This document shows, piece after piece, positions 1 through 64,000 of a stretch of DNA of 64,000 nucleotides. Made by a program: the position numbers and the translations under genes. How positions within the stretch are numbered: the stretch's first letter is position 1; each line of letters starts with the position of its first letter. Origin of the DNA: Barnesiella sp. An55 (lineage in GTDB: Bacteria; Bacteroidota; Bacteroidia; Bacteroidales; Barnesiellaceae); contig NZ_NFHZ01000012.1 of assembly GCF_002161555.1 (NCBI RefSeq), forward strand, positions 1-64,000, read 5' to 3'. The notes under the pieces were generated by a model. That model made no database searches. It was given only the letters and a program-made list of their open reading frames with translations, and was not told the origin of the DNA.

Positions 1-157
1 GACCACATGTGAAGACCCACAGAAAAAGCATTTTTTGTGCCATATTTATAATAATCTTCACAAAGATATTAAAATCAATGCTTTACTGAGGTTTAATCCT
101 GAATTTTGTCGACTAGGCCGTGATTGTAGGGGTATATAAGTAGAAGGGATGGCATAT

Positions 158-185
158 AAAAAGACGAGGAGCAAGAAGCTCCCCC
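158..185 (-). terminator. Intrinsic terminator of tracrRNA
   Basis: On the minus strand a GGAGC stem, TTCTT loop and GCTCC stem are followed by CTCGTCTTTTT. This gives the tracrRNA a defined 3' end near 158. The region 1-150 to its left shows no gene that I can recognise. Confidence 0.75.
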
Positions 186-240
186 TCTCAGATGTTTTCA
201 CAACGGAATAATCCTTATTGTGATTTGCTTTCAAATTTGT
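158..240 (-). ncRNA. tracrRNA of the type II-C CRISPR system
   Basis: A 25-nt stretch at 217-241 nearly matches the first half of the array repeat read on the minus strand (from TTGTGATT to CAAATTTGTA, one internal difference at the C/T after GATT). The opposite strand here is therefore an anti-repeat able to pair with the crRNA repeat. Reading leftward on the minus strand it is followed by AAGGATTATTCCGTTGTG, which has the GGA/UCC nexus-like hairpin typical of type II-C tracrRNAs, and then by a GGAGC/GCTCC hairpin with a T run (158-185). A TATATTTG promoter box lies just upstream at 245-252. Length about 80-85 nt. Both ends are inferred. It would guide Cas9 together with crRNA. Confidence 0.88.
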
Positions 241-244
241 AGAG

Positions 245-252
245 CAAATATA
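245..252 (-). promoter_or_regulatory. tracrRNA promoter, -7 box
   Basis: The minus strand reads TATATTTG, a full match to the Bacteroidetes -7 consensus TAnnTTTG, placed to start transcription at about 235-240, exactly where the anti-repeat begins. No convincing -33 TTTG is seen 19-21 nt further upstream. Confidence 0.6.
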
Positions 253-293
253 GGAATTCTTTCTTAATTATATTGTATATAGATAAATTTTTT

Positions 294-301
294 TACATTT
301 A
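294..301 (+). promoter_or_regulatory. Possible cas9 promoter, -7 box
   Basis: TACATTTA matches TAnnTTTG at 7 of 8 positions and lies 36 nt before the cas9 ATG. A TTG at 273-275 is 18 nt upstream, slightly short of the usual 19-21. It is divergent from the tracrRNA promoter in the same short interval. Confidence 0.35.
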
Positions 302-337
302 CAAAAAAATAGGGAATACTATAAACACACGATTAAC

Positions 338-3300
338 ATGAAAAATATATTGGGGCTGGATTTAGGGTCTTCGAGTATAGGTTGGGCTGTTGTTCATGAA
401 GATGAAGATAATAGGGACTTGATAGCGATGGGAAGTCGTATTGTACAACTTTCGGTCGAGGAGTTGTCGTCGTTTACTCAAGGTAACGGAGAGTCGGTAA
501 ATGCTCAGCGGACACGGACTCGAGGACAGCGTAGGGGGTATGACCGTTACCAGTTGCGCAGGTCGGCACTGATAGAAAAGTTGCGGTCGTTGGGAATGTT
601 GCCTGATGCTTCGTTGAGAGGATTGCCCAAGTTGCAATTGTGGGGATTGCGTTCTCGCGCGGTGACTGAGCAGATAGCTTTGCCTGAGTTGGGACGAGTG
701 TTGCTGCATCTGAATCAGAAACGGGGATACAAATCGACCAAAAGTGATTTCTCGGGCGATAAGAAGACGACCGATTATGTGAAGACGATTCTCAACCGAT
801 ACGACCAGTTGACGGCCGAGGGGTTGACCATTGGTCAGCATCTGTTCAAGGCGTTGAGTGCCGACCCTTTTTACCGCTGTAAAGAGCAGGTCTATCCACG
901 CAAGGCGTATGTCGAGGAGTTTGACCGCTTGATGGCCTGCCAGCGACAGTTCTATCCGCAGATTCTGACCGATGAGAATATCCGTTGCATACGCGACGAG
1001 ATTATATACTACCAACGGCCCCTGAAATCGTGCAAGCATTTGGTTTCGCTTTGCGAGTTTGAGAAGCGTGCCTATGAGAATGGGGCCGGCGAGAAGGTAT
1101 TTGCCGGTCCTCGGGTTGCTCCCCGCACCTCTCCGCTGTTTCAGCTTTGCCGGTTGTGGGAGAGCATAAACCACATTGAGATCAGAGACCGCCGGAACGA
1201 GGTGATTGAGATTTCGCTGGAGCAGAAGAATCGGATATTGGATTTTATGAATACTCATGAAAAGCTCAAAATAGGCGATTTGATGAAGCTGTTGGGGTTG
1301 CCCAAGTCGGGCGGCTTTCGGTTTGGCGACCAGTTCAAGGCCGGGCTGCAGGGTAACAAGACCCGCATCGATATAGCCAAGGCTTTGGGCAATTATCCAG
1401 ACCAGGAGCATTTGTTGCAGTTCAATGTTCGTGAGGTGGACTCTACACTGGTCGATGAAGAGACTGGCGAGATTCTGCCCATCATTGATACCTCGTTCGA
1501 GCAGGAACCGCTGTACAGACTTTGGCATGTACTCTATTCAATCGACGATCGCGAGCAGTTGCAGGCTGTGTTGCGCTGGCAGTTCGGTATCGACGACGAA
1601 GAGGTGCTCGCCCGCTTGAGTAAGCTCGATTTCGTGAAAGCCGGTTTTGGCAACAAATCGAGTAAGGCGATGCGCCGCATTTTGCCTTTCCTGCAACTGG
1701 GGCTGAACTATGCCGATGCGTGTGCTGCCGCCGGATACAATCATAGCCGTAGCGAGACCAAGGCCGAGAGCGAGGCGCGCCAACTGCTCGACCGCTTGCC
1801 GGCTATTCGCAAAAACGAGTTGCGGCAACCTGTGGTCGAGAAGATTCTTAACCAGATGGTCAACGTGGTAAATGCTCTCATGGAGAAGTATGGCCGTTTC
1901 GACGAGATACGGGTGGAGCTGGCTCGTGAGCTGAAGCAGAGCAAGGAGGAGCGGGAGAAGAGTTACAAGTCTATTCTGCGCACTCAGCGTGAGAACGAGC
2001 GGATTGCCGCCCGCATAGCCGAGTATGGCATCGCCACACGCTCGCGCATCCAGAAGTATAAGATGTGGGAAGAGACCGATCAATGTTGCATCTATTGCGG
2101 GCAGCCTGTAAAACTGAGTGATTTTTTGCAAGGATTCGGCGTGGAGGTCGAGCACATCATACCCCGGTCGTTGTATTTCGACAACAGCTTTATGAACAAG
2201 GTTTGTTCGTGCCGCCGCTGCAATAGCGAGAAGGGAAACAGAACCGCCTACGATTATATGGCGTCGAAAGATGCGGAGAGCTTCCAGAACTATCTCGGTC
2301 GGGTAAACGACCTGCTGGATCGGGGCAAGATATTGAAACCCAAGTGGCGCAATCTGCTTACCCCCGGTAAAGACATTCCCAAGGATTTTATAGACAGACA
2401 GTTGCGCGAGAGCCAGTATATTGCCCGCAAAGCTCGTGAGCTGCTCTCGATGGTGTGTCGCCAGGTAACGGCAACCAGCGGTACGGTGACCGATTTTCTG
2501 CGTCATACGTGGGGATGGGATACCGTGTTGCACGACCTGAACTTGCCCCGATATAAAGCGGTGGGGCTTACCGAGATGAAAGAGGTGCAGCACAACGGCA
2601 GTGTGATGAAACAAGAGCAGATAGTCGGGTGGACCAAGCGTCTCGACCATCGTCACCATGCCATCGATGCCCTCACGATAGCCTGTACCAAGCAGGGCTA
2701 CATACAGCGGTTGAACAGCATGAACGCTCAAAGCAAGGTAGAAGGAGAAGAGGGAGAAGAAGATGTGCGCTCTCAAAATCTGGAACGGTATATCCAGTCG
2801 CAGCCCCATTTCACGGTAGCCCAGGTGCGTGAGGCAGCCGACAAGATATTGATTTCGTTCAAGGCCGGCAAGAAGTCGGTAACCCCCGGCAAGCGCTACA
2901 CTCGCAAGAAGGGCAAGCGGGTGGTGGCTCAGCGTGGGTTGCTGGTGCCTCGCGGAGCCTTGAGCGAAGAGAGTGTATATGGCATTATTCGCCGATGGGA
3001 GAAAGACAAGCAGGGCAATCCCGTGCAAGTGCCGTATGCCGTGCTCAAATATCCCGTTGCTTCAATTGATTGCAAGTCTCTCAACAAAGTAGTTGACGAG
3101 GGTATCCGCCAGATACTCTCCGACCGTTTGGCCCAGTACGACGATGATCCCAAAAAGGCCTTTGCCACCCCTGTATATAGCGATGCCGAGGGGCGTGTCG
3201 CCATTCGCACCGTGCGGTGCCTGGCCCGGCCTGCGGTCGATACGTTGGTCCCGCTCAGGCGCAACGAGGCGGGGAGTCCGATAGCTTGGGCCAACCCCGG

Positions 3301-3816
3301 TAACAATCACCACGTAGCCATCTATCGCGACGAGGCCGGCAAGTATCGGGAGCAGATCGTTACCTTCTGGAATGCGGTCGATCGGCGAAGGGCCGGGCTT
3401 CCAGCCATTATCACGCAGCCACAAGCCGTGTGGGACAGTGTGTTGCAGCGAACCGACCTCTCTGAGGCCTTCCTGAAAACCCTCCCCGATGTGAAGTGGC
3501 AGTTTGTACTCTCTTTGCAGCAAAACGAAATGTTTATCCTGGGCATGAGCGACGAGGATTATCGCTATGCCATGGATCATCGCGACTATGCCTTGCTGAA
3601 CAAGTACCTCTATCGGGTGCAAAATGTAAGTACAGGTGATTATCGCTTCAGATACCATGTAGAAACCAAGGTAGACGATGAATATGATGGAAAGCCCAAT
3701 GCGACGTTGTCTATCCGTATGGGAAAATTGAAGCGGGTTCGTAGCATTAAAGCTCTATCGGAGTTAAATCCCCATAAGGTGCATTTGTCGGTGCTGGGTG
3801 AAATAGACGAAGCATT

Positions 3817-3820
<4 letters not shown>
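338..3820 (+). CDS. cas9: Cas9 endonuclease, type II-C
   Basis: RNA-guided DNA endonuclease that cuts target DNA using the crRNA:tracrRNA duplex. The 1160 residues show RuvC-I at the N-terminus (LGLDLGSSSIGWA, catalytic D8), an arginine-rich bridge helix at about 58-83, RuvC-II (RVELARE, E527), an HNH domain with VEVEHIIPRS (H606) framed by two CxxC pairs (C584/C587 and C625/C628) that probably bind zinc, and RuvC-III (DHRHHAIDAL, H774 and D777). All catalytic residues are present, so it should be active. The CxxC-bearing HNH and the size, with no cas4 or csn2 nearby, fit II-C. The ATG at 338 precedes MKNILGLDLG directly. It is the first gene of a cas9-cas1-cas2 operon and overlaps cas1 by ATGA. 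The PAM cannot be read from the sequence. Confidence 0.97.
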
Positions 3821-5084
<1,264 letters not shown>

Positions 5085-5088
5085 AAAC

Positions 5089-5118
5089 AAAAAAGCCGAT
5101 CATATAATCGGCTTTTTT
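5089..5118. terminator. Bidirectional terminator between cas2 and the array
   Basis: A perfect GCCGAT/ATCGGC stem (loop CATATA) has an A6 run on its left and a T6 run on its right, so it can act on both strands. It ends the cas operon and can also stop array transcripts arriving on the minus strand. Confidence 0.9.
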
Positions 5119-5192
5119 ATAAAATACAGCTTTGATTTTAAATCCTAACAGATTGTTTAACTGTTTGACTATAAATATGATGCACGTATTGT

Positions 5193-7061
5193 GCTGTATT
5201 TAATAAGTCAAAGATACAAATTTGAAAGCGAATCACAACGTCGAACGCTCAACTGACGGCCGATGAAAAGCTGTATTTAATAAGTCAAAGATACAAATTT
5301 GAAAGCGAATCACAACCCCATTGTTGCCGAACCCGAAGTTCCCGTTGCTGTATTTAATAAGTCAAAGATACAAATTTGAAAGCGAATCACAACAGGTACT
5401 ATTTCGAGTAAGAGAATGAGAAAGCTGTATTTAATAAGTCAAAGATACAAATTTGAAAGCGAATCACAACGCAGCGAAAGACAGAAAACAGCTTGGGTAT
5501 GCTGTATTTAATAAGTCAAAGATACAAATTTGAAAGCGAATCACAACAACGGGGACACCCGCCCGCTGATGGAGTATGCTGTATTTAATAAGTCAAAGAT
5601 ACAAATTTGAAAGCGAATCACAACTAGCGCGTCGATAGGGCTTGCCAGAGCGTTGCTGTATTTAATAAGTCAAAGATACAAATTTGAAAGCGAATCACAA
5701 CAAAAAATACTGTTTCTTGAAATAGACAGTTGCTGTATTTAATAAGTCAAAGATACAAATTTGAAAGCGAATCACAACGGTGCATAATGGTCGTATCTCT
5801 CCCAGTTAGCTGTATTTAATAAGTCAAAGATACAAATTTGAAAGCGAATCACAACTGAAGCGTTGTTAATCAGCATAAGGACGAAGCTGTATTTAATAAG
5901 TCAAAGATACAAATTTGAAAGCGAATCACAACATACGAATACTCCGACGATGAATTGAAAAAGCTGTATTTAATAAGTCAAAGATACAAATTTGAAAGCG
6001 AATCACAACAAGAAACTGATGAAGTTGTAGATTATGGTGCTGTATTTAATAAGTCAAAGATACAAATTTGAAAGCGAATCACAACGCATAAGCTCGGGCT
6101 TTACAAACATTTTATGCTGTATTTAATAAGTCAAAGATACAAATTTGAAAGCGAATCACAACGCGAGGTATGGCTAACGTTTGAAGGGCTTGAGCTGTAT
6201 TTAATAAGTCAAAGATACAAATTTGAAAGCGAATCACAACAGGCAACGGTTTGCTCGCCTCTATCCTGCCGCTGTATTTAATAAGTCAAAGATACAAATT
6301 TGAAAGCGAATCACAACAAACCAAGCCACCTTTTTGTCTGAGTATTGCTGTATTTAATAAGTCAAAGATACAAATTTGAAAGCGAATCACAACAACTGCA
6401 CATTAAGCGAGGGGTGATTTACCGCTGTATTTAATAAGTCAAAGATACAAATTTGAAAGCGAATCACAACTAGCTGCTTGTAGTTGCCTTGTCAAGCCAG
6501 CTGTATTTAATAAGTCAAAGATACAAATTTGAAAGCGAATCACAACACACCGGCTATCTGTTGGGCCTCTTGGGAGCTGTATTTAATAAGTCAAAGATAC
6601 AAATTTGAAAGCGAATCACAACACGCAAATATCAATAGACCCCGATTTGCTTGCTGTATTTAATAAGTCAAAGATACAAATTTGAAAGCGAATCACAACT
6701 TGTAGTAATTAGCAGTAACTGCATATGACGCTGTATTTAATAAGTCAAAGATACAAATTTGAAAGCGAATCACAACTGGCTCAGACAAACCGAAATATCG
6801 ATAAGCGCTGTATTTAATAAGTCAAAGATACAAATTTGAAAGCGAATCACAACTTGTCGAGCTTGTAACACTGCCGTTTTCGGGCTGTATTTAATAAGTC
6901 AAAGATACAAATTTGAAAGCGAATCACAACGAGAAATAACGATTACAAAAAAGTAGATAAGCTGTATTTAATAAGTCAAAGATACAAATTTGAAAGCGAA
7001 TCACAACTTCTGAGTCTTTCCTCCTGGTTGACCCCGAGCTGTATTTAATAAGTCAAAGATA
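5193..7061 (-). CRISPR. CRISPR array: 24 full 47-bp repeats plus one truncated, 24 spacers
   Basis: Repeat starts are 5193, 5270, 5347, 5424 and so on at 76-78 nt steps up to 6961; the repeat is 47 bp and spacers are 29-31 bp, mostly 30. The last copy (7038-7061) keeps only the first 24 bp as read on the plus strand. Read on the minus strand the repeat starts GTTGTGATTCGCTTTC and ends AAATACAGC; its first half pairs with the tracrRNA at 217-241, so the crRNA strand is the minus strand, opposite to the cas genes. Each repeat in this orientation holds GTTG, 19 nt, then TATCTTTG, a Bacteroidetes-type promoter. Full repeats appear identical by eye. No spacer origin was recognised. Confidence 0.97.
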
Positions 7062-7085
7062 GCGAAATGGCGAGTTTAGAGCAAA
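7054..7085 (-). promoter_or_regulatory. Promoter at the upstream end of the array
   Basis: On the minus strand TTTG (7082-7085), 20 nt, then TATCTTTG (7054-7061). The -7 box is the retained part of the truncated terminal repeat, while the -33 box comes from unique flanking sequence. It is therefore a complete promoter reading into the last spacer on the plus-strand map, the first one transcribed. A second TATATTTG box (7082-7089) overlaps the -33 element. Confidence 0.65.
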
Positions 7086-7105
7086 TATATGAAGGAGCTT
7101 TGGGA

Positions 7106-7130
7106 GGATACCGCGCCCCGCGCGGCATCC
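7106..7130. other. GC-rich hairpin beside the array
   Basis: GGATACCGCGC and GCGCGGCATCC form an 11-bp stem with one mismatch around a 3-nt CCC loop. It lies between the stop of the minus-strand gene at 7163 and the array. No T run follows on either strand, so it is not a standard intrinsic terminator, though it may still end or slow the upstream minus-strand transcript before the array. Confidence 0.5.
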
Positions 7131-7162
7131 AGTAATTTAGGCCTTTGTGCCCCAATGAGAGT

Positions 7163-8401
7163 CTATGAGGGGGTGGATGATGTATGTTTTCTTTTCCGCT
7201 GAATCATTCGCCCGATGGCATAGTCGGCACTTAGGAGCAGGGTGAGGGCGACGAGGGCGATGGCCAGGTGTATCCACTTGTGGTCGTTGTTGGCTTCTTG
7301 CTCGACGAGTCGGTAGAGGCGTGAATAGATGCCGGGAGAGACGGTGGAGCCGTCGCTTTTGATTACGTTTCGGGTGATGGAGATGTTGAGCAGTATTTCT
7401 CCCAGGTTATCGTTGAACCAAAGGGTGGGGTTTTGCCAGGCGGTTTGTAGAAAGTTCTCTTTGCCATAGGGGAGTAGTTCCCGTTTGAGTGTATTTGACG
7501 CCATGATCTTTTTCAAGACGGCATCGGTGAGGTATATGTCGTTTACGGTGACATACAGGTAGCCGGGCTGATGTGCGGTGAAGCTGTTCTTCTGCCCGCT
7601 GGCCAATTGTATGATGGCTTTGCACGAATCGCTGTCATAGGCGTTCCCGGCACTCTCGGAGTGGATATGGCAAAGGAGTGAACCGAATTGGGCATCGGCT
7701 TCTTTATAGATGCACAGGCTGTCGAATGTTTCGGTTTTTGCCGGGTAGGCGGTGTTGTTCCAATTGAAGTTTAGCCGGGCATTGTCTCGATTCTTGTCGT
7801 TCAAATCGGTTATGCGCCCGTAGAATGAGCCCGATGTGGTGATTTCTACGATGTCACCTTCGAGCAGTTCGACGCCGGTATTGGCCCAACAGATGGCGGT
7901 ATTGAAGAGATAGACCGTGTGTTCGCGGCCGCAGGGCTGGTTCATGGTGATGGCGCCTCGAGAGTTGATGTCGCTGTTGGGCGGGAAGAGGAGCACGTTG
8001 TTTATGAGGAAGGCCAGCATCGACACGATGAGTACGATATAGACGATGATCATCGAGATGAAGATGATGGCGTTGAGTCGTGCCGAGGTGCGTTTGCTTT
8101 TCCATTCGCCGGTAAACATCCAGCATACGACAGAGGCTATCCAGTAGAAGAGTGCGACGATGCACATGAAGCAGGCATAGAGCAGGCGCAGCAGGGCCGT
8201 GAAGAAGGGAAACCGTTTGGTTGTGTCGTATTTCCAGAACGGTTTGATGCCCAGCGACTCGTTTCCCTTTATGTCGGGATTGTTGTCTTCGCCCAGCAAT
8301 TCGGCGAAAAATGACTTGTCAACAATCTTGACATTGGCCGAGGTACCGGTGATGATACTGCGCTTGATCGTATCGATGAGTGAATTTAACCCCATTGCCA
8401 T
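7163..8401 (-). CDS. Membrane protein with a LecA-like extracytoplasmic domain, function unknown
   Basis: 412 residues, no confident family. The order is: a cytoplasmic N-terminus of about 65 aa, two to three membrane segments (about 67-99 and 109-139), a large outside domain (140-370), and a C-terminal membrane helix (about 375-398) with a basic tail. The outside domain has LFNTAICWANTGVELLEGD, a SGSFYG turn, GYLYVTVNDIYLTD and WFNDNLGEILLNISI. This pattern (GD-x-V-x-I, G-x-L-x-x-x-VND, DN-x-G) recalls the PA-IL/LecA type beta-sandwich; that is inference. The upstream neighbour is a paralogue sharing the same motifs, 6 nt away, so the two form an operon. ATG 8401 is taken; ATG 8395 is also possible. 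Confidence 0.72.
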   Translation of the reverse strand: MAMGLNSLIDTIKRSIITGTSANVKIVDKSFFAELLGEDNNPDIKGNESLGIKPFWKYDTTKRFPFFTALLRLLYACFMCIVALFYWIASVVCWMFTGEWKSKRTSARLNAIIFISMIIVYIVLIVSMLAFLINNVLLFPPNSDINSRGAITMNQPCGREHTVYLFNTAICWANTGVELLEGDIVEITTSGSFYGRITDLNDKNRDNARLNFNWNNTAYPAKTETFDSLCIYKEADAQFGSLLCHIHSESAGNAYDSDSCKAIIQLASGQKNSFTAHQPGYLYVTVNDIYLTDAVLKKIMASNTLKRELLPYGKENFLQTAWQNPTLWFNDNLGEILLNISITRNVIKSDGSTVSPGIYSRLYRLVEQEANNDHKWIHLAIALVALTLLLSADYAIGRMIQRKRKHTSSTPS

Positions 8402-8407
8402 GCGATG

Positions 8408-9469
8408 TTACTTTTTTCGTTCGATAACAATTAAGAAAGAGCCCACGTTGTCCATGAACCAGGCGTCGAAATATTGCTTCTCTTTGTAGTAGATGAGTTC
8501 GTTTACAAGGGGGTAGTAGGCCCTTTTGGTTTTCTCTGCCTCTTCGGATTTTTCGCTTGTGAAGGGGTAGTAGCCGAGCCTGAGTCCTACGTATTGGTAG
8601 TTTGTCGAGTCGTTGGAGAAGATGAGCTCGTTGTATTTTTTGAGCTCCTCTATTTTGGGATTTTGCGATATACACTGCATGACTTTGTTGTAGTCTATCT
8701 TATTGGAACAGCGCAGGATAATTGAGTCGAGATTCTCGCGGTACATCTGATCGATGATTGTGTCGGTCAATACGATGTCGTTTACGGCAAAGTGGAGTAT
8801 CCCGTCTTGTTTTATCTTCAACTTTTCGCGTCCTTTTCCTATGATCTCGATATTCTGTTTGTTGTCGAAGTGCGAGAGGGCCTCTTTGTCCCACGATATT
8901 TGGGTTTTCTGGTATTCGGCAGGGATTACCTGCATGAGCAGTTTGCCCACTTCGCATTGGTTGCTTATGCGGTATTTGGCGCGTAGCACATCGCGAGGTT
9001 CGGTCTTGTTCTGACCGTCGGTATCGACCCATTTGTCGGAGGGGAGAGAGTTGTTTTTGGCACTCTCTATGAGGTGGTGTATGGCGGTAAACGAGGCTCC
9101 CGACGCGCGTATGGTCAGCTCGTCGTTTTTGTGTACTTCTATACCCGAGTTGGCCCACAGTTCGGCCGTGTTGAAGAGCCAGTATATCACCTCCTTGTCT
9201 TCGGTTTTCATGATGGTGGCTCCGTAGAGGTTGGTCTGGATGACGTTGTAGGGGTAGAAGCTCTTGATCGAGATGACTACGAATACGAGCCCGGCGAACA
9301 ACACGACGATGATGATAAAGAGCGACAGCAGCACACGCCACATCATGCGCGGGTTCTTGAGGGTCTCGAACAGCTGCTTGTGCCGCACGATGAGCACTTC
9401 GACTTTGGGATTTTCCGATTGGGCCGAAGGGGTGGTGTTATCGGTGTGTTTCGTCTCTTCTTTTTCCAT
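8408..9469 (-). CDS. Membrane-anchored paralogue with a LecA-like domain, function unknown
   Basis: 353 residues: a cytoplasmic N-terminus of about 43 aa rich in polar residues, one membrane helix (about 44-69, LLSLFIIIVVLFAGLVFVV), then an extracytoplasmic domain to the end. It shares LFNTAELWANSGIEVHKND, an xIRASGASF strand, GILHFAVNDIVLTD and the C-terminal WFMDNVGSFLIVIE with the following gene, so the two are diverged duplicates. Unlike its partner it lacks the extra N-terminal helices and the C-terminal helix and ends directly after the DN-x-G strand. It is first in the two-gene operon. The upstream 157 nt to tatC hold no gene. Function not known; a sugar or surface ligand role is only a guess. 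Confidence 0.72.
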   Translation of the reverse strand: MEKEETKHTDNTTPSAQSENPKVEVLIVRHKQLFETLKNPRMMWRVLLSLFIIIVVLFAGLVFVVISIKSFYPYNVIQTNLYGATIMKTEDKEVIYWLFNTAELWANSGIEVHKNDELTIRASGASFTAIHHLIESAKNNSLPSDKWVDTDGQNKTEPRDVLRAKYRISNQCEVGKLLMQVIPAEYQKTQISWDKEALSHFDNKQNIEIIGKGREKLKIKQDGILHFAVNDIVLTDTIIDQMYRENLDSIILRCSNKIDYNKVMQCISQNPKIEELKKYNELIFSNDSTNYQYVGLRLGYYPFTSEKSEEAEKTKRAYYPLVNELIYYKEKQYFDAWFMDNVGSFLIVIERKK

Positions 9470-9626
9470 GGCAAGATTAAGTAAGGTGGTATGATCTCTT
9501 CAGAAAGAGATGTAAATATACAAATAAATTTTAAATAGTTATAATCCTGTGTCGGGAATATGCAGCCTGGGCTTGGAATATGAGTATGGGTTGTGAGCCT
9601 GTTTTCTATTGTTTTGCAAAGACTTA

Positions 9627-10454
9627 TTATTCGGCTTTGTCGGTCTCGTCGTCATCTTCGTCTTTGTGAGCCGGTTTCACCACCCAGGCGCTGATTTCAT
9701 AAAGAGCATAGAGAGGAACGAATACGACCGAGAGTGTGAAGGGGTCGCTCGAGGGGGTAATGAGGGCGGCCAGGATGAGCAGAATGACGATTGCATGACG
9801 ACGATAGGTCTTGAAGAACCGCCGGGTAATGAGCCCCATGTTTGACAGCAGCCAGCAAAGGAGCGGCAATTCGAAAACCAAACCCATGATGAAGTTGAGG
9901 GTGAGGAAGTTGTTCATGTAGGAGTCGAGAGAAATTTGGTTGGGGACCAGTTCGCTCACCTGATACTCGGCCAGGAACCGCAGGGTGAGGGGGAATACCA
10001 GAAAATAACCTACGGCAATGCCTATGAAAAACATGATGTTGCCCGCCAGAAAGGCGCCTCGGGCATGACGCTTTTCGCCGGCATAGAGTCCCGGACTGAT
10101 GAAGCTCCACAATTCGTAAATGACGTATGGAAAGGCGACCAACAGGGCCAGCCACATGGAGGTGCTCATGTGGATGAAGAACTGCGATGCCAGTTGTATG
10201 TTGATGAGTTTTACCTCGAACTGGTCGTTGCAGAAATCGGGTAGAATAGCCGTGTGCTGATTGAGCGCACACAGCCAGCGATACAGGATAAAATCGGAGT
10301 GGCAAGGGGCCAGTATGATGCTGTCGAAGATGTAGGGCATGAGGGCAAAGAATACGACAGACAAGAGGATAATGGCGCCGATAGAGCGCAGGATGACCTT
10401 GCGCAAGTCTTCGACGTGATCCCAAAAACTCATCTCTTTCAATTCGTTGCTCAT
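9627..10454 (-). CDS. tatC: TatC, twin-arginine translocase receptor subunit
   Basis: Inner-membrane core of the Tat export system, which recognises twin-arginine signal peptides of folded proteins. The 275 aa begin with MSFWDHVEDLRKVILRS, the conserved TatC N-terminal FxxHxxELRxR-type element, followed by about six hydrophobic segments and the FELPLL motif typical of the family (GLVFELPLLCWLL). The C-terminus is a charged cytoplasmic tail rich in D/E (KDEDDDETDKAE). It follows the tatA-like gene by 104 nt on the same strand. No tatB is present, as is common in Bacteroidetes where a single TatA-like protein can serve both roles. Confidence 0.95.
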   Translation of the reverse strand: MSNELKEMSFWDHVEDLRKVILRSIGAIILLSVVFFALMPYIFDSIILAPCHSDFILYRWLCALNQHTAILPDFCNDQFEVKLINIQLASQFFIHMSTSMWLALLVAFPYVIYELWSFISPGLYAGEKRHARGAFLAGNIMFFIGIAVGYFLVFPLTLRFLAEYQVSELVPNQISLDSYMNNFLTLNFIMGLVFELPLLCWLLSNMGLITRRFFKTYRRHAIVILLILAALITPSSDPFTLSVVFVPLYALYEISAWVVKPAHKDEDDDETDKAE

Positions 10455-10558
10455 ACCAATACAATGATTCTCCTCGCAGGTTTACCTGCTGCGGGGTAAC
10501 GACCAAACAGAAATTCTACCGTTGTTGTACTCGACGGGTTGTGACAAGGGTGTCGGGA

Positions 10559-10804
10559 TTATTTGTTTCCCTCTTTGGGAAGTTCTTTGGCCTTCTCTTT
10601 GTTGTCGGGGGCGGGAGTGGTATTTATTTCGTCTTCGATTTCGTTCATGCCCTTTTTGAAACTGCGTACACCTTTTCCTATTCCGTGCATCAGTTCGGGT
10701 ATTTTCTTGCCACCGAACAAGAGCAGAATCACCACAAAGATGATGATAACCTCAGTGGTCCCCAGATTCCCGAAAAGTAGCAATATCGCAGAAAGTGTAT
10801 TCAT
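10559..10804 (-). CDS. tatA: TatA/E-like twin-arginine translocase subunit
   Basis: Pore-forming partner of TatC. 81 residues with one N-terminal helix ([20 protein letters not shown]), the FGGKKIPEL hinge that is diagnostic for TatA/E, an amphipathic helix ([19 protein letters not shown]) and a short charged tail. It is upstream of tatC and probably co-transcribed with it. A TAGATTTG box on the minus strand at 10863-10870 may be its promoter, although no clear -33 box is seen. Confidence 0.94.
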
Positions 10805-10937
10805 TTTGTTGTCTGTTTAGTGTTTACGGAACAAAATAAGAAAGAATATTTGTATAATACAACAAATCTATATCAAAATTGATTAATACGCTTTTGTGGA
10901 GGGAATGGGCAACGATATCTGTTTCGTGGAGTGGTAA

Positions 10938-10980
10938 TACGACAGGGGCTTGCCTCTTCTCGTGGCAAGCCCCTGTCGTA
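10938..10980. terminator. Long hairpin, terminator of the TlpA-like gene
   Basis: A perfect 17-bp inverted repeat (TACGACAGGGGCTTGCC and its complement) with a 9-nt loop, 24 nt after the stop of the minus-strand gene at 11004. There is no clear T run, so termination efficiency is uncertain. Confidence 0.7.
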
Positions 10981-11003
10981 TGTGAAAACTACAACGTTAC
11001 CTT

Positions 11004-12107
11004 TTATTGCAGGTGGGTAGAACCGGTGTTGTTGTGCATAATTTCGTCGATTTTGTCTTTCATCGCCTGGCCGCGCAAGCCACGAGCTACAATCTTTCCA
11101 TCGGGGGCAAACAGGATGATGTGGGGTATTCCCTCGATCTTGTAGAGGTCGGTAGGAATTCGTTGGGCATTGATGATTTGAGGCCAGGCAATCTCCAGTT
11201 CGGCTATTGCCTGAAGTGTATTTTGGGGTTCATCCCACACGGCAACGCCCAGGATTTCGAGCCCTTGGTCGTGGTATTTGTCGTAGATTTCCTTGAGGTA
11301 TGGCATCTCTTGGCGGCAGGGACCGCACCAAGAGGCCCAGAAATCGACCAATACATATTTGCCTTTCCCTACATAGTCCGACAGCGAAACTTCCGTGTTG
11401 TCGGGTTGTTCGATGGTAAAGTCGGTAAACAGAGATCTCGAAGCTGTTTTTCGCCACTCGTCAACTACCTCGATGAGCGGTGTGACGAGTGCGTTGTTCG
11501 TTATGTTTTCGCCGGCCAGGTTGAGAACCGAGTCGAGACGGGCCGGAGGCAAGAAATTGCTCCAGTAGTACAAGACGTATGCGCCCAATGCATTGTCGTT
11601 ATTGCGGTCGAAGTAGCTGGACGAGAGGTTGTCTATGCTGTTTTGGAAAGAGGTGTAGATTTTTAGTATCTGTTCTTGGGGTGCCGAGTCGGCAATCAGT
11701 TGGTTCATCTCTTCTTGATAGCGACGAAGTTTTAAGTTTGTGGAGTCGATGTCGGACAGGAATCGAGTTAAGTCGTCGTTAAGGGGAGTCCCCGAAATTT
11801 TATTCTCCTTGCCAAGTTCGGCATGGATTTTCCCGTTTTCGACAATTATCGCGGCGCGATAGGGGCGTACTTGCAGCAGGCCTACAAAGGCGGTGTCGGC
11901 TTTGCCGGTGAATGAAAACTTGTTGTCGGTAATTATTTCGCTGTCGATAGCCTCGTGCGAGGCCATGTCGGTCAAGTAAACCATGTGACCGTTGAGAGTC
12001 GAGTCGGTTACGATACCTTCGATGGTGTAGGACGGCGGGGGTGTGTTGCACGAGATAATCGTGGTGGCAATTGCGGTCATTGCCAGCAGATGGATTTTGT
12101 TTTTCAT
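11004..12107 (-). CDS. TlpA-family thiol-disulfide lipoprotein with DUF4369-like N-terminus
   Basis: Probable periplasmic redox lipoprotein. The signal ends in a lipobox with C20 (TTIISCN). The first half (about 25-215) is the DUF4369-type beta/alpha region common in Bacteroidales (YTIEGIVTDSTLNGHMVYL), and the second half (about 230-360) is a thioredoxin fold with WASWCGPCRQEMP, keeping both redox cysteines of the CxxC site, and a cis-proline region near EGIPHIILF. Such proteins reduce or isomerise disulfides or serve cytochrome maturation; which applies here cannot be told. It is a single gene between tatA and fabD. A TATCTTTG box lies at 12134-12141 on its own strand. Confidence 0.88.
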   Translation of the reverse strand: MKNKIHLLAMTAIATTIISCNTPPPSYTIEGIVTDSTLNGHMVYLTDMASHEAIDSEIITDNKFSFTGKADTAFVGLLQVRPYRAAIIVENGKIHAELGKENKISGTPLNDDLTRFLSDIDSTNLKLRRYQEEMNQLIADSAPQEQILKIYTSFQNSIDNLSSSYFDRNNDNALGAYVLYYWSNFLPPARLDSVLNLAGENITNNALVTPLIEVVDEWRKTASRSLFTDFTIEQPDNTEVSLSDYVGKGKYVLVDFWASWCGPCRQEMPYLKEIYDKYHDQGLEILGVAVWDEPQNTLQAIAELEIAWPQIINAQRIPTDLYKIEGIPHIILFAPDGKIVARGLRGQAMKDKIDEIMHNNTGSTHLQ

Positions 12108-12133
12108 GATATCGAAATTTTATGTAATGGCCA

Positions 12134-12141
12134 CAAAGATA
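12134..12141 (-). promoter_or_regulatory. Promoter -7 box of the TlpA-like gene
   Basis: Minus strand TATCTTTG, a full TAnnTTTG match 26 nt before the start codon. No good -33 box is visible. Confidence 0.5.
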
Positions 12142-12233
12142 GAAATTTTTAATAAAGAAATAGTTATTTATAGTGGCCTCTTTGGGCGGTGAGCTTCTAT
12201 TTTACTCTTAAAAATGATATTGATATGTAAAAG

Positions 12234-12265
12234 TTTGCTCATCCTGATAAATTGATTTAACTTTG
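12234..12265 (+). promoter_or_regulatory. fabD promoter
   Basis: TTTG (12234-12237), 20 nt, TAACTTTG (12258-12265): both Bacteroidetes elements with ideal spacing, about 50 nt before the fabD ATG. Confidence 0.75.
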
Positions 12266-12314
12266 CAGCGATTTTGGAATAAGGAAAAATTTCCGTAATT
12301 AAAAAACAATAGAA

Positions 12315-13202
12315 ATGAAAGCATTTGTATTTCCCGGACAAGGGGCACAATTCGTAGGTATGGGTAAAGACCTCTACGAGAACAACCCCGTAGCCAAAGA
12401 GATGTTCGATAAGGCCAACGAGATATTGGGCTTCAATATCACCGACCTGATGTTTAACGGTACCGACGAGGACCTGCGTCAGACCAAGGTTACCCAGCCG
12501 GCCATCTTCTTGCACTCGGTCATTTTGGCCAAGACGATGGGCGACAAATTCGATCCCGATATGGTAGCCGGTCACTCGCTGGGTGAATTCTCGGCTTTGG
12601 TAGCCGCCGGAGCTTTGTCGTTTGAGGATGGTGTACGTCTGGTTTCGGCTCGTGCCCAAGCCATGCAGAAGGCTTGCGAAGCCCATCCCTCTACCATGGC
12701 AGCCATCATTGCTCTGCCGGATGCGAAAGTAGAGGAAATCTGCGCATCGGTAGCCGCCGAAGGCGAAGTTTGTGTGGCCGCCAACTACAACTGCCCGGGA
12801 CAGATTGTGATTTCGGGAAGCATTGAAGGCATCAACAAGGCTTGCGAACTGATGAAAGCTGCCGGCGCCAAACGTGCCCTCCCGCTGAAAGTGGGCGGTG
12901 CCTTCCACTCGCCGCTGATGGAGCCCGCTCGTGCCGAGTTGGCCGACGCTATCGCTCACACCAACTTCCACACGCCCAAGTGCCCCGTTTATCAGAATGT
13001 AAACGCTCAGCCGCAAACCGATCCCGAGGAGATCAAGAAAAACCTGATTGCTCAGTTGACGGCTCCCGTGCGTTGGACTCAATCGGTTCAAAACATGATT
13101 GCTGCCGGTGCCGATACCTTTATCGAGGTAGGTCCCGGTGCCGTACTGCAAGGTTTGGTCAAGAAGATTTCGTCTGAAGTAACCACTTCGGGTGTACAGT
13201 AA
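12315..13202 (+). CDS. fabD: Malonyl-CoA:ACP transacylase
   Basis: Cytoplasmic enzyme that moves the malonyl group from CoA to acyl carrier protein, feeding fatty acid synthesis. The 295-aa length is normal. It shows the starting FPGQGAQFVGMGKDL, the nucleophile motif GHSLGEFSAL with S88, the QMP-like QAMQKA segment with the substrate arginine just before it (SARAQ), and the catalytic histidine in GGAFHSPLM (H198). It stands alone, with its own promoter at 12234-12265 and a strong terminator at 13227-13262, rather than in a fab cluster. Confidence 0.97.
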   Translation: MKAFVFPGQGAQFVGMGKDLYENNPVAKEMFDKANEILGFNITDLMFNGTDEDLRQTKVTQPAIFLHSVILAKTMGDKFDPDMVAGHSLGEFSALVAAGALSFEDGVRLVSARAQAMQKACEAHPSTMAAIIALPDAKVEEICASVAAEGEVCVAANYNCPGQIVISGSIEGINKACELMKAAGAKRALPLKVGGAFHSPLMEPARAELADAIAHTNFHTPKCPVYQNVNAQPQTDPEEIKKNLIAQLTAPVRWTQSVQNMIAAGADTFIEVGPGAVLQGLVKKISSEVTTSGVQ

Positions 13203-13226
13203 ACAAGACGCTGTCGAGATAAACGA

Positions 13227-13262
13227 GAGGCGATGACCCGCGGGGTTGTCGCCTCTTTTTTT
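13227..13262. terminator. Terminator between fabD and the convergent acyltransferase
   Basis: A 13-bp stem (GAGGCGATGACCC with two wobble pairs) and a 3-nt loop, followed by T7 on the plus strand. It ends immediately before the stop of the opposing gene and may serve both. Confidence 0.85.
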
Positions 13263-13263
13263 G

Positions 13264-14313
13264 TCAGGACGAGAATCGCTTGCGAATGAGCCGGTTCAGC
13301 GGCTGTTCGATATATTGGTGAGCTATATAGGCTGCGGCGACGTTTGTCACCAGGGCAACGACAAATTCACCGGCAAGCGGGAGAGACAGATGCAGATGGT
13401 GGAGTACGATTCTTACCCCCTGTATTACCAGGTAGTGAAACAGGTAGAAGGCAAAGCTAATTTCGCCCAACTTCACACATAGGGGGTGTGAGAGTAATCG
13501 TGACAGAGTTCCTCGGTGAAAGTAGAAGGAGGCGATGAGCAATCCCATAGGCAGCCAGTACCACACGCTGCGGCGGAAGGATACCGGGATAAAGAAGGCC
13601 AGGCAGTAAGCCGCAACGAGCAGGAGCAAGGCCAGCCATTCGAGGCGGGTATAGTGCCTTTGCTGTGGGTGGCGCGACTCCCACCAGCGACAAAGGTTGT
13701 AGAGGGCGATTCCCAATACGAAGTCAAAGATGCGGAAGAGAGGATTGATATAGAGCGTCCAGTGTTCCCAAGGGTTGTTGCGCAAGAGGTAGGCCGAAAG
13801 CACAATGCCGATGCCCAGGAGACTCCAGAGCGTGAGGGCTCCTCGTCGCCGGTCACGGACGGTCGAGAATATAATCACAGGAAAGAGGGCGTAAAAGAAA
13901 GCCTCGTCGGAGAGGCTCCAACTTACCGAGTTGAACAGAAATTCTTGTCCTGGAATGAAACTTTGCAACAACAAGGTATTGATGGCCAGTTCGCCGAAGT
14001 CGCCAGCCGAGGGATGGACAAAGAATTGCAAAAAGAAGAGCGACGCGAGCAGTGCCAGCAGGTGCAACGGATATATGCGGGCCACGCGGGCTACATAGAA
14101 CGAGCGTACGGTAGCCGTACCTTCAATGAGCCGTTGCTGGTAGGTATAGGCCAGGATAAACCCGCTCAGCATGAAAAAGAAACTCACTCCGGCATATCCC
14201 TCGCGAAAGAGATGCCACAAGAAGCCGGGCTCCTCGTGGAGAAATAGGTTCATGTGGCTCATGAATACCAAAAAGGCAAACACGAAGCGTAGCGAGGTAA
14301 GGGGTTTGATCAT
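13264..14313 (-). CDS. Acyltransferase 3 family membrane protein (OafA/YrhL-like)
   Basis: Integral membrane O-acyltransferase that transfers acetyl or similar groups to surface sugars. The 349 aa hold about ten hydrophobic segments and start with LTSLRFVFAFLVFMSHMNLF, the family's conserved first helix with the R and H of the RxxAxxxVxxxH-like motif. GVSFFFMLSGFILAYTY is the second signature. The acceptor is unknown: no glycosyltransferase genes are adjacent, so surface polysaccharide or lipid modification are both possible. It is a single gene with a good promoter at 14348-14379. Confidence 0.9.
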   Translation of the reverse strand: MIKPLTSLRFVFAFLVFMSHMNLFLHEEPGFLWHLFREGYAGVSFFFMLSGFILAYTYQQRLIEGTATVRSFYVARVARIYPLHLLALLASLFFLQFFVHPSAGDFGELAINTLLLQSFIPGQEFLFNSVSWSLSDEAFFYALFPVIIFSTVRDRRRGALTLWSLLGIGIVLSAYLLRNNPWEHWTLYINPLFRIFDFVLGIALYNLCRWWESRHPQQRHYTRLEWLALLLLVAAYCLAFFIPVSFRRSVWYWLPMGLLIASFYFHRGTLSRLLSHPLCVKLGEISFAFYLFHYLVIQGVRIVLHHLHLSLPLAGEFVVALVTNVAAAYIAHQYIEQPLNRLIRKRFSS

Positions 14314-14347
14314 GAATTTCTCTTTTGTAAGTTGTCATAAGGACATA

Positions 14348-14379
14348 CAAAAGTAGGAAATGGCGGGGGTCGAGGCAAA
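14348..14379 (-). promoter_or_regulatory. Promoter of the acyltransferase gene
   Basis: On the minus strand TTTG (14376-14379), 20 nt, TACTTTTG (14348-14355), a full match to both boxes, 35 nt before the start codon. Confidence 0.7.
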
Positions 14380-14507
14380 TGAAAACGGAGTTTTCTGATA
14401 GCCTGTACCGGGTCGCGGGGATGGGAATGAGCATACCGGGGGGACGGTGGAGAGTGGAGAGCCATCCCTTTTTCATGTTCTTTAGATAAGTTATGATTTG
14501 ATTCAAC

Positions 14508-14558
14508 AAAAAACTCGAGCCTGCTTGGCTTTTTTACATTCACCTTTTCGTATCTTTG
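14508..14558 (+). repeat. Degenerate copy of the promoter-bearing repeat, upstream of the MgtC-like gene
   Basis: The segment AAAAAACTCGAGCC, then GCTTGG, then CATTCACCTTTTCGTATCTTTG split over 14508-14558, aligns with copies at 54940-55078: the shared pieces are AAAAA-CTC-AGC, GCTTGG, TCACCTTT and TATCTTTG. TATCTTTG (14551-14558) is a full -7 box 20 nt before the ATG. The right half is conserved; the left GGATGCGG half is absent. Confidence 0.55.
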
Positions 14559-14578
14559 TAGGGGTAAAAAGGTAAGAT

Positions 14579-15295
14579 ATGAATATCTTCGATGATTTTC
14601 TGGCAGCCATATCCGACACAGAGGTGACCATTGCCTCGGCTACCTTCAAGTTGGCCCTGAGCCTGTTGTTGGGTGGCATCGTTGGCTTTGAGCGAAAGCG
14701 AAAGGGTCAGGTGGCCGGAGCCCGCACCTTTGCTCTTATTTCGATGGGGGCAACGCTGGCGATGATTGTGTCGATTTACATTCCACAAGTCTATTTGGGA
14801 TTGAAAAACGGTGACCCCGGTCGGGTGGCCGCGCAGGTGATTACGGGTGTAGGTTTCTTGGGTGCCGGGGCCATTATCCAGACCAAAGGTTCGGTGCGTG
14901 GGTTGACTACCGCCGCGGGCATTTGGATGGTGGCCGCTCTGGGTCTGGCCGTGGGCGTGGGGCTCTATTGGGTTGCAATCATTTCGACGGCGCTTATCCT
15001 CTTTACGCTGGTGAGTCTCGAACAGTATGAACGACATGCCAAGCTCGATTGGGAGGGCCGCATCATTCACCTGCGAACCAACGAGATTGTGGAGGAGCTC
15101 GAGCCCTACAAGCAGTTGTTGGGGCAGTATAACGTTTCGTTGCACAACGTGTTGGTCGAGTATAATTATGGGGAGCAGAAGACCGATTTGAAGTTTGTCG
15201 TGCTTGCTCGCTCGACAACCGATTTTATCTCGCTTTTTGCCCGCATGCGAAATCTGTATCGAACCGAATATATTTCTCTTCAAAACGAAATCTGA
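14579..15295 (+). CDS. MgtC/SapB family membrane protein
   Basis: 238 aa with four to five membrane helices in the N-terminal 140 residues and a soluble C-terminal domain. Recognisable MgtC signatures are LLLGGIVGFERKRKGQVAGA, RTFALISMGATLAM and ITGVGFLGAGAII with the following RGLTTAAGIWMVAALGLAVG. Known family members help survival in low magnesium or inside phagosomes and in some cases act on ATP synthase or other membrane proteins; the role here is open. It is followed after 2 nt by a cation/proton antiporter, so the two are almost certainly one operon concerned with ion balance. Confidence 0.92.
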   Translation: MNIFDDFLAAISDTEVTIASATFKLALSLLLGGIVGFERKRKGQVAGARTFALISMGATLAMIVSIYIPQVYLGLKNGDPGRVAAQVITGVGFLGAGAIIQTKGSVRGLTTAAGIWMVAALGLAVGVGLYWVAIISTALILFTLVSLEQYERHAKLDWEGRIIHLRTNEIVEELEPYKQLLGQYNVSLHNVLVEYNYGEQKTDLKFVVLARSTTDFISLFARMRNLYRTEYISLQNEI

Positions 15296-15297
15296 TT

Positions 15298-17544
15298 ATG
15301 GGAGGGTTGGATTCACTCATTACCGATTTGGCCCTTATCTTGATAGTGGCCGGGGTGGTAACCTTGCTGTTTAAGAAACTCCGGCAACCTGTTGTGCTGG
15401 GATATATCGTGGCCGGTTTTCTGGTGGGCCCCAATTTCGGTTTTTTCCCTACAATTATCGACGAGGCCGATATCAATCTGTGGGCCGAGTTGGGTATTAT
15501 CGTACTTTTGTTTTCTCTGGGGCTGGAGTTTAGCTTCAAGAAGCTGTTTCAGGTGGGCTCGTCGGCTGTGATTACGGCGTTGGTAGTTGTGGCGGGCATG
15601 ATGTTTGTCGGCTATGGAGCCGGCCGATTGCTGCACTTTACCTACCTCGACAGTGTCTTTTTGGGAGCGATGCTCTCCATGTCGTCCACAACCATTATTA
15701 TCAAGGCTTTCACCGATTTGAACCTACGGAAGAAAGCTTTTGCCAATTTAGTATTCGGCGTGCTCATTGTTGAGGATCTTTTTGCCGTGGTGATGATGGT
15801 GATACTCTCGTCGATTGCGGTAAAGAATACATTCGAAGGGGCCGAGTTGCTCGAGAGCGTAGCCAAGCTGGTCTTTTTCCTCATCATCTGGTTTGTGGTG
15901 GGGGTGGCCGTGCTGCCGATTTTCCTGAAAAAGGCTCGCCGCTTCTTGAACGACGAGACGCTGTTGATTGTCTCGATGGGCCTCTGCCTGGGCATGGTTG
16001 TGCTAGCCACTTATGTAGGATTCTCTTCGGCTCTGGGAGCCTTTGTCATGGGGTCGATTCTGGCCGGTACCAACGAGGCCGAGCGCATTGGCAAGGTAGT
16101 GGGCCCGGTCAAAGACCTCTTCGGTGCCATCTTTTTCGTGTCGGTGGGCATGCTTGTAAGTCCCGATGCGTTGAGCCAGTATGCTTTGCCCATCTGTCTG
16201 CTGTCGCTGGTCGTTATTGTGGGACAGGTATTCTTTGGCACGGTAGGTATGCTGGCCTCGGGACAGTCGCTCAAGATATCGATGCAGTCGGGTTTCAGCT
16301 TCTCCCAGATCGGTGAGTTTGCCTTTATCATCGCCTCGTTGGGTATGTCGCTCAATGTGATCGACAAGTTTCTCTATCCCATCGTGGTAGCCGTGTCGGT
16401 AATTACTACTTTCCTCACGCCCTACTGCATACGCCTGTCCGACCCGGCATATGGCTGGGTAGAGCGGCATGTGCCCGAGAAGTGGCTCTCGGTTATCGAC
16501 CGGTACAGCCAGAGTCAAACCGAGATTAAACCGCACAAGGCCGTGTGGAAAGAGGCTCTTACCCAATATCTGTGGCGAGTCGTACTCTATTCGGCTATCA
16601 TCGTGGCTATCATTCTCATCTCCAAGTCATGGTTCATGCCTCTCATGCTCGATATTCTGCCTGGCTGGGGCCGGCTCATTACGGCTGTGGTGACACTGGT
16701 TGTCATGTCGCCCTTTTTGTGGGCCCTCATGGTCAAGGAGGTGAACATGAATCTAATCAAAAAACTGGGTGAGGGCAGGGCCAACCGGGTACCGCTCACG
16801 CTGATGATCGTATTCCGCATTCTGCTGGCTCTCTTCTTCATCATCTACTACCTCTCGAGTGTACATTCTCAACGCACGGGTGTATTGTTGGGGCTGGGGC
16901 TCTTTATCGTGGTACTCATTCTGTTGTCGAAGCGCATCCAGAAACAGTTCACACGCATCGAGACCCTCTTTATGGACAACCTCAACGAACGGGAGTTACG
17001 CAAGACCGGCCGCAATACGAGCTTGGTGAGCGACATGCACCTGGCCTATATGGATGTGAATGCCGATTGTCCCTTTGCCGGGCGCCGGCTCATGGACTCG
17101 AACCTGCGCAAGGAGTATGGCGTGAACGTGGTGAGCATCCAGCGCGGCACGAAACGCATCAATATACCCAAGGGCGAGACCCGCATCTTCCCCGGCGATA
17201 CGATAGGGGTTATCGGTACCGATGACCAGATACAGTCGCTGCTCGCTGTGGTCGAGGGCAGCTCTTCGACCGACGACGAGAGCGAAAACAAGGAGGTGAC
17301 CTTCACTCATGTGGTGGTGCCCGACGATTCGCCGCTGATTGGGCAGACCAGTTCGTCGCTCAATATCCGCAACCAGGACAACTGCCTTATCGTGGGTATC
17401 GAGCGGGCCGACGGGACCTTCCACCAGCCCGACGGGCAGATACGCTTCGAGGCCCACGACGTCATTTGGCTGGCCGGCGAGCCCGACAACATCAAGCAGT
17501 TGACGCGCGAAAAGATTATGAACAATCCAATACAACACACATAA
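15298..17544 (+). CDS. CPA2-family cation:proton antiporter with TrkA-C domains
   Basis: Monovalent cation/proton antiporter of the KefB/YbaL type. The first 400 residues hold about a dozen helices with GYIVAGFLVGPNFGF, LGIIVLLFSLGLEFSFK and SMSSTTIIIKAF, all typical of the CPA2 exchanger domain. After a further membrane block (about 420-540) the soluble C-terminus carries two TrkA-C-like domains (about 570-660 and 665-740), each with a nucleotide/ion-sensing beta-alpha fold; the TrkA-N domain of KefB is not evident. 748 aa is long for the family because of the extra helices. It sits between the MgtC-like gene (2 nt) and guaA (12 nt). Confidence 0.93.
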   Translation: MGGLDSLITDLALILIVAGVVTLLFKKLRQPVVLGYIVAGFLVGPNFGFFPTIIDEADINLWAELGIIVLLFSLGLEFSFKKLFQVGSSAVITALVVVAGMMFVGYGAGRLLHFTYLDSVFLGAMLSMSSTTIIIKAFTDLNLRKKAFANLVFGVLIVEDLFAVVMMVILSSIAVKNTFEGAELLESVAKLVFFLIIWFVVGVAVLPIFLKKARRFLNDETLLIVSMGLCLGMVVLATYVGFSSALGAFVMGSILAGTNEAERIGKVVGPVKDLFGAIFFVSVGMLVSPDALSQYALPICLLSLVVIVGQVFFGTVGMLASGQSLKISMQSGFSFSQIGEFAFIIASLGMSLNVIDKFLYPIVVAVSVITTFLTPYCIRLSDPAYGWVERHVPEKWLSVIDRYSQSQTEIKPHKAVWKEALTQYLWRVVLYSAIIVAIILISKSWFMPLMLDILPGWGRLITAVVTLVVMSPFLWALMVKEVNMNLIKKLGEGRANRVPLTLMIVFRILLALFFIIYYLSSVHSQRTGVLLGLGLFIVVLILLSKRIQKQFTRIETLFMDNLNERELRKTGRNTSLVSDMHLAYMDVNADCPFAGRRLMDSNLRKEYGVNVVSIQRGTKRINIPKGETRIFPGDTIGVIGTDDQIQSLLAVVEGSSSTDDESENKEVTFTHVVVPDDSPLIGQTSSSLNIRNQDNCLIVGIERADGTFHQPDGQIRFEAHDVIWLAGEPDNIKQLTREKIMNNPIQHT

Positions 17545-17556
17545 AGACCTACGATT

Positions 17557-19080
17557 ATGCAGGAAAAGATTATTATTCTCGATTTCGGATCCCAGTACAC
17601 TCAGCTTATCGCCCGCCGTTTGCGGGAGCTGAATACCTACTGCGAAATCTTGCCCTACAACAAGTTTCCCTATGGCGACGAGGGTATCAAGGGTGTTATT
17701 CTCTCGGGGAGTCCCTACTCGGTAAACGATCCTCAGGCTCTCTTTGTCGATTTGAGTCACATCCGCGGTGTCTATCCGGTGCTCGGTGTCTGCTATGGAG
17801 CTCAGTTCCTGGCCCACACTTCGGGCGGGAAAGTCGAGTCGGCCGATACCCGTGAATACGGGCGAGCCAACCTGGCCTGGCACGACGACAGCGATCCCCT
17901 CATGCACGGTGTGCGCGAGAACTCTACGGTGTGGATGTCGCATGGTGACTCCATCACGGTCATTCCCCCGTCGTTCAAGCTCGTGGCCAGTACCCACGAG
18001 GTAAAGACCGCCGCTTTCCACATCGAGGGTGAGCCGACCTGGGGCGTGCAGTTCCACCCCGAGGTGTATCACAGCGAAGACGGTACCCTGTTGCTCACCA
18101 ACTTCGTGCGCGACATTTGTCACTGCAACATGGACTGGACGCCTGCCTCGTTTATCGAGCACACGGTGGCCCAGTTGCAAGCCAAGTTGGGCGACGACAA
18201 GGTGGTGTTGGCTCTCTCGGGAGGTGTCGATTCGACCGTAGCCGCCGTACTGCTCAACAAGGCCATTGGCAGCCGACTCACCTGTATCTTTGTCGATAAC
18301 GGGTTGTTGCGCAAGAACGAGTTCGAGAGCGTGCTGGCCAACTACAAGGATATGGGCCTCAACGTGCTGGGCATCGATGCCAAAGACTATTTCTACGAAC
18401 AGTTAAAAGGGGTGACCGACCCCGAGAAGAAACGCAAGATCATCGGCAAAGGTTTCATCGATATCTTCGACCGCGAAGCCCGCAAGCTTACCGATATCAA
18501 GTGGCTGGCTCAAGGTACGATCTATCCCGATGTAATCGAGTCGCTCTCGATTACCGGCATGACCATCAAGTCGCATCACAACGTGGGTGGGCTGCCCGAG
18601 AAGATGAATCTGAAGCTGGTAGAGCCTTTGCGCCTGCTCTTCAAGGACGAGGTGCGCCGCGTGGGCCGCGAGCTGGGTATCAGCAACAAACTCATCGGGC
18701 GTCATCCCTTCCCCGGTCCCGGACTGGGCGTGCGTATCCTGGGCGATATCACCCCCGAGAAGGTGCGCATCCTGCAAGATGCCGACCACATCTTCATCCA
18801 GGGGCTCATCGATAACGACCTCTACGACAAGGTATGGCAGGCCGGTGTGATACTGCTGCCGGTACAGTCGGTAGGTGTGATGGGCGATGAGCGTACCTAT
18901 GAGCGTGCCGTGGCCTTGCGTGCCGTACTCTCGACCGACGGTATGACTGCCGACTGGGCCCGCCTTCCCTACGAGTTCCTGGCCAAGGTATCGAACGATA
19001 TCATCAACAAGGTGCGTGGCGTGAACCGCGTAGTCTATGATATCAGTTCCAAACCGCCTTCGACAATCGAGTGGGAGTAA
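17557..19080 (+). CDS. guaA: GMP synthase (glutamine-hydrolysing)
   Basis: Converts XMP to GMP with ATP and glutamine, the last step of guanine nucleotide synthesis. The 507 aa contain the class I glutamine amidotransferase domain with [11 protein letters not shown] (C79 nucleophile) and [11 protein letters not shown] for the His/Glu pair, the ATP pyrophosphatase loop [11 protein letters not shown], the HHNVGGLPE segment, the [13 protein letters not shown] substrate motif and the conserved end KPPSTIEWE. Intact. It follows the antiporter gene by 12 nt and is probably co-transcribed with it; the terminator at 19117-19155 closes the operon. Confidence 0.98.
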
Positions 19081-19116
19081 GAGAGGATTACTTCCACAAG
19101 TAATGATTAAAATAAA

Positions 19117-19155
19117 AAACGGGGCCGATTCCTGGATAGGAAGTCGGTCCCGTTT
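19117..19155. terminator. Terminator between guaA and the PUL
   Basis: An imperfect stem of about 16 bp (AAACGGGGCCGATTCC with its right arm ending GGTCCCGTTT), bordered by A-rich sequence on the left and TTT on the right. It separates the plus-strand guaA operon from the convergent minus-strand PUL. Confidence 0.8.
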
Positions 19156-19182
19156 CGTATTATGAAGAAAGATTGAATTGCT

Positions 19183-21441
19183 CTATTTCTTCTCGGTGAG
19201 GACAAACCGGATGGTGCCGGCGTTGACCAAATCGTCGTGCGAGATGAAGCGGCCTTTGAGTCGCTTGCCGTTGACCTCGACGTGGTCGATGTAGATGGCA
19301 TCGGCCGAGGGGCGCTCACACTCGATTACCAGCGTCTCGTGCTTGTAGTAGCGCGGGTCGAGGTGCAGGGTGATGCGGTCGAAAGTAGGGGCTGTGAGCG
19401 TGTAGCGGGGGATACCCGGACAGTCGGGGTAGAGGCCCATCATGCTGAATACGGCCCAGGCCGACATGGTGCCGGTGTCGTCGTTGCCGGGAATACCGTC
19501 GGGTTGGTTCTTGAAATATTTTTTCAAGAGTGCGTTTACCAGCGAGTCGGTGCGCCACTCTTCACCCTTGACCTGTGCAAAGAGGTAGGGGTAGGTGATG
19601 TCGGGCTCGTTGGCCGGGTCGTAGAGATTTTCGTCGAATACCTTGCGCAGTTTGGCGGAAAATTTCTTGTCGCCCCCCATGAGCCGCTTGAGCCCGTCGA
19701 TATCGTGCGGGATGTAGAAGGTATAGTTCCAGGCATTCCCCTCGTGGAATCCGGGCGAGGGTTCGAAATTGATGCCCTGCATGGGATCGAAGGGGGTGTA
19801 GAACTTGCCGTCGGGCAGGATGGGGCGCAGCGTGCCATACTCCTTGCAATAGTAGTGCTTGTAGCCCAGCGAACGGGTGGCAAAGCGTTTGGCGTCGTCC
19901 TTGTGTCCCAGGTCGGCGGCAAAGCGCGAGAGGGCAAAGTCGGCCAGGTAGTATTCGAGGGCGTGCGATACCGAGTTGTCAAATTGTTCACGCAGGGGCA
20001 CATAACCCAGTTGCATGTAGTCGTCGTTGTCGGTGCGCAGTATGTTTTCGCTGCTCGGTGCCGTGGCCGATTTCACCATGGCCCGGTAGGCCGTTTCGGC
20101 GTCGAATCCCTTCAAGCCGCGCAGCCAGGTGTCGGCCAGCATGATGATGGCGGGGTCGCCCGACATGGTGAGGGTTTCGTTGCCGTAGAGTTCCCAACGG
20201 GGCAGCCATCCCCACTCGTTGTACATATCGATGAGCGATTGGGCCATATCGAGTTGCATCTGCGGATAGACGAGCGAGAAGAAGGGATGCACGTTGCGGA
20301 AGGTGTCCCACAGCGAGAATACCGTGTAGCGGTTGTGCCGGGTGGTGAGTATCTGCTGGCTCTCCATGGCGGGATATTGCCCGTTCACGTCCTGCAGAAT
20401 GTTGGGGTGGATGAGCATGTGGTAGAGAGCCGTGTAGAAGATGGTCTTCTGTTCGTCGCTACCCCCCTCGACTTCGACACGCGACAGGATGTCGTTCCAC
20501 TGCTGGCGGGCCTGGTGAGTCACCTGGTCGAACTGGAATCCCTGTTGTTCTCGGTCGAGATTCTCACGAGCGTTGGCCGTGCTGACGAACGACACGCCTA
20601 CCTGTACCTGAATCTGCTCGCCCGGTTGGGTATCGTACGAGAAGAATACGCCGATATCGTCGCCCGACATCTCTTTGGTGTAACGCGAATAGATTTTATA
20701 TTTCCCGTTGTCGGGGTCCCACTCGGCCTCTACGCCGGTCATGGGGCGCTGTTTTTTCCAGTAACCCGATTGCATGGGTTTCTTATCGACCCGTATCACG
20801 AAGTAGATGGGGAATACCCCCTGGCGGTTGTAGTAGCAGAAACCGCCCAGCAGTTTGCTGCCCTCATACTCGGTGTCGCTCACTTTGCGCACCGTGGCGC
20901 CGCTCTCGTTGGTGAGACCCTCGCCCAGGTTGAGCAGGATGTGGCTCTCGCCGCCGGGATAGGTGAACCGGGCAATCGAACTGCGCAGGGTAGCGCTCAC
21001 CTCGGTGTCGATACCGTAGCGGGTGAGGTGGTTGGCATAGTAACCGGGATGCGCCTCCTCCTGGTTGTATTCACTGCCATATTGCTTGTAATCGACACAC
21101 AGCTCGCCGCTCGTGGGCATGAGCAGCAGAGAGCCCAGGTCGGGGCAGCCCACGCCGCTGAGGTTCACATGCGAGAAGCCGGTGAAGAAGCGGTTGTGAT
21201 ATTCATAGGGGGTGGACCACCAGCGGGCATCCTTGTCATAGACGTTCAGGTCGGACCCCATGACGTTGAAGGGGGTAACCGACATGAGCCCGTTGGGGCA
21301 GAGGGCTCCCGGGTTGGTGGTGCCGAAGTTGGTGGTGCCTATAAACGGGTTGATATAAGCAACAGGCTCGCCTGCCCCTGCCGGGACGGACGAGACTGCC
21401 GTTAAGATACCCGCAATGATGAGATTGCGAATGTGCATCAT
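19183..21441 (-). CDS. GH92 exo-alpha-mannosidase, last gene of the PUL
   Basis: Calcium-dependent exo-acting alpha-mannosidase removing mannose from N-glycans. 752 aa. A signal peptide (cut near SVPAGAGE) is followed by [17 protein letters not shown], the family's first signature, and [33 protein letters not shown] is the GNEDxGxMSAWY-type motif near the end. It lacks a lipobox, unlike the other GH92 in this locus, so it is probably periplasmic. Its ATG overlaps the stop of the GH130 gene (ATGA), linking the two enzymes. The presence of T where many homologues have C in GNEDCGQM may reflect a different subgroup and linkage preference. Confidence 0.93.
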
Positions 21442-22409
21442 AATATGGAGTTGTTTTTGGTAAACTCGATGATTTCCGAGATGTATCCGAATGCCATACC
21501 CACAACCGTGTCGGCGGCGCCGTAATAGACAGCTACCCGGTCGTCTTCGGTAAGGGCTGCGCAGGGGAATACCACATTGGGCACGTCGCCTTGCAACTCA
21601 TAGGGAGCGGCGGGGGCGAGCAGGTAGGGTCGTGTGCGGTAGAGCACCTTCGAGGGGTCGTCTTTGTCGAGGAGGGCGGCACCCATCGAGTAGCGGAATC
21701 CGTTGCAGGTGGTGATGACACCGTGGTAGAAGAGCAACCACCCTTCGTCGGTGAGGATGGGGATGGGGCCGGCTCCTATCTTGGTGCATTGCCAGGCGCT
21801 CTCGGGGAACGGAGTGGGCGAGAGCACGTGACGATGTTCGCCCCAGAACTTCATATCGGGGCTATAGCTGATGTAGATGTCGCCAAAGGGCGTGTGGCCG
21901 CTGTCGCTGGGACGGCTCAGCAAGGCATACTTGCCGTTGATCTTCTGCGGGAAGAGCACACCGTTGCGGTTGAAGGGCAACAGGGCATTCTCGCATTGGA
22001 AGAACTCCTTGAAGTCGAAGGTGTAGCCTACACCGATGGTAGGACCGTAGTAGCCGTTGCACCAGGTAATCCAGTAGCGGTCTTCGATCCAGGTCACACG
22101 CGGGTCGTATTTGTACTCCGACTCAATCATCTCGGTGTTGCCCGGTTTGAACTTGATGGGCTCGTGCTCGATATCCCAGTGGATACCGTCTTTGCTGAAT
22201 CCGGCAAAGATGTTCATCTGTACGGCCCGGTTGTCGCAGCGGAATACCCCGGCAAAGCCGTCGCCGAAAGGTACTACGGCGCTGTTGAAGATACTGTTTG
22301 ACGAGGGGATGTGGTAACGGTCGATTACCGGGTTGTGCGAGTAACGCCACATGACATCGGTACATCCTACCGGACGCTCTTCCCAAGGGATAACTATTTT
22401 CTTGCTCAT
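21438..22409 (-). CDS. GH130 beta-1,4-mannosyl phosphorylase, probably acting on Man-GlcNAc
   Basis: Cytoplasmic inverting phosphorylase of 323 aa without signal peptide. [40 protein letters not shown] and [19 protein letters not shown] match the GH130 group that phosphorolyses beta-1,4-mannosyl-GlcNAc from the N-glycan core, giving mannose-1-phosphate and GlcNAc. The context (GH85, GH92, GH20, transporter) supports this over mannan use. The [18 protein letters not shown] and the later GAGPIPI and YYGAADT motifs are present and intact. It precedes the GH92 gene with an ATGA overlap and follows the transporter by 83 nt. Confidence 0.93.
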
Positions 22410-22474
22410 TTCGTTTTTCGTTTTTGAAATTGGTACTATATTTTTTTCGGATTAAATATCGGCATTTTCCCCGA

Positions 22475-22492
22475 CACTACCATGCGGTGGTG
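22475..22492 (-). terminator. Small hairpin directly after the transporter gene
   Basis: CACTACC and GGTGGTG form a 7-bp stem with an ATGC loop immediately after the transporter stop codon. It has no T run on the minus strand before the GH130 gene; it may stabilise an mRNA end rather than terminate. Confidence 0.35.
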
Positions 22493-23821
22493 TTATTTCT
22501 CCGTCTGTTTTTTCGAATCGTCGTAGGTGAACGGTACGAAATAGGTAATCAGGAACGAGGGTATGGTAGCAATCATTACCATGATAAAGAAATCGTGATA
22601 CCCAATCATGTCGGATATCCAGCCACTGATACTACCGGGTATCATCACGCCCAGGTTCATGATGCCCGAGGCAAAGGCATAGTGTGCCATCTGGTGTTTG
22701 CCAGGGGCAATCTGTTGCATCATGAAAAGGGTGAGCCCCACGAATCCGAATCCGTAGCCAAAGTATTCGAATGCGATAGCTGTTGCAATAAGGCTGGTAT
22801 TCTCGGGTTGATAAAGGGCCAGGAATACATATACCACAAAGGGGATGTTGAAGATGCAACACAACGAGAAGAGGGTGCGTTTCAGCCCGAAGTGTGAAAT
22901 GTAGTATCCTGCCAGGATAGATCCGATTACAAAGGCTGCCGCCCCGAAGGTACCATAGTAGATACCTATCTGCTGTTCGGTCAGTCCCAAGCCACCTTCT
23001 GCACGTGAGGCTTTGAGGAACAACGGTACGATTTTCATGACAAACCCCTCGGCAAACCGGTAGAGGATAATGAAGAAAATGTAATAGACAATATGCTTTT
23101 TGGTGAAGAAGTCGGCAATCACATGCCACAATTCGTCCAGTTGTTCCGATAGGGGGCTATTGCTCTTCTCCTGCTGACTCGAGGGTAGGGTGAAGATATG
23201 GTATATACCCAGGGCTACCATTACGGCCGCACACACGAGCATGACGATTGTCCACGCATTTTCATTGGCTTGTCTCACTACCTCGGGGGCTGCATTTTTT
23301 TCTCCGCCACCGAAATAGTTGATCAAATAGCCGGCCAGATATACAAATCCACCCGAAGCTACAACCTTGGCAATATTGTAGAATGCTCCTTGCCAACCGA
23401 TGTATTTGGCTTGATCGGTTTTGGAAAGTTCCGACATATATACGCCGTCGCAGGCAATGTCGTGGGTCGCTCCGCTAAAGGCTATGATGGCCAGCAGGAT
23501 AATGGAAATGACAAAGAATGGCGGTAGATGCAGAGATAGTGCTACCAGGCCGAAGGTGATACCGGTGATGATCTGGGTAGTTACCACAAAGAATTTTTTG
23601 GTGCGGTACATTTCCAGTAGCGGACTCCAAAGGAACTTCAAAGTCCATGGCAGCATGATGAGCGAAGTCCATAAGGTGATTTGAGTGTTATCTACGCCCA
23701 TGCCTTTGTACATGAGTACTACGACCATGTTGAGCACAACAAAGGGCATACCCATGGCAAAGTAGGCCGAGGGTATCCACCGAATGGGACTGATCGAACG
23801 TTTGTTGATTTTCTTCTCCAT
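22493..23821 (-). CDS. MFS sugar transporter of the AmpG-like group
   Basis: Inner-membrane major facilitator of 442 aa with twelve predicted helices. SGATHDIACDGVYMSEL and YIGWQGAFYNIAKVVASGG resemble the AmpG/muropeptide permease branch, which carries GlcNAc-containing disaccharides. Between periplasmic GH92/GH20 enzymes and the cytoplasmic GH130 phosphorylase the obvious cargo is Man-beta-1,4-GlcNAc or a small core glycan; this is inference from order. The central loop (about 215-240) is charged and cytoplasmic. It starts 33 nt after the GH20 gene ends. Confidence 0.88.
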   Translation of the reverse strand: MEKKINKRSISPIRWIPSAYFAMGMPFVVLNMVVVLMYKGMGVDNTQITLWTSLIMLPWTLKFLWSPLLEMYRTKKFFVVTTQIITGITFGLVALSLHLPPFFVISIILLAIIAFSGATHDIACDGVYMSELSKTDQAKYIGWQGAFYNIAKVVASGGFVYLAGYLINYFGGGEKNAAPEVVRQANENAWTIVMLVCAAVMVALGIYHIFTLPSSQQEKSNSPLSEQLDELWHVIADFFTKKHIVYYIFFIILYRFAEGFVMKIVPLFLKASRAEGGLGLTEQQIGIYYGTFGAAAFVIGSILAGYYISHFGLKRTLFSLCCIFNIPFVVYVFLALYQPENTSLIATAIAFEYFGYGFGFVGLTLFMMQQIAPGKHQMAHYAFASGIMNLGVMIPGSISGWISDMIGYHDFFIMVMIATIPSFLITYFVPFTYDDSKKQTEK

Positions 23822-23854
23822 TATTTCGTATTTATCTCTCTTGTCTGTTCTGTT

Positions 23855-25924
23855 TTATTTGACGATGATTTCGTCGGTAAAGAGCCAGCCGCCGGCAATG
23901 CCGTTCGACTGTGCCTGGTAGCGCACATAGCGGGCCTGGGTGTTGCCTTGCCAGCCGAAGGTCTTGAACTGGAGGGTCTCGACCTCGGGCGAGATGTCGT
24001 TGGCAACGGTGGCCAGGGTTTCATACGCTTTACCGTCTTTCGATGCCGAGATGACAACCTGTTTGGGCAACCACACATAGGGGCCTTTCAGTTGCAGGAA
24101 CTCGGCACTCACCTCTTGGATGGCGGTCTCGCTGCCCAGGTCGATGGTCACGTCGATATCGCTGTTGAGGAATCCCTGCCAGCGGTCGTCGTTGTACATC
24201 CAGCCTCCGCGCACACCATCGACGAGACTCTGGTCGCCTTGTGCCGCATATTGCTTGCTGTATGGCGTGGCATAGGTGACGGTCTTGTGCAGGGCCAGGT
24301 GCTCTATGGGTTGCAGCGATTCGGGTTTGTCGCCCACCTCTTTATCGAGCGGGAAGGGGTTGTAGCCTTTGCTGCGCAGATAGTTCACAGCCTGGAGGGC
24401 ACGGGCGTGGAAACTTGTCCAGTCTTTGCGTTCAGCGGGAGTCCAGCCTACCTCGGCCAAAGCCAGTATGCGGGGATAAATCATATATTCGGTGTGCTCG
24501 GGCGTGGGCATATACTCGGTCCATACGTTACCCTGCAAGCCCTTGATGAGGGCGGCCTCCTGCGTGGAGAGCGAGTCGGGTACCGGTTCGAACGAATAGG
24601 CCTTCTCGAGGGTGAGGTAACCGCCTATGGCCATCGGTTGGGTGCCGGGGGCATCTTGATAGGCATCGAGGTAGCAATATTTGCCGGGGGTCATGATGGC
24701 GGGGTTACCGGCCTTGACGGCATGGATGGCACCCTCTTCGCCACGCCACGACATGACGGTGGCGGTGGGGGTGAGACCGCCCTCGATAATCTCGTCCCAG
24801 CCGATGAGCTTACGACCGTGGTCATTGAGGAACCGCTCGATACGGTGTATCATGTAGCTCTGCAGCTCTTCGACCGAAGCCAGGTGCTCGTCGGCCATCC
24901 GCTTCTTGCAGCGGGGGCAGTTGCGCCAGCCGTTTTTCGAAGCCTCGTCGCCCCCGATGTGGATATACTCCGAGGGGAAGAGGTCCATCACTTCGAGCAA
25001 TACGTTCTCGAGGAACTCGAATGTCTTCTCGTTGCCGATGCAGTAGTCGGCATCGACATAGGGTTTGCCCGAGCAGGAGAGTTCGGGGTAGGTGGCCAGC
25101 ACCTCTTCGGAGTGGCCCGGCATCTCGATTTCGGGAATGATGGTGATGTGACGTTCGGCGGCGTAGGCTACCACCTCGCGGATGTCGTCTTGTGTGTAAT
25201 ATCCGCCCACGGCGCGCGGGTCGTCTTGCTCGCAGAAGGTGCGGCCGCCGGTCCACCAGTCGTTCAGTTTCTCAAAGGGACGCCAGGCGGCAAACGAGGT
25301 GAGGCGGGGATATTTCTTGATTTCGATACGCCAGCCGGCGCCGTCGGTGAGGTGCCAGTGGAAGCGGTTCATCTTGAAGTAGGCCATGGCATCGAGCTGT
25401 TTCTTCACAAACTCCTTGTCGTAGAAGTGGCGCGACACGTCGAGGTGCATGCCTCGGTAGGGGAATCGGGGCGAGTCGGCAATGGTCACGGCGGGAAGAG
25501 TCTTGCCGTCGCCGTTGTTCAACAGCTGGAGCAGAGTCTGTATGCCGTAGAAGATACCCGTCTCGGTACTGGCCGAGAGTTTCACTCCCTTCTTGCCGAT
25601 TTCGAGGTGGTAGCCTTCGGCTTCGGGCACGACAGTCGTGTCGCAGAGGGTCAGCTCGATACCCCCGTTACCGGTGGCTTCGTCGGCAAAAGCTACTGAA
25701 TCGAGAGCCGTACCCTCGAGGTAGCGGGCCAGGGCCTGTTTGCTCTCGGGTGAGAGCGACGAGTAGAACTTCGTCTCAGGCGAGAGGATGAATTCGCCCC
25801 GATGATACTCTACCGACCGGGGCATGGGGATGATGTTGAGTTCTTGGGGTTGGCTGCAACTGCTTGCCCCCACCAACAGGAGGAGGGCAAACAGCGCGCT
25901 ATGGAATATATTGCGTTTTGTCAT
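23855..25924 (-). CDS. GH20 beta-N-acetylhexosaminidase lipoprotein with C-terminal F5/8-type domain
   Basis: Exo-hexosaminidase removing terminal beta-GlcNAc or GalNAc by substrate-assisted catalysis. 689 aa with a lipobox at C23 (GASSCSQ), so membrane anchored. An N-terminal GH20b domain (about 30-150) precedes the (beta/alpha)8 barrel with GMHLDVSRHFYD, HWHLTDGAGWR, the catalytic pair D326-E327 in HIGGDEASKNGW, and MSWRGEEG. The C-terminal about 140 residues (DGVRGGWMYNDDRWQGF, YVRYQAQS) look like an F5/8 type C carbohydrate-binding module. It lies 14 nt after the second GH20 gene. Confidence 0.95.
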   Translation of the reverse strand: MTKRNIFHSALFALLLLVGASSCSQPQELNIIPMPRSVEYHRGEFILSPETKFYSSLSPESKQALARYLEGTALDSVAFADEATGNGGIELTLCDTTVVPEAEGYHLEIGKKGVKLSASTETGIFYGIQTLLQLLNNGDGKTLPAVTIADSPRFPYRGMHLDVSRHFYDKEFVKKQLDAMAYFKMNRFHWHLTDGAGWRIEIKKYPRLTSFAAWRPFEKLNDWWTGGRTFCEQDDPRAVGGYYTQDDIREVVAYAAERHITIIPEIEMPGHSEEVLATYPELSCSGKPYVDADYCIGNEKTFEFLENVLLEVMDLFPSEYIHIGGDEASKNGWRNCPRCKKRMADEHLASVEELQSYMIHRIERFLNDHGRKLIGWDEIIEGGLTPTATVMSWRGEEGAIHAVKAGNPAIMTPGKYCYLDAYQDAPGTQPMAIGGYLTLEKAYSFEPVPDSLSTQEAALIKGLQGNVWTEYMPTPEHTEYMIYPRILALAEVGWTPAERKDWTSFHARALQAVNYLRSKGYNPFPLDKEVGDKPESLQPIEHLALHKTVTYATPYSKQYAAQGDQSLVDGVRGGWMYNDDRWQGFLNSDIDVTIDLGSETAIQEVSAEFLQLKGPYVWLPKQVVISASKDGKAYETLATVANDISPEVETLQFKTFGWQGNTQARYVRYQAQSNGIAGGWLFTDEIIVK

Positions 25925-25938
25925 GTGTATGTGCGTGA

Positions 25939-28281
25939 TTAGTTGATAGAAATTTCATCGACAAAGAGCCAGCCTTTCTCGCCGCGGGCTCCGTGCCAGG
26001 CAGGAATCTGGCTGGTGGTCTCGACCACAACCCGTATTTTCGAAGCAGGTACCGAGGGGAATTTGCAGGTGTATTGGCGCACACCGTCGGCATCTTGCTC
26101 TGTGGTCACGGGGATATCGAGCTTGCCAATCTCGGTCATGGGGTTGTCGCCGTCGGCAGCATAGACCGTGATTTTCGTGGGAGGGAAGATGTACTCGGAG
26201 TATTGCACGAGCGAGCCTATCGTCACGCTGCTTACCGACTGGGTTTCGCCCAGGTCGATGGTAGCGTCAAGCGGGGTGTCGATGTATCCCAGCCAACAGC
26301 CATTGCTGTAGTTGAAGTCGCCGTGTATGCCGTCGGTCAATACCGAAGCTCCGCCGAACGTATATTTGGGGCTGGGAGCCTCTTTGAGTTCAGCCAGATG
26401 CCCGGTCGCTTTGTTGAACGAGAAGGGGCGCACCAGTGTGCGAGTCTTGACCTGGTCGCGCACCACGATGGCTTTCAGGGTACAGGTATCGCTATCGATA
26501 CCGATTTCGATCGGACCCGTGTAGCGGGTGCTGGCCGTGGTGGGTTCGGTGCCGTCGAGGGTGTAGTAGATGGGGGCATCGCCTTGTGTGCGCAGGGTAG
26601 CTTCGATACAAGTTTTGCTGTCGCTTACGGTATATTCGCCCTCTACCTCGAAGAGGTGTTTGGCATAATTGAGTTCCATCACATTGTAGATCTCGAGTAT
26701 GTGGCCGATGTGGTTGAGGAACCGGTCGTAGTCCTTATTCTCCGGTTGGTCCCACTGCACTTCGCTCAGCGCGGCGAGGCGGGGGAGAATCATGTATTCG
26801 AGCTGCTCGTTGGTGGGCATGTATTCGGTCCATACGTTGGCTTGTGTACCCAGAATGTGCTTGGCCTCCTCTTCTGTAAGCTCCTCGGGCACGGGGTTGA
26901 AGGCATAGACCATATCGACCGGGTTGTATCCGCCGATGGCGAGCGGTTCGCTTTGGGTGTCGCGCGACTGGTAGTAGTCGAAGTAGAGAGGCGAAGTGGG
27001 GGTCATGATGACGTCGTGTCCTTGTTTGGCAGCTTCGACACCGTTGCTGACACCGCGCCACGACATGACGGTAGCGTGGGTCGAGAGGCCGCCCTCCATG
27101 ATTTCGTCCCAGCCAATCATTTCACGGCCGTGGTCGTTGAGGAACTTCTCGACCCGCTCGGTTACATAGCCTTGCAGGTAGTGTTCGGCCGTGCCGTGTT
27201 CGTCGTCTTTGAGGCCCAACTGTTTGATGCGGGTCTGGCAGGCGGGGCATTTCTCCCAACGCAGTTTGGGACACTCGTCGCCACCAATGTGGATATATTT
27301 CGAGGGGAAGATATCCATCACCTCGAGCAGTACGTTTTCGATAAACTCGAAGGTTTTGTCCTTACCGGCGCAAAGCACATCGTCGCGGATACCCCACTGA
27401 CCCGAAACTTCATACGGGCCACCGGTACAACCCAGTTCGGGGTAGGAGGCCAAGGCGGCCATCATGTGGCCGGGCAGGTCGATTTCGGGGATAATGGTGA
27501 TGCCCAGGTTGGCGGCATACTTCACGATATCGCGCAGCTCGTCTTGCGTATAGAATCCACCGTAGGGGGTGTTGTCGTAGTTGTCCCACTCTTTGGCAAT
27601 CATCGTTTTGCTGCGCATGCTGCCTACCTCGGTGAGGCGGGGGTATTTCTTGATTTCGATGCGCCAGCCTTGGTCGTCGGTGAGGTGCCAGTGCAGCGTG
27701 TTGAGCTTGTGCACGGCCATGACGTTGAGAATGCGTTTTACCTCGTCGATCGAGAAGAAGTGACGGGCCACGTCGATGTGGAGGCCGCGGTAGCCGAATC
27801 GCGGAGCGTCGTCAATGGCGGCACAGGGTACCGACCAGTTTTCGTCTATGGCAGGAGTTTCGCCATAGATGGCAGCCGGGAGCAGCTGTTTGATGGTTTG
27901 CAGGGCAAAGCGTACGCCGTTGGGGGTAGCTGCCGTGATTTCTATTTTGTTTTTACCGATGTGGAGTTGGTAAGCCTCGTTGGCCAAGTCGGGGTTGAGC
28001 TTCACGATAATCGCGTTTTTGCCCTCTTTCTCGGCAAATTTCAACTCCTTGCCGCTTATCTTTTGGAACTGGGCGGCAAATTGCTGCATGGCACCGGTTA
28101 TCTCGTCTCCACACTCGGGAGCAACAAATATCTGGGTACCGTTGTCGAATGTGAATCGCCCCGACATCTGCTCGATGTGGTTGGGGTAGGGTATCAGTTC
28201 GTAGCGGTTTTCCTCGCTCTGGCAAGAGATTAAGGCAATGAGTGTTGCCACGAATGCGAGATAATGACTGAGTTTTTTCAT
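25939..28281 (-). CDS. GH20 beta-N-acetylhexosaminidase lipoprotein with chitobiase-type and F5/8-like C-terminal domains
   Basis: Second exo-hexosaminidase of the locus, 780 aa, lipobox at C20 (ALISCQSEE). Domains in order: GH20b (about 25-150), barrel with GLHIDVARHFFS, HWHLTDDQGWR, catalytic D335-E336 in GGDECPKLRW and a CPACQTRIK knuckle, then a CHB_HEX_C-like segment (IYYTLDGTEPTTASTRYTG, about 590-620) and an F5/8-like end (DGIHGDFNYSNGCWLGY). It differs from the GH20 that follows in the extra chitobiase-type domain and the insert GLKDDEHGTAEHYLQGY, so it is not a recent duplicate and may cleave another linkage. Confidence 0.95.
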   Translation of the reverse strand: MKKLSHYLAFVATLIALISCQSEENRYELIPYPNHIEQMSGRFTFDNGTQIFVAPECGDEITGAMQQFAAQFQKISGKELKFAEKEGKNAIIVKLNPDLANEAYQLHIGKNKIEITAATPNGVRFALQTIKQLLPAAIYGETPAIDENWSVPCAAIDDAPRFGYRGLHIDVARHFFSIDEVKRILNVMAVHKLNTLHWHLTDDQGWRIEIKKYPRLTEVGSMRSKTMIAKEWDNYDNTPYGGFYTQDELRDIVKYAANLGITIIPEIDLPGHMMAALASYPELGCTGGPYEVSGQWGIRDDVLCAGKDKTFEFIENVLLEVMDIFPSKYIHIGGDECPKLRWEKCPACQTRIKQLGLKDDEHGTAEHYLQGYVTERVEKFLNDHGREMIGWDEIMEGGLSTHATVMSWRGVSNGVEAAKQGHDVIMTPTSPLYFDYYQSRDTQSEPLAIGGYNPVDMVYAFNPVPEELTEEEAKHILGTQANVWTEYMPTNEQLEYMILPRLAALSEVQWDQPENKDYDRFLNHIGHILEIYNVMELNYAKHLFEVEGEYTVSDSKTCIEATLRTQGDAPIYYTLDGTEPTTASTRYTGPIEIGIDSDTCTLKAIVVRDQVKTRTLVRPFSFNKATGHLAELKEAPSPKYTFGGASVLTDGIHGDFNYSNGCWLGYIDTPLDATIDLGETQSVSSVTIGSLVQYSEYIFPPTKITVYAADGDNPMTEIGKLDIPVTTEQDADGVRQYTCKFPSVPASKIRVVVETTSQIPAWHGARGEKGWLFVDEISIN

Positions 28282-28324
28282 ACTGGATTGTGAATTATGA
28301 GTGATGATGTTTTTTTGTTTGCAT

Positions 28325-30595
28325 TTACTGTTTTACCGGGGTGTTGCCCATTTCGATGACAATGCGCCCGCCTTTCATGATGTCGCTATGCATGAAGAAC
28401 GGCGATTCGAGCAGAATATTGTCGAGTCGGATGCTTTGGATGTACTTGTTGGTGCGCGAGTTGTTGTTGGCTACAATCTCGAATTTCTTGCCGTTCGACA
28501 AGCTGATGGTGACTTTGTCGAAGATGGGCCGGCCTACCGAATAGATGGGCGAACCGGGGCATACCTGGTAGAAGCCCATGGCGTTGAGTACATACCAGGC
28601 CGACATCTGTCCACAGTCTTCGTTGCCCGAGAGACCGTTGGGGTCGTCGAAGTATTGGGTATATAGAATCGTGTCGATAATTTGCTGCGTCTTCCACGAT
28701 TGGTTCACATAGTTGTAGAGGTGAGCAATGTGGTGGCTGGGCTCGTTGCCGTGGGCATATTGACCGATGAGGCCCGAGATGTCGGACGATACGAGATCGC
28801 CCTCGATTTTCGAGTCGGCTACGAAGAGCGAGTCGAGTCGGCCGATAAACTGTTCCTGTCCGCCCATGAGCGATACGAGTCCGTCGATGTCGTGGGGGAC
28901 AAACCAGGTCCATTGCCAGGCCGTGCCTTCGCAATAGTCGTCGTTGCGGTGATCCGATGCGTGGGGATTGAACGGGGTGTGCCATTTGCCGTCGAGGTCT
29001 TTACCCCGCATGAAGTGAGTTTGAGCATCGTAGTAGTTGGCATACGACTGGCTCAGGGCTTTGTATTTTTCGTAAGTGGCGGTATCGCCTATGGCTTGGG
29101 CCAGTTGGGCAATGCACCAGTCGTTGTAGGCATACTCCAGCCCTTTGGCAACCGATTCGTTCTCTTTCTCATGAGGGATATAACCGATTTGATTTTTGTA
29201 ATATTTCGAGATGGGTACCAGGGCATTGACCATACGGCTCGGGGCGATGATGCCCGTTGTGTCGTAAACCGAACTTCTTATGCAGGCTTTGAGCAATTCG
29301 TGACCGTCGATCTTGTTGAATCCCTTCATGTAGGCATCGACAATGACGGGTACGGCGTGGTAGCCAATCATGGTAGCGGTATAGTTGCCGGCCAGTTCCC
29401 ACATGGGCAGGATACCGCCTTCGTGGTATTTTTCCATGAGCGACATCACCAGCTTGTCGTTCAACTCGGGTTGTGTGATGGTGAGCAGGGGATGCAGAGC
29501 TCTGAAGGTATCCCACAACGAATAAACGGTGTAGATCTCTTTACCCGGTTTGGTTTGATGAATCATTTGGTCGAGCCCGCGGTAGCGACCGTCGGCGTCG
29601 GAGAAGAGGCTGGGATGTATGGCCGTGTGGTAGAGGGCCGTGTAGAAAATCTGTCGCAGGGTTTCGTTGTCGGTCTCTACTTCGATAGTCCCCAGATAGT
29701 TGTTCCATTTCTCTTTAGCCTGCATGGCGATGCTGTCGAAGTCCCAATTGGGAATTTCGCTCTCGACATTGCGGCGGGCACCATCGATATCGACGGCCGA
29801 AATACCCACTTTCACGAGCACCTCTTCGTCTTTGGTGGTGGCAAACTGGAGCAGGGCTTTTTTCTGTTCCAGTTTATAGGGCTTGCCGTTGCGCGTGATA
29901 TCGATTACCGTATCGACAATATGGCAGGTAAAGGGCTTGGAAAATTTCATGTAGAAGCCAATCGGTTGACTGTCGGCCCACCCTTTGGTGCGTTTCCAGC
30001 CTACGATTTCGGTATCGCTCAAGGGGTTGAGTTTCATGTCGAGATTCTCTTGTCCCTGGAGACTGTAATCGAGGTCAACGATGAAGCCGGCCTGCTGGCT
30101 CTCGGGAAAGTGATAGCGGTGCATGGCGGCCCGTTCGGTCGCCGTCAGTTCGGCTTTGACGTGGTAGCGGTCGAGCACGACCGAGTAATAGCCCGGTGTA
30201 GCCTTTTCGCTGCTGTGCGAGAAGGGCGAGGCATAGGCCGTTTGCTGGCTTTCGGCACCCAGGTATTGATAGTCTTGTTTGCCCACGGTAGGCATCAGCA
30301 GAATATCGCCGTAATCGCCGCACCCGGTACCGCTCAGGTGGGTGTGGGAGAAGCCGTTGATAGTGCTGTCGGAGTAGTGATATCCCGAGCAGGCGTCCCA
30401 CTCATAGATGCGGGTATCGGGACTCGGTTGTATCATTCCGTGCGGCACCACTGCACCGGGGAAGGTGTGTCCGTGACCGCCCGTCCCGATGAACGGATTC
30501 ACAAAATCGGAATATTGTAACTGGGTTTCCGATGTATTGGAACAGCCCGAAAATAGAAGCAGTCCCAGTCCCAGCCAAAGCGTTGCTCGTTTCAT
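28325..30595 (-). CDS. GH92 exo-alpha-mannosidase lipoprotein
   Basis: Second GH92 of the locus, 756 aa, with a lipobox at C18 (LLFSGCSN) and therefore anchored to a membrane. YSDFVNPFIGTGGHGHTFPG, GFSHTHLSGTGCGDYGDIL, WDTFRALHPLLTI and the C-terminal GNEDCGQMSAWYVLNAMGFY are the strong family signatures. It keeps the GNEDCGQMSAWY form while the other GH92 has [11 protein letters not shown], so the two probably attack different alpha-mannosyl linkages of the N-glycan. It stands 43 nt before the GH20 pair and 57 nt after GH84. Confidence 0.95.
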   Translation of the reverse strand: MKRATLWLGLGLLLFSGCSNTSETQLQYSDFVNPFIGTGGHGHTFPGAVVPHGMIQPSPDTRIYEWDACSGYHYSDSTINGFSHTHLSGTGCGDYGDILLMPTVGKQDYQYLGAESQQTAYASPFSHSSEKATPGYYSVVLDRYHVKAELTATERAAMHRYHFPESQQAGFIVDLDYSLQGQENLDMKLNPLSDTEIVGWKRTKGWADSQPIGFYMKFSKPFTCHIVDTVIDITRNGKPYKLEQKKALLQFATTKDEEVLVKVGISAVDIDGARRNVESEIPNWDFDSIAMQAKEKWNNYLGTIEVETDNETLRQIFYTALYHTAIHPSLFSDADGRYRGLDQMIHQTKPGKEIYTVYSLWDTFRALHPLLTITQPELNDKLVMSLMEKYHEGGILPMWELAGNYTATMIGYHAVPVIVDAYMKGFNKIDGHELLKACIRSSVYDTTGIIAPSRMVNALVPISKYYKNQIGYIPHEKENESVAKGLEYAYNDWCIAQLAQAIGDTATYEKYKALSQSYANYYDAQTHFMRGKDLDGKWHTPFNPHASDHRNDDYCEGTAWQWTWFVPHDIDGLVSLMGGQEQFIGRLDSLFVADSKIEGDLVSSDISGLIGQYAHGNEPSHHIAHLYNYVNQSWKTQQIIDTILYTQYFDDPNGLSGNEDCGQMSAWYVLNAMGFYQVCPGSPIYSVGRPIFDKVTISLSNGKKFEIVANNNSRTNKYIQSIRLDNILLESPFFMHSDIMKGGRIVIEMGNTPVKQ

Positions 30596-30652
30596 GTCTT
30601 TTATTTATAAAGTGTTTGTATTCTTTCTTGTTTATGATTCTAAACTGCACAG

Positions 30653-33600
30653 TTACCACACGATTTTGTGGGTCGAGCAATTCTGTTTTTCGTCGGTTGC
30701 CTGTACGATGAGAACCCTCGGCATGGTTGCATCGAGTGTCATCTCGAAGGTGGTGCCGTTGGGGGTGGTGCGAGCTACGATTCTACCGCTCAGGTCGCAC
30801 AGGGTGAGGCTCGTGATATTGCAGCTGGCCTGTACATGGAGGCGATTGTCGCGAGTATAGAGTTTCAACCCGTCGGCACTCGTCTGTTCGATGGTGGTAG
30901 CCGAGCTCGGTTTCTCTACATAGGGAGTACCGCAGGGAAGTATCTCGTGCAGGTTGGGTATGTTCTCTTCGTTCCACTCGATTTTTACGCCCGTGACCAG
31001 CTTCATCTCGTGGGTGTCGATGACGGTGCAGAGCGAGTTGAGGTGGCCCATCTCGATCCAGTCGGTACCGTCGTTGACATAGATGGTGGGTAACTCGTAG
31101 CGACTGTCGAAGGTGGTGTTGTGGAAAATCTCGATCGATTCGATGTTGATATTCTCGATAAAGTAGTGCTCGATGTACCCGGCTGTTACGGGTTGGTAGT
31201 AGGTCGAGAGGTCTTTATCGGAGAGGGTGGCAATCTGCACGCCATTTTGGTCGGTCGTTTGGGTATCTTTGGAGGCCATCTCCGACTTGAACTCGGCCAC
31301 TTGCAGCCAGTAACTGCCGGTAACGCTGCGAATGATAAAGCGAACGTAGCGGGCTGTTTGCCCGTTGGCATTGCAGGTGAACGAACGTGAAGAGTCGAGG
31401 TAGTTACTGGTAAACTCGGCTATTTGGGTCCACTCGGTGTTATCGTTCGATATCTCGATGGCTGCCGTTCCCGAGAGCTGGTCGGTCTCGGTAAAGGTGA
31501 TTGTGATTTCGTATTGAGGTTGCGAGGTGGGGTAGGTGAGCATGATGTATTGTCCCTCGGCCTGTGAGTTGCTGCTCCAGAAGAACGAGGAGGGGTTTCC
31601 GTCGATTACCCGTTCGATGCTGTAGCTTTGGTACTGCGGCATGTTGGTCGATACGGTGGGATCGCTGGTTACCGCAGAGAAGAGGCACGAACCGGCCAAC
31701 CGGTCGGTCCCGACGGTCACCTGCTCGTCGGAGGTGTTTTTGATGCGTATATAGGCTGCTTTTTGCTCGGTAACAGGCAATTGTACGGGAGTCCATTGCT
31801 TGCCGTTTTCCGATACTTCGACTTCGATGCCCGGGTTGAACGAGGTGGCCGGTACATCTATTTTCTCGAGGTTGCCAAAGTAGATACCCACATATTCATC
31901 GCTGTCGAGCGTGAGGTCGGTCAATCCGTTCAGTTCAAACGAGGTGGTTTCTATGGACAGGTTTACGCCTTGCAGCTCCTCAATGTTCGAGATTACCTGC
32001 GGGTTGTCTTTTTCGGGCCACAAACCCGGTATGTTGTTGCCTATCTTCTCGATGAGGAAATCGGCAAACGGACGCAAGTGACTGTCGCCCGGTTTGGCTT
32101 CGTAGAGTTGCTCGTAGGTCGATGTCCCATATCCCTCAAGCGCACTGACCAGATAGGTCGAGTCGTTGCTCATGCCGGTATATAGTTTTTTCAGATTCAG
32201 GTATTTTTCCCAACCTTCGGCTCGCGACATGGTACTTCCGTTTTCGAGCATATCGAGGGCGTCGAGTGCAATGGTGCTGATCATTTTCAGTTTGGCGTTC
32301 CAGCAGCGAATATCGTTGTACATCAGTCGGTAGTCACGTTGCTCGCTATCTTTCAAGGTTTCGATATAGGTACATGCCTCTTTGAGGTTCCCCAACTCAG
32401 TGCGCAGCTGGGCTGCCTGGGAGGGGAATGTCTCGCCACCGTAGTCGGCCATGAAGCCGTCGTAGAGGGCAATCATCTCGTCGTCTTCGACCAGTGTATT
32501 GGAGAATCGGGCAAAGCATTTGAGGGCTTCGGCCGTTTGCGTATCACCCGGTAGTGCAATGCGTGCGAAGACATCTTCCCAGTTCTGGTGTACGTCGAAC
32601 GCGTCGGGGTTCCAGCTGTAGTCGGCAGCACCGAAGAGGGCTACTTTCGAGGCTTGTGCCTGGCTCATGGGGTTCAATACGAGTCCGTTGAGGGTGTTGA
32701 TGGCCCCCGGGGTCTCGATGGTCCAGTGGGTGGTGAGTTCGCGCATGTAGATGCGATCGTCGTGGTCATCGTTTACGGGGTTGTTCCACCACATGACCGG
32801 GTTGCGGCCCACGCGGCTGGCCATATCGTTGATGGCCGAAGCTCTGATGTTGGAGAAGCAGTCATATCCGGTGAAGGCGATGACGACCTCGCTATCGATA
32901 TTTTTCAGGTCATAAAGGGTGTAGGAACCTCCATAGTTGAGGGCATAGGCTGTGGGGACGAAGAAGAGGGGCGCTATTTCGTCGTCGGGATCGTCGGTGA
33001 CGAAACGTGCGCGCAACCGTTTTTGAGTACGGTCGGCCAAGTGAGCCTGCATACTGCCGTTGGGGGTATAGTTCATGTCGTCGATAAATACGCCGAATCC
33101 TCGCACGCCAAGACTGTAGAGATGCTCAAATTTGGTCATGAGAGCGTCGATGCCCATGTTCATCTGTGTGGTGTCTGAGAAGCTGATGCCTTGTTGTAAA
33201 GCGGGGTGTGCTGCCCAGATGAAATCGACATGGCAGGCTTTGGCCGCCTGGGCCATGGTGCGCAGGTCGTCCTGGGTAATCATGCCAAAGAAGCGTTGTT
33301 GCTCGGTGAGCGAGGTGGGATATTCGTCGCGCCAGTTTCCCAGGTGATAGGGGTCTGACTTGGGACCGTAGATAAACACGTTCATCTTGAAACGTTTGCA
33401 GAATTCAAAGAGGCTGATGCGGTTCTCGACCGAGTAGGGATGACCGTAGAAACCCTCTACGATTCCCCGATATTGAGTGTGGGAATAGTCTTCAAAAGTA
33501 ATTTGACGGATGGTGTTTCCGCCGGCTTGCTCGAAAATTTGTTCGAGTGTGGCAAAGGCATAGTATTCCGAGCCTTTGTCGTTACCCAGGATGACGATGT

Positions 33601-33997
33601 CGCCATAGGGGTGGAGGTTGTTGATTTGCAACAGATAGGGGTCGAACTTGTTGTCGCCCGCATCGAATACGGCGAGGGGCAGATTGTGTTCGGTGGCATA
33701 TTGAGCGGCAGCTCCGTCGGAGCCGTTTGTACCGAGATACAGGTTGGTTGCGGTTTGCGATGCTTCGTTGGAGTAGGAGAAGGTGTATCCTGCTCTCTCG
33801 AGCACTTCTTCCATGCGGTTGCGGGTTACTTCGCCGATACTGCTTTCGCAGATGACATTAATTTGGGTAGAGAGTTCTACCGAGTTCCCTTCCTCAACGA
33901 CCTTTTGCGGAATAGGATATATGGTATAGGTTTGTGCTTGACTGCAAAGAATGGAGCCCGAAATAAATAGAGTAAGCAGGGTAAAAATGTTTTTCAT
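30653..33997 (-). CDS. GH84 beta-N-acetylglucosaminidase, secreted, multidomain
   Basis: Family 84 enzyme (BtGH84/NagJ-like) removing beta-GlcNAc, 1114 aa. After a signal peptide (CSQAQ, not a lipobox) come a GH20b-like domain (about 20-155), the catalytic domain with YRGIVEGFYGHPYSVENR and the catalytic aspartates D306-D307 in GFGVFIDDMNY, a helical region (about 480-640), and two discoidin-like modules (about 740-1010). The last about 80 residues (LTLCDLSGRIVARTTPNG ending in STHKIVW) look like a type A T9SS sorting domain, implying surface delivery by T9SS rather than as a lipoprotein. BtGH84 homologues act on O-GlcNAc and small chitobiose-type substrates. Confidence 0.93.
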   Translation of the reverse strand: MKNIFTLLTLFISGSILCSQAQTYTIYPIPQKVVEEGNSVELSTQINVICESSIGEVTRNRMEEVLERAGYTFSYSNEASQTATNLYLGTNGSDGAAAQYATEHNLPLAVFDAGDNKFDPYLLQINNLHPYGDIVILGNDKGSEYYAFATLEQIFEQAGGNTIRQITFEDYSHTQYRGIVEGFYGHPYSVENRISLFEFCKRFKMNVFIYGPKSDPYHLGNWRDEYPTSLTEQQRFFGMITQDDLRTMAQAAKACHVDFIWAAHPALQQGISFSDTTQMNMGIDALMTKFEHLYSLGVRGFGVFIDDMNYTPNGSMQAHLADRTQKRLRARFVTDDPDDEIAPLFFVPTAYALNYGGSYTLYDLKNIDSEVVIAFTGYDCFSNIRASAINDMASRVGRNPVMWWNNPVNDDHDDRIYMRELTTHWTIETPGAINTLNGLVLNPMSQAQASKVALFGAADYSWNPDAFDVHQNWEDVFARIALPGDTQTAEALKCFARFSNTLVEDDEMIALYDGFMADYGGETFPSQAAQLRTELGNLKEACTYIETLKDSEQRDYRLMYNDIRCWNAKLKMISTIALDALDMLENGSTMSRAEGWEKYLNLKKLYTGMSNDSTYLVSALEGYGTSTYEQLYEAKPGDSHLRPFADFLIEKIGNNIPGLWPEKDNPQVISNIEELQGVNLSIETTSFELNGLTDLTLDSDEYVGIYFGNLEKIDVPATSFNPGIEVEVSENGKQWTPVQLPVTEQKAAYIRIKNTSDEQVTVGTDRLAGSCLFSAVTSDPTVSTNMPQYQSYSIERVIDGNPSSFFWSSNSQAEGQYIMLTYPTSQPQYEITITFTETDQLSGTAAIEISNDNTEWTQIAEFTSNYLDSSRSFTCNANGQTARYVRFIIRSVTGSYWLQVAEFKSEMASKDTQTTDQNGVQIATLSDKDLSTYYQPVTAGYIEHYFIENINIESIEIFHNTTFDSRYELPTIYVNDGTDWIEMGHLNSLCTVIDTHEMKLVTGVKIEWNEENIPNLHEILPCGTPYVEKPSSATTIEQTSADGLKLYTRDNRLHVQASCNITSLTLCDLSGRIVARTTPNGTTFEMTLDATMPRVLIVQATDEKQNCSTHKIVW

Positions 33998-34168
33998 CGC
34001 TGATGTATAATTTATAAAGCGTCTTGTTTTTCTATGGAAATATGTGCCTGTTTTATGTGAAAGTACGGATAATATCGTTGGCTTTTCATGGTTAAGGGGG
34101 ATCTTATGAAATCGAGTGGATTATTGTCTCGTAGTCCCCGTCTTCATTTTGGCTTTTATTTTTGAAAA

Positions 34169-34203
34169 GCGCCCCGCACTCGCGAGAGTCGGGTACGGGG
34201 CGC
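34169..34203 (-). terminator. Terminator between the LamG protein gene and GH84
   Basis: GCGCCCCG and CGGGGCGC with further pairing inside (ACTC/GAGT), followed on the minus strand by TTTTCAAAAAT. It lies just after the stop at 34219 and may reduce expression of the downstream PUL enzymes relative to susCD. Confidence 0.65.
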
Positions 34204-34218
34204 ATGACAAAGGATTGA

Positions 34219-36252
34219 TTATTTCTTGAAACGTATAATCTTGTGGTTGTCACCCATCGAAACCTTGGCCAGGTAAATACCAGTGGGCAGGTTGGAGAGG
34301 TCGGCAGCCGGTTCGGCAGTTTCGGCAACGGCGCTACCCAGCAGGTTGTAAACTACTGCGGTTGCACCCTCGGGCATATAGAGCACGTTGTTGCTGAAGT
34401 AGATGGTCTCGGCAGCTACCTCTTCGATACCCGAAGCCAACGAGAAGGCAACATTAACGGTTACATCTTCGGTCCCTACTTGAATAGGATCGGTTACGTT
34501 TTCGAGAGCTTCACCGTTTACCATAACCGAGTTGATTTCGTAGGTGTCGCCTTGGTTTACGGCATAGAGGTTGCTGTAGGTCTTTACGGCGGCAGGCGAC
34601 TCGGTCAAGGCTACATGGTAGCGTTGCAGTTCATAGGCAGCGTCTTCTTCGGCAGGCGTGTTGTAGGTTATGTTTACCGTTTCACGGCCGTTGGTCTTTT
34701 GAATGGCTGTTGCCATGGGGAAGTTGTTGCTGGAGAGAGCTCCATTTTTGCGATAGTAGGCATCTACATCGCCGGCCAGGTTCTCGATCGTTGTGCTTGT
34801 GGCCGATTCGGGACGATAGTAGGCTACCAGTCCTTCGGGAATTTCGTTGAAGCCATACATCGAGGCTTTGATCTCCTCGGGGGTAAGCGTCTTGTTCCAG
34901 AGTTGAACCTCTTCTACTTTCGAAGCCATCTGGTTGTATTTCGAGTCACCGATAGCAAAGTCGCAAGCATCGTAGAGCAGAGCCAAACCACCTTGTTCTA
35001 CCTCTTGCGAGAGGGCCTCTTCGCCGTTTTTGTAAACCTTGAAGGTCTTTCCGTTGTTGCTGGTTACCAGCGAAATGAAGGCAAATTCACCGGGATAGAG
35101 CGTAGTCGTTTCTGATACGGCCGGAGCTGCAGCACCGGGACAACCGGTTGAGCTGCCATCCCAATAACGATACCACACGGCCAGTTTGCCGTTTTGTACA
35201 CCTACACCATAGGAACCTTCTACATTCCAGGTGATGCTGTTTTGTACGTGACCCATGAATACACCGTTGTAGGCCATAGGCGAAATCCAGGCCGAGAAGG
35301 TGTAGTTGCGCGAACGTTGGTCGCTCGATACCTGGTTTTGCTCGGTATTGTGCGTGCCCAGAGCCGTATCGCTGAATCGCAACTGAGCCTCTTCGCTTCC
35401 GTAGCCGGGAGCCGACATCAACATGGCGTCGCCCGTGGTGGCCAGCTGTTTGAATTCGGCAGAGAAGTTGGCAGCGGCGGTTACCATATATGTAGAGTTA
35501 GGATAGATTTCGTCGTTGTTCTTTACCGATACCAGTTCGTAGCCACTGTTGGGGGTAGCGGTGATGGTCAGTACGGTACCCTCGGCAACTTCAGTACCCG
35601 AAGTAAGGGCAGTTTCGCCGTTCTTGATTGAGAGCGTTCCGTTCTCGGGGGTGGTAAAGTTGATGGCATATCTCTGGATATTCGATTTTACGGTTATCTT
35701 CACGTCGTAGTAAGTACCCTCGGCGTAGGTCCCGTCATAGGTGGTGACGTTGTCGGTTCCACCGATGAACATCATACGTAGCAGATAGACGGTACCCTCT
35801 TCGGCCGAAGCAGGAACCGTGAACGAGGGAAGCGTACCCTCCGAGACTTTGGTAGCTCCATCTTCAACATATACCGTTACACCGGTAGTATGATTCTCAA
35901 ATCCACCGTTTCCCGAGTTACCGCAGAGGATAAGGCGGGTCATCTCTTTCGTTTCGTTGGCATCGCAGAAGGTAACGAATTGTCCCCACCACGTGTCGAT
36001 ATTGATGGTGAGATCTACTTTGCTACCCGGAGCAACCAGTAATTCTTGTGCGATTTTTCCAGTGGGTTCTTTAGGAATAGAGATGCTGTTCAGGTCTTCC
36101 AAGGCACCCGATGTACTGAATGATACAATGTTTCCCACATTACCTACTCCGTTTGTATAAGTAGGAGCATCGTACCCGTCGAGCGGGTTTTGAGCATTTG
36201 CCAGGGCTCCGCCCAGCAGAGCCGTAAGCATCAAAAGGTAAAGTTTTTTCAT
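34219..36252 (-). CDS. Secreted LamG-domain protein with T9SS-like tail, candidate surface glycan-binding protein
   Basis: 677 aa, no catalytic motif seen. Signal peptide ending LANAQ; an N-terminal beta domain (about 25-190); a B-repeat-like segment (about 195-265: INFTTPENGTLSIKNGE, LTITATPNSGYELVSV); a concanavalin/LamG domain (about 275-480: NYTFSAWISPMAYNGVFMG, EVQLWNKTLTPEEI); a short beta domain; and a C-terminal type A T9SS-like sorting segment (AVVYNLLGSAVAE, LPTGIYLAKV, IIRFKK). Its place after GH85 in the N-glycan PUL suggests it binds host glycans or glycoproteins at the surface, the role a SusE/F-type protein plays elsewhere; no SusE/F gene is present. This role is inference. Confidence 0.75.
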   Translation of the reverse strand: MKKLYLLMLTALLGGALANAQNPLDGYDAPTYTNGVGNVGNIVSFSTSGALEDLNSISIPKEPTGKIAQELLVAPGSKVDLTINIDTWWGQFVTFCDANETKEMTRLILCGNSGNGGFENHTTGVTVYVEDGATKVSEGTLPSFTVPASAEEGTVYLLRMMFIGGTDNVTTYDGTYAEGTYYDVKITVKSNIQRYAINFTTPENGTLSIKNGETALTSGTEVAEGTVLTITATPNSGYELVSVKNNDEIYPNSTYMVTAAANFSAEFKQLATTGDAMLMSAPGYGSEEAQLRFSDTALGTHNTEQNQVSSDQRSRNYTFSAWISPMAYNGVFMGHVQNSITWNVEGSYGVGVQNGKLAVWYRYWDGSSTGCPGAAAPAVSETTTLYPGEFAFISLVTSNNGKTFKVYKNGEEALSQEVEQGGLALLYDACDFAIGDSKYNQMASKVEEVQLWNKTLTPEEIKASMYGFNEIPEGLVAYYRPESATSTTIENLAGDVDAYYRKNGALSSNNFPMATAIQKTNGRETVNITYNTPAEEDAAYELQRYHVALTESPAAVKTYSNLYAVNQGDTYEINSVMVNGEALENVTDPIQVGTEDVTVNVAFSLASGIEEVAAETIYFSNNVLYMPEGATAVVYNLLGSAVAETAEPAADLSNLPTGIYLAKVSMGDNHKIIRFKK

Positions 36253-36302
36253 AAATCAAAAAAGCTATTAAGGATTAAAGATTAAAAGTGATTTATGTAA
36301 TT

Positions 36303-36337
36303 AACTCCACCGCACACCTGGAGCATGCGGTGGAGTT
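36303..36337 (-). terminator. Hairpin after the GH85 gene
   Basis: A perfect 12-bp stem (AACTCCACCGCA and its complement) with an 11-nt loop, 14 nt after the GH85 stop. Only a weak T/A-rich stretch follows on the minus strand, so it may be a partial terminator or an mRNA-stabilising structure. Confidence 0.55.
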
Positions 36338-36350
36338 GAATTGCCAATAA

Positions 36351-39300
36351 TTACTCGGCTACTACTTTGAGTGTTCTGATACGTTTGTTGTCTTTCGAAA
36401 CAGCAACGTAGTAAACACCTTTACCGCCGTTGATATTGAGCGTGCAGATTTCGCCGGCCATAGCCTCGTGTTTGCGGGTTGTTACCAGGCGACCCTGTGC
36501 GTCATATACGTCGATTACATAGTTGCCATCGGCAGCAAATTGCAGGTTCACGTTGTCGATGAAGGGGTTGGGATATACGGTGAGGTTGTTCACCAGGTTG
36601 TCCTCAACGCCCGATCCTTCGAGAACTACCACGATGTACTCGTCTTTGGTCTTCGAGTCCGAACCCCAGCCGTTGGTCAATGTGAGCGTTACGCTGTATT
36701 TACCGTCTTTGCTGAAGGTGGCCGTAGCGTTGTCGCCATTGTTCACTACCTCGGCATCGGGGATGGTGAAAGCCGATGTTGTCGTGATAGGCATAGTACC
36801 CGACATGGCGGGGTTACCCTCTACGTTGATGTTGGCAGGCAGGAGGTTTTCTTCGTTGAGCGAAGTGTTTTCACCGCCCGAACCTCTGATTTCTACGTAA
36901 GATGCTTTGCTGGTTGTCGAGAGAGTACCTTTGTTTTCGAAGGTCTTGTCGGCATCGTTGTAGTCGTCGCTTTCGAACGTCCAGTAACCTTTCAGGTCGC
37001 TGGGAATCTCACGACCGTAGTATCCCTTCATGGCATCTACTACTTCGGTATCGCTCAAGGCTTTGTGCCATATTTGTACATCGTCGATGGTGCCTGTGAA
37101 TCCAGCATAGTACACGCGCGATCCACCGATGAAGATGGGAGCCTCGGCTACAGCGCCCGTACCACCGTTGAGGTCAGAATAAGTGAGTTTGGGATATTCG
37201 GCTTCGCCCGTTTTCTTACCGTTGAAATAGATGCGTTGTTTGCTACCGTCGTAGGAAATCAATACATGCGTCCATTGGTTCTCGCTCAAGCTGTAACCAT
37301 CGGTCATACAGTTGGGGTTGGGGTTTTCGTGTCTGTTACCGCCTCCACCTACTTGATCTACATAGGTATTACCACCATACATGGTGTAGGAGAGGACATT
37401 GGCATCACGCTCTTTTTTACCATCAGCGTCATACTTCTCGGGCCATACATCGAGCCAGAATGTTCCCCAGTTGTTGTGCGGCCAGTGAATATCCAGGTCT
37501 CTTTGTCCCATGAGTCCCATAGCGTGTTGGGCATAGGTGAACTTCTCGGGCTTGATCCACAAGGCGATGGTGTATTGGTTTTGGTTCATCGGCAGGAACT
37601 CGGCAGGGATACGGAAGATATAGGGGTCGTCGATACGAAGACCGCGCGATACGGTACCTTCGCCTTTGTTACCGGTGTAGCTCAGCGTGACTTCTTCGTC
37701 GGCACTGGTTACGTTGGTCTTCGAAGCCGTGAAATCTTCAATCGAGGGAATCGATCCTGTGCTCTCGGGAGAGATTTGGATGTAGCCACGATACATGAGT
37801 GTGCTCAAATCGAAGTTGGTTATTTTCACATCGTAATAGCCTTCGTCTTGGAGCGTGGTGGTAAATGATTTTCCTCCACTTTGAGAAGCAACAGCGTTAC
37901 CGCCCGTGGTGGCATTGATAATTTCCCAAACGTAAGGAGCTTCCTGGTTGGGGTCGATGAGCGAGAGGGTGAACTCTTCGCCGGCCTTGATCACGGCTTT
38001 GTCGCATACGATACCATCGACCAGCGTCAGATCGGTTGTCATGTAGTTGGTCCAGGTGATGGCGCTCTTGGTTACACCGTCGGGAGCTACGGCGCAAACA
38101 CCTACGCGGTAGTCGGTCACTTCGGTATTGGCCGATACGGGAGCACTTACTACATAGTGGGCCCACGACGAGGTGGTACCGCAGAGGATAGGATCTTCGC
38201 CTTGTGCCTGTACATATACTTCGAAGTACCAGGTATCTACATCTTCGTTATAGACGGGGATAGAGGGATCGGCGTCGTTTTTGGTCGATGCGCAGTCCCA
38301 GCTGAACTTGAAGTCGAGCGAGTTGTAGGTACGTTTTTTCAGGATATTGTTTTCGGCCGTTGTGATGGTGGGTTGTACCGGAGCAAACGTTTTGGCGGGG
38401 ATGATAGACATCTCGCCGATGAGGATTTCGTAGTTGGCCGGGGTATTCTCAAACTTGAGGCCGACGAGAGCTACATTACCGTTCATGCCGATTTCAGAGG
38501 CTTTGGCCGAAATCTTGGTCCAAGCGCCTTCTTGAGCACCTGTGATATCGCAGTAGTGGAGTTGATCTTCGCTACCTACAAACGACCAGAAGAGTTTCAT
38601 GTGGGTATCGGTACCGCTTTTCAGTTTGACAACCATCGATACGTCGTCGCTCTCCGACACGTTGAAGTTGGTCTTGAACAAGCGTACGTTCGATACTGCG
38701 GTTGCACCGCTGAACTGCATGGACGAACCGGCAAACCAGGCGTCGTCGAAGGTGAAGCCACAGGTGATGGGATCGTTGGGTACGTTCTTGTTGTCGTCGG
38801 TGATCCACCAGCGCCAGGTGGGCAGGTAGTCTTGTACACCCACGTTGAACCATTTGTGGTTGAAGGTTACCTGGCCTTCGTTGCGGAAGGTCTTACCATT
38901 GCCCAAGCAGAAACGGGTAACGAACGGCAACTCTTGCAGTACGCTTCGTGCGGGCAGGAACTCGGCGATACCATGGAATTGTTTCATACCAGCCTCGCTT
39001 GAGCTGGCTACGTTGCTATTGATAGCCGGGCGGTTGGCCGGGTTGCGGTTACCTCCCGAGAATACTTGTTCCTGTTTTATCAAGTAGCAGGCCTGTACGG
39101 CTTCGTCGCCCGAACCGAACTCCGACGAGTTTTGGTAAATCATGTTGGTGGTGTGGTTACCCCAGAAGGCGATAGATGCCTTGGAGTTCTTGACATCCCA
39201 CCAGTTACCATAGCTAAGCCATTTGCCTTGGATATCATATCCGGCATATACGGTATAGGGGTCGGCTCCAAGACCTTCGGCATAATTGGCCGAGTTGGCT

Positions 39301-40139
39301 AATGAACCACTCCAATTGTAGTTGAGCATGTACATATCGACAACCTGCTTGCCGTTTTTCCACAGCCAGTTTGACTTGCTGCTGTTCAGGGTCGAACCTA
39401 AATCCATGCTTCCGTTGTTGGTGTTGGTCCCATACCAATATACATGGAATTGCCAGCCAATCGACTCGGCATATTCGCGGCACTGGGAGAAGAAGTCCTG
39501 CAGAGCCGATGCTTGAGGCACGGTACCCTCGGGGTTGATACCTACACCGTCAAGACCGTAGTAGCGCAGGAATTTTACAAATTTCTCAACCCATTTGAAT
39601 TGGCCTCCCTCTTTTTCAACCAGCATATTTACGCTGTTGTTGGACTCGGTGTTGTCACCGCCCCACGAGTCGAAGAATACGAGACCGCCACTGTTGGCTA
39701 CACCGTTGCGGTGAGTCACGTCGCTGTATGCGCCCGGTACACGCACCCAGGGGAGCGACCAGCCGCCTTGCGAATCGACATAAGACCACATGCTGAAGTT
39801 ATCGCCGTCGAATACATAGCGGGGCAGCGATTGCCAATAGGTATCGGAGATACCCATGGGAGTCCACAAACAGAACTTGCGGGCGGTAGTCATGGTAGGA
39901 TCTACCTGAGTGGCCGAGTTCTCGAAGCGTTGTTTGAGGGGAACGCGCGAGATGTAGAAGTTCTCGTCTTCCGAGAGGGGCGTTCCAGGTTCCCAGTTCC
40001 TGAAGTATTCAGAGAACGGTTTGGATTTTCCTTCATCGAAAGGCATCACGTAGGAGTCATGTGTCGGCACGCTTTGGGCATAGCTACCCACCACGGCTGC
40101 ACAAGCCAGCACGGAGAGAAGTAATTTCGGTGCTTTCAT
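36351..40139 (-). CDS. GH85 endo-beta-N-acetylglucosaminidase, large multidomain, T9SS-type tail
   Basis: Endoglycosidase cutting the chitobiose core of N-glycans. 1262 aa. A signal peptide (VVGSYAQS) precedes the catalytic barrel (about 30-350) with YYGLDGVGINPEG: N202 and E204 form the N-x-E catalytic pair of GH85, and HVYWYGTNTNNGSMD and YAGYDIQGKW fit the family. Then come a beta-sandwich (about 430-590), Ig/PKD-like domains (about 600-800), a LamG domain (about 830-1040: YTIALWIKPEKF), a PKD-like domain (about 1110-1165) and a type A T9SS sorting domain (NNLTVYPNPFIDNVNLQF ... LKVVAE). It is probably the surface enzyme that starts N-glycan release, directly after susCD. Confidence 0.9.
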   Translation of the reverse strand: MKAPKLLLSVLACAAVVGSYAQSVPTHDSYVMPFDEGKSKPFSEYFRNWEPGTPLSEDENFYISRVPLKQRFENSATQVDPTMTTARKFCLWTPMGISDTYWQSLPRYVFDGDNFSMWSYVDSQGGWSLPWVRVPGAYSDVTHRNGVANSGGLVFFDSWGGDNTESNNSVNMLVEKEGGQFKWVEKFVKFLRYYGLDGVGINPEGTVPQASALQDFFSQCREYAESIGWQFHVYWYGTNTNNGSMDLGSTLNSSKSNWLWKNGKQVVDMYMLNYNWSGSLANSANYAEGLGADPYTVYAGYDIQGKWLSYGNWWDVKNSKASIAFWGNHTTNMIYQNSSEFGSGDEAVQACYLIKQEQVFSGGNRNPANRPAINSNVASSSEAGMKQFHGIAEFLPARSVLQELPFVTRFCLGNGKTFRNEGQVTFNHKWFNVGVQDYLPTWRWWITDDNKNVPNDPITCGFTFDDAWFAGSSMQFSGATAVSNVRLFKTNFNVSESDDVSMVVKLKSGTDTHMKLFWSFVGSEDQLHYCDITGAQEGAWTKISAKASEIGMNGNVALVGLKFENTPANYEILIGEMSIIPAKTFAPVQPTITTAENNILKKRTYNSLDFKFSWDCASTKNDADPSIPVYNEDVDTWYFEVYVQAQGEDPILCGTTSSWAHYVVSAPVSANTEVTDYRVGVCAVAPDGVTKSAITWTNYMTTDLTLVDGIVCDKAVIKAGEEFTLSLIDPNQEAPYVWEIINATTGGNAVASQSGGKSFTTTLQDEGYYDVKITNFDLSTLMYRGYIQISPESTGSIPSIEDFTASKTNVTSADEEVTLSYTGNKGEGTVSRGLRIDDPYIFRIPAEFLPMNQNQYTIALWIKPEKFTYAQHAMGLMGQRDLDIHWPHNNWGTFWLDVWPEKYDADGKKERDANVLSYTMYGGNTYVDQVGGGGNRHENPNPNCMTDGYSLSENQWTHVLISYDGSKQRIYFNGKKTGEAEYPKLTYSDLNGGTGAVAEAPIFIGGSRVYYAGFTGTIDDVQIWHKALSDTEVVDAMKGYYGREIPSDLKGYWTFESDDYNDADKTFENKGTLSTTSKASYVEIRGSGGENTSLNEENLLPANINVEGNPAMSGTMPITTTSAFTIPDAEVVNNGDNATATFSKDGKYSVTLTLTNGWGSDSKTKDEYIVVVLEGSGVEDNLVNNLTVYPNPFIDNVNLQFAADGNYVIDVYDAQGRLVTTRKHEAMAGEICTLNINGGKGVYYVAVSKDNKRIRTLKVVAE

Positions 40140-40207
40140 GTTTTTTTGTTTTGTTTTTTAGTGAATAAAAAAGATCTCAAAAGTTGGTTTGTATTATAAA
40201 GTAGTGT

Positions 40208-40245
40208 GGAGAGACCTGCACTCCCGGGGGAATGCAGGCTCTCCT
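40208..40245 (-). terminator. Hairpin between SusD and GH85
   Basis: GGAGAGACCTGCA pairs with TGCAGGCTCTCC except for one bulged A, with a GC-rich loop. It lies just after the SusD stop codon. No T run follows, so it could attenuate or protect the susCD transcript, giving higher SusCD than enzyme levels. Confidence 0.55.
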
Positions 40246-40255
40246 GTTTTACAGA

Positions 40256-41962
40256 TTACTGACCGGCGGCTTCGGTTTCCCAGCGGCGGTTGTCGCCCAA
40301 TCCCGAAGGATCTTCTACGTCCCACCACAGGGTTGTACGCATCAAGTTGCTACCGCCCAAGGCTTCGATACCCGAGGTGTTGACATCCTGGGCAGCGGCG
40401 GCATCGGTCATGTTCCAGGGGATACGGCGAATCATACGGCCGTTGCCCAGTGAACCGTCACCGATATCGTTGACGGGGAAGATGCGGGGGTAACCCGTAC
40501 GACGCAGGTCGTTCCAAGCCTCGAGTCCCATGGGGAACATCGAAAGCCATTTTTGAGTGATAATCTTTTCAAGTTTGGTTTTATCATCATCACTGTTATC
40601 GAGGATTACACCCACGGAAATTAACCCTTTCTTGTTGTTGCGGCTGTTGTGCGGATCGACATAGTCGATGGTCGTATCGGCCTCTTTTTGGTTCCAATAG
40701 TTTCTGAACTGTTCGTCGGTTTGTGCAATATCATAATCGTCGAACATGGCTACAATACCATTCAGGTAGTTGATATTCACGGCTGCCGCACCTCCGATGC
40801 CCCAACGCAAGGCGGCTTCGGCCTGCAGGAAGTAACGTTCCGAGAGCTTGAAGATAGCTAGAGGGAAGCTGGCGAAGGCGTCCGACACACCCGAGTATTT
40901 GGTGTATTGGTTGTTGTCGTCGCGCGGGGTGAGCTGGATACCGGCAGGTACACCCACGATGGCCGAGTTGGCTGTCATCGTCACTTCGCCATCTTCGTTG
41001 CGGATATCATCGCTGTTCATTTTGAACAGTTTGTCCATGAAAGGTACATTCAATCGTTTCATGATGTTCTCGAGCGAGGCGTTCATGCGGGTATCGTTCC
41101 ACAATGTCGAGATGAATGCCAGCGGGTGGTTGGTACCGTTGATGGCCATGGTGTTGTATTCGATGCTCTTCTCGATGAGGCCATCGTTGATAGCGGCTTC
41201 GGCTTCGGCCTTGGCTCTGGTGGGATCGACGTTACTCATACGCATGGCCATGCGCAGACGAATCGAGTTGGAGAACTGGCGCCAGGTATCTACGCTACCG
41301 CAGATTTTGTCGTATTGAGCCAGAATGGTGTTGATGGTATCCTGATGCTCCTTGGGCGTGTTGTTGAAGTTTTTCAAGATTTCGCCGGCATCTTTGAGGT
41401 TGACAAAGAGCGAGTCGTAGATCTGGTCCATGGGCTCGTAGGTAACGGGAGGTTCCTGAACGTCGTTCTTGTAGTCGGTCCAGGGGAAGGGGCCATACAC
41501 GTCGGACAACTCGAGAGCTGAGAAGCAATACATGATGTTACACATGGCGCCGAGCTCTTTCAGGTTGAGCTGTGCGGCCGACCGCATCACGGGCAGGGTG
41601 GCTTGTGCTACCAGGAAGAAACTAGCCTTGGGACCGTCGCAATATTGAGCAAAGTAGCGGTAGGTCGAAGGCAGGTTACCACTGAAGTTTTGGGTACCGG
41701 CCATGTAGCCCGAGTAGTTGTCGATGTGGATATTGAACTGCACCTGGTAGATGTGTGCGCCATTTTGGGCTCCCACATCGTGCATCTTTTGTTGAGCCGT
41801 GAGGAACATACCGGCTGCCTGTTCGTAGGTTTCGGCTACGGAGAGTTCGCCCGAGCCTACCTCGATGTTGGAGTTGAGGTCGTCGAGCAGGGGGTCGCCA
41901 CAGCCTACCATAGTCAGAGCGGCGGCCAGTGCAAATACGGAAGAATATATTGTCTTTTTCAT
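40256..41962 (-). CDS. susD-like: SusD-like glycan-binding lipoprotein
   Basis: Outer-membrane lipoprotein that binds oligosaccharides and covers its SusC channel. 568 aa with a lipobox at C21 (ALTMVGCGDPL). AEAALRWGIGGAAAVNYL-like and MFPMGLEAWNDLRRTGYP patterns place it in the SusD-like_2 branch (PF12741/PF12771 type). I chose the ATG at 41962, which gives the canonical signal MKKTIYSSVF 17 nt after susC; an in-frame ATG at 41980 would overlap the susC stop by one base and add six residues. It is the partner of the STN-type SusC upstream. Confidence 0.93.
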   Translation of the reverse strand: MKKTIYSSVFALAAALTMVGCGDPLLDDLNSNIEVGSGELSVAETYEQAAGMFLTAQQKMHDVGAQNGAHIYQVQFNIHIDNYSGYMAGTQNFSGNLPSTYRYFAQYCDGPKASFFLVAQATLPVMRSAAQLNLKELGAMCNIMYCFSALELSDVYGPFPWTDYKNDVQEPPVTYEPMDQIYDSLFVNLKDAGEILKNFNNTPKEHQDTINTILAQYDKICGSVDTWRQFSNSIRLRMAMRMSNVDPTRAKAEAEAAINDGLIEKSIEYNTMAINGTNHPLAFISTLWNDTRMNASLENIMKRLNVPFMDKLFKMNSDDIRNEDGEVTMTANSAIVGVPAGIQLTPRDDNNQYTKYSGVSDAFASFPLAIFKLSERYFLQAEAALRWGIGGAAAVNINYLNGIVAMFDDYDIAQTDEQFRNYWNQKEADTTIDYVDPHNSRNNKKGLISVGVILDNSDDDKTKLEKIITQKWLSMFPMGLEAWNDLRRTGYPRIFPVNDIGDGSLGNGRMIRRIPWNMTDAAAAQDVNTSGIEALGGSNLMRTTLWWDVEDPSGLGDNRRWETEAAGQ

Positions 41963-41979
41963 AATGTTGTTACCTTTCA

Positions 41980-44900
41980 TTAGAATGATGCTTTAAGTGA
42001 GATACCGAACGAACGGGTAGTAGGCATGCTGAAGATATCGACATTACCCAGAGCGTTTTGCGTACTTAATGAAGTATCGGGGTCGATGGGAGCGTCGAGA
42101 TAGAGGAAGAAGAGGTTACGGGCATTGGCCGAAACCGTGAGGTTCTTGCTCTGTCCGAAGAGGTTGCGGAATGTATAGGCCAGCGAGATTTCACGCAGAC
42201 GGAAATTGGTGGCGTCATATACATAGTTGCGACCTACGGGCGAACCACCACCGATGGTTTGGTAGTATTGGTCAACCGGTACCAGGGTGTTGGTGCCCGG
42301 GATATACATGCCGGGTTTGGTGATGGCACCATCGTCTGAAGTCCAGTAAAGGTTGTTGGCTACGGCGTAGTCGCGAGCCTCGGCTGTGCGTTGCGAAGTA
42401 CCGAAGTAGTCGAGGTAGGCTTCGGTGAACGAAATAACTTTACCGCCTACTTTACCATCGATGAGGAAGTAGAACGAGAAGTCTTTGTAGTTGAAGGTGT
42501 TGGACCATCCGAGGGTGTGCTTGGCGTTCATGTTGCCCAGATACTCATTGGCTTGTCCGTTGAGTTTGAAGGGAGCACCCGTGTTCGGGTCAACTACGAT
42601 TTCGCCCGTGATTTCGTCGCGCATGAAGTCAACGGCATAGAGGTCGCCATACGAACCGCCCTCTTCGAATTTGATCTTCAGACCGCTGAGGTTACCCATG
42701 TCGATTTCGTGGATGTATTTCTGACCGTTTTGCTTGCGGGCTACGGTGAGGATCTTGTTGTCGTTGAAAGCGTAGTTGAAAGTGGTGATCCAGCTGAAGT
42801 CGTTGTTGGGTGCAAAGATATACGATGCGGTCAACTCGACACCCTGGTTGCGCACCTTACCACCGTTGATGTAGATCTCTTTACCGGCGGCACCTTCGTA
42901 TTTCATGAACTGGTTTTTCATGATGGCGTTGTAGTAGGTGGCTTGCAACGAGATGGAGCGGTCGAGCAGGCTGATGTCGAAACCGGCCTCGAACGATTGA
43001 GTGGTCTCGGGTTTGGGGTCCTTGAAGTTGATGATAGCACTACTGATGTAGGCACCGGTAGCCGGGTTGCGCGAGGCAGAGGCCAGGAACAGGTTGTTGG
43101 GGATCGAGTTACCTACTTCGGAGTAGGAGGCGCGGAGTTTCAACTCGTTGATTTGCTCGGGCAAGGTGAGCAGTTTGTTCATCTGGGCCGAAGCACCTGC
43201 CGAATAGTAGGCGAAGTGGGGATCCATGTCTTTGAACTGGGTAAAGGCACGGTACCAGTCGTCGCGGTAGCTACCCTCGACGGTTACCTTGTCTTGCCAG
43301 GTTACCTGGGCTGTGGCAAAGATGGCACGCTCCCAGTTTTTGGTGGTGAGTCCTCCGTAGTTGTCCTTGCTGTTGATGTAGATATCGGAGAGTACGAACT
43401 GGTTGCACGAGAGGTCTTCGGTATTGGGTGCACCCGATTTGGCAATAGGTGTAATCATCCATTGGTCATACGACGAGTTCATCATGCTACCACCGGCGTT
43501 TACACCGATCGTGAAATCTTGAATCTGCTTGTTGTAGCTCAACATGAAGTCGCCATAGAAGTCTTGCGACTTGGTGTGGTCGAGGATGAGGCGGCCGCGG
43601 TCAATCATTTCGGCATTACCCCAAGTCGTAGCGTATTGGCGATTCTCGTCGTTGCGCTCGTTGTAGTCGTATTTGATACGGGCCTGCAGGTTGAGGTCGG
43701 GGATAATCTGCCAGTTGGCCGTGATGCTACCGAAGGTACGGTTGATGATCTCTTCGCTGGTCATGCGGTTGAGCAACCACCAGGGGTTGTTCAGGTTGAT
43801 GGCATCGGTGTACCATACTTGTTTACCGTAGTTCGAGTCGGAGAGAATAGAGGTCTTACCGCTTTCTACTACCGAGATGGGCAGACCGTTGGAACCGGTT
43901 TGCGACACGATGTAGCTATAGGGGTTCGAAGTCCAGGTTGCATTGGTGTCGTAGTAGTTCTTGCGGTACCAGTTCATATCGAGGTTCCGCGGCGAGGTGT
44001 AGAGTTGATAGATGGGGTTGAAGAAGGTACCACCGGTGGGGCGGTTCTTGGTCTTCTGGTTGATGTAGTTGGCCGAGATATCGATTTTGAGTTTGTCCTT
44101 GAAGAACGAGAAACTCTGGCGCAGAGCGATGTTGTGACGCTCAAACTTGTTGGTCTCGACAATACCGTTGGCCGTCGTATTTCCGTAGGAGAAATAGGTC
44201 TGGGCTACTTTTGAACCACCGCTCAACGAAATAGAGTTGTTGAAGTTGGTTCCCAGTTTATAGAAGTCACTGATGTCGTAGGCATTACGCGTGAGGTGAT
44301 AGGGCGAGTTGGCCGTGTCGTAGTACTCGTTGCCGAGGGTATTCATGCGTTGACCCCAGCTGTTGGAGTTCATTGAGAAGCCGTTTTCAACCGAGCCCGA
44401 CATTTGTGCACCGTATGCATTTTGCAGCTTGGGCAATACGAGCGGGGTCTCAAACGTAGTGCTGCTCGATACGTCGATGCGCAGCTGGCCTTCTTTACCT
44501 TTCTTGGTAGTAATCATGAGCACACCGTTCGAAGCGGCGCTACCATACAGGGCGGCCGAGTTGGCACCCTTCAGCACGGTGATCGATTCGATATCGTCGG
44601 GGTTGAGTTGCGAAAGGGCGTCGCTGCTCTCTTTCGAACCGTCGGCCATCATCGTGGCACCACCCCCGTCCATATCCATCTGGCCGTTTACGCTGTTCTG
44701 CATGGGCACACCGTCGATTACGATAAGGGGCGAGTTGTTACCCAACATGGAGGCATTACCACGCAACAGGATTTTCGAGGCACCACCGGCACCACCCGAG
44801 TTAGGCGTGATGACCAGACCGGCACTCTTACCTTGCAGCGAGTTGATGAGGTTGGCCTCTTTGGCTCGGGTCAGCTCGTCGCCACCTACGGTTTGGGTCG

Positions 44901-45576
44901 AGTAGGAGAGGGTCTCTTCCTTACGGGCAATACCCATGGCGGTAACGACAACCTCGTCGAGCAGCTTGGTATTGTCGCGCATGACGATATTGATTTTATC
45001 CTTGCCGTTGATGGGCTGTTTTACGGTTTGGTAACCGATGTAGGAGAACTCCAGTTCATTGCTTCCGGCGGGTACCTTGATCGAGTAGTTGCCATCGATG
45101 TCGGTGGCGGTAGCTACGCTGGTACCGGCTACTTTTACGGTGAGGCCGATAAGGGTTTCGCCCGAGGCGTCGGTCACTTGTCCGGTTACGATTCTCGAGC
45201 CGTTGCTGGCTTGAGCCGTAGCGGTTGCCGTGCTCTTGCTACTGCTGTTGGCTTGAGCTTGGGCTGCTGCAGTCCTTTTCGACAACATGATGTTGGGGTT
45301 TTGTATCGAGTAGGATACATCGGTTCCCTTGAACATGATGTCGAGAATCTCGCTTACAGTCTTATTCTTAACATTCAGGTTTACTTTACGCTGTGTATCT
45401 ACTTGAGTATTGATGACAAATAGACACTTTGCTTCTTTTTCGATCTTTTTCAGAACGTCTTCTACCGGAGTGTTCACTTCGGATAGGGAGATGCGAGAAT
45501 ACGCATCGGCACTGACCTCGAATGCGTAAGTCAGTGCAAAAGCCATGATAAGTGCTTTTAAACTTTTTCTATACAT
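41980..45576 (-). CDS. susC-like: SusC-like TonB-dependent outer-membrane transporter with STN signalling domain
   Basis: TonB-dependent channel importing oligosaccharides through the outer membrane. 1198 aa. After the signal peptide comes an STN domain (about 28-105, ISLSEVNTPVEDVLKKIEKE), then a carboxypeptidase-regulatory-like domain (about 130-210, VTGQVTDASGETLIG, GYQTVKQPI), the TonB-box region (EVVVTAMGIARKEETLSYS), the plug (about 225-370, NSPLIVIDGVPMQN) and the barrel ending in ...SFGISLKASF with a terminal Phe. The STN domain is the part that contacts an anti-sigma factor; the FecR gene lies directly upstream. So this is a signalling receptor as well as a transporter, here for N-glycan products. 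Confidence 0.96.
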   Translation of the reverse strand: MYRKSLKALIMAFALTYAFEVSADAYSRISLSEVNTPVEDVLKKIEKEAKCLFVINTQVDTQRKVNLNVKNKTVSEILDIMFKGTDVSYSIQNPNIMLSKRTAAAQAQANSSSKSTATATAQASNGSRIVTGQVTDASGETLIGLTVKVAGTSVATATDIDGNYSIKVPAGSNELEFSYIGYQTVKQPINGKDKINIVMRDNTKLLDEVVVTAMGIARKEETLSYSTQTVGGDELTRAKEANLINSLQGKSAGLVITPNSGGAGGASKILLRGNASMLGNNSPLIVIDGVPMQNSVNGQMDMDGGGATMMADGSKESSDALSQLNPDDIESITVLKGANSAALYGSAASNGVLMITTKKGKEGQLRIDVSSSTTFETPLVLPKLQNAYGAQMSGSVENGFSMNSNSWGQRMNTLGNEYYDTANSPYHLTRNAYDISDFYKLGTNFNNSISLSGGSKVAQTYFSYGNTTANGIVETNKFERHNIALRQSFSFFKDKLKIDISANYINQKTKNRPTGGTFFNPIYQLYTSPRNLDMNWYRKNYYDTNATWTSNPYSYIVSQTGSNGLPISVVESGKTSILSDSNYGKQVWYTDAINLNNPWWLLNRMTSEEIINRTFGSITANWQIIPDLNLQARIKYDYNERNDENRQYATTWGNAEMIDRGRLILDHTKSQDFYGDFMLSYNKQIQDFTIGVNAGGSMMNSSYDQWMITPIAKSGAPNTEDLSCNQFVLSDIYINSKDNYGGLTTKNWERAIFATAQVTWQDKVTVEGSYRDDWYRAFTQFKDMDPHFAYYSAGASAQMNKLLTLPEQINELKLRASYSEVGNSIPNNLFLASASRNPATGAYISSAIINFKDPKPETTQSFEAGFDISLLDRSISLQATYYNAIMKNQFMKYEGAAGKEIYINGGKVRNQGVELTASYIFAPNNDFSWITTFNYAFNDNKILTVARKQNGQKYIHEIDMGNLSGLKIKFEEGGSYGDLYAVDFMRDEITGEIVVDPNTGAPFKLNGQANEYLGNMNAKHTLGWSNTFNYKDFSFYFLIDGKVGGKVISFTEAYLDYFGTSQRTAEARDYAVANNLYWTSDDGAITKPGMYIPGTNTLVPVDQYYQTIGGGSPVGRNYVYDATNFRLREISLAYTFRNLFGQSKNLTVSANARNLFFLYLDAPIDPDTSLSTQNALGNVDIFSMPTTRSFGISLKASF

Positions 45577-45676
45577 ACGTGTGTTTATGGGTATTCAACA
45601 GAATTGTGAATGATAATTGCTTTTTTATGGTAGAATAAGGTGCATCGTTTATTTTTCCATAGGCATTAAAGATTTT

Positions 45677-46606
45677 TTAATGTTTGGCTGTTATGTAAAT
45701 GGTATCGTGTTGATTGTTCCACTTGAAGTCAAAGTCGAAATCGTGTTGCAGAGCCTGCAGGGCATGTTGTACTCCGTTGTAGCGATAGAATTTGCCGGTA
45801 TAGCGTTCGTTGCTCTGGACCTCTCGGGCAATGCTGATTTTTACTCCGAAACATTTTTCAAATCCTTCCATCAACTCGTCAAACGATTGGTCCTTGAAAT
45901 AGTATATGCCATCTTTCCACAACTCGGTTTCGAGAGAGCGGATGACCGATTGCTTGAACTCACCGTCTTTGAATTGTGCCCGGTACCCGGGCTTGAGTGT
46001 AGCGCTTTTGTCGCCCGACGATATTTTCACCGAGCCCTCGATGAGGGATACCATGAAGTCGTTGTTTTCGTTGGTCGAGGTGAGGTAGAATTTGGTACCT
46101 AGCACTTTTATTTTTCCGTTGGGGGTATTTACGATAAAGGGTCTCCACCGGTTGTGCGCCACTTCGAGATAGGCTTCACCTTCGATTTCGATATTACGTT
46201 GCAGCCCCATGAACGACGAGGGGTATTTGATGGTCGATTCGGCATTGAGCCATACTTTTGTCCCGTCGGGCAGGAGCAGGGTGTTGCTGTTGCCGGCCGG
46301 TACGGTGAGCGAGTAGAGGGGTACAATGCGGTCGCCCAGCGTGAAATAGAAGGCGCCAAAGGCTACCGACAGGAGCAGAATGACTACTGCCGCTATGCGC
46401 AAAAGTTGTATGCGATAGTGACGTCGGAAATCATATTGGGTGTGCTGCACATGGTCGGTCGATAATAAGACGGCATTGTATATGGTGCGTTCGTGGCAAA
46501 ATTCCTTCAGGTTTTCGGGTGAGGCTTTGGCCCATTCCACCACCTCGTTGCGCTCCTCTTCGGTGGCGCAATTGCCAAAATATCTATATAATGTTTCTTT
46601 TTTCAT
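45677..46606 (-). CDS. FecR-family anti-sigma factor
   Basis: 309-aa inner-membrane anti-sigma factor relaying a signal from the SusC STN domain to the ECF sigma factor. The cytoplasmic N-terminus (about 1-68) contains the WAKASPENLKEF segment; one membrane helix follows (about 70-90, IAAVVILLLSVAFGAFYF); the periplasmic FecR domain (about 110-215) has PDGTKVWLNAESTIKYPS, EGEAYLEVAHN and NGKIKVLGTKFYL; the C-terminal DUF4974-like domain (about 240-305) resembles an STN/secretin fold. Intact. It lies 100 nt upstream of susC and 167 nt after the sigma gene on the same strand. Confidence 0.95.
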   Translation of the reverse strand: MKKETLYRYFGNCATEEERNEVVEWAKASPENLKEFCHERTIYNAVLLSTDHVQHTQYDFRRHYRIQLLRIAAVVILLLSVAFGAFYFTLGDRIVPLYSLTVPAGNSNTLLLPDGTKVWLNAESTIKYPSSFMGLQRNIEIEGEAYLEVAHNRWRPFIVNTPNGKIKVLGTKFYLTSTNENNDFMVSLIEGSVKISSGDKSATLKPGYRAQFKDGEFKQSVIRSLETELWKDGIYYFKDQSFDELMEGFEKCFGVKISIAREVQSNERYTGKFYRYNGVQHALQALQHDFDFDFKWNNQHDTIYITAKH

Positions 46607-46773
46607 ACATTATATAAACCTTATAAATCTTTGTATCCCTAGTGGGGATATAAGTTTTTTTGGCAAAAATAGATTTAAAACAATTTATGAATCTTGCTTT
46701 TCTTTAAAAAGCCTTCTCGGGTTGTAGCGCGACTGTCTTTTTTGATACAGATGAGTGAGAGAGGTCGGTGTGG

Positions 46774-47316
46774 CTACAAATAGTCTTTCAGGTTTTTGCG
46801 CAGGATGTTCAAGCTTTTGGCTATGTGGAATTCTACGCCTTTGACTGAGATGCCAAAGTTCTCGGCAATGGTTTTGTAGGGCTTTTGCTCGAGGTATCGT
46901 TCGTAGAATATTTCGCGGGTGCGGTTGGGCAGGGTCTTGATGGTATCGCTCACAATCTCTTCGATTTCGCTGGTAAAGAGGTCCGACGGGTCGCAGCCTT
47001 TCAGCGACGAAATGTTGAGCTCGATCTCACCGATAAGGTGCTTGTGCAGTTCGTCGTTTTTTTGCAAGAGGTCTTTGCGCTCCTCGAGAACGTCGATGCA
47101 CCGGTTGCGTATGATGGTAAAGATATATCCTTTTATATTGGTGGCATGGAAAGTCTCTTTGTCTTTGTTTTCCCAATACTGGATATACGACTCCATGACC
47201 ACATCTTCGGCGTCTTGCATATTCCCCAAGTAGGAGTATGCAAATTGAATAAATCCATTTTTAGACGTCCTAAAAATGTGGTTAAAATCGTTATCGTCAT
47301 GAACAATCGGTGCCAT
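46774..47316 (-). CDS. ECF sigma factor of the PUL (FecI-like)
   Basis: 180-aa extracytoplasmic-function sigma factor, Bacteroidetes FecI type. Region 2 is GFIQFAYSYLGNMQDAEDVVMESYIQYW with NIKGYIFTIIRNRCID, and region 4 is LPNRTREIFYERYLEQKPYKTIAENFGISVKGVEFHI, a clear helix-turn-helix. It probably drives susC and the downstream enzymes; no TAnnTTTG box is seen in the 100 nt before susC, consistent with a non-housekeeping promoter. It is held inactive by the FecR protein of the next gene until SusC signals. Confidence 0.95.
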   Translation of the reverse strand: MAPIVHDDNDFNHIFRTSKNGFIQFAYSYLGNMQDAEDVVMESYIQYWENKDKETFHATNIKGYIFTIIRNRCIDVLEERKDLLQKNDELHKHLIGEIELNISSLKGCDPSDLFTSEIEEIVSDTIKTLPNRTREIFYERYLEQKPYKTIAENFGISVKGVEFHIAKSLNILRKNLKDYL

Positions 47317-47597
47317 TCAACTTTGAATAATCAAAATCTATACCTCTCCTGAAAAGGTTTATTAAGCCGCAATTTGTTTACTTCGTGTTTCTTTTCTTAA
47401 TGACAATTAGATTCTTAAGGTCGCAATAAGCCTCTCTCATAAAGAGAAATTTCGTGCTAATATAATATATTATGGAATAAAAATGAAAGTGGAATGACAA
47501 ATTTTTTTCAAAAAAGTTTTGATGTCTGGCATGAGGGGTGGTGCTGCACTCTGCATGGGGTAAGGTTGGTAATTCGTCGGGGGTATGAAGGGGACCC
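47317..47597. other. Intergenic stretch upstream of the PUL sigma gene
   Basis: About 280 nt without a credible gene. It is AT-rich near 47430-47520 and should hold the promoter of the sigma gene, but no exact TAnnTTTG match is seen on the minus strand. A small open frame here (47378-47617, minus) has no recognisable features. Confidence 0.4.
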
Positions 47598-47638
47598 AAA
47601 AAAGAGGAGAGCCTCATGCCGAAGGTTCTCCTCTTTTT
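47598..47638. terminator. Bidirectional terminator after the 52-aa gene
   Basis: AAAAGAGGAGAGCC pairs with GGTTCTCCTCTTTTT around a 10-nt loop; A-rich on one side and T5 on the other, so it works for the minus-strand small gene ending at 47642. Confidence 0.85.
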
Positions 47639-47641
47639 GTA

Positions 47642-47800
47642 TCAGTTGTTGACAAACCCGCCTAACGAGGCCGGGAGTTGTGGCTCGAATGAGTAAGCTC
47701 TGGCAAACTGCCTGATGAAGTCGAGAGTCGATGCCGAGGGCTGTAACGATTTAGTGCTTCTCACTGTAGGGGTGTCTTTGGGAGTAGAGGTTTTTTTCAT
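47642..47800 (-). CDS. Small conserved-looking protein, 52 aa, function unknown
   Basis: An open frame too short for usual gene calling. ATG at 47800 (minus strand) encodes MKKTSTPKDTPTVRSTKSL, then SASTLDFIRQFARAYSFEP and ends LPASLGGFVNN. The composition (basic, proline/serine start; amphipathic LDFIRQFARAY helix; hydrophobic tail) looks like a real protein, and a good terminator begins 4 nt after the stop. It is 73 nt downstream of the second ECF sigma gene on the same strand, so the two are probably co-transcribed. I have an impression of similar small proteins in other Bacteroidales but cannot verify it. A role with the sigma factor is possible but unproven. Confidence 0.7.
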   Translation of the reverse strand: MKKTSTPKDTPTVRSTKSLQPSASTLDFIRQFARAYSFEPQLPASLGGFVNN

Positions 47801-47873
47801 AGGCCGAATCTTGATGTTTATATAAAGTAAACGTCAATGGCCTGTGTTTTATTATCTATACTACCTTCTTTTT

Positions 47874-48464
47874 TTATAATGTGAGAGCGATATTGTTCTC
47901 TTCGGCCATCTTCCGCAGGTTGAGGATGGCGTAGCGCATGCGTCCCAGAGCGGTGTTGATACTCACCTTGGTGTGGTCGGCAATCTCTTTGAAGCTCATG
48001 TTTTTGTAGTAGCGCATGATGAGGACCTCGCGTTGCGAGTGGGGCAGCGCCTTGATGAGCCGGCGCACGTCGGCTTCGATTTGGTTGTGCACGAGGGTGT
48101 CTTCGACGGTCCCTTCGCTCAGCTCCTTGCGGTTGAAGATGTCCATGTTCTCATTGTCCGAGATGATGTAGTTGTCGGCCTTCTCCTGGCGGAAGAAGTC
48201 GATAATGAGATTGTGGGCGATACGCGAAATCCATGCCGGGAATTTGCCGTTCTCGGTATATCGGCCCTGTTTGATAGTCATGATGGCTTTGACAAAGGTC
48301 TCCTGAAAGATGTCGTTGGCCAACTCTTTATCTTTGACAATGTAGAAAATATAGTTGAAAGTACGAGTTTGATGACGCTTCAGCAATACATCAAAAGCTC
48401 CATTATTACCTTCGGCATACAGCGCAACCAATTCTTCGTCGGTGCGGTCGAATAAATCGTTCAT
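47874..48464 (-). CDS. RpoE-like ECF sigma factor
   Basis: 196-aa sigma-70 family protein. Region 2 contains NYIFYIVKDKELANDIFQET and KFPAWISRIAHNLIIDFFRQ; region 4 contains LPHSQREVLIMRYYKNMSFK and a helix-turn-helix VSINTALGRMRYAILNLR. It has no adjacent FecR or anti-sigma gene with a membrane helix, unlike the sigma factor at 46774, and is a broadly conserved Bacteroidales type, so it probably controls a general response, not the PUL. It is followed by the 52-aa gene. The 335-nt gap to the next gene on its right holds divergent promoter regions. Confidence 0.94.
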   Translation of the reverse strand: MNDLFDRTDEELVALYAEGNNGAFDVLLKRHQTRTFNYIFYIVKDKELANDIFQETFVKAIMTIKQGRYTENGKFPAWISRIAHNLIIDFFRQEKADNYIISDNENMDIFNRKELSEGTVEDTLVHNQIEADVRRLIKALPHSQREVLIMRYYKNMSFKEIADHTKVSINTALGRMRYAILNLRKMAEENNIALTL

Positions 48465-48799
48465 TACTACCTCTCTTTTTTTAATTTAAGCGTAGTGTTT
48501 TGTCGATAGGCAATCTTATTTTAGAGTGATTCAATAATTATTATTCGTTGCAAATAAAGATGTTTTTTTTGAAATCGGAAAGTAAAAATAGAATTTTTTT
48601 ATCCTATCGTTCCATTTTTAACATTATTGCCGTGAACAAAATCGATTTGTTGGCATTGTGATGTGGCCTTTCCTGGGGCGCGATGGGTGTGGTAGAATGT
48701 ATGATGCGGAGAATTTAAAAGTTGGGTGGCTTGGACGGTTTCTCGCAAAAAATAATTACATTTGCAACTCATGGAAAAACTAAAAAACAAGAAACTGCT
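48465..48799. promoter_or_regulatory. Divergent promoter region between sigma factor and nucleotidyltransferase genes
   Basis: No gene in this 335-nt interval. On the plus strand TACATTTG (48757-48764) is a full -7 box 36 nt before the nucleotidyltransferase ATG. On the minus strand TTTATTTG (48551-48558) is a 7 of 8 match that could serve the sigma gene. -33 boxes are weak for both. Confidence 0.45.
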
Positions 48800-49702
48800 A
48801 TGAAACCGACTCTTTTTGTATTGGCCGCCGGTATGGGTAGCCGGTATGGGGGCTTGAAACAACTCGATGGTCTGGGCCCCAATGGTGAAACAATTATGGA
48901 TTACTCGATATTCGATGCTTTGCGGGGTGGATTCGGCAAAGTCGTTTTTGTGATTCGTAAAGATTTCGAACAGGATTTCAGAGAGAAAATCCTCTCCAAA
49001 TACGAAGGGCACATTCCCTGCGAACTGGTGTTCCAATCGATCAATGACCTGCCCGAGGGTTTCACTTGCCCCGAAGGCCGCACCAAACCTTGGGGTACCA
49101 ACCACGCCGTGCTCATGGGTAAAGATGTAATTAAAGAGCCGTTTGCCGTAATCAATGCCGACGACTTCTATGGCCGTGAAAGTTTTGCCATCCTGGCCGA
49201 TTATCTGAAGAACCTCGACGGCAAGCAAAACGACTATTGCATGGTAGGTTATCGCGTGGGCAATACGTTGTCTGAGAGTGGTACCGTGGCTCGTGGTATT
49301 TGCGAGACCAATGCTTCGAAGCACCTTACCTCGGTGGTTGAACGCACGCAAATCGAGCGTCGCGACGGGAAGGTAATGTACAAGGAGGACGACGATACCT
49401 GGACGGCTATCGACGACAATACGCCCGTGTCGATGAATATGTGGGGTTTCACTCCCGACTATTTCAAATACTCCGAGGACTATTTCGTCAACTTCCTCAA
49501 AGCCAATATCGGGAATCTCAAGGCCGAGTACTTCATTCCGTTGTTGGTCAACGACCTCATTCAGTCGGGTAAGGCTACGGTAACCGTGCTCGACACGCCG
49601 TCGAAATGGTTCGGGGTAACTTATGCCGCCGATCGTCAGTCGGTTGTCGATAAGATTGCAGCGCTCGTAGCTGCCGGGGAATACCCTGCCAAGCTCTTCT
49701 AA
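48800..49702 (+). CDS. Sugar nucleotidyltransferase-like protein (NTP_transferase family)
   Basis: 300-aa cytoplasmic protein of the nucleotidyltransferase fold. The N-terminus MKPTLFVLAAGMGSRYGGLK is the nucleotide-binding G-x-G-x-R signature in its LAAGMGSRYGGLKQ form, followed by VVFVIRKDF, PWGTNHAVLMGKD, and the metal aspartates INADDFYG. SMNMWGFTPDYF and KWFGVTYAADRQSVVDKI are further conserved blocks. I chose ATG 48800 because it begins the family N-terminus and follows a good -7 box; the open frame extends 26 codons further up without support. Substrate unknown; homologues in Bacteroidales are often linked to sugar kinases, but none is adjacent here. Confidence 0.9.
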   Translation: MKPTLFVLAAGMGSRYGGLKQLDGLGPNGETIMDYSIFDALRGGFGKVVFVIRKDFEQDFREKILSKYEGHIPCELVFQSINDLPEGFTCPEGRTKPWGTNHAVLMGKDVIKEPFAVINADDFYGRESFAILADYLKNLDGKQNDYCMVGYRVGNTLSESGTVARGICETNASKHLTSVVERTQIERRDGKVMYKEDDDTWTAIDDNTPVSMNMWGFTPDYFKYSEDYFVNFLKANIGNLKAEYFIPLLVNDLIQSGKATVTVLDTPSKWFGVTYAADRQSVVDKIAALVAAGEYPAKLF

Positions 49703-49730
49703 ACCGAGCTCTCGAATCTAAAATGAATCA

Positions 49731-49772
49731 AGAGAGAGGCCGTTCTCGCACGAGAACAGTCTCTCTCTCTTT
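49731..49772 (+). terminator. Terminator of the nucleotidyltransferase gene
   Basis: GTTCTC/GAGAAC inner stem with loop GCAC, extended by GAGAGA/TCTCTC on the outside and ending in TTT. Confidence 0.75.
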
Positions 49773-49806
49773 GTGCTTTCCTGGAGGGGAGGCTCATATT
49801 AAATAA

Positions 49807-49970
49807 GATAGCATGTGGTTGAGCGTAGTTAAACATGAAAATCGCGTTCCCGGTTTTTCTCTGTGCTTACCATTCACTATCTTTGTAGAAGATAGGATGC
49901 GGTTCGGCATAGTCAAACTTCGAAAACTGTGTTTCCGGTTTTCCTCTGCTCTCACCTTTCACTATCTTTG
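49807..49970 (+). repeat. Promoter-bearing repeat, tandem pair A
   Basis: Two copies of an about 80-bp element, 49807-49885 and 49889-49970, with -7 boxes TATCTTTG at 49878-49885 and 49963-49970 (85 nt apart). The common core is GATAGGATGCGG, TCAAAC, GAAAAC, GGTTTTC, CTCTG, then CTTTCACTATCTTTG. It ends 32 nt before the MATE gene ATG and is very probably its promoter. The same element occurs in pairs before rpe and cutC. Confidence 0.85.
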
Positions 49971-50002
49971 CCCACTGTTTTGTCGATACCAAGATATAAT
50001 TT

Positions 50003-51364
50003 ATGAATACGATTCCGCTATTGCCTTACAAACAGCAGGTTGGCTCGTTGCTCAAACTGGGCCTCCCCATTGTGGTGGGACAGTTGGGCATGATTATACT
50101 GGGGCTTGCCGATACGGTGATGATTGGTCATCACAGTACCGACGAGCTCGCTGCCGCTGCATTTGTCAATAACGTGTTCAATCTGGCAATCATCTTTGCC
50201 ACCGGTTTTTCCTATGGGCTTACTCCCTTGATTGGCATGTTGCAGGGGAGTGGCAACGTTCAGGGTATCGGGCGGGTCTTTCGCAATGCTCTCATGGCTC
50301 ACACGGCTGTGGCCATATTGCTCACGGCTATCATGTATGTGGTCTATTGCTATGTCGATAAGATGGGGCAACCGGTGGAACTGTTGCCTCACATACGGCC
50401 CTACTTCATATTGCAACTCATCTCGCTGGTATTTGTCATGCTCTTCAATAGCTTCAGGCAGTTTGCCGAGGGGCTTACCGATACCCGCACACCCATGTGG
50501 ATTCTGTTGGGAGGCAATGCCCTCAATATTCTGGGGAACTATCTGCTTATCTATGGTACCTTTGGTTTCCCCGAGTGGGGATTGTTTGGTGCCGGGGTGA
50601 GTACATTGGTTTCGCGGGTCGTCATGCTGCTCGTCTTTGTGGGTATTGTGGTGTGGATGCCTCGTTATCGGGCTTATCGAGAGGCCATACGCCACTCGCG
50701 TTTCAATCGCAACGACTTTGTCCAGCTCAATGCCCTGGGGTGGCCACTGGCTTTGCAGATGGGTATGGAGACGGCTGCCTTCTCGCTGAGTGCCATCATG
50801 GTAGGTTGGCTGGGCAGTGTGCCGCTGGCTGCACACCAGATTATGGTTTCGGTGAGTACGCTGGGCTTCATGATCTATTATGGCATGGGGGCTGCACTGG
50901 CCGTGCGAGTGAGCCATTTTATGGGGCAGGGCGATTTTCATAATCTGCGCCGGGCGGTTCATGCCGGGTTGGGCATCATTCTGGTGTTGGCCGTGGCGGC
51001 CAGTCTCTTCTTTTACCTGGCCCGGGTGCCTATCGTGCACAGTTTTACCGAAGATCCCAAGGTGATGGCTGTGGTTGCCGTACTCATCTACTCGCTCATT
51101 GTCTATCAGTTTGGCGATGCCTTGCAGATAACCTTTGCCAATGCCCTGCGTGGTACGGCCGATGTGAAGCCGATGATGTGGATTGCCTTCATCGCCTACT
51201 TCATTATCGCACTGCCGGTGGGTTATGTGTGTGGTTTCACCTTGAATGGTGGAGTCGTGGGGGTATGGGTCGCCTTTCCGGCAGGACTCTTCTCGGCCGG
51301 ATTTCTGTTTTGGTTGCGGTTCCGTTACCGTTTGCGCAAACTGATGAAAAGTAGTGAATCATGA
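50003..51364 (+). CDS. MATE-family efflux transporter
   Basis: Inner-membrane cation-coupled drug or metabolite exporter, 453 aa with twelve helices. LGLPIVVGQLGMIILGLADTV (helix 1) carries the family's conserved start, and FRQFAEGLTDTRTP and GNALNILGNYLLIYG are the matching mid-protein signatures in the first half. The second half repeats the fold (GWPLALQMGMETAAFSLSAI; NALRGTADVKPMMWIAF). It is driven from tandem repeat pair A, and its stop overlaps the start of the AlbA_2 gene (ATGA), so the pair is one operon. Confidence 0.94.
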   Translation: MNTIPLLPYKQQVGSLLKLGLPIVVGQLGMIILGLADTVMIGHHSTDELAAAAFVNNVFNLAIIFATGFSYGLTPLIGMLQGSGNVQGIGRVFRNALMAHTAVAILLTAIMYVVYCYVDKMGQPVELLPHIRPYFILQLISLVFVMLFNSFRQFAEGLTDTRTPMWILLGGNALNILGNYLLIYGTFGFPEWGLFGAGVSTLVSRVVMLLVFVGIVVWMPRYRAYREAIRHSRFNRNDFVQLNALGWPLALQMGMETAAFSLSAIMVGWLGSVPLAAHQIMVSVSTLGFMIYYGMGAALAVRVSHFMGQGDFHNLRRAVHAGLGIILVLAVAASLFFYLARVPIVHSFTEDPKVMAVVAVLIYSLIVYQFGDALQITFANALRGTADVKPMMWIAFIAYFIIALPVGYVCGFTLNGGVVGVWVAFPAGLFSAGFLFWLRFRYRLRKLMKSSES

Positions 51365-52011
51365 AACCGATATCCGATAAAGTATATCTGCAACAACTCA
51401 TCGACGAAGGGGAGCATCAGCAGCAGGATTTCAAGTTCGAGATTTCCGATGCCCGCAAGATTGCCCGCTCACTCTCGGCTTTCTCCAATACCGACGGGGG
51501 TAGGTTACTCATCGGGGTGAAAGACAATGGGCGCATAGCCGGGGTGCGTTCCGAAGAGGAGATTTACATGATCGAGGCGGCAGCCCGGCTCTATTGCCAG
51601 CCGCAGGTCGATATCGAGATGCGCACCTATACGGTCGATGGCAAGACGGTGCTCATTGCCGAGATTCCGAAAGCGACCGAGATGCCCGTGCAGGCTCAGG
51701 TGGCTCCTGGCAAGTATATGGCTTATGTGCGCATTGCCGATGAAAACATACTGGCTACGGCTGTGCATTTGGCGGTGTGGCGCCAGAAGAACAGCAAGCG
51801 GGGCTCGCTTGTGAAATATACCGAGCGCGAACAGTTGTTGCTCGACTACCTGGCCGAGCATGGCGAGATTACGGTGAACCGATACAGTCGCTTGGCCCAC
51901 CTCTCTTACAAGTCGGCCGTGGAGCATATCGCCCGGTTTGTACGCTTCGGGTTGCTCGAGATTGGCTTCGAACATCACAAGTTTTTCTATCGGTTGCGGC
52001 CGGGTGAGTGA
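51361..52011 (+). CDS. AlbA_2-domain protein with C-terminal helix-turn-helix
   Basis: 216-aa cytoplasmic protein. The first about 130 residues form an AlbA_2 / Schlafen AAA_4-type domain (EGEHQQQDFKFEISDARKIA, LSAFSNTDGGRLLIGVKDNG, RIAGVRSEEEIYMI), a fold associated with nucleic-acid binding; the last about 75 (TEREQLLLDYLAEHGEITVN, YKSAVEHIARFVRFGLLE) look like a winged helix. It may be a regulator of the MATE gene in the same operon (ATGA overlap) or have an unrelated nucleic-acid role; the sequence does not decide. Confidence 0.85.
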   Translation: MKPISDKVYLQQLIDEGEHQQQDFKFEISDARKIARSLSAFSNTDGGRLLIGVKDNGRIAGVRSEEEIYMIEAAARLYCQPQVDIEMRTYTVDGKTVLIAEIPKATEMPVQAQVAPGKYMAYVRIADENILATAVHLAVWRQKNSKRGSLVKYTEREQLLLDYLAEHGEITVNRYSRLAHLSYKSAVEHIARFVRFGLLEIGFEHHKFFYRLRPGE

Positions 52012-52023
52012 ATCTCTTTGAAG

Positions 52024-52178
52024 AAGACAGGATGCGGCTCGGTATAGCCAAACGTTGAAAACTTCGTTTTCCGTTTGTCTCTGCACTCGCCTTTCACTAT
52101 CTTTGGATAAAATAGGATGCGTCTCAGTATAAAAATCAAGCAAGCTTGTTTTTCTACTTTCGACTTTCACTATCTTTG
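52024..52178 (+). repeat. Promoter-bearing repeat, tandem pair B
   Basis: Copies at 52024-52105 and 52111-52178. The first has a complete promoter: TTTG (52074-52077), 20 nt, TATCTTTG (52098-52105). The second has TATCTTTG at 52171-52178, 30 nt before the rpe ATG, and carries the AAGCAAGCTTG variant also seen in pair C. Shared pieces are AGGATGCG, CTCTGCACTCGCC (first copy) and CTTTCACTATCTTTG. Confidence 0.85.
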
Positions 52179-52208
52179 TAAAAAATCAATATTAAAAAAG
52201 ATTGAGCC

Positions 52209-52859
52209 ATGAGCGTGATAATTTCTCCATCGTTGCTGTCGGCCGATTTCGGTAACCTGAACAGTGAGATAGATATGATTAATGAGAGTGCGGCCGATTG
52301 GTTGCATATCGACGTGATGGACGGTGTGTTTGTGCCGAACATTTCGTTTGGTTTCCCGGTACTGGAGTTTGTGAACCGCCGCTGTACCAAACCGCTCGAC
52401 GTGCACCTGATGATTGTCGAGCCACAAAAGTTCATTGCCGAGGTCAAGCGGGTAGGGGGTGCCATCATGACGGTACACTACGAGGTTTGCACGCACCTGC
52501 ACCGGGTCGTACAGCAAATTCATGCAGCCGGCATGAAGGCGGGCGTTTCGCTGAATCCTCACACGCCGGTATCGCTGCTCGAGGATATTATCGAGGATGT
52601 CGATGTGGTGCTGCTCATGTCGGTCAATCCCGGGTTTGGCGGACAGAAGTTTATCCCTCGCATACTCGACAAGGTGCGCGACTTGAAGGCGATGATTGCC
52701 CGTCGTCACTCGCAGGCTGTTATCGAAATCGATGGAGGGGTGAATCTCGAGACGGGTCGTCAGTTGGTCGAGGCTGGTGCCGACGCTCTGGTGGCTGGTA
52801 GCTTTGTGTTCCACTCCGAGGCTCCGCTCGATACCATTGCCCGGTTGAAAGAGTTGTAA
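52209..52859 (+). CDS. rpe: Ribulose-phosphate 3-epimerase
   Basis: Pentose phosphate enzyme interconverting D-ribulose 5-phosphate and D-xylulose 5-phosphate. The 216-aa TIM barrel shows ISPSLLSADFGNL, the metal histidine in DWLHIDVMDGVFVPN, the LDVHLMI strand, GMKAGVSLNPHTP, the VLLMSVNPGFGGQKF motif and EIDGGVN, all characteristic. Intact and of normal size. Its promoter region is formed by repeat pair B, and a long terminator at 52886-52935 follows, so it is monocistronic. Confidence 0.97.
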   Translation: MSVIISPSLLSADFGNLNSEIDMINESAADWLHIDVMDGVFVPNISFGFPVLEFVNRRCTKPLDVHLMIVEPQKFIAEVKRVGGAIMTVHYEVCTHLHRVVQQIHAAGMKAGVSLNPHTPVSLLEDIIEDVDVVLLMSVNPGFGGQKFIPRILDKVRDLKAMIARRHSQAVIEIDGGVNLETGRQLVEAGADALVAGSFVFHSEAPLDTIARLKEL

Positions 52860-52885
52860 CCACACGAAACAAGAAGAGGATAAAA

Positions 52886-52935
52886 AAAGAGAGCCCCTCG
52901 CCTGCGATGCTTTGCAGGCGAGGGGCTCTCTTTTA
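52886..52935. terminator. Strong bidirectional terminator after rpe
   Basis: A perfect stem of about 19 bp (AGAGAGCCCCTCGCCTGC and complement) with a 7-nt loop, A run on the left and T4 on the right; shared by rpe and the convergent gene at 52971. Confidence 0.92.
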
Positions 52936-52970
52936 TCGGCCGAGGAGCTTCGTTTGTCTCCAGCGGCTCG

Positions 52971-54164
52971 TTATTCCATATATCCTACCACGGTCACGGG
53001 TTCGGTGCCTACCTTCGTTTCTATGGTAGTGCGTTCGCCCCGGGCGTTTTCATAGACAAAAGTGTAGGTATGATCCTTTGCCACCAGGAACTTGAGGGCA
53101 TCGTTCATGTCTTGCAAGGGACCGGCGGTGCGGCCGCCGCCCATTTGCACCCCGTCGCAGAATACATCGACGTTAGCCTCGACCCGGTCTTCCGAGTTGG
53201 AACTGTGCTGTTTGTCCTTGTACATGACAAAGGTGACGATAACGTGGGTATTCTCCCGGGCAATGGTTTGAGTCTGCTGGCCGTAGAGGTCGATATAGCG
53301 TTGCGACACATCGACGGCATGCACATCGCGCGATTCTTGGTTCCATACCATCGGGAACCAGTCGCCGGTAGGACGGAACGACACGGCGTAGATGGCGTGG
53401 ATGCGGTCGCCCGGAGTCGCTTGTCCGGCGTCGGCCATGAACCAGGCCCCATCGAGTTTGGGGGGAATGTAGTATTCGGTCGAGTACCAAGTGCCGTCGA
53501 TCCAGACTTCGGTCCAGCTGTGGTTACCCCGGTTGTCGTGCCAGGCCGCCGTGCCCGCAAATCGGGCGGGGATACCTACCGAGCGCAGGGCATCGACCAG
53601 CAGAATGGAGAGTCCCGTGCAGGAGGCCATGCCCTGGCGCATCGACTCGGCCGGGCTTTGGTTGGTCTTTTCGCGCAACGTGTTGTATTCGACACCTACC
53701 ACCTTGGGAATGATGCTGTTGATGGTGTCGATAGCTTCGCGCATGGTTTTACAGTTTTTTACCCGGGGAGCGAAACGCTCGTAGAAGTCTTTTCGCCAGG
53801 CATCGCGCACCTCATCGACCGAGGCGTAGGGCAGTACCTCGTTGAGGAAAATCGAGTCGGGCAAGGCTTTGGCCCAAGGAAATTCGGCCCGAGCCCGACA
53901 GGCATAAGTCACATTTTCGCGCAGCAGTGCCAGGTCCATGGTGTCGCGGTCGCCCTGGGGCATCCAGGCCAGCAGGTAGGTCATGGCTGCCTGTTCGTCG
54001 CGGGGAGTCTCTTTGAGTAGCGTGCGCAGGCTGTCGGCCCGGGGCGAATCGTCGAGTACGCTCTCGAGTTGCTGTTTGTCGGCCGAAGAATTCGATGCGG
54101 TACAGCCTGCAAACGAGCAGACGAGTGCCGCCGACACCAGCAAAAGGATATGAGTCTTTTTCAT
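52971..54164 (-). CDS. Transglutaminase-like lipoprotein
   Basis: 397-aa lipoprotein (lipobox C21, SFAGCTA) with a transglutaminase/protease-like catalytic domain. The triad is visible: C182 in MASCTGLSILLVDALRS, H215 in RGNHSWTEVW and D245 in WFMADAGQ. A helical N-terminal part (about 30-150, with LLKETPRDEQAAMTYLLAWM) precedes it, and a beta-rich C-terminal domain (about 290-397) follows. Such Bacteroidales lipoproteins are thought to act on peptides or proteins in the periplasm or at the surface, but the substrate is unknown. It is 12 nt after cutC and probably co-transcribed with it. Confidence 0.88.
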   Translation of the reverse strand: MKKTHILLLVSAALVCSFAGCTASNSSADKQQLESVLDDSPRADSLRTLLKETPRDEQAAMTYLLAWMPQGDRDTMDLALLRENVTYACRARAEFPWAKALPDSIFLNEVLPYASVDEVRDAWRKDFYERFAPRVKNCKTMREAIDTINSIIPKVVGVEYNTLREKTNQSPAESMRQGMASCTGLSILLVDALRSVGIPARFAGTAAWHDNRGNHSWTEVWIDGTWYSTEYYIPPKLDGAWFMADAGQATPGDRIHAIYAVSFRPTGDWFPMVWNQESRDVHAVDVSQRYIDLYGQQTQTIARENTHVIVTFVMYKDKQHSSNSEDRVEANVDVFCDGVQMGGGRTAGPLQDMNDALKFLVAKDHTYTFVYENARGERTTIETKVGTEPVTVVGYME

Positions 54165-54176
54165 GTTGTATGGGGT

Positions 54177-54914
54177 TTATGAGTTGAGTTGATTAAGTAT
54201 TTCGCGTATCTTGTTTTCGTCGGCACCTACCGAGGCATATTCGGGAATTCCCGGCACACCTCCCATCGAGACGTTGGGATTGCGGTAGGTCATGCCGCTT
54301 TCGATGAGGCAGCGGGCGCTGAAGTGCACGGCATCGACCCCGGCCTGGGCCAGGCTTCGTACGTTCGACGGACCTACACCGCTGCCGGCCATGATGGCGA
54401 TGCGTCCGTCGGCCTGACGCACCAGCGAGCGCAGGGTGTCGATTCCCTCGATGACGGTGTTGCGGCCGCCCGAGGTGAGCACCCGATAGCAGCCGGCGCG
54501 CACGAGAGCCTCGAGAGCTTCGGAGGTGTTGCGCGTCATGTCGAAGGCCCGGTGAAAGGTGAACTGCATCGAGCCGCAGCGCTCTACGAGTCGGGCGGTG
54601 CGGGCTTCGTCCACTTGGCCGTTGGGGGTGAGTATGCCCGCCACGGCACAGTCGGCCCCACATTCGCGCACGAAATCTATCTCGTCGAGCATCAGGTCAA
54701 ACTCGTCGTCGGTATAGAGAAAATCGCCTCCTCGGGGGCGAATCATCACACTTAGTTGCAGGTTGGGTATTTGTCGGGCTCGGCGTATGAGGGCTGCCGA
54801 GGGGGTGGTACCTCCTTCGTAGGGCGAGGCACACAGTTCTACACGGGTTACGCCGGCGCGGGCGGCAGCCTGGCAAGCCTCGAGTGAGAATGCACAAAGT
54901 TCGGTTTCGATCAT
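54177..54914 (-). CDS. cutC: CutC family protein
   Basis: 245-aa TIM-barrel protein of the CutC copper homeostasis family. MIETELCAFSLEACQAAARA, RVELCASPYEGGTTPS, LSVMIRPRGGDFLYTDDEFD, FHRAFDMTRNTSEALEAL and MAGSGVGPSNVR are the family's conserved blocks. The ATG at 54914 is chosen because it starts these blocks and sits 26 nt after a -7 box; the open frame runs further up through the repeat without homology. The name reflects an old genetic link with copper; the molecular role is not established. Confidence 0.93.
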   Translation of the reverse strand: MIETELCAFSLEACQAAARAGVTRVELCASPYEGGTTPSAALIRRARQIPNLQLSVMIRPRGGDFLYTDDEFDLMLDEIDFVRECGADCAVAGILTPNGQVDEARTARLVERCGSMQFTFHRAFDMTRNTSEALEALVRAGCYRVLTSGGRNTVIEGIDTLRSLVRQADGRIAIMAGSGVGPSNVRSLAQAGVDAVHFSARCLIESGMTYRNPNVSMGGVPGIPEYASVGADENKIREILNQLNS

Positions 54915-54939
54915 ATCGGTTGTTTTTCGGTGTGTGTTG

Positions 54940-55078
54940 CAAAGATAGTGAAAGGTGAGTGCAGAAAACCAAGCTTGCTTGAGCTTTTTGCCGAACCGCA
55001 TCCTATTTTCACGGTATGCAAAGATAGTGAAAGGTGAGTGCAGAGAGTCAAGTTGGTTCGAGATTTTTCTACCGGAGC
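54940..55078 (-). repeat. Promoter-bearing repeat, tandem pair C
   Basis: On the minus strand, copies at 54940-55013 and 55019-55078 with TATCTTTG at 54940-54947 and 55019-55026 (79 nt apart). The first keeps AATAGGATGCGGTTCGG, the AAGCAAGCTTGG variant and CTGCACTCACCTTTCAC; the second has lost its left half. They lie directly before cutC, the same arrangement as pairs A and B. Confidence 0.85.
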
Positions 55079-55096
55079 AAGACTGTTTTATACGAC

Positions 55097-55130
55097 AAAA
55101 GCCGTTACAGAATTCGCTGTAACGGCTTTT
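55097..55130. terminator. Terminator after the DedA gene
   Basis: A perfect 14-bp stem (AAAAGCCGTTACAG and complement) with a 6-nt loop; symmetrical, so usable on both strands. Confidence 0.92.
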
Positions 55131-55146
55131 GCACGGGAGGTATATC

Positions 55147-55776
55147 TTATTTCGTTTTTTTCATTCCCTTGTAGATGAGGAACCCCACGATAAAGACGCA
55201 GATGGCGATGAGCACATAGAGAATTTCGTGGCTGTAGGTCTGTACCTTCAGGATGAGTTCATCCTCGGGGATTACGGCGTGGAATCCGTAGCCGATGGCA
55301 GCCAGCACGATATTCCAGCACATGGCGCCCAAGGTGGTGAAGAGGATGAATTTCGAGAATTTCATGCAGGCCAGACCGGCGGGGATGGAGATGAGTTGGC
55401 GCACGGCAGGGATGAGTCGGCCGATGAGGGTCGATATGCTGCCGTGTTTGTCGAAGTAGCGCTCGGCCGTTTCAACTTTGCCCTGGTCGAGCAGGCACAT
55501 GTGGCCCACGCGGCTATTGGCAAACTTATAGACCAGAGGGCGTCCAATCCAGCGGGCCAGGTAGTAGTTGATGATAGCCCCTATATCGGCACCCAAGGTA
55601 CCGAAGAGGACCACCAGATACATGTTGAGTTCGCCGTATGCGGCTTTGTATGCTGCGGGAATGATGACAACTTCGGAGGGGAAGGGGATGAACGAACTCT
55701 CGATCATCATGAGGAAAGTGATGGTCCAATAATTGAGATTATCGAGACACCACTGAATAAATGATAAAGATTCCAT
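55147..55776 (-). CDS. DedA-family membrane protein
   Basis: 209-aa inner-membrane protein of the DedA/SNARE-associated superfamily, members of which include lipid-carrier flippases. MMIESSFIPFPSEVVIIPAA and FGTLGADIGAIINYYLARW are the family's first signatures; the arginine motif region ISTLIGRLIPAVRQLISIPAG with GxxRxxPxxRxxxxxxAG spacing is present. It ends in a C-terminal helix and KKTK. A TACTTTTG box on the minus strand (55805-55812) lies 29 nt before the start. The specific lipid is unknown. Confidence 0.94.
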   Translation of the reverse strand: MESLSFIQWCLDNLNYWTITFLMMIESSFIPFPSEVVIIPAAYKAAYGELNMYLVVLFGTLGADIGAIINYYLARWIGRPLVYKFANSRVGHMCLLDQGKVETAERYFDKHGSISTLIGRLIPAVRQLISIPAGLACMKFSKFILFTTLGAMCWNIVLAAIGYGFHAVIPEDELILKVQTYSHEILYVLIAICVFIVGFLIYKGMKKTK

Positions 55777-55804
55777 ATAAAAGGATTATGTTTTTTTGAG
55801 ATTG

Positions 55805-55812
55805 CAAAAGTA
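55805..55812 (-). promoter_or_regulatory. Promoter -7 box of the DedA gene
   Basis: Minus strand TACTTTTG, a full TAnnTTTG match; the -33 element is not clear. Confidence 0.45.
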
Positions 55813-55860
55813 ATACTTTCGACTTAGAAATGAAAATATTCGCAAAAATGTAACAGAAAT

Positions 55861-56451
55861 TTAATACGTCTGTAAGTCCGAATCTTGAAAAATGGTACGA
55901 TAGGCAGCAGCCTTTTCGGGCAGAGGTTTGGGATAGGCACGCGAAGTCGAGGGCATGCGATAGAGCTTGAGCTGTCGGTCGTGAAAATTCACCAGAGTCG
56001 ATTGGCCTATGGGCGGAGGGGTGGCCCCGGTGATGGCGCACAGCGTGTCGGTGGCTTTCTGTCCGGTAGTAACGATGGTATGGCAGTGGGGCATCTGGTC
56101 GAGGGTATGGGCCAGGTCGAGCCTCTCGACCACCTCGAGGGTAAGGTCCGAGGCGTTACCGTTCAACCTTCGGGCTACCGCCACGGTATCGCTCACGGCT
56201 ATGCCTTTTTCGCGCAGGAAGGCTTCGAGCTCCTCCCGGCGGAATCGTTTGTGGGCCGTATCGACAAAGTGGTCTTTGTCGTTGAAGAAGATGAGGCCGA
56301 AGATGCGCCACATGTCGTTGGTATAGTTGGGGTAGAAGAACTCCATCGACCAGCGCTTGCGCGGTGGCGGGAAACTGCCCAGCAGCAAGATGCGGGCCTG
56401 TGGCGGGAGGAACGGGGTGAGGGGATGGACCTCGACAGGGGCTGTATCCAT
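55861..56451 (-). CDS. Uracil-DNA glycosylase superfamily protein
   Basis: 196 aa. LPPQARILLLGSFPPPRKRW is the motif of the group resembling mismatch-specific/UDG-like glycosylases (G-S-x-P-P near the active site), followed by MEFFYPNYTNDMWRIFGLIF and, at the end, TIVTTGQKATDTL. This fold removes damaged or mismatched bases from DNA; which lesion is unknown. It is downstream of the acidic hypothetical gene on the same strand (12 nt) and probably co-transcribed with it. Confidence 0.82.
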   Translation of the reverse strand: MDTAPVEVHPLTPFLPPQARILLLGSFPPPRKRWSMEFFYPNYTNDMWRIFGLIFFNDKDHFVDTAHKRFRREELEAFLREKGIAVSDTVAVARRLNGNASDLTLEVVERLDLAHTLDQMPHCHTIVTTGQKATDTLCAITGATPPPIGQSTLVNFHDRQLKLYRMPSTSRAYPKPLPEKAAAYRTIFQDSDLQTY

Positions 56452-56463
56452 GAGTCGAGGGGT

Positions 56464-56820
56464 TTATAGAAATGAGTCGTCGGAGTCCAGGTCGTCGATT
56501 TTCCAGAAGGCTCCTTCGGCCGCATCGTAGCGGTAGTTGCCGCCCGGCAGCGAGTCGGCTATGAAGTTCTCCTTGTTGGACAGGTCGGCCTCGCACTCAA
56601 GCAGGTAAAACTCGGTGTCGTCAGAGTCGTCGCTCTGTATCGTCGCCTGGTATCCTTCGGGAACCTCGAAGGTCTCGCCGTCCTCCACCTCGATCAACTG
56701 GCGGTCATATCCCTGTTGAAACAAGATGTCGTAGGCATCGAAATCTTCATACTCGTCATATCCCATATCATCTCTCAACATCTCGAATTCGGGGGTGAGA
56801 GCCAACAAAATTGTATCCAT
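56464..56820 (-). CDS. Acidic hypothetical protein, 118 aa
   Basis: Not recognised. The chain is very acidic, with clusters such as YDEYEDFDAYD and SDDSDDTEFYLLECEADL, and ends in IDDLDSDDSFL. No signal peptide, membrane helix or cysteine-rich motif is seen, so a soluble cytoplasmic protein is likely. It is the first gene of a two-gene unit with the glycosylase-like gene and has a good promoter at 56846-56875. The acidity recalls DNA-mimic or binding-partner proteins, but that is speculation. Confidence 0.7.
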   Translation of the reverse strand: MDTILLALTPEFEMLRDDMGYDEYEDFDAYDILFQQGYDRQLIEVEDGETFEVPEGYQATIQSDDSDDTEFYLLECEADLSNKENFIADSLPGGNYRYDAAEGAFWKIDDLDSDDSFL

Positions 56821-56845
56821 GCGTGTAGTCTGTTTTCGTCGGGGG

Positions 56846-56875
56846 CAAAGTTACTTATTTTTACGATTGCTTCAA
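56846..56875 (-). promoter_or_regulatory. Promoter of the acidic protein / glycosylase operon
   Basis: On the minus strand TTG (56873-56875), 19 nt, TAACTTTG (56846-56853), 26 nt before the start codon. Confidence 0.65.
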
Positions 56876-56932
56876 CAATTTGCGACTGTTGTTGTTTTTA
56901 CTGAAAATAAAACTTATAAATCCTGATTGTAT

Positions 56933-58258
56933 ATGAAAAAATTGATCTTTTCCTGTGCCTGTCTTATGGGGCTTTTCCTGTCGCCGGTACAGGCGGCCGA
57001 TGCTCCCGATACTCAGGCAGCCGACCCGGCCGAGCAACGCGGGCGTCATGCGCCCTCCGAAGCTTCGGACCGACTCGTTTTTCTGTGGGGCGGAAATGAG
57101 GCAAACAGCGAGTTGATAGGGATGTTTTACGATACCCGACAACTTCACTTCCAAGACCCTCGGGCTCCGCGGTTTCTCTTTGTCGATCGCAAGGGCAAGG
57201 TTGCCTTTGGAGTGGGTGGCTATGTGAAGGTAACGGCTTCCTACGATTTCGACGGGGCATTGCCCAACCGCGATTTCATCACCTACGATATACCGGTACC
57301 CGGCAATCCGGCCGAGCGGAACCAGTTCCAGATGGATGCTTCGACCTCGCACCTGTTTTTCAAGTTGGTGGGTGATAACTCGGTACTGGGCAAATATACC
57401 GTCTTTATCGACGGAGACTTCAGAGCCGGGCAGAATTATGGCTTCAGGCTCGATCAGGCCTATGTACAGGCTCGCGGTTTCTTGATAGGACAGACGTGGA
57501 GTACCTTTGTCGATGCCGCTGCCGCACCTCCCACAATCGACTACGAAGGCCCCACCGGGCTGACCAGCGTGCGTAACGTGATGATGCGCTACACCTTCGA
57601 CCTGGGCAAGCACTGGCAGATGGCTTTGGCTGCCGAGGCTCCCTCGGTTACCTGTACGCTCGACGACGGCTACAACACCACCATAGCCCAGCGTATGCCC
57701 GATATTCCCTTCTACATCCAGTATGGCTGGAATGGGGGGCACGACCACATACGGGCTTCGGGTTTGTTGCGCGGACTCTCTTACCGCGATTTGGTAGCCG
57801 AGCGCAACCGGTCGGTATTGGGCTGGGCCGTGCAACTCTCGGGTATTACCCACTTTACCCGCAAACTCTCGCTCTACTACCAAGGGGTTTATGGATATGG
57901 ATATGGCGAATATCTGAACGGCTTGAACGACGAGGGGTTCGACCTCATTCCCGACCCCGACACGCAGGGCAAGCTTTATGCCCCCAAGACGCTGGGATAT
58001 GTGGCCGGTTTGCGATATGACTTTACCCCCAAGTTTTTTATCTCGGCCTCGTATAGCCAGAGCCGGGTGTATAGCAAGCAGGGAGCTCTCTCGCCCGACT
58101 CGTACCGATATGCCCAATATATTGTGGGCAACGCCTTTTACAGCCTTACAAGCGATTGCAGCATAGGTATCGAATATCTCTATGGCCGTCGTTCCAACCT
58201 CAACCGGGAGGATGGACAGGCCAATCGAATCAACACCATGATACGGTATAATTTCTAA
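56933..58258 (+). CDS. DcaP-like outer-membrane porin
   Basis: Outer-membrane beta-barrel of 441 aa. A signal peptide (MKKLIFSCACLMGLFLSPVQ, cut near QAAD) is followed by a short proline/charged stretch and barrel strands such as KVAFGVGGYVKVTASYDFDG, LDQAYVQARGFLIGQTWSTF, and a terminal strand ending in RYNF with a C-terminal Phe, the usual assembly signal. The order resembles the DcaP trimeric porin family; substrate unknown. ATG 56933 is chosen because it begins the signal peptide; the frame extends only to a TTG two codons up. Confidence 0.82.
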   Translation: MKKLIFSCACLMGLFLSPVQAADAPDTQAADPAEQRGRHAPSEASDRLVFLWGGNEANSELIGMFYDTRQLHFQDPRAPRFLFVDRKGKVAFGVGGYVKVTASYDFDGALPNRDFITYDIPVPGNPAERNQFQMDASTSHLFFKLVGDNSVLGKYTVFIDGDFRAGQNYGFRLDQAYVQARGFLIGQTWSTFVDAAAAPPTIDYEGPTGLTSVRNVMMRYTFDLGKHWQMALAAEAPSVTCTLDDGYNTTIAQRMPDIPFYIQYGWNGGHDHIRASGLLRGLSYRDLVAERNRSVLGWAVQLSGITHFTRKLSLYYQGVYGYGYGEYLNGLNDEGFDLIPDPDTQGKLYAPKTLGYVAGLRYDFTPKFFISASYSQSRVYSKQGALSPDSYRYAQYIVGNAFYSLTSDCSIGIEYLYGRRSNLNREDGQANRINTMIRYNF

Positions 58259-58278
58259 AAACAGCTTTTTTAGTGGAG

Positions 58279-58322
58279 CCCGCCTTCTCGTTTTTTGCGA
58301 TAGTTTCGAGAGGGCGGGTTTT
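58279..58322 (+). terminator. Terminator after the porin gene
   Basis: CCCGCCTTCTCG and CGAGAGGGCGGG with a 16-nt loop, then TTTT. Confidence 0.85.
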
Positions 58323-58367
58323 GTGTGTCCAGGCCTCTCATGTAGTTGCTTTTTTCAATCAAAACTA

Positions 58368-58397
58368 TTGCCAGCCGTTTAAAAAGTGTTATTTTTG
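58368..58397 (+). promoter_or_regulatory. Promoter of the Wza/Wzc-like operon
   Basis: TTG (58368-58370), 19 nt, TATTTTTG (58390-58397), 38 nt before the ATG at 58435. Confidence 0.65.
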
Positions 58398-58434
58398 CAA
58401 CTTGGTTAAATGTCCTTACTATAAAGAAGAAAGA

Positions 58435-59241
58435 ATGAAATATTTGTATTGGATATGTGTGGGGATTCTTATTTGGGGAATTACGTCGTGTGCTTCGTCC
58501 AAGAGTGTCCCTTATATGATCGATGTCGAGAGTATCCCGGCCGAGGTCTTAAATGCGGCTACACCGCAACCTTCGCCTATCTTGGCCCCGGGCGATATAC
58601 TTGATATCTCGGTGATGGCCAAGAATCACGAAGTGGTAGTCCCGTTTAACAAGCGGCTGATGCAGGGCGAGGCTTTCGTGCGTGGAACCATGACTACGCC
58701 CGAGGAGTTCTACCTGGTCGATCAGAACGGCGATATAGACTTCCCGGTGCTCGGCAAGCTTCATGTAGGCGGAAAGAGCAAGACCGAGGTGTCGATGATG
58801 ATTCAAGAGGCTCTCTATCCCAAATATTTGAGCGAGTTGCCCCAGGTATCGGTGTGGATACAGAATTTCTCGGTCTCGGTACTGGGCGATGTGAACAGGC
58901 CGGGCATGTTTACCATCCAAAACGAACGGGTGAGTGTGCTCGATGCTATTGCTTTGGCCGGCGACCTGGCCATTACCGGCCGTCGCGACAATGTGCTTCT
59001 GGTGAGAGTCAATGCCGACGGGACCAAGCAGATTGCTCGCATCAACCTGAATGACAAAAACTTAATCTCCTCGCCCTACTTCTATTTGCAGCAGAACGAT
59101 GTGTTGTATGTACAACCCAACAAGTCGAAGGCTAACTCGGCTGTGGTCGTACCGCCTACCACATCGCTGGTATTTAGTGCTACTTCTATTCTGCTGACTA
59201 TTGCCAACTTGATTATTACGGCCTGGAGCATTTCGAAATAA
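58435..59241 (+). CDS. Polysaccharide export outer-membrane lipoprotein (Wza-like)
   Basis: 268-aa lipoprotein (lipobox C19, GITSCAS) of the polysaccharide export family. A Poly_export domain (about 45-140, LAPGDILDISVMAKNHEVVV, GDIDFPVLGKLHVGG) is followed by an SLBB-like domain (SVSVLGDVNRPGMFTIQNE) and a C-terminal helix (SATSILLTIANLIITAWSI) that fits the membrane-spanning helix of Wza-type channels. I chose ATG 58435, which gives this lipoprotein signal; the open frame runs further up through a promoter. It pairs with the Wzc-like gene 5 nt downstream. Confidence 0.93.
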   Translation: MKYLYWICVGILIWGITSCASSKSVPYMIDVESIPAEVLNAATPQPSPILAPGDILDISVMAKNHEVVVPFNKRLMQGEAFVRGTMTTPEEFYLVDQNGDIDFPVLGKLHVGGKSKTEVSMMIQEALYPKYLSELPQVSVWIQNFSVSVLGDVNRPGMFTIQNERVSVLDAIALAGDLAITGRRDNVLLVRVNADGTKQIARINLNDKNLISSPYFYLQQNDVLYVQPNKSKANSAVVVPPTTSLVFSATSILLTIANLIITAWSISK

Positions 59242-59246
59242 AAGCT

Positions 59247-61655
59247 ATGGAAGAAGATAAACAGAATAAAACGAAGGGGCGGAACTCGGAAGAGTCGTTT
59301 GACGTTACTGGCTTTTTGCTGGAGTGCCTTTCGCGCTGGAAATGGTTTGTTGCTTGCATCGTGTTGCTGGCGGCACTGTTCATGTTTTATGCCCTTCGGC
59401 AGACTCCGCAGTACGAGGTAACGTCGGCCGTCTATATCCAGGACGACAAGAGCGACAACAGCAATGTGTTGTTGGAGAGCCTGGGCCTGTCGGCCTATAA
59501 GAACAATATCGACAACGAAATAGAGGTTTTCCGTTCCAAGAATCAGATAACCGCGGTGGTCGAGTCGCTGGGGCTTTACAAGTCGTATGCCTGGAAACCG
59601 TTCATGCGCACGACACCGCTGTATGGCAATTCGCCGGTCGAACTCGTGCCCGACTCGATTGACCTGCGGGCCATACAATCGCCACTGACTATCGAACTGG
59701 AACCTCGCTCGGGTGGTAAATTCCACCTCTTGGCCTATACCCATAATATCGATGGCGACAAGGTGGAGATTTGCGACGAGGTAATCGACGCTCTGCCTTA
59801 TACGGTGCCGTTCAATGGTGGTACGGTGCAGATGCGATATACCGGCGATACTATCCCGGTGATGGAGAAGACCTTGCTGATGAGACTGTCCAATCCCAGA
59901 GGCATGAGCAAGACGATTGCCGAGAATCTGACCGTATCCTTTGCCTCGAAAGATGCGACCATCCTGTCGGTTGTCTATCGCACGCCGGTCGTTCAAGAAG
60001 GTAAGGACTTTGTCGCTGCGTTGGTCGATTTCTACAATATCGATGCCGCCAACCTCAAGAACCAGGGAAACGAGAAGACGCAGGAGTTTATCGACGCCCG
60101 CCTCTCGTCCATCTCCGAAGAGTTGGCGATAGCCGAGGCGCAGGTCGAAGCCTATCGCAGCCACAACAACTTGATAGACCTCTCGTCCGAAGCCAAACTG
60201 TATATTGAGCAAACGGGTTATACCGATGAGAAGTTGGCCGAGCTGGAACTGCAAAAAAGTTTGGTCAATTATATCGAAGAGTTTCTGGCGGTCCCCGAAA
60301 ACGAATATATGCCTATCCCGGTTTTGGGTATCGACGATAAAGATTTTTCTGAGCAGATAACCAGCTACAACAAGCTTTTGCAACAACGCGAGCGGCTGTT
60401 GCTCTCCTCGTCGGAGTCGAACCCCATTGTCGTTGAACTCACCCGCAACATAAAGACCCAGCGGGTATTGTTGCTCAAAGGTGTGGAGAGCCTGCGCAAA
60501 GGGCTAGAGATCAAGAAACGGGATGTAACCCGGCAGGATAACAGAATCGAGGACAAGATCAAGAATGTGCCGCTCTATGAGCGGGAGCTCTCCGACATCA
60601 TTCGCCAGCAACGCATCAAAGAGAACCTTTACGTCTTCTTGTTGGAAAAGCGTGAGGAGAACTCGCTGGCCAAGAGCATGGTGGTGCCGGTGGCCCGCAT
60701 TATCGACGATCCCGACTCGACGGGGCTGCCTGTGTCGCCCAAGAAGCTGCTGCTCTTGTGTGCCGCCGTTCTGTTGGGCGTGCTCATCCCGGGCTTTGTC
60801 ATCTATATGAGAATGGTATTCTTCCCCATCCTGAAAGACAAGAAGACCCTCGAGCGGCTCACCTCCATACCCATTCTGGCCGAGATATCTCGCAAACCCA
60901 AGGGCAAATTCTTCGTGGTGGAAAAACAGAGTGTCGAGCCTATTGCCGAGCTGTTCAGACTGGTGCGTAACAACCTGCAATTCGTATTGACCAGTTCCGA
61001 CAAGAAGGTACTGGCCGTCACCTCATCGGTGATGCATGAGGGCAAGACCTTTATCGCCTCGAATATGGCTCTGAGCTTTGCGCTCACCGGCAAGCGAGTC
61101 TTGCTCATCGGGGTGGATATACGTCGGCCTCGCCTTTCGGAATATTTCCATCTCTCCAATCGCGAGGGGGTTACCACCTATCTCTCGGGCGTAAATAGCG
61201 ATTTGGCTTCGCTCATCCATTCCTCGGGTGTCGATGCCAATCTCGATATTCTCATGGCCGGGCCCATCCCGCCCAACCCCAACGAGCTGTTGATGAACAA
61301 CCGGTTTGAACAGATGATCGACTATGCTCGAGCCCACTACGACTATGTGATACTCGATACGGCTCCGTTGGGCATGGTATCCGATACCTTCCTGTTGGCT
61401 CGTGCGGTCGATATCATGGTTTACGTGGCTCGTGCCAATTATACCAACAAGGCTGCTATCGAGATGTTGAACGAATGGATCGACTCCAAGCGTATTGCTG
61501 TGCCGGTCTATCTCATTCTGAATGATGTGAATATGGATTCCAAGGCCTATTCATATAGACAGTACGGCGGTAGCCGATATGGGTATGGTTATGGCTATGC
61601 TTCGGCGGACGAGTCCCTGCCGTGGTACAAGCGTTGGTTCCGCCGGAAAAATTGA
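59247..61655 (+). CDS. Wzc-like tyrosine autokinase / chain-length determinant
   Basis: 802-aa fusion of the chain-length (Wzz) domain and a bacterial tyrosine kinase. An N-terminal helix (about 32-52) and a periplasmic coiled region (to about 505, GNEKTQEFIDARLSSISEEL) precede a second helix (about 508-530). The kinase has the Walker A GKT with K600, a Walker A' D624 (LIGVDIRRPRL) and Walker B D704 (YVILDTAPLGM). The tail has seven tyrosines in YSYRQYGGSRYGYGYGY, the autophosphorylation cluster. Walker A reads SVMHEGKT rather than the common PGEGKT. No glycosyltransferases follow, so it is an orphan pair with the Wza-like gene. Confidence 0.93.
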   Translation: MEEDKQNKTKGRNSEESFDVTGFLLECLSRWKWFVACIVLLAALFMFYALRQTPQYEVTSAVYIQDDKSDNSNVLLESLGLSAYKNNIDNEIEVFRSKNQITAVVESLGLYKSYAWKPFMRTTPLYGNSPVELVPDSIDLRAIQSPLTIELEPRSGGKFHLLAYTHNIDGDKVEICDEVIDALPYTVPFNGGTVQMRYTGDTIPVMEKTLLMRLSNPRGMSKTIAENLTVSFASKDATILSVVYRTPVVQEGKDFVAALVDFYNIDAANLKNQGNEKTQEFIDARLSSISEELAIAEAQVEAYRSHNNLIDLSSEAKLYIEQTGYTDEKLAELELQKSLVNYIEEFLAVPENEYMPIPVLGIDDKDFSEQITSYNKLLQQRERLLLSSSESNPIVVELTRNIKTQRVLLLKGVESLRKGLEIKKRDVTRQDNRIEDKIKNVPLYERELSDIIRQQRIKENLYVFLLEKREENSLAKSMVVPVARIIDDPDSTGLPVSPKKLLLLCAAVLLGVLIPGFVIYMRMVFFPILKDKKTLERLTSIPILAEISRKPKGKFFVVEKQSVEPIAELFRLVRNNLQFVLTSSDKKVLAVTSSVMHEGKTFIASNMALSFALTGKRVLLIGVDIRRPRLSEYFHLSNREGVTTYLSGVNSDLASLIHSSGVDANLDILMAGPIPPNPNELLMNNRFEQMIDYARAHYDYVILDTAPLGMVSDTFLLARAVDIMVYVARANYTNKAAIEMLNEWIDSKRIAVPVYLILNDVNMDSKAYSYRQYGGSRYGYGYGYASADESLPWYKRWFRRKN

Positions 61656-61678
61656 TTTCGTTTTATACGATATATGGG

Positions 61679-61715
61679 GAGGACGACTTGCAAGAGTCGT
61701 CCTCTCTTTTTTTTT
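61679..61715 (+). terminator. Terminator of the Wzc-like gene
   Basis: A perfect 10-bp stem (GAGGACGACT and complement) with a 6-nt loop followed by a long T run. Confidence 0.92.
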
Positions 61716-61733
61716 GCAGGGACAGGGGTAAAA

Positions 61734-61782
61734 ATAGAAGTCCCTCGAGCGTATTGTCGTGTGACTCTCGAGGGACTTCTAT
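61734..61782 (-). terminator. Terminator of the flavodiiron gene
   Basis: A perfect 16-bp inverted repeat (ATAGAAGTCCCTCGAG) with a 17-nt loop, followed on the minus strand by TTTTTACC. It is back to back with the Wzc terminator. Confidence 0.85.
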
Positions 61783-61806
61783 TATAGGAATATTTCTTTG
61801 GACGGC

Positions 61807-62994
61807 TTAAGCCTTGATGTGGGCAGCCATTTCGCGACCCAAAGCCCGACAAAGCTCTTTGATCTCAGGGGTAAGTCCTTGTTTCATCTCTACGCAACAA
61901 GGCAGGGTTTCCCACTTCATCGATTCGGCAAAGGCGGCCAGGTGTTTCACGGCGGCACCGGCCCAGGTAAAGGAGCCGAAGTAGCCGAATATCCGGTTCT
62001 TGATGTCGCGGGTAGCAATCATCTGGGTGAGCATATCGACTGCGGGATAGAGTCGGTTGGAGTAGGTGGGGCTGCCGATGATGAGTCCCCGATAGCGGAA
62101 GATGCTTTGGAGGATAAACGAGGGATCGTCGTGCGAAACGTTGTGCATCACGATATTCTTGATGCCGTTTGCAGCCAGCTCACGGGCAATCTCTTCGGCC
62201 ATCTGTTCGGTGTGACCATACATGCTGCCATAGGCGATTACTACGCCCGGCTCGGCTTCATACCGGCTCAGACGGTCGTAGGTATCGATAACCCGGTTCA
62301 CCTCGTTCTCCCACACGGGACCGTGGGTCGAGCAGATTTGCTTGATTTCTACCCCGGCCAGTTTCTTCAAGGCCGTTTGTACGGCCGACCCGTATTTGCC
62401 CACAATGTTGGAGTAGTAGCGGGTCATTTCGCCCCGATACTTCTCGGTATTCAACTGGGTGTCCTTGATACCGCCGTCGAGCGTGCCGAAGCAGCCGAAA
62501 GCATCGCCCGAGAAGAGCGTTTTAGTTTCGTGACAATAGGTCATCATCGTCTCGGGCCAGTGAACCATGGGCGTGAGGTAAAAGGTGAGCGTGTGTTTAC
62601 CCACGTTGAGGGTTTCGCCGTTTTTGATGCAGAGCGTGTTGTCGTCGATGCCATAGTAGCCCCTCACCATTTCGAGGGTTTTGGCGTTGCCCACGATCGT
62701 CATGTGGGGATATTTTTGACGGATGAATTGAATCGAGGCCGAGTGGTCGGGCTCCATGTGGTTGATGACCAGATAGTCGATTGTGCGGTCTCCGATAATT
62801 TCGGCGATGTGGTCGAGCAGCTGCTCGGTATAAGCCGCATCGGCGGTATCGACCAGTACATTCTTTTCGTCGGTAATCAGATAGGCGTTGTAGGATACTC
62901 CATAAGGGAGCGGCCAAAGGTTTTCAAACTTGCTTTTACAACGGTCGTTTACTCCTACATAGTGTATTCCTTCTGCGATTTCTGTTATCTTCAT
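61807..62994 (-). CDS. Flavodiiron protein (FprA-type)
   Basis: 395-aa soluble oxygen or nitric oxide reductase of anaerobes. The N-terminal metallo-beta-lactamase-like domain carries the diiron ligands in VINHMEPDHSASI (H79, E81, D83, H84) and further histidine/aspartate sites (THGPVW; SGDAFGCFG), and the C-terminal flavodoxin domain begins about 255 with AYGSMYGHTEQMAEEI. All key ligands are present. It protects against O2 or NO by reducing them to water or N2O; which one cannot be read from the sequence. It is a single gene with a TACTTTTG box at 63067-63074 on its strand. Confidence 0.95.
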   Translation of the reverse strand: MKITEIAEGIHYVGVNDRCKSKFENLWPLPYGVSYNAYLITDEKNVLVDTADAAYTEQLLDHIAEIIGDRTIDYLVINHMEPDHSASIQFIRQKYPHMTIVGNAKTLEMVRGYYGIDDNTLCIKNGETLNVGKHTLTFYLTPMVHWPETMMTYCHETKTLFSGDAFGCFGTLDGGIKDTQLNTEKYRGEMTRYYSNIVGKYGSAVQTALKKLAGVEIKQICSTHGPVWENEVNRVIDTYDRLSRYEAEPGVVIAYGSMYGHTEQMAEEIARELAANGIKNIVMHNVSHDDPSFILQSIFRYRGLIIGSPTYSNRLYPAVDMLTQMIATRDIKNRIFGYFGSFTWAGAAVKHLAAFAESMKWETLPCCVEMKQGLTPEIKELCRALGREMAAHIKA

Positions 62995-63066
62995 AATCCA
63001 ATTAAATTAACCCGATATGATAATAATATTCAAACACAAATGAGTCTCTTTTGTTTAAAAAGGCCT

Positions 63067-63074
63067 CAAAAGTA
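63067..63074 (-). promoter_or_regulatory. Promoter -7 box of the flavodiiron gene
   Basis: Minus strand TACTTTTG, a full TAnnTTTG match, about 73 nt before the start. No -33 box is evident. Between here and 63246 nothing else is recognised. Confidence 0.45.
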
Positions 63075-63246
63075 AGAAAAAAACCGCGAATCTATGCGTA
63101 GATTTAGAATTTATTTTTTTTCTTTGTATAGAGAATCTTAATCTGGAATTAACTAATTACTAACTTGGGCCTATCTCGTGGCTCTGGAAACTGTGGCGAT
63201 AAAACGGTTTGAGGATACACGATGGCCCTGAAAAACATGAATCGTT

Positions 63247-63924
63247 ATGAAAAAGTATTTGGCAGAAATGTTGGGTACCTTTGTACTCGTATTGATGGGC
63301 TGCGGAAGCGCCGTCTTTGCCGGTAATGCGGCTGCTGCTTGTGGAGCAGGAGTAGGAACATTGGGTGTAGCCATGGCTTTTGGCCTCTCGGTAGTAGCTA
63401 TGGCCTATACTATTGGCGGCATATCGGGCTGCCATATCAACCCGGCCATTACGCTGGGGGTGTGGCTGTCGAAACGAATGAGCGGTAAGGATGCCGTGAT
63501 GTATATGATTTTCCAGGTAATTGGTGCGATTATAGGCTCGGCCGTTATTTATGCCTTGGTTTCGACGGGTGGTTCGTCGGGTGCGACTATGACGGGAGCC
63601 AACGGCTTTGGCGAAGGTGAGGCGTTGCAGGCCTTCATAGCCGAGGCAGTCTTTACCTTTATCTTTGTGCTGGTGGTTTTGGGCACGACCGACGAAAAAC
63701 GGGGTGCCGGTAATTTTGCCGGCCTGGCTATTGGTTTGGCTTTGGTACTGATTCACATCGTGTGTATCCCCATTACCGGCACGTCGGTCAATCCGGCCCG
63801 CAGTATTGCTCCGGCTCTCTTCGAGGGTGGTGTAGCGCTCTCGCAGTTGTGGCTCTTCATTGTGGCTCCCTTCTTTGGTGCAGCCTTGTCGGCCATCGTT
63901 TGGAACATATTGACCAAAGAGTAA
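63247..63924 (+). CDS. aqpZ: Aquaporin Z-like water channel
   Basis: 225-aa member of the major intrinsic protein family with six helices and two NPA loops: GCHINPAITLG (N65) and GTSVNPARSIAPA (N182). The selectivity filter positions H170 and R185 match the pattern of water-selective AqpZ rather than glycerol facilitators. Intact, with a normal length. It is monocistronic, followed by a strong terminator at 63943-63974. Its promoter is not obvious. Confidence 0.96.
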   Translation: MKKYLAEMLGTFVLVLMGCGSAVFAGNAAAACGAGVGTLGVAMAFGLSVVAMAYTIGGISGCHINPAITLGVWLSKRMSGKDAVMYMIFQVIGAIIGSAVIYALVSTGGSSGATMTGANGFGEGEALQAFIAEAVFTFIFVLVVLGTTDEKRGAGNFAGLAIGLALVLIHIVCIPITGTSVNPARSIAPALFEGGVALSQLWLFIVAPFFGAALSAIVWNILTKE

Positions 63925-63942
63925 TCTGTTTGAGATAGAAAT

Positions 63943-63974
63943 AAGGCAGCGCTCCTGAATGGAGCGCTGCCTTT
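63943..63974 (+). terminator. Terminator of aqpZ
   Basis: A perfect 13-bp stem (AAGGCAGCGCTCC) with a 5-nt loop followed by TTTGTTTTG. Confidence 0.9.
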
Positions 63975-64000
63975 GTTTTGTGTAGGGACGAGTCGTGGTG

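Follow-up and report, generated by a model that had tools for sequence, protein, structure and literature searches.

A putative sigma-ABfr-type −7 box within the repeats of a type II-C CRISPR array of Barnesiella sp. An55 and its occurrence in other Bacteroidota repeats

Results

Organization of the CRISPR-Cas locus

The analysed DNA, hereafter the window, is a stretch of 64,000 nucleotides of Barnesiella sp. An55. The left end of the window contains a type II-C CRISPR-Cas locus with the following features (positions are those of the window).

About 166–241, minus strand: tracrRNA gene with the anti-repeat at 217–241 (one mismatch) and a terminator-like hairpin at 166–184; the ends are approximate
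245–252, minus strand: putative −7 box of the tracrRNA gene, TATATTTG, with no TTG 16–24 nt upstream in the window genome
338–3820, plus strand: cas9 (TIGR01865, NCBIfam)
3817–4746, plus strand: cas1 of type II (TIGR03639, NCBIfam)
4743–5084, plus strand: cas2 (TIGR01573, NCBIfam)
5085–5192, no strand assigned: leader of 108 bp between cas2 and the array; acquisition side by analogy with Riemerella anatipestifer
About 5089–5118, both strands: inverted repeat in the leader with T tracts on both strands, terminator-like, flanked by the convergent cas genes and array
5193–7061, minus strand: type II-C CRISPR array of 24 full 47-nt repeats, spacers of about 30 nt and one truncated terminal repeat; the oldest end is on the right
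5209–5216, minus strand: putative −7 box TATCTTTG of the leader-proximal repeat, at repeat positions 24–31 as in each of the 24 full repeats
5236–5239, minus strand: GTTG, candidate −33 box by inferred function, at repeat positions 1–4 and 19 nt from the −7 box, likewise in all 24
6977–7007, minus strand: GTTG-N19-TATCTTTG of the leader-distal full repeat, with a start predicted at about 6971–6972 from the spacing in Flavobacterium johnsoniae
7038–7061, minus strand: truncated terminal repeat (25th copy), its first 23 nt including the GTTG arm gone, TATCTTTG (7054–7061) and the tail kept
7054–7085, minus strand: TTTG-N20-TATCTTTG at the upstream end of the array, a consensus-like promoter whose −33 half TTTG (7082–7085) is non-repeat sequence
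7062–7085, minus strand: stretch like the end of a dispersed promoter element, joining the terminal repeat at its −7 box; membership tentative

The adjoining open reading frames between 338 and 5084 encode Cas9, a type II Cas1 and Cas2 without csn2 or cas4, which is the gene set of type II-C, and the 25-nt anti-repeat with a single mismatch upstream of cas9 on the minus strand is the tracrRNA signature of this subtype. Because the tracrRNA anti-repeat (217–241, minus strand) is complementary to the minus-strand repeat, the minus strand was taken as the crRNA strand. It is opposite to cas9 and has the truncated repeat at its 5′ end, as would fit a II-C array that is transcribed toward its acquisition end, which was placed by analogy alone. 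All 24 full repeats matched the Rfam family CRISPR-DR49. The nearest named relatives of the window Cas9, which come from Bacteroidales and other Bacteroidota, are at most 56% identical to it, and the Cas9s of two genomes of the same genus are 82% and 72% identical. The inverted repeat in the leader gave −17.6 and −14.3 kcal/mol, and a terminator scan did not include it among its sites. The search for phage targets of the spacers returned nothing convincing (7 records, best E value 5e-2).

A Bacteroidota-type −7 box in every full repeat of the window

The 31-nt string GTTGTGATTCGCTTTCAAATTTGTATCTTTG was found without any change on the minus strand of 24/24 full repeats (5193–7007), and it had no match elsewhere in the genome (49 contigs, up to three mismatches; reversed control 0). 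The layout proposed in the preliminary description, that is GTTG, a gap of 19 nt and TATCTTTG at repeat positions 24–31 of the minus strand, was therefore confirmed in each full repeat. The sequence TATCTTTG agrees with TAHHTTTG, the form of the sigma-ABfr −7 element proposed for F. johnsoniae promoters in the available part of that study on the ground that G is avoided at the nn positions (PMC6847099). The same part reports a distance of 4–5 nt from box to start and a −33 element that is hardly visible. The −7 consensus of F. johnsoniae and B. thetaiotaomicron is given as TANNTTTG, without Y, and two other papers write TANNTTTGY in the passages available. In the window repeat, the box is directly followed by A and not by Y, which was not treated as defining, and the upstream box GTTG has three of the four bases of TTTG. 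Thus, the fit to the Bacteroidetes consensus that had been claimed earlier holds for the −7 box and the spacing of 19, but only in part for the upstream box.

The pattern GTTG-N18-21-TAHHTTTG occurred at 26 places in the 64-kb window as compared with 0.35 expected in shuffles, of which 24 are these repeats, copies of one sequence that are to be counted once. The comparison between species is therefore the real test. A scan of 1–7400 for sigma-70 promoters gave 13 sites against 10.9 in shuffles, and none of the five minus-strand sites fell within the array, which ruled out sigma-70 boxes of the Neisseria and Campylobacter type in the repeats.

Conservation of the box across Bacteroidota II-C repeats

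The set of Cas9-bearing loci comprised 49 named loci and 120 regions of further genomes, partly of the same organisms. Including the window, it yielded 125 repeat arrays with 116 distinct repeats, among them a few that are not CRISPR. Some loci overlap (for example L009/L101, L042/L103 and L017/L105), and repeats of the same sequence entered the counts only once. Similarity to GTTGTGATTTGC was used to orient each repeat, a choice that may introduce bias. For the divergent set, 47 long repeats (44–49 nt) that are less than 80% identical to each other were used; repeats of other lengths or with a 5′ score below 7 were excluded, which may also bias the set, and the 47 are related by descent and not fully independent.

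The full TAnnTTTG starting at positions 19–32 was found in 29/47 of these repeats, five of its six bases in 11/47 and fewer in 7/47. Shuffling of the tails over 2000 rounds gave a mean of 0.67 and a maximum of 4 per 47, or about 1.4% per tail. The comparison of boxes across Bacteroidota II-C repeats, which had been set as a check in the preliminary description, thus came out in favour of the box. Among all distinct repeats, TAnnTTTG was present in the tail of 53/84 long (44–49 nt) and 5/29 short ones. The short-repeat arrays were rejected as a plain negative control, as several of them go with other Cas9 branches or another orientation and 5/29 hold TAnnTTTG themselves.

In an alignment made blind to the box, the column conservation was.85 (T),.89 (A),.66 (n),.62 (n),.87 (T),.89 (T),.77 (T) and.77 (G), and it was.32–.49 in the four columns after the box. 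By these values the box appears as a conserved island between the arm that pairs with tracrRNA and a freely varying tail. The nn positions in the 29 repeats are TC, AC, TA, TT, CC or CT and never include G; the repeats with G at nn (L060, L084 and L091) are all outside the 29. The base after the box, counted by eye, was C or T in 15, A in 11 and G in 3 of the 29. The kinship among the 47 repeats, the near-universal GTTG and this disregard of Y would suit a functionless TAnnTTTG-like string inherited by chance in an AT-rich repeat family, but such an origin is very improbable given 29/47 against a null mean of 0.67 and the sharp fall of conservation both at the two n bases and beyond the box.

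The gap between GTTG and the box was 18, 19, 20, 21, 22 and 23 nt in 7, 11, 6, 3, 1 and 1 of the 29 repeats, respectively. The start of the repeat is GTTG in 82/84 distinct long and 24/29 distinct short repeats, with or without the box. The candidate −33 element within the repeat that had been described earlier corresponds to GTTG at a gap of 19, but since GTTG is near-universal regardless of the box, its presence is not independent evidence of a promoter. In L036 and L040, which have a period of 66 bp, the box is still at position 24 despite the shorter repeat, and this indicates that the box is tied to the 5′ end of the repeat. Between the box and the end of the repeat on the leader side there are 12 to 17 nt, and fewer in the repeats with the 66-bp period. 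This variation speaks against the alternative that the box is conserved for spacer acquisition, by contact with Cas1-Cas2 or a host factor, and not for transcription. The TAnnTTTG form with variable nn and no G among the 29 speaks against it too, as it copies the promoter rule. Contacts inside the repeat do matter for integration in other CRISPR subtypes, and the box lies in the middle of the repeat; nevertheless, we hold an acquisition role in place of a promoter role to be quite unlikely.

Gene-upstream promoters, tracrRNA genes and pairing

In the 568 gene-upstream regions from up to 89 loci, TAnnTTTG occurred 246 times in the sense and 198 times in the antisense direction, a mild strand bias. 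NTTG preceded these boxes at gaps of 19 and 20 in 25 and 35 of 232 cases, as compared with 0–10 at each of the other gaps from 10 to 31. The spacing of 19 in the window repeat is therefore within the optimum of 19–20 measured upstream of genes in these loci.

The tracrRNA genes served as an internal control. TAHHTT[TC]G was found within the 36 nt before the anti-repeat core in 58/78 tracrRNA candidates, with 5 in the reversed control and 1 in the adjacent upstream 36 nt, and 38 of the 58 box-bearing candidates have TTG at 18–21. At least two of the 58 strings (L041 and L147) fall within the anti-repeat, each with another box upstream, and some of the 71 best anti-repeat matches listed are degenerate repeats or chance matches and not tracrRNA. 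These results suggest that the tracrRNA genes of these loci carry the same promoter type as the repeats, in which the most frequent gap from GTTG to box is one base shorter than in the tracrRNA genes. Homology between the tracrRNA −7 box and the repeat box was considered and rejected, as the two are on opposite strands of the homologous stretch.

The pairing of the window tracrRNA with the repeat ends after TA, two bases into the box. For the 55 scored repeats, the pairing rate, chance pairing included, was 0.82–1.0 in the first two thirds of the arm and 0.5–0.8 near its end. It was 0.20–0.62 at the first seven positions of the box and 0.78 at the last G, often as G-U in the rows shown. Pairing with tracrRNA was hence rejected as the reason for most of the box, since that of the window stops after TA. 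It is possible that one stretch serves both as −33 element and as tracrRNA-pairing arm.

Repeats without the box and related strings

The full box is absent in 18/47 repeats, one of which (L016) is probably not CRISPR. The repeats without the box include those of L027, L037, L047 and L053. In three of these loci (L027:14349–15300, L053:14334–16767 and L047:14578–15603) the array runs in the direction of cas9, before an inverted cas2, and cas1 was not found in L047; L037 has the ordinary layout and orientation. The first repeat of L027 lies within about 10 nt of the end of cas1, directly behind its stop codon and in the same direction, and read-through from cas1 could serve this box-less array. 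The array of L022 is also directly behind cas1 (about 10 nt) in the same direction, with no cas2 found, yet it has kept the box. A clear link between loss of the box and an array that has the direction of the cas genes was therefore rejected, as both L022 and L037 are exceptions to it.

The arrangement in L027 bears on the alternative that one long pre-crRNA is made from an outside promoter at the leader-distal end (7054–7085 in the window), the in-repeat boxes being weak or silent. The array without boxes behind the cas1 stop codon agrees with such a source, but the box kept in L022 does not, and an outside promoter leaves unexplained why the internal repeats of 29/47 divergent repeats carry the box.

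TCTTTG without a preceding TA occurs at other places in the repeats of L055, L058, L059, L060, L083, L089, L143, L156 and L157. The presence of this string at several places in nine loci may reflect another role of it, which counts in favour of an acquisition function. In L055 and L143, TCTTTG belongs to a string of eight bases that lies 20 nt behind a second TTG of the repeat (positions 9–11), and the distance is 21 nt in L156 and 22 nt in L157 (by eye); these could be promoters in a new register or some other use of the string.

Separately, the repeats of L032, L044, L048, L049, L056 and L063 have TAnCTTAG or TAGCTTCG at position 28 instead of TAnnTTTG. This group may be a lineage in which the −7 box has moved or changed.

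The oldest repeat

The first repeat on the crRNA strand could be read in 51 arrays that have a TAnnTTnG box. To enter this set, an array needed three or more copies, a repeat of at least 36 nt and a first copy away from the contig edge, and these criteria may bias the set. In 24/51, the 5′ arm has lost 8 nt or more, and the −7 core is intact in 20 of these 24 and broken in L102, L133, L135 and L147. A binomial test with uniform break points gave p = 0.0008 for 20/24. In 8/32 eroded repeats an insert has displaced the arm, which is found further upstream, and a ninth match (L037) is the tracrRNA anti-repeat. The retention is weak evidence because the test assumes uniform break points and these eight are insertions. 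TTG at a gap of 19–20 was seen in just 4/24 eroded first repeats with an intact box. The oldest repeat is not the site of acquisition, and its keeping of the box in 20/24 eroded cases is a further point against a function in acquisition.

The oldest repeat of L029, L041, L058, L111, L127, L140 and L143 is split after about 12–19 nt by a short insert. Some of these inserts look hairpin-like by eye and lie at a similar place across loci, which agrees with the published proposal that extraneous crRNA is blocked in this way.

A dispersed element at the box of the terminal repeat

An intergenic element ending in ...CTCrCCTTTCrCTATCTTTG was found at 77 places of the genome (up to two mismatches; control 0) and in 9/9 genomes of the genus. 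Copies were read in L180–L209, and the window contains the following ones.

49951–49970: copy of the dispersed element
52086–52105: copy of the dispersed element
52159–52178: copy of the dispersed element
54940–54959: copy of the dispersed element
55019–55038: copy of the dispersed element

Among 28 distinct copies from 30 fetched loci, an open ATG frame begins within 160 nt downstream in 23 and on the other side in 4, and 15/28 have TTG at 18–21. With these frames and TTG, the copies look like Bacteroidota-type promoters. Our literature search on the dispersed element returned nothing to the point.

The element is partly in tandem with units of about 75–90 bp (by eye), and TATCTTTG is present at both ends of the unit in tandem copies. 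It is as if the units insert at −7 boxes or copy them.

In L098 (2320–2449), which is of the same genus, the terminal CRISPR repeat contains one unit of the element, located at the TATCTTTG of the repeat. TATCTTT flanks the unit on either side and is followed by C in one case and by G in the other. The flank of the window array is similar to that of L098 over about 26 nt only, and the alignment score beyond this, 34, was within the range of shuffles (mean 30, maximum 54) and not significant. When extended by one base, the exact element pattern matched only the window's own place, plus one place at two mismatches. The element at the box of the terminal repeat supports the sequence-based reading of the box as a −7 element, and it also feeds the possibility of transcription from one end, as does the consensus-like TTTG-N20-TATCTTTG at the terminal repeat of the window. 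A single outside source remains rather unlikely on the whole, and an outside promoter can coexist with starts within the repeats.

Discussion

A model for transcription from within the repeats

We consider it probable that the box is a sigma-ABfr −7 element which would give rise to transcription within the repeats. The sequence of the box, its conservation and spacing, the non-pairing over most of it and the promoter type of the tracrRNA genes were observed directly. Our confidence is somewhat reduced because Y is not kept after the box and the strand bias upstream of genes is mild. From these observations, we infer that RNA polymerase with the primary sigma factor (sigma-ABfr) would recognise TATCTTTG at positions 24–31 as −7 element, and that GTTG at positions 1–4 may assist as a weak −33. 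Transcription would start about 4–5 nt past the box at position 36–37, which is 11–12 nt before the spacer. The preliminary description had expected starts about 8–13 nt before the 3′ end of the repeat, and the start predicted from the box-to-start distance of 4–5 nt falls within that range. Its further suggestion that no 5′ processing would be needed does not follow, as the predicted transcript would have 11–12 nt of repeat before the spacer, and these together with about 30 nt of spacer ahead of the next repeat. The minus-strand transcripts would then cover the spacer and the following repeat, in which about the first 25 nt would pair with tracrRNA, and would end at or before the leader hairpin (5089–5118), ahead of cas2. 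New spacers in this strain would enter at the leader, the end far from any outside promoter, so starts within the repeats could keep new spacers expressed at any length of the array.

A wider proposal, which we put forward tentatively and at slightly below even confidence, is that the long (46–49 nt) Bacteroidota II-C repeat combines a tracrRNA-pairing arm doubling as −33, a selected sigma-ABfr −7 box and an acquisition end. Every spacer would thus form a separate transcription unit in much of the phylum, the spacing from the box to the 5′ end being kept through insertions, deletions and loss of the tail. In one genus, the box of the oldest repeat would have become the site of a dispersed promoter element.

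Bacteroidota are major gut bacteria. In the parts of the literature available to us, the source of their II-C crRNA has so far been either a guess based on the three bases TTG or the statement that promoters are absent from the repeats, and a defined −7 box would be a single mutation to test. It could account for the expression of new spacers at the far end and would offer a reason for part of the unusual length of the repeat, and a repeat cloned in Bacteroides may come with a promoter of its own.

Comparison with known systems

The in-repeat promoters of Neisseria and Campylobacter have sigma-70 type boxes. Those of the II-C arrays of Neisseria meningitidis and Campylobacter jejuni, reportedly described by Zhang 2013 and Dugar 2013, are cited in passages of PMC12080349, PMC13187072 and PMC5006608, and passages of this literature treat in-repeat promoters as the rule for II-C. 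On the same subtype, the available text of Feussner 2025 (PMC12080349) reports that mutations of the oldest repeat fall mainly within the first 15 nt and that this repeat is said to need its promoter kept. The decay of first repeats counted here agrees with that account, though as weak evidence; the main text of Feussner 2025 has no Bacteroid, Flavobacter or TAnnTTTG and does not analyse the box.

Closer to the window, an array of Flavobacterium columnare (Hoikkala 2021, PMC8092290) is likewise a Bacteroidota II-C array for which the passages available propose a repeat-borne TTG as −33, located 33 bp upstream of each spacer, with reads (eight) toward the leader; it differs in having a 36-nt repeat, and a −7 box is not named in those passages. 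A repeat-encoded TTG was also proposed, following Hoikkala 2021, for the Fp2Cas9 locus of F. psychrophilum (PMC10309648, 2023). In the part of that paper available to us, RNA-seq showed the array to be transcribed and TAnnTTTG was assigned to the cas9 promoter and not to the repeat. The CRISPR1 locus of R. anatipestifer (PMC5006608, PMC6008519) is II-C with 47-nt repeats like the present one, and acquisition at its cas2 side has been shown (PMC6008519, relevant passages). The 2016 paper (PMC5006608), as far as its text was available, reports no potential promoters in the repeats and names BDGP prediction for the leader.

The novelty seen in the preliminary description stands in that the boxes are of the Bacteroidetes type and not sigma-70, and it is narrowed by the TTG −33 proposed earlier for Flavobacterium repeats (PMC8092290 and PMC10309648, in the parts available). 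In full-text searches of openly accessible papers, and in passages of a selection including those with both TAnnTTTG and CRISPR, TAnnTTTG was not found assigned to a II-C repeat. In-repeat II-C promoters being already known, what appears to be new from the sequence comparison is the Bacteroidota-type −7 box in the repeat. The window array resembles those of Neisseria and Campylobacter, as described in the passages available, in its subtype, a promoter in each repeat, transcription toward the acquisition end and a degenerate oldest repeat, all but the subtype and the degenerate repeat being predicted here from sequence. It differs from them in that a sigma-ABfr-like box lies midway along a repeat of 47 nt and that the start is predicted within the repeat and not in the spacer.
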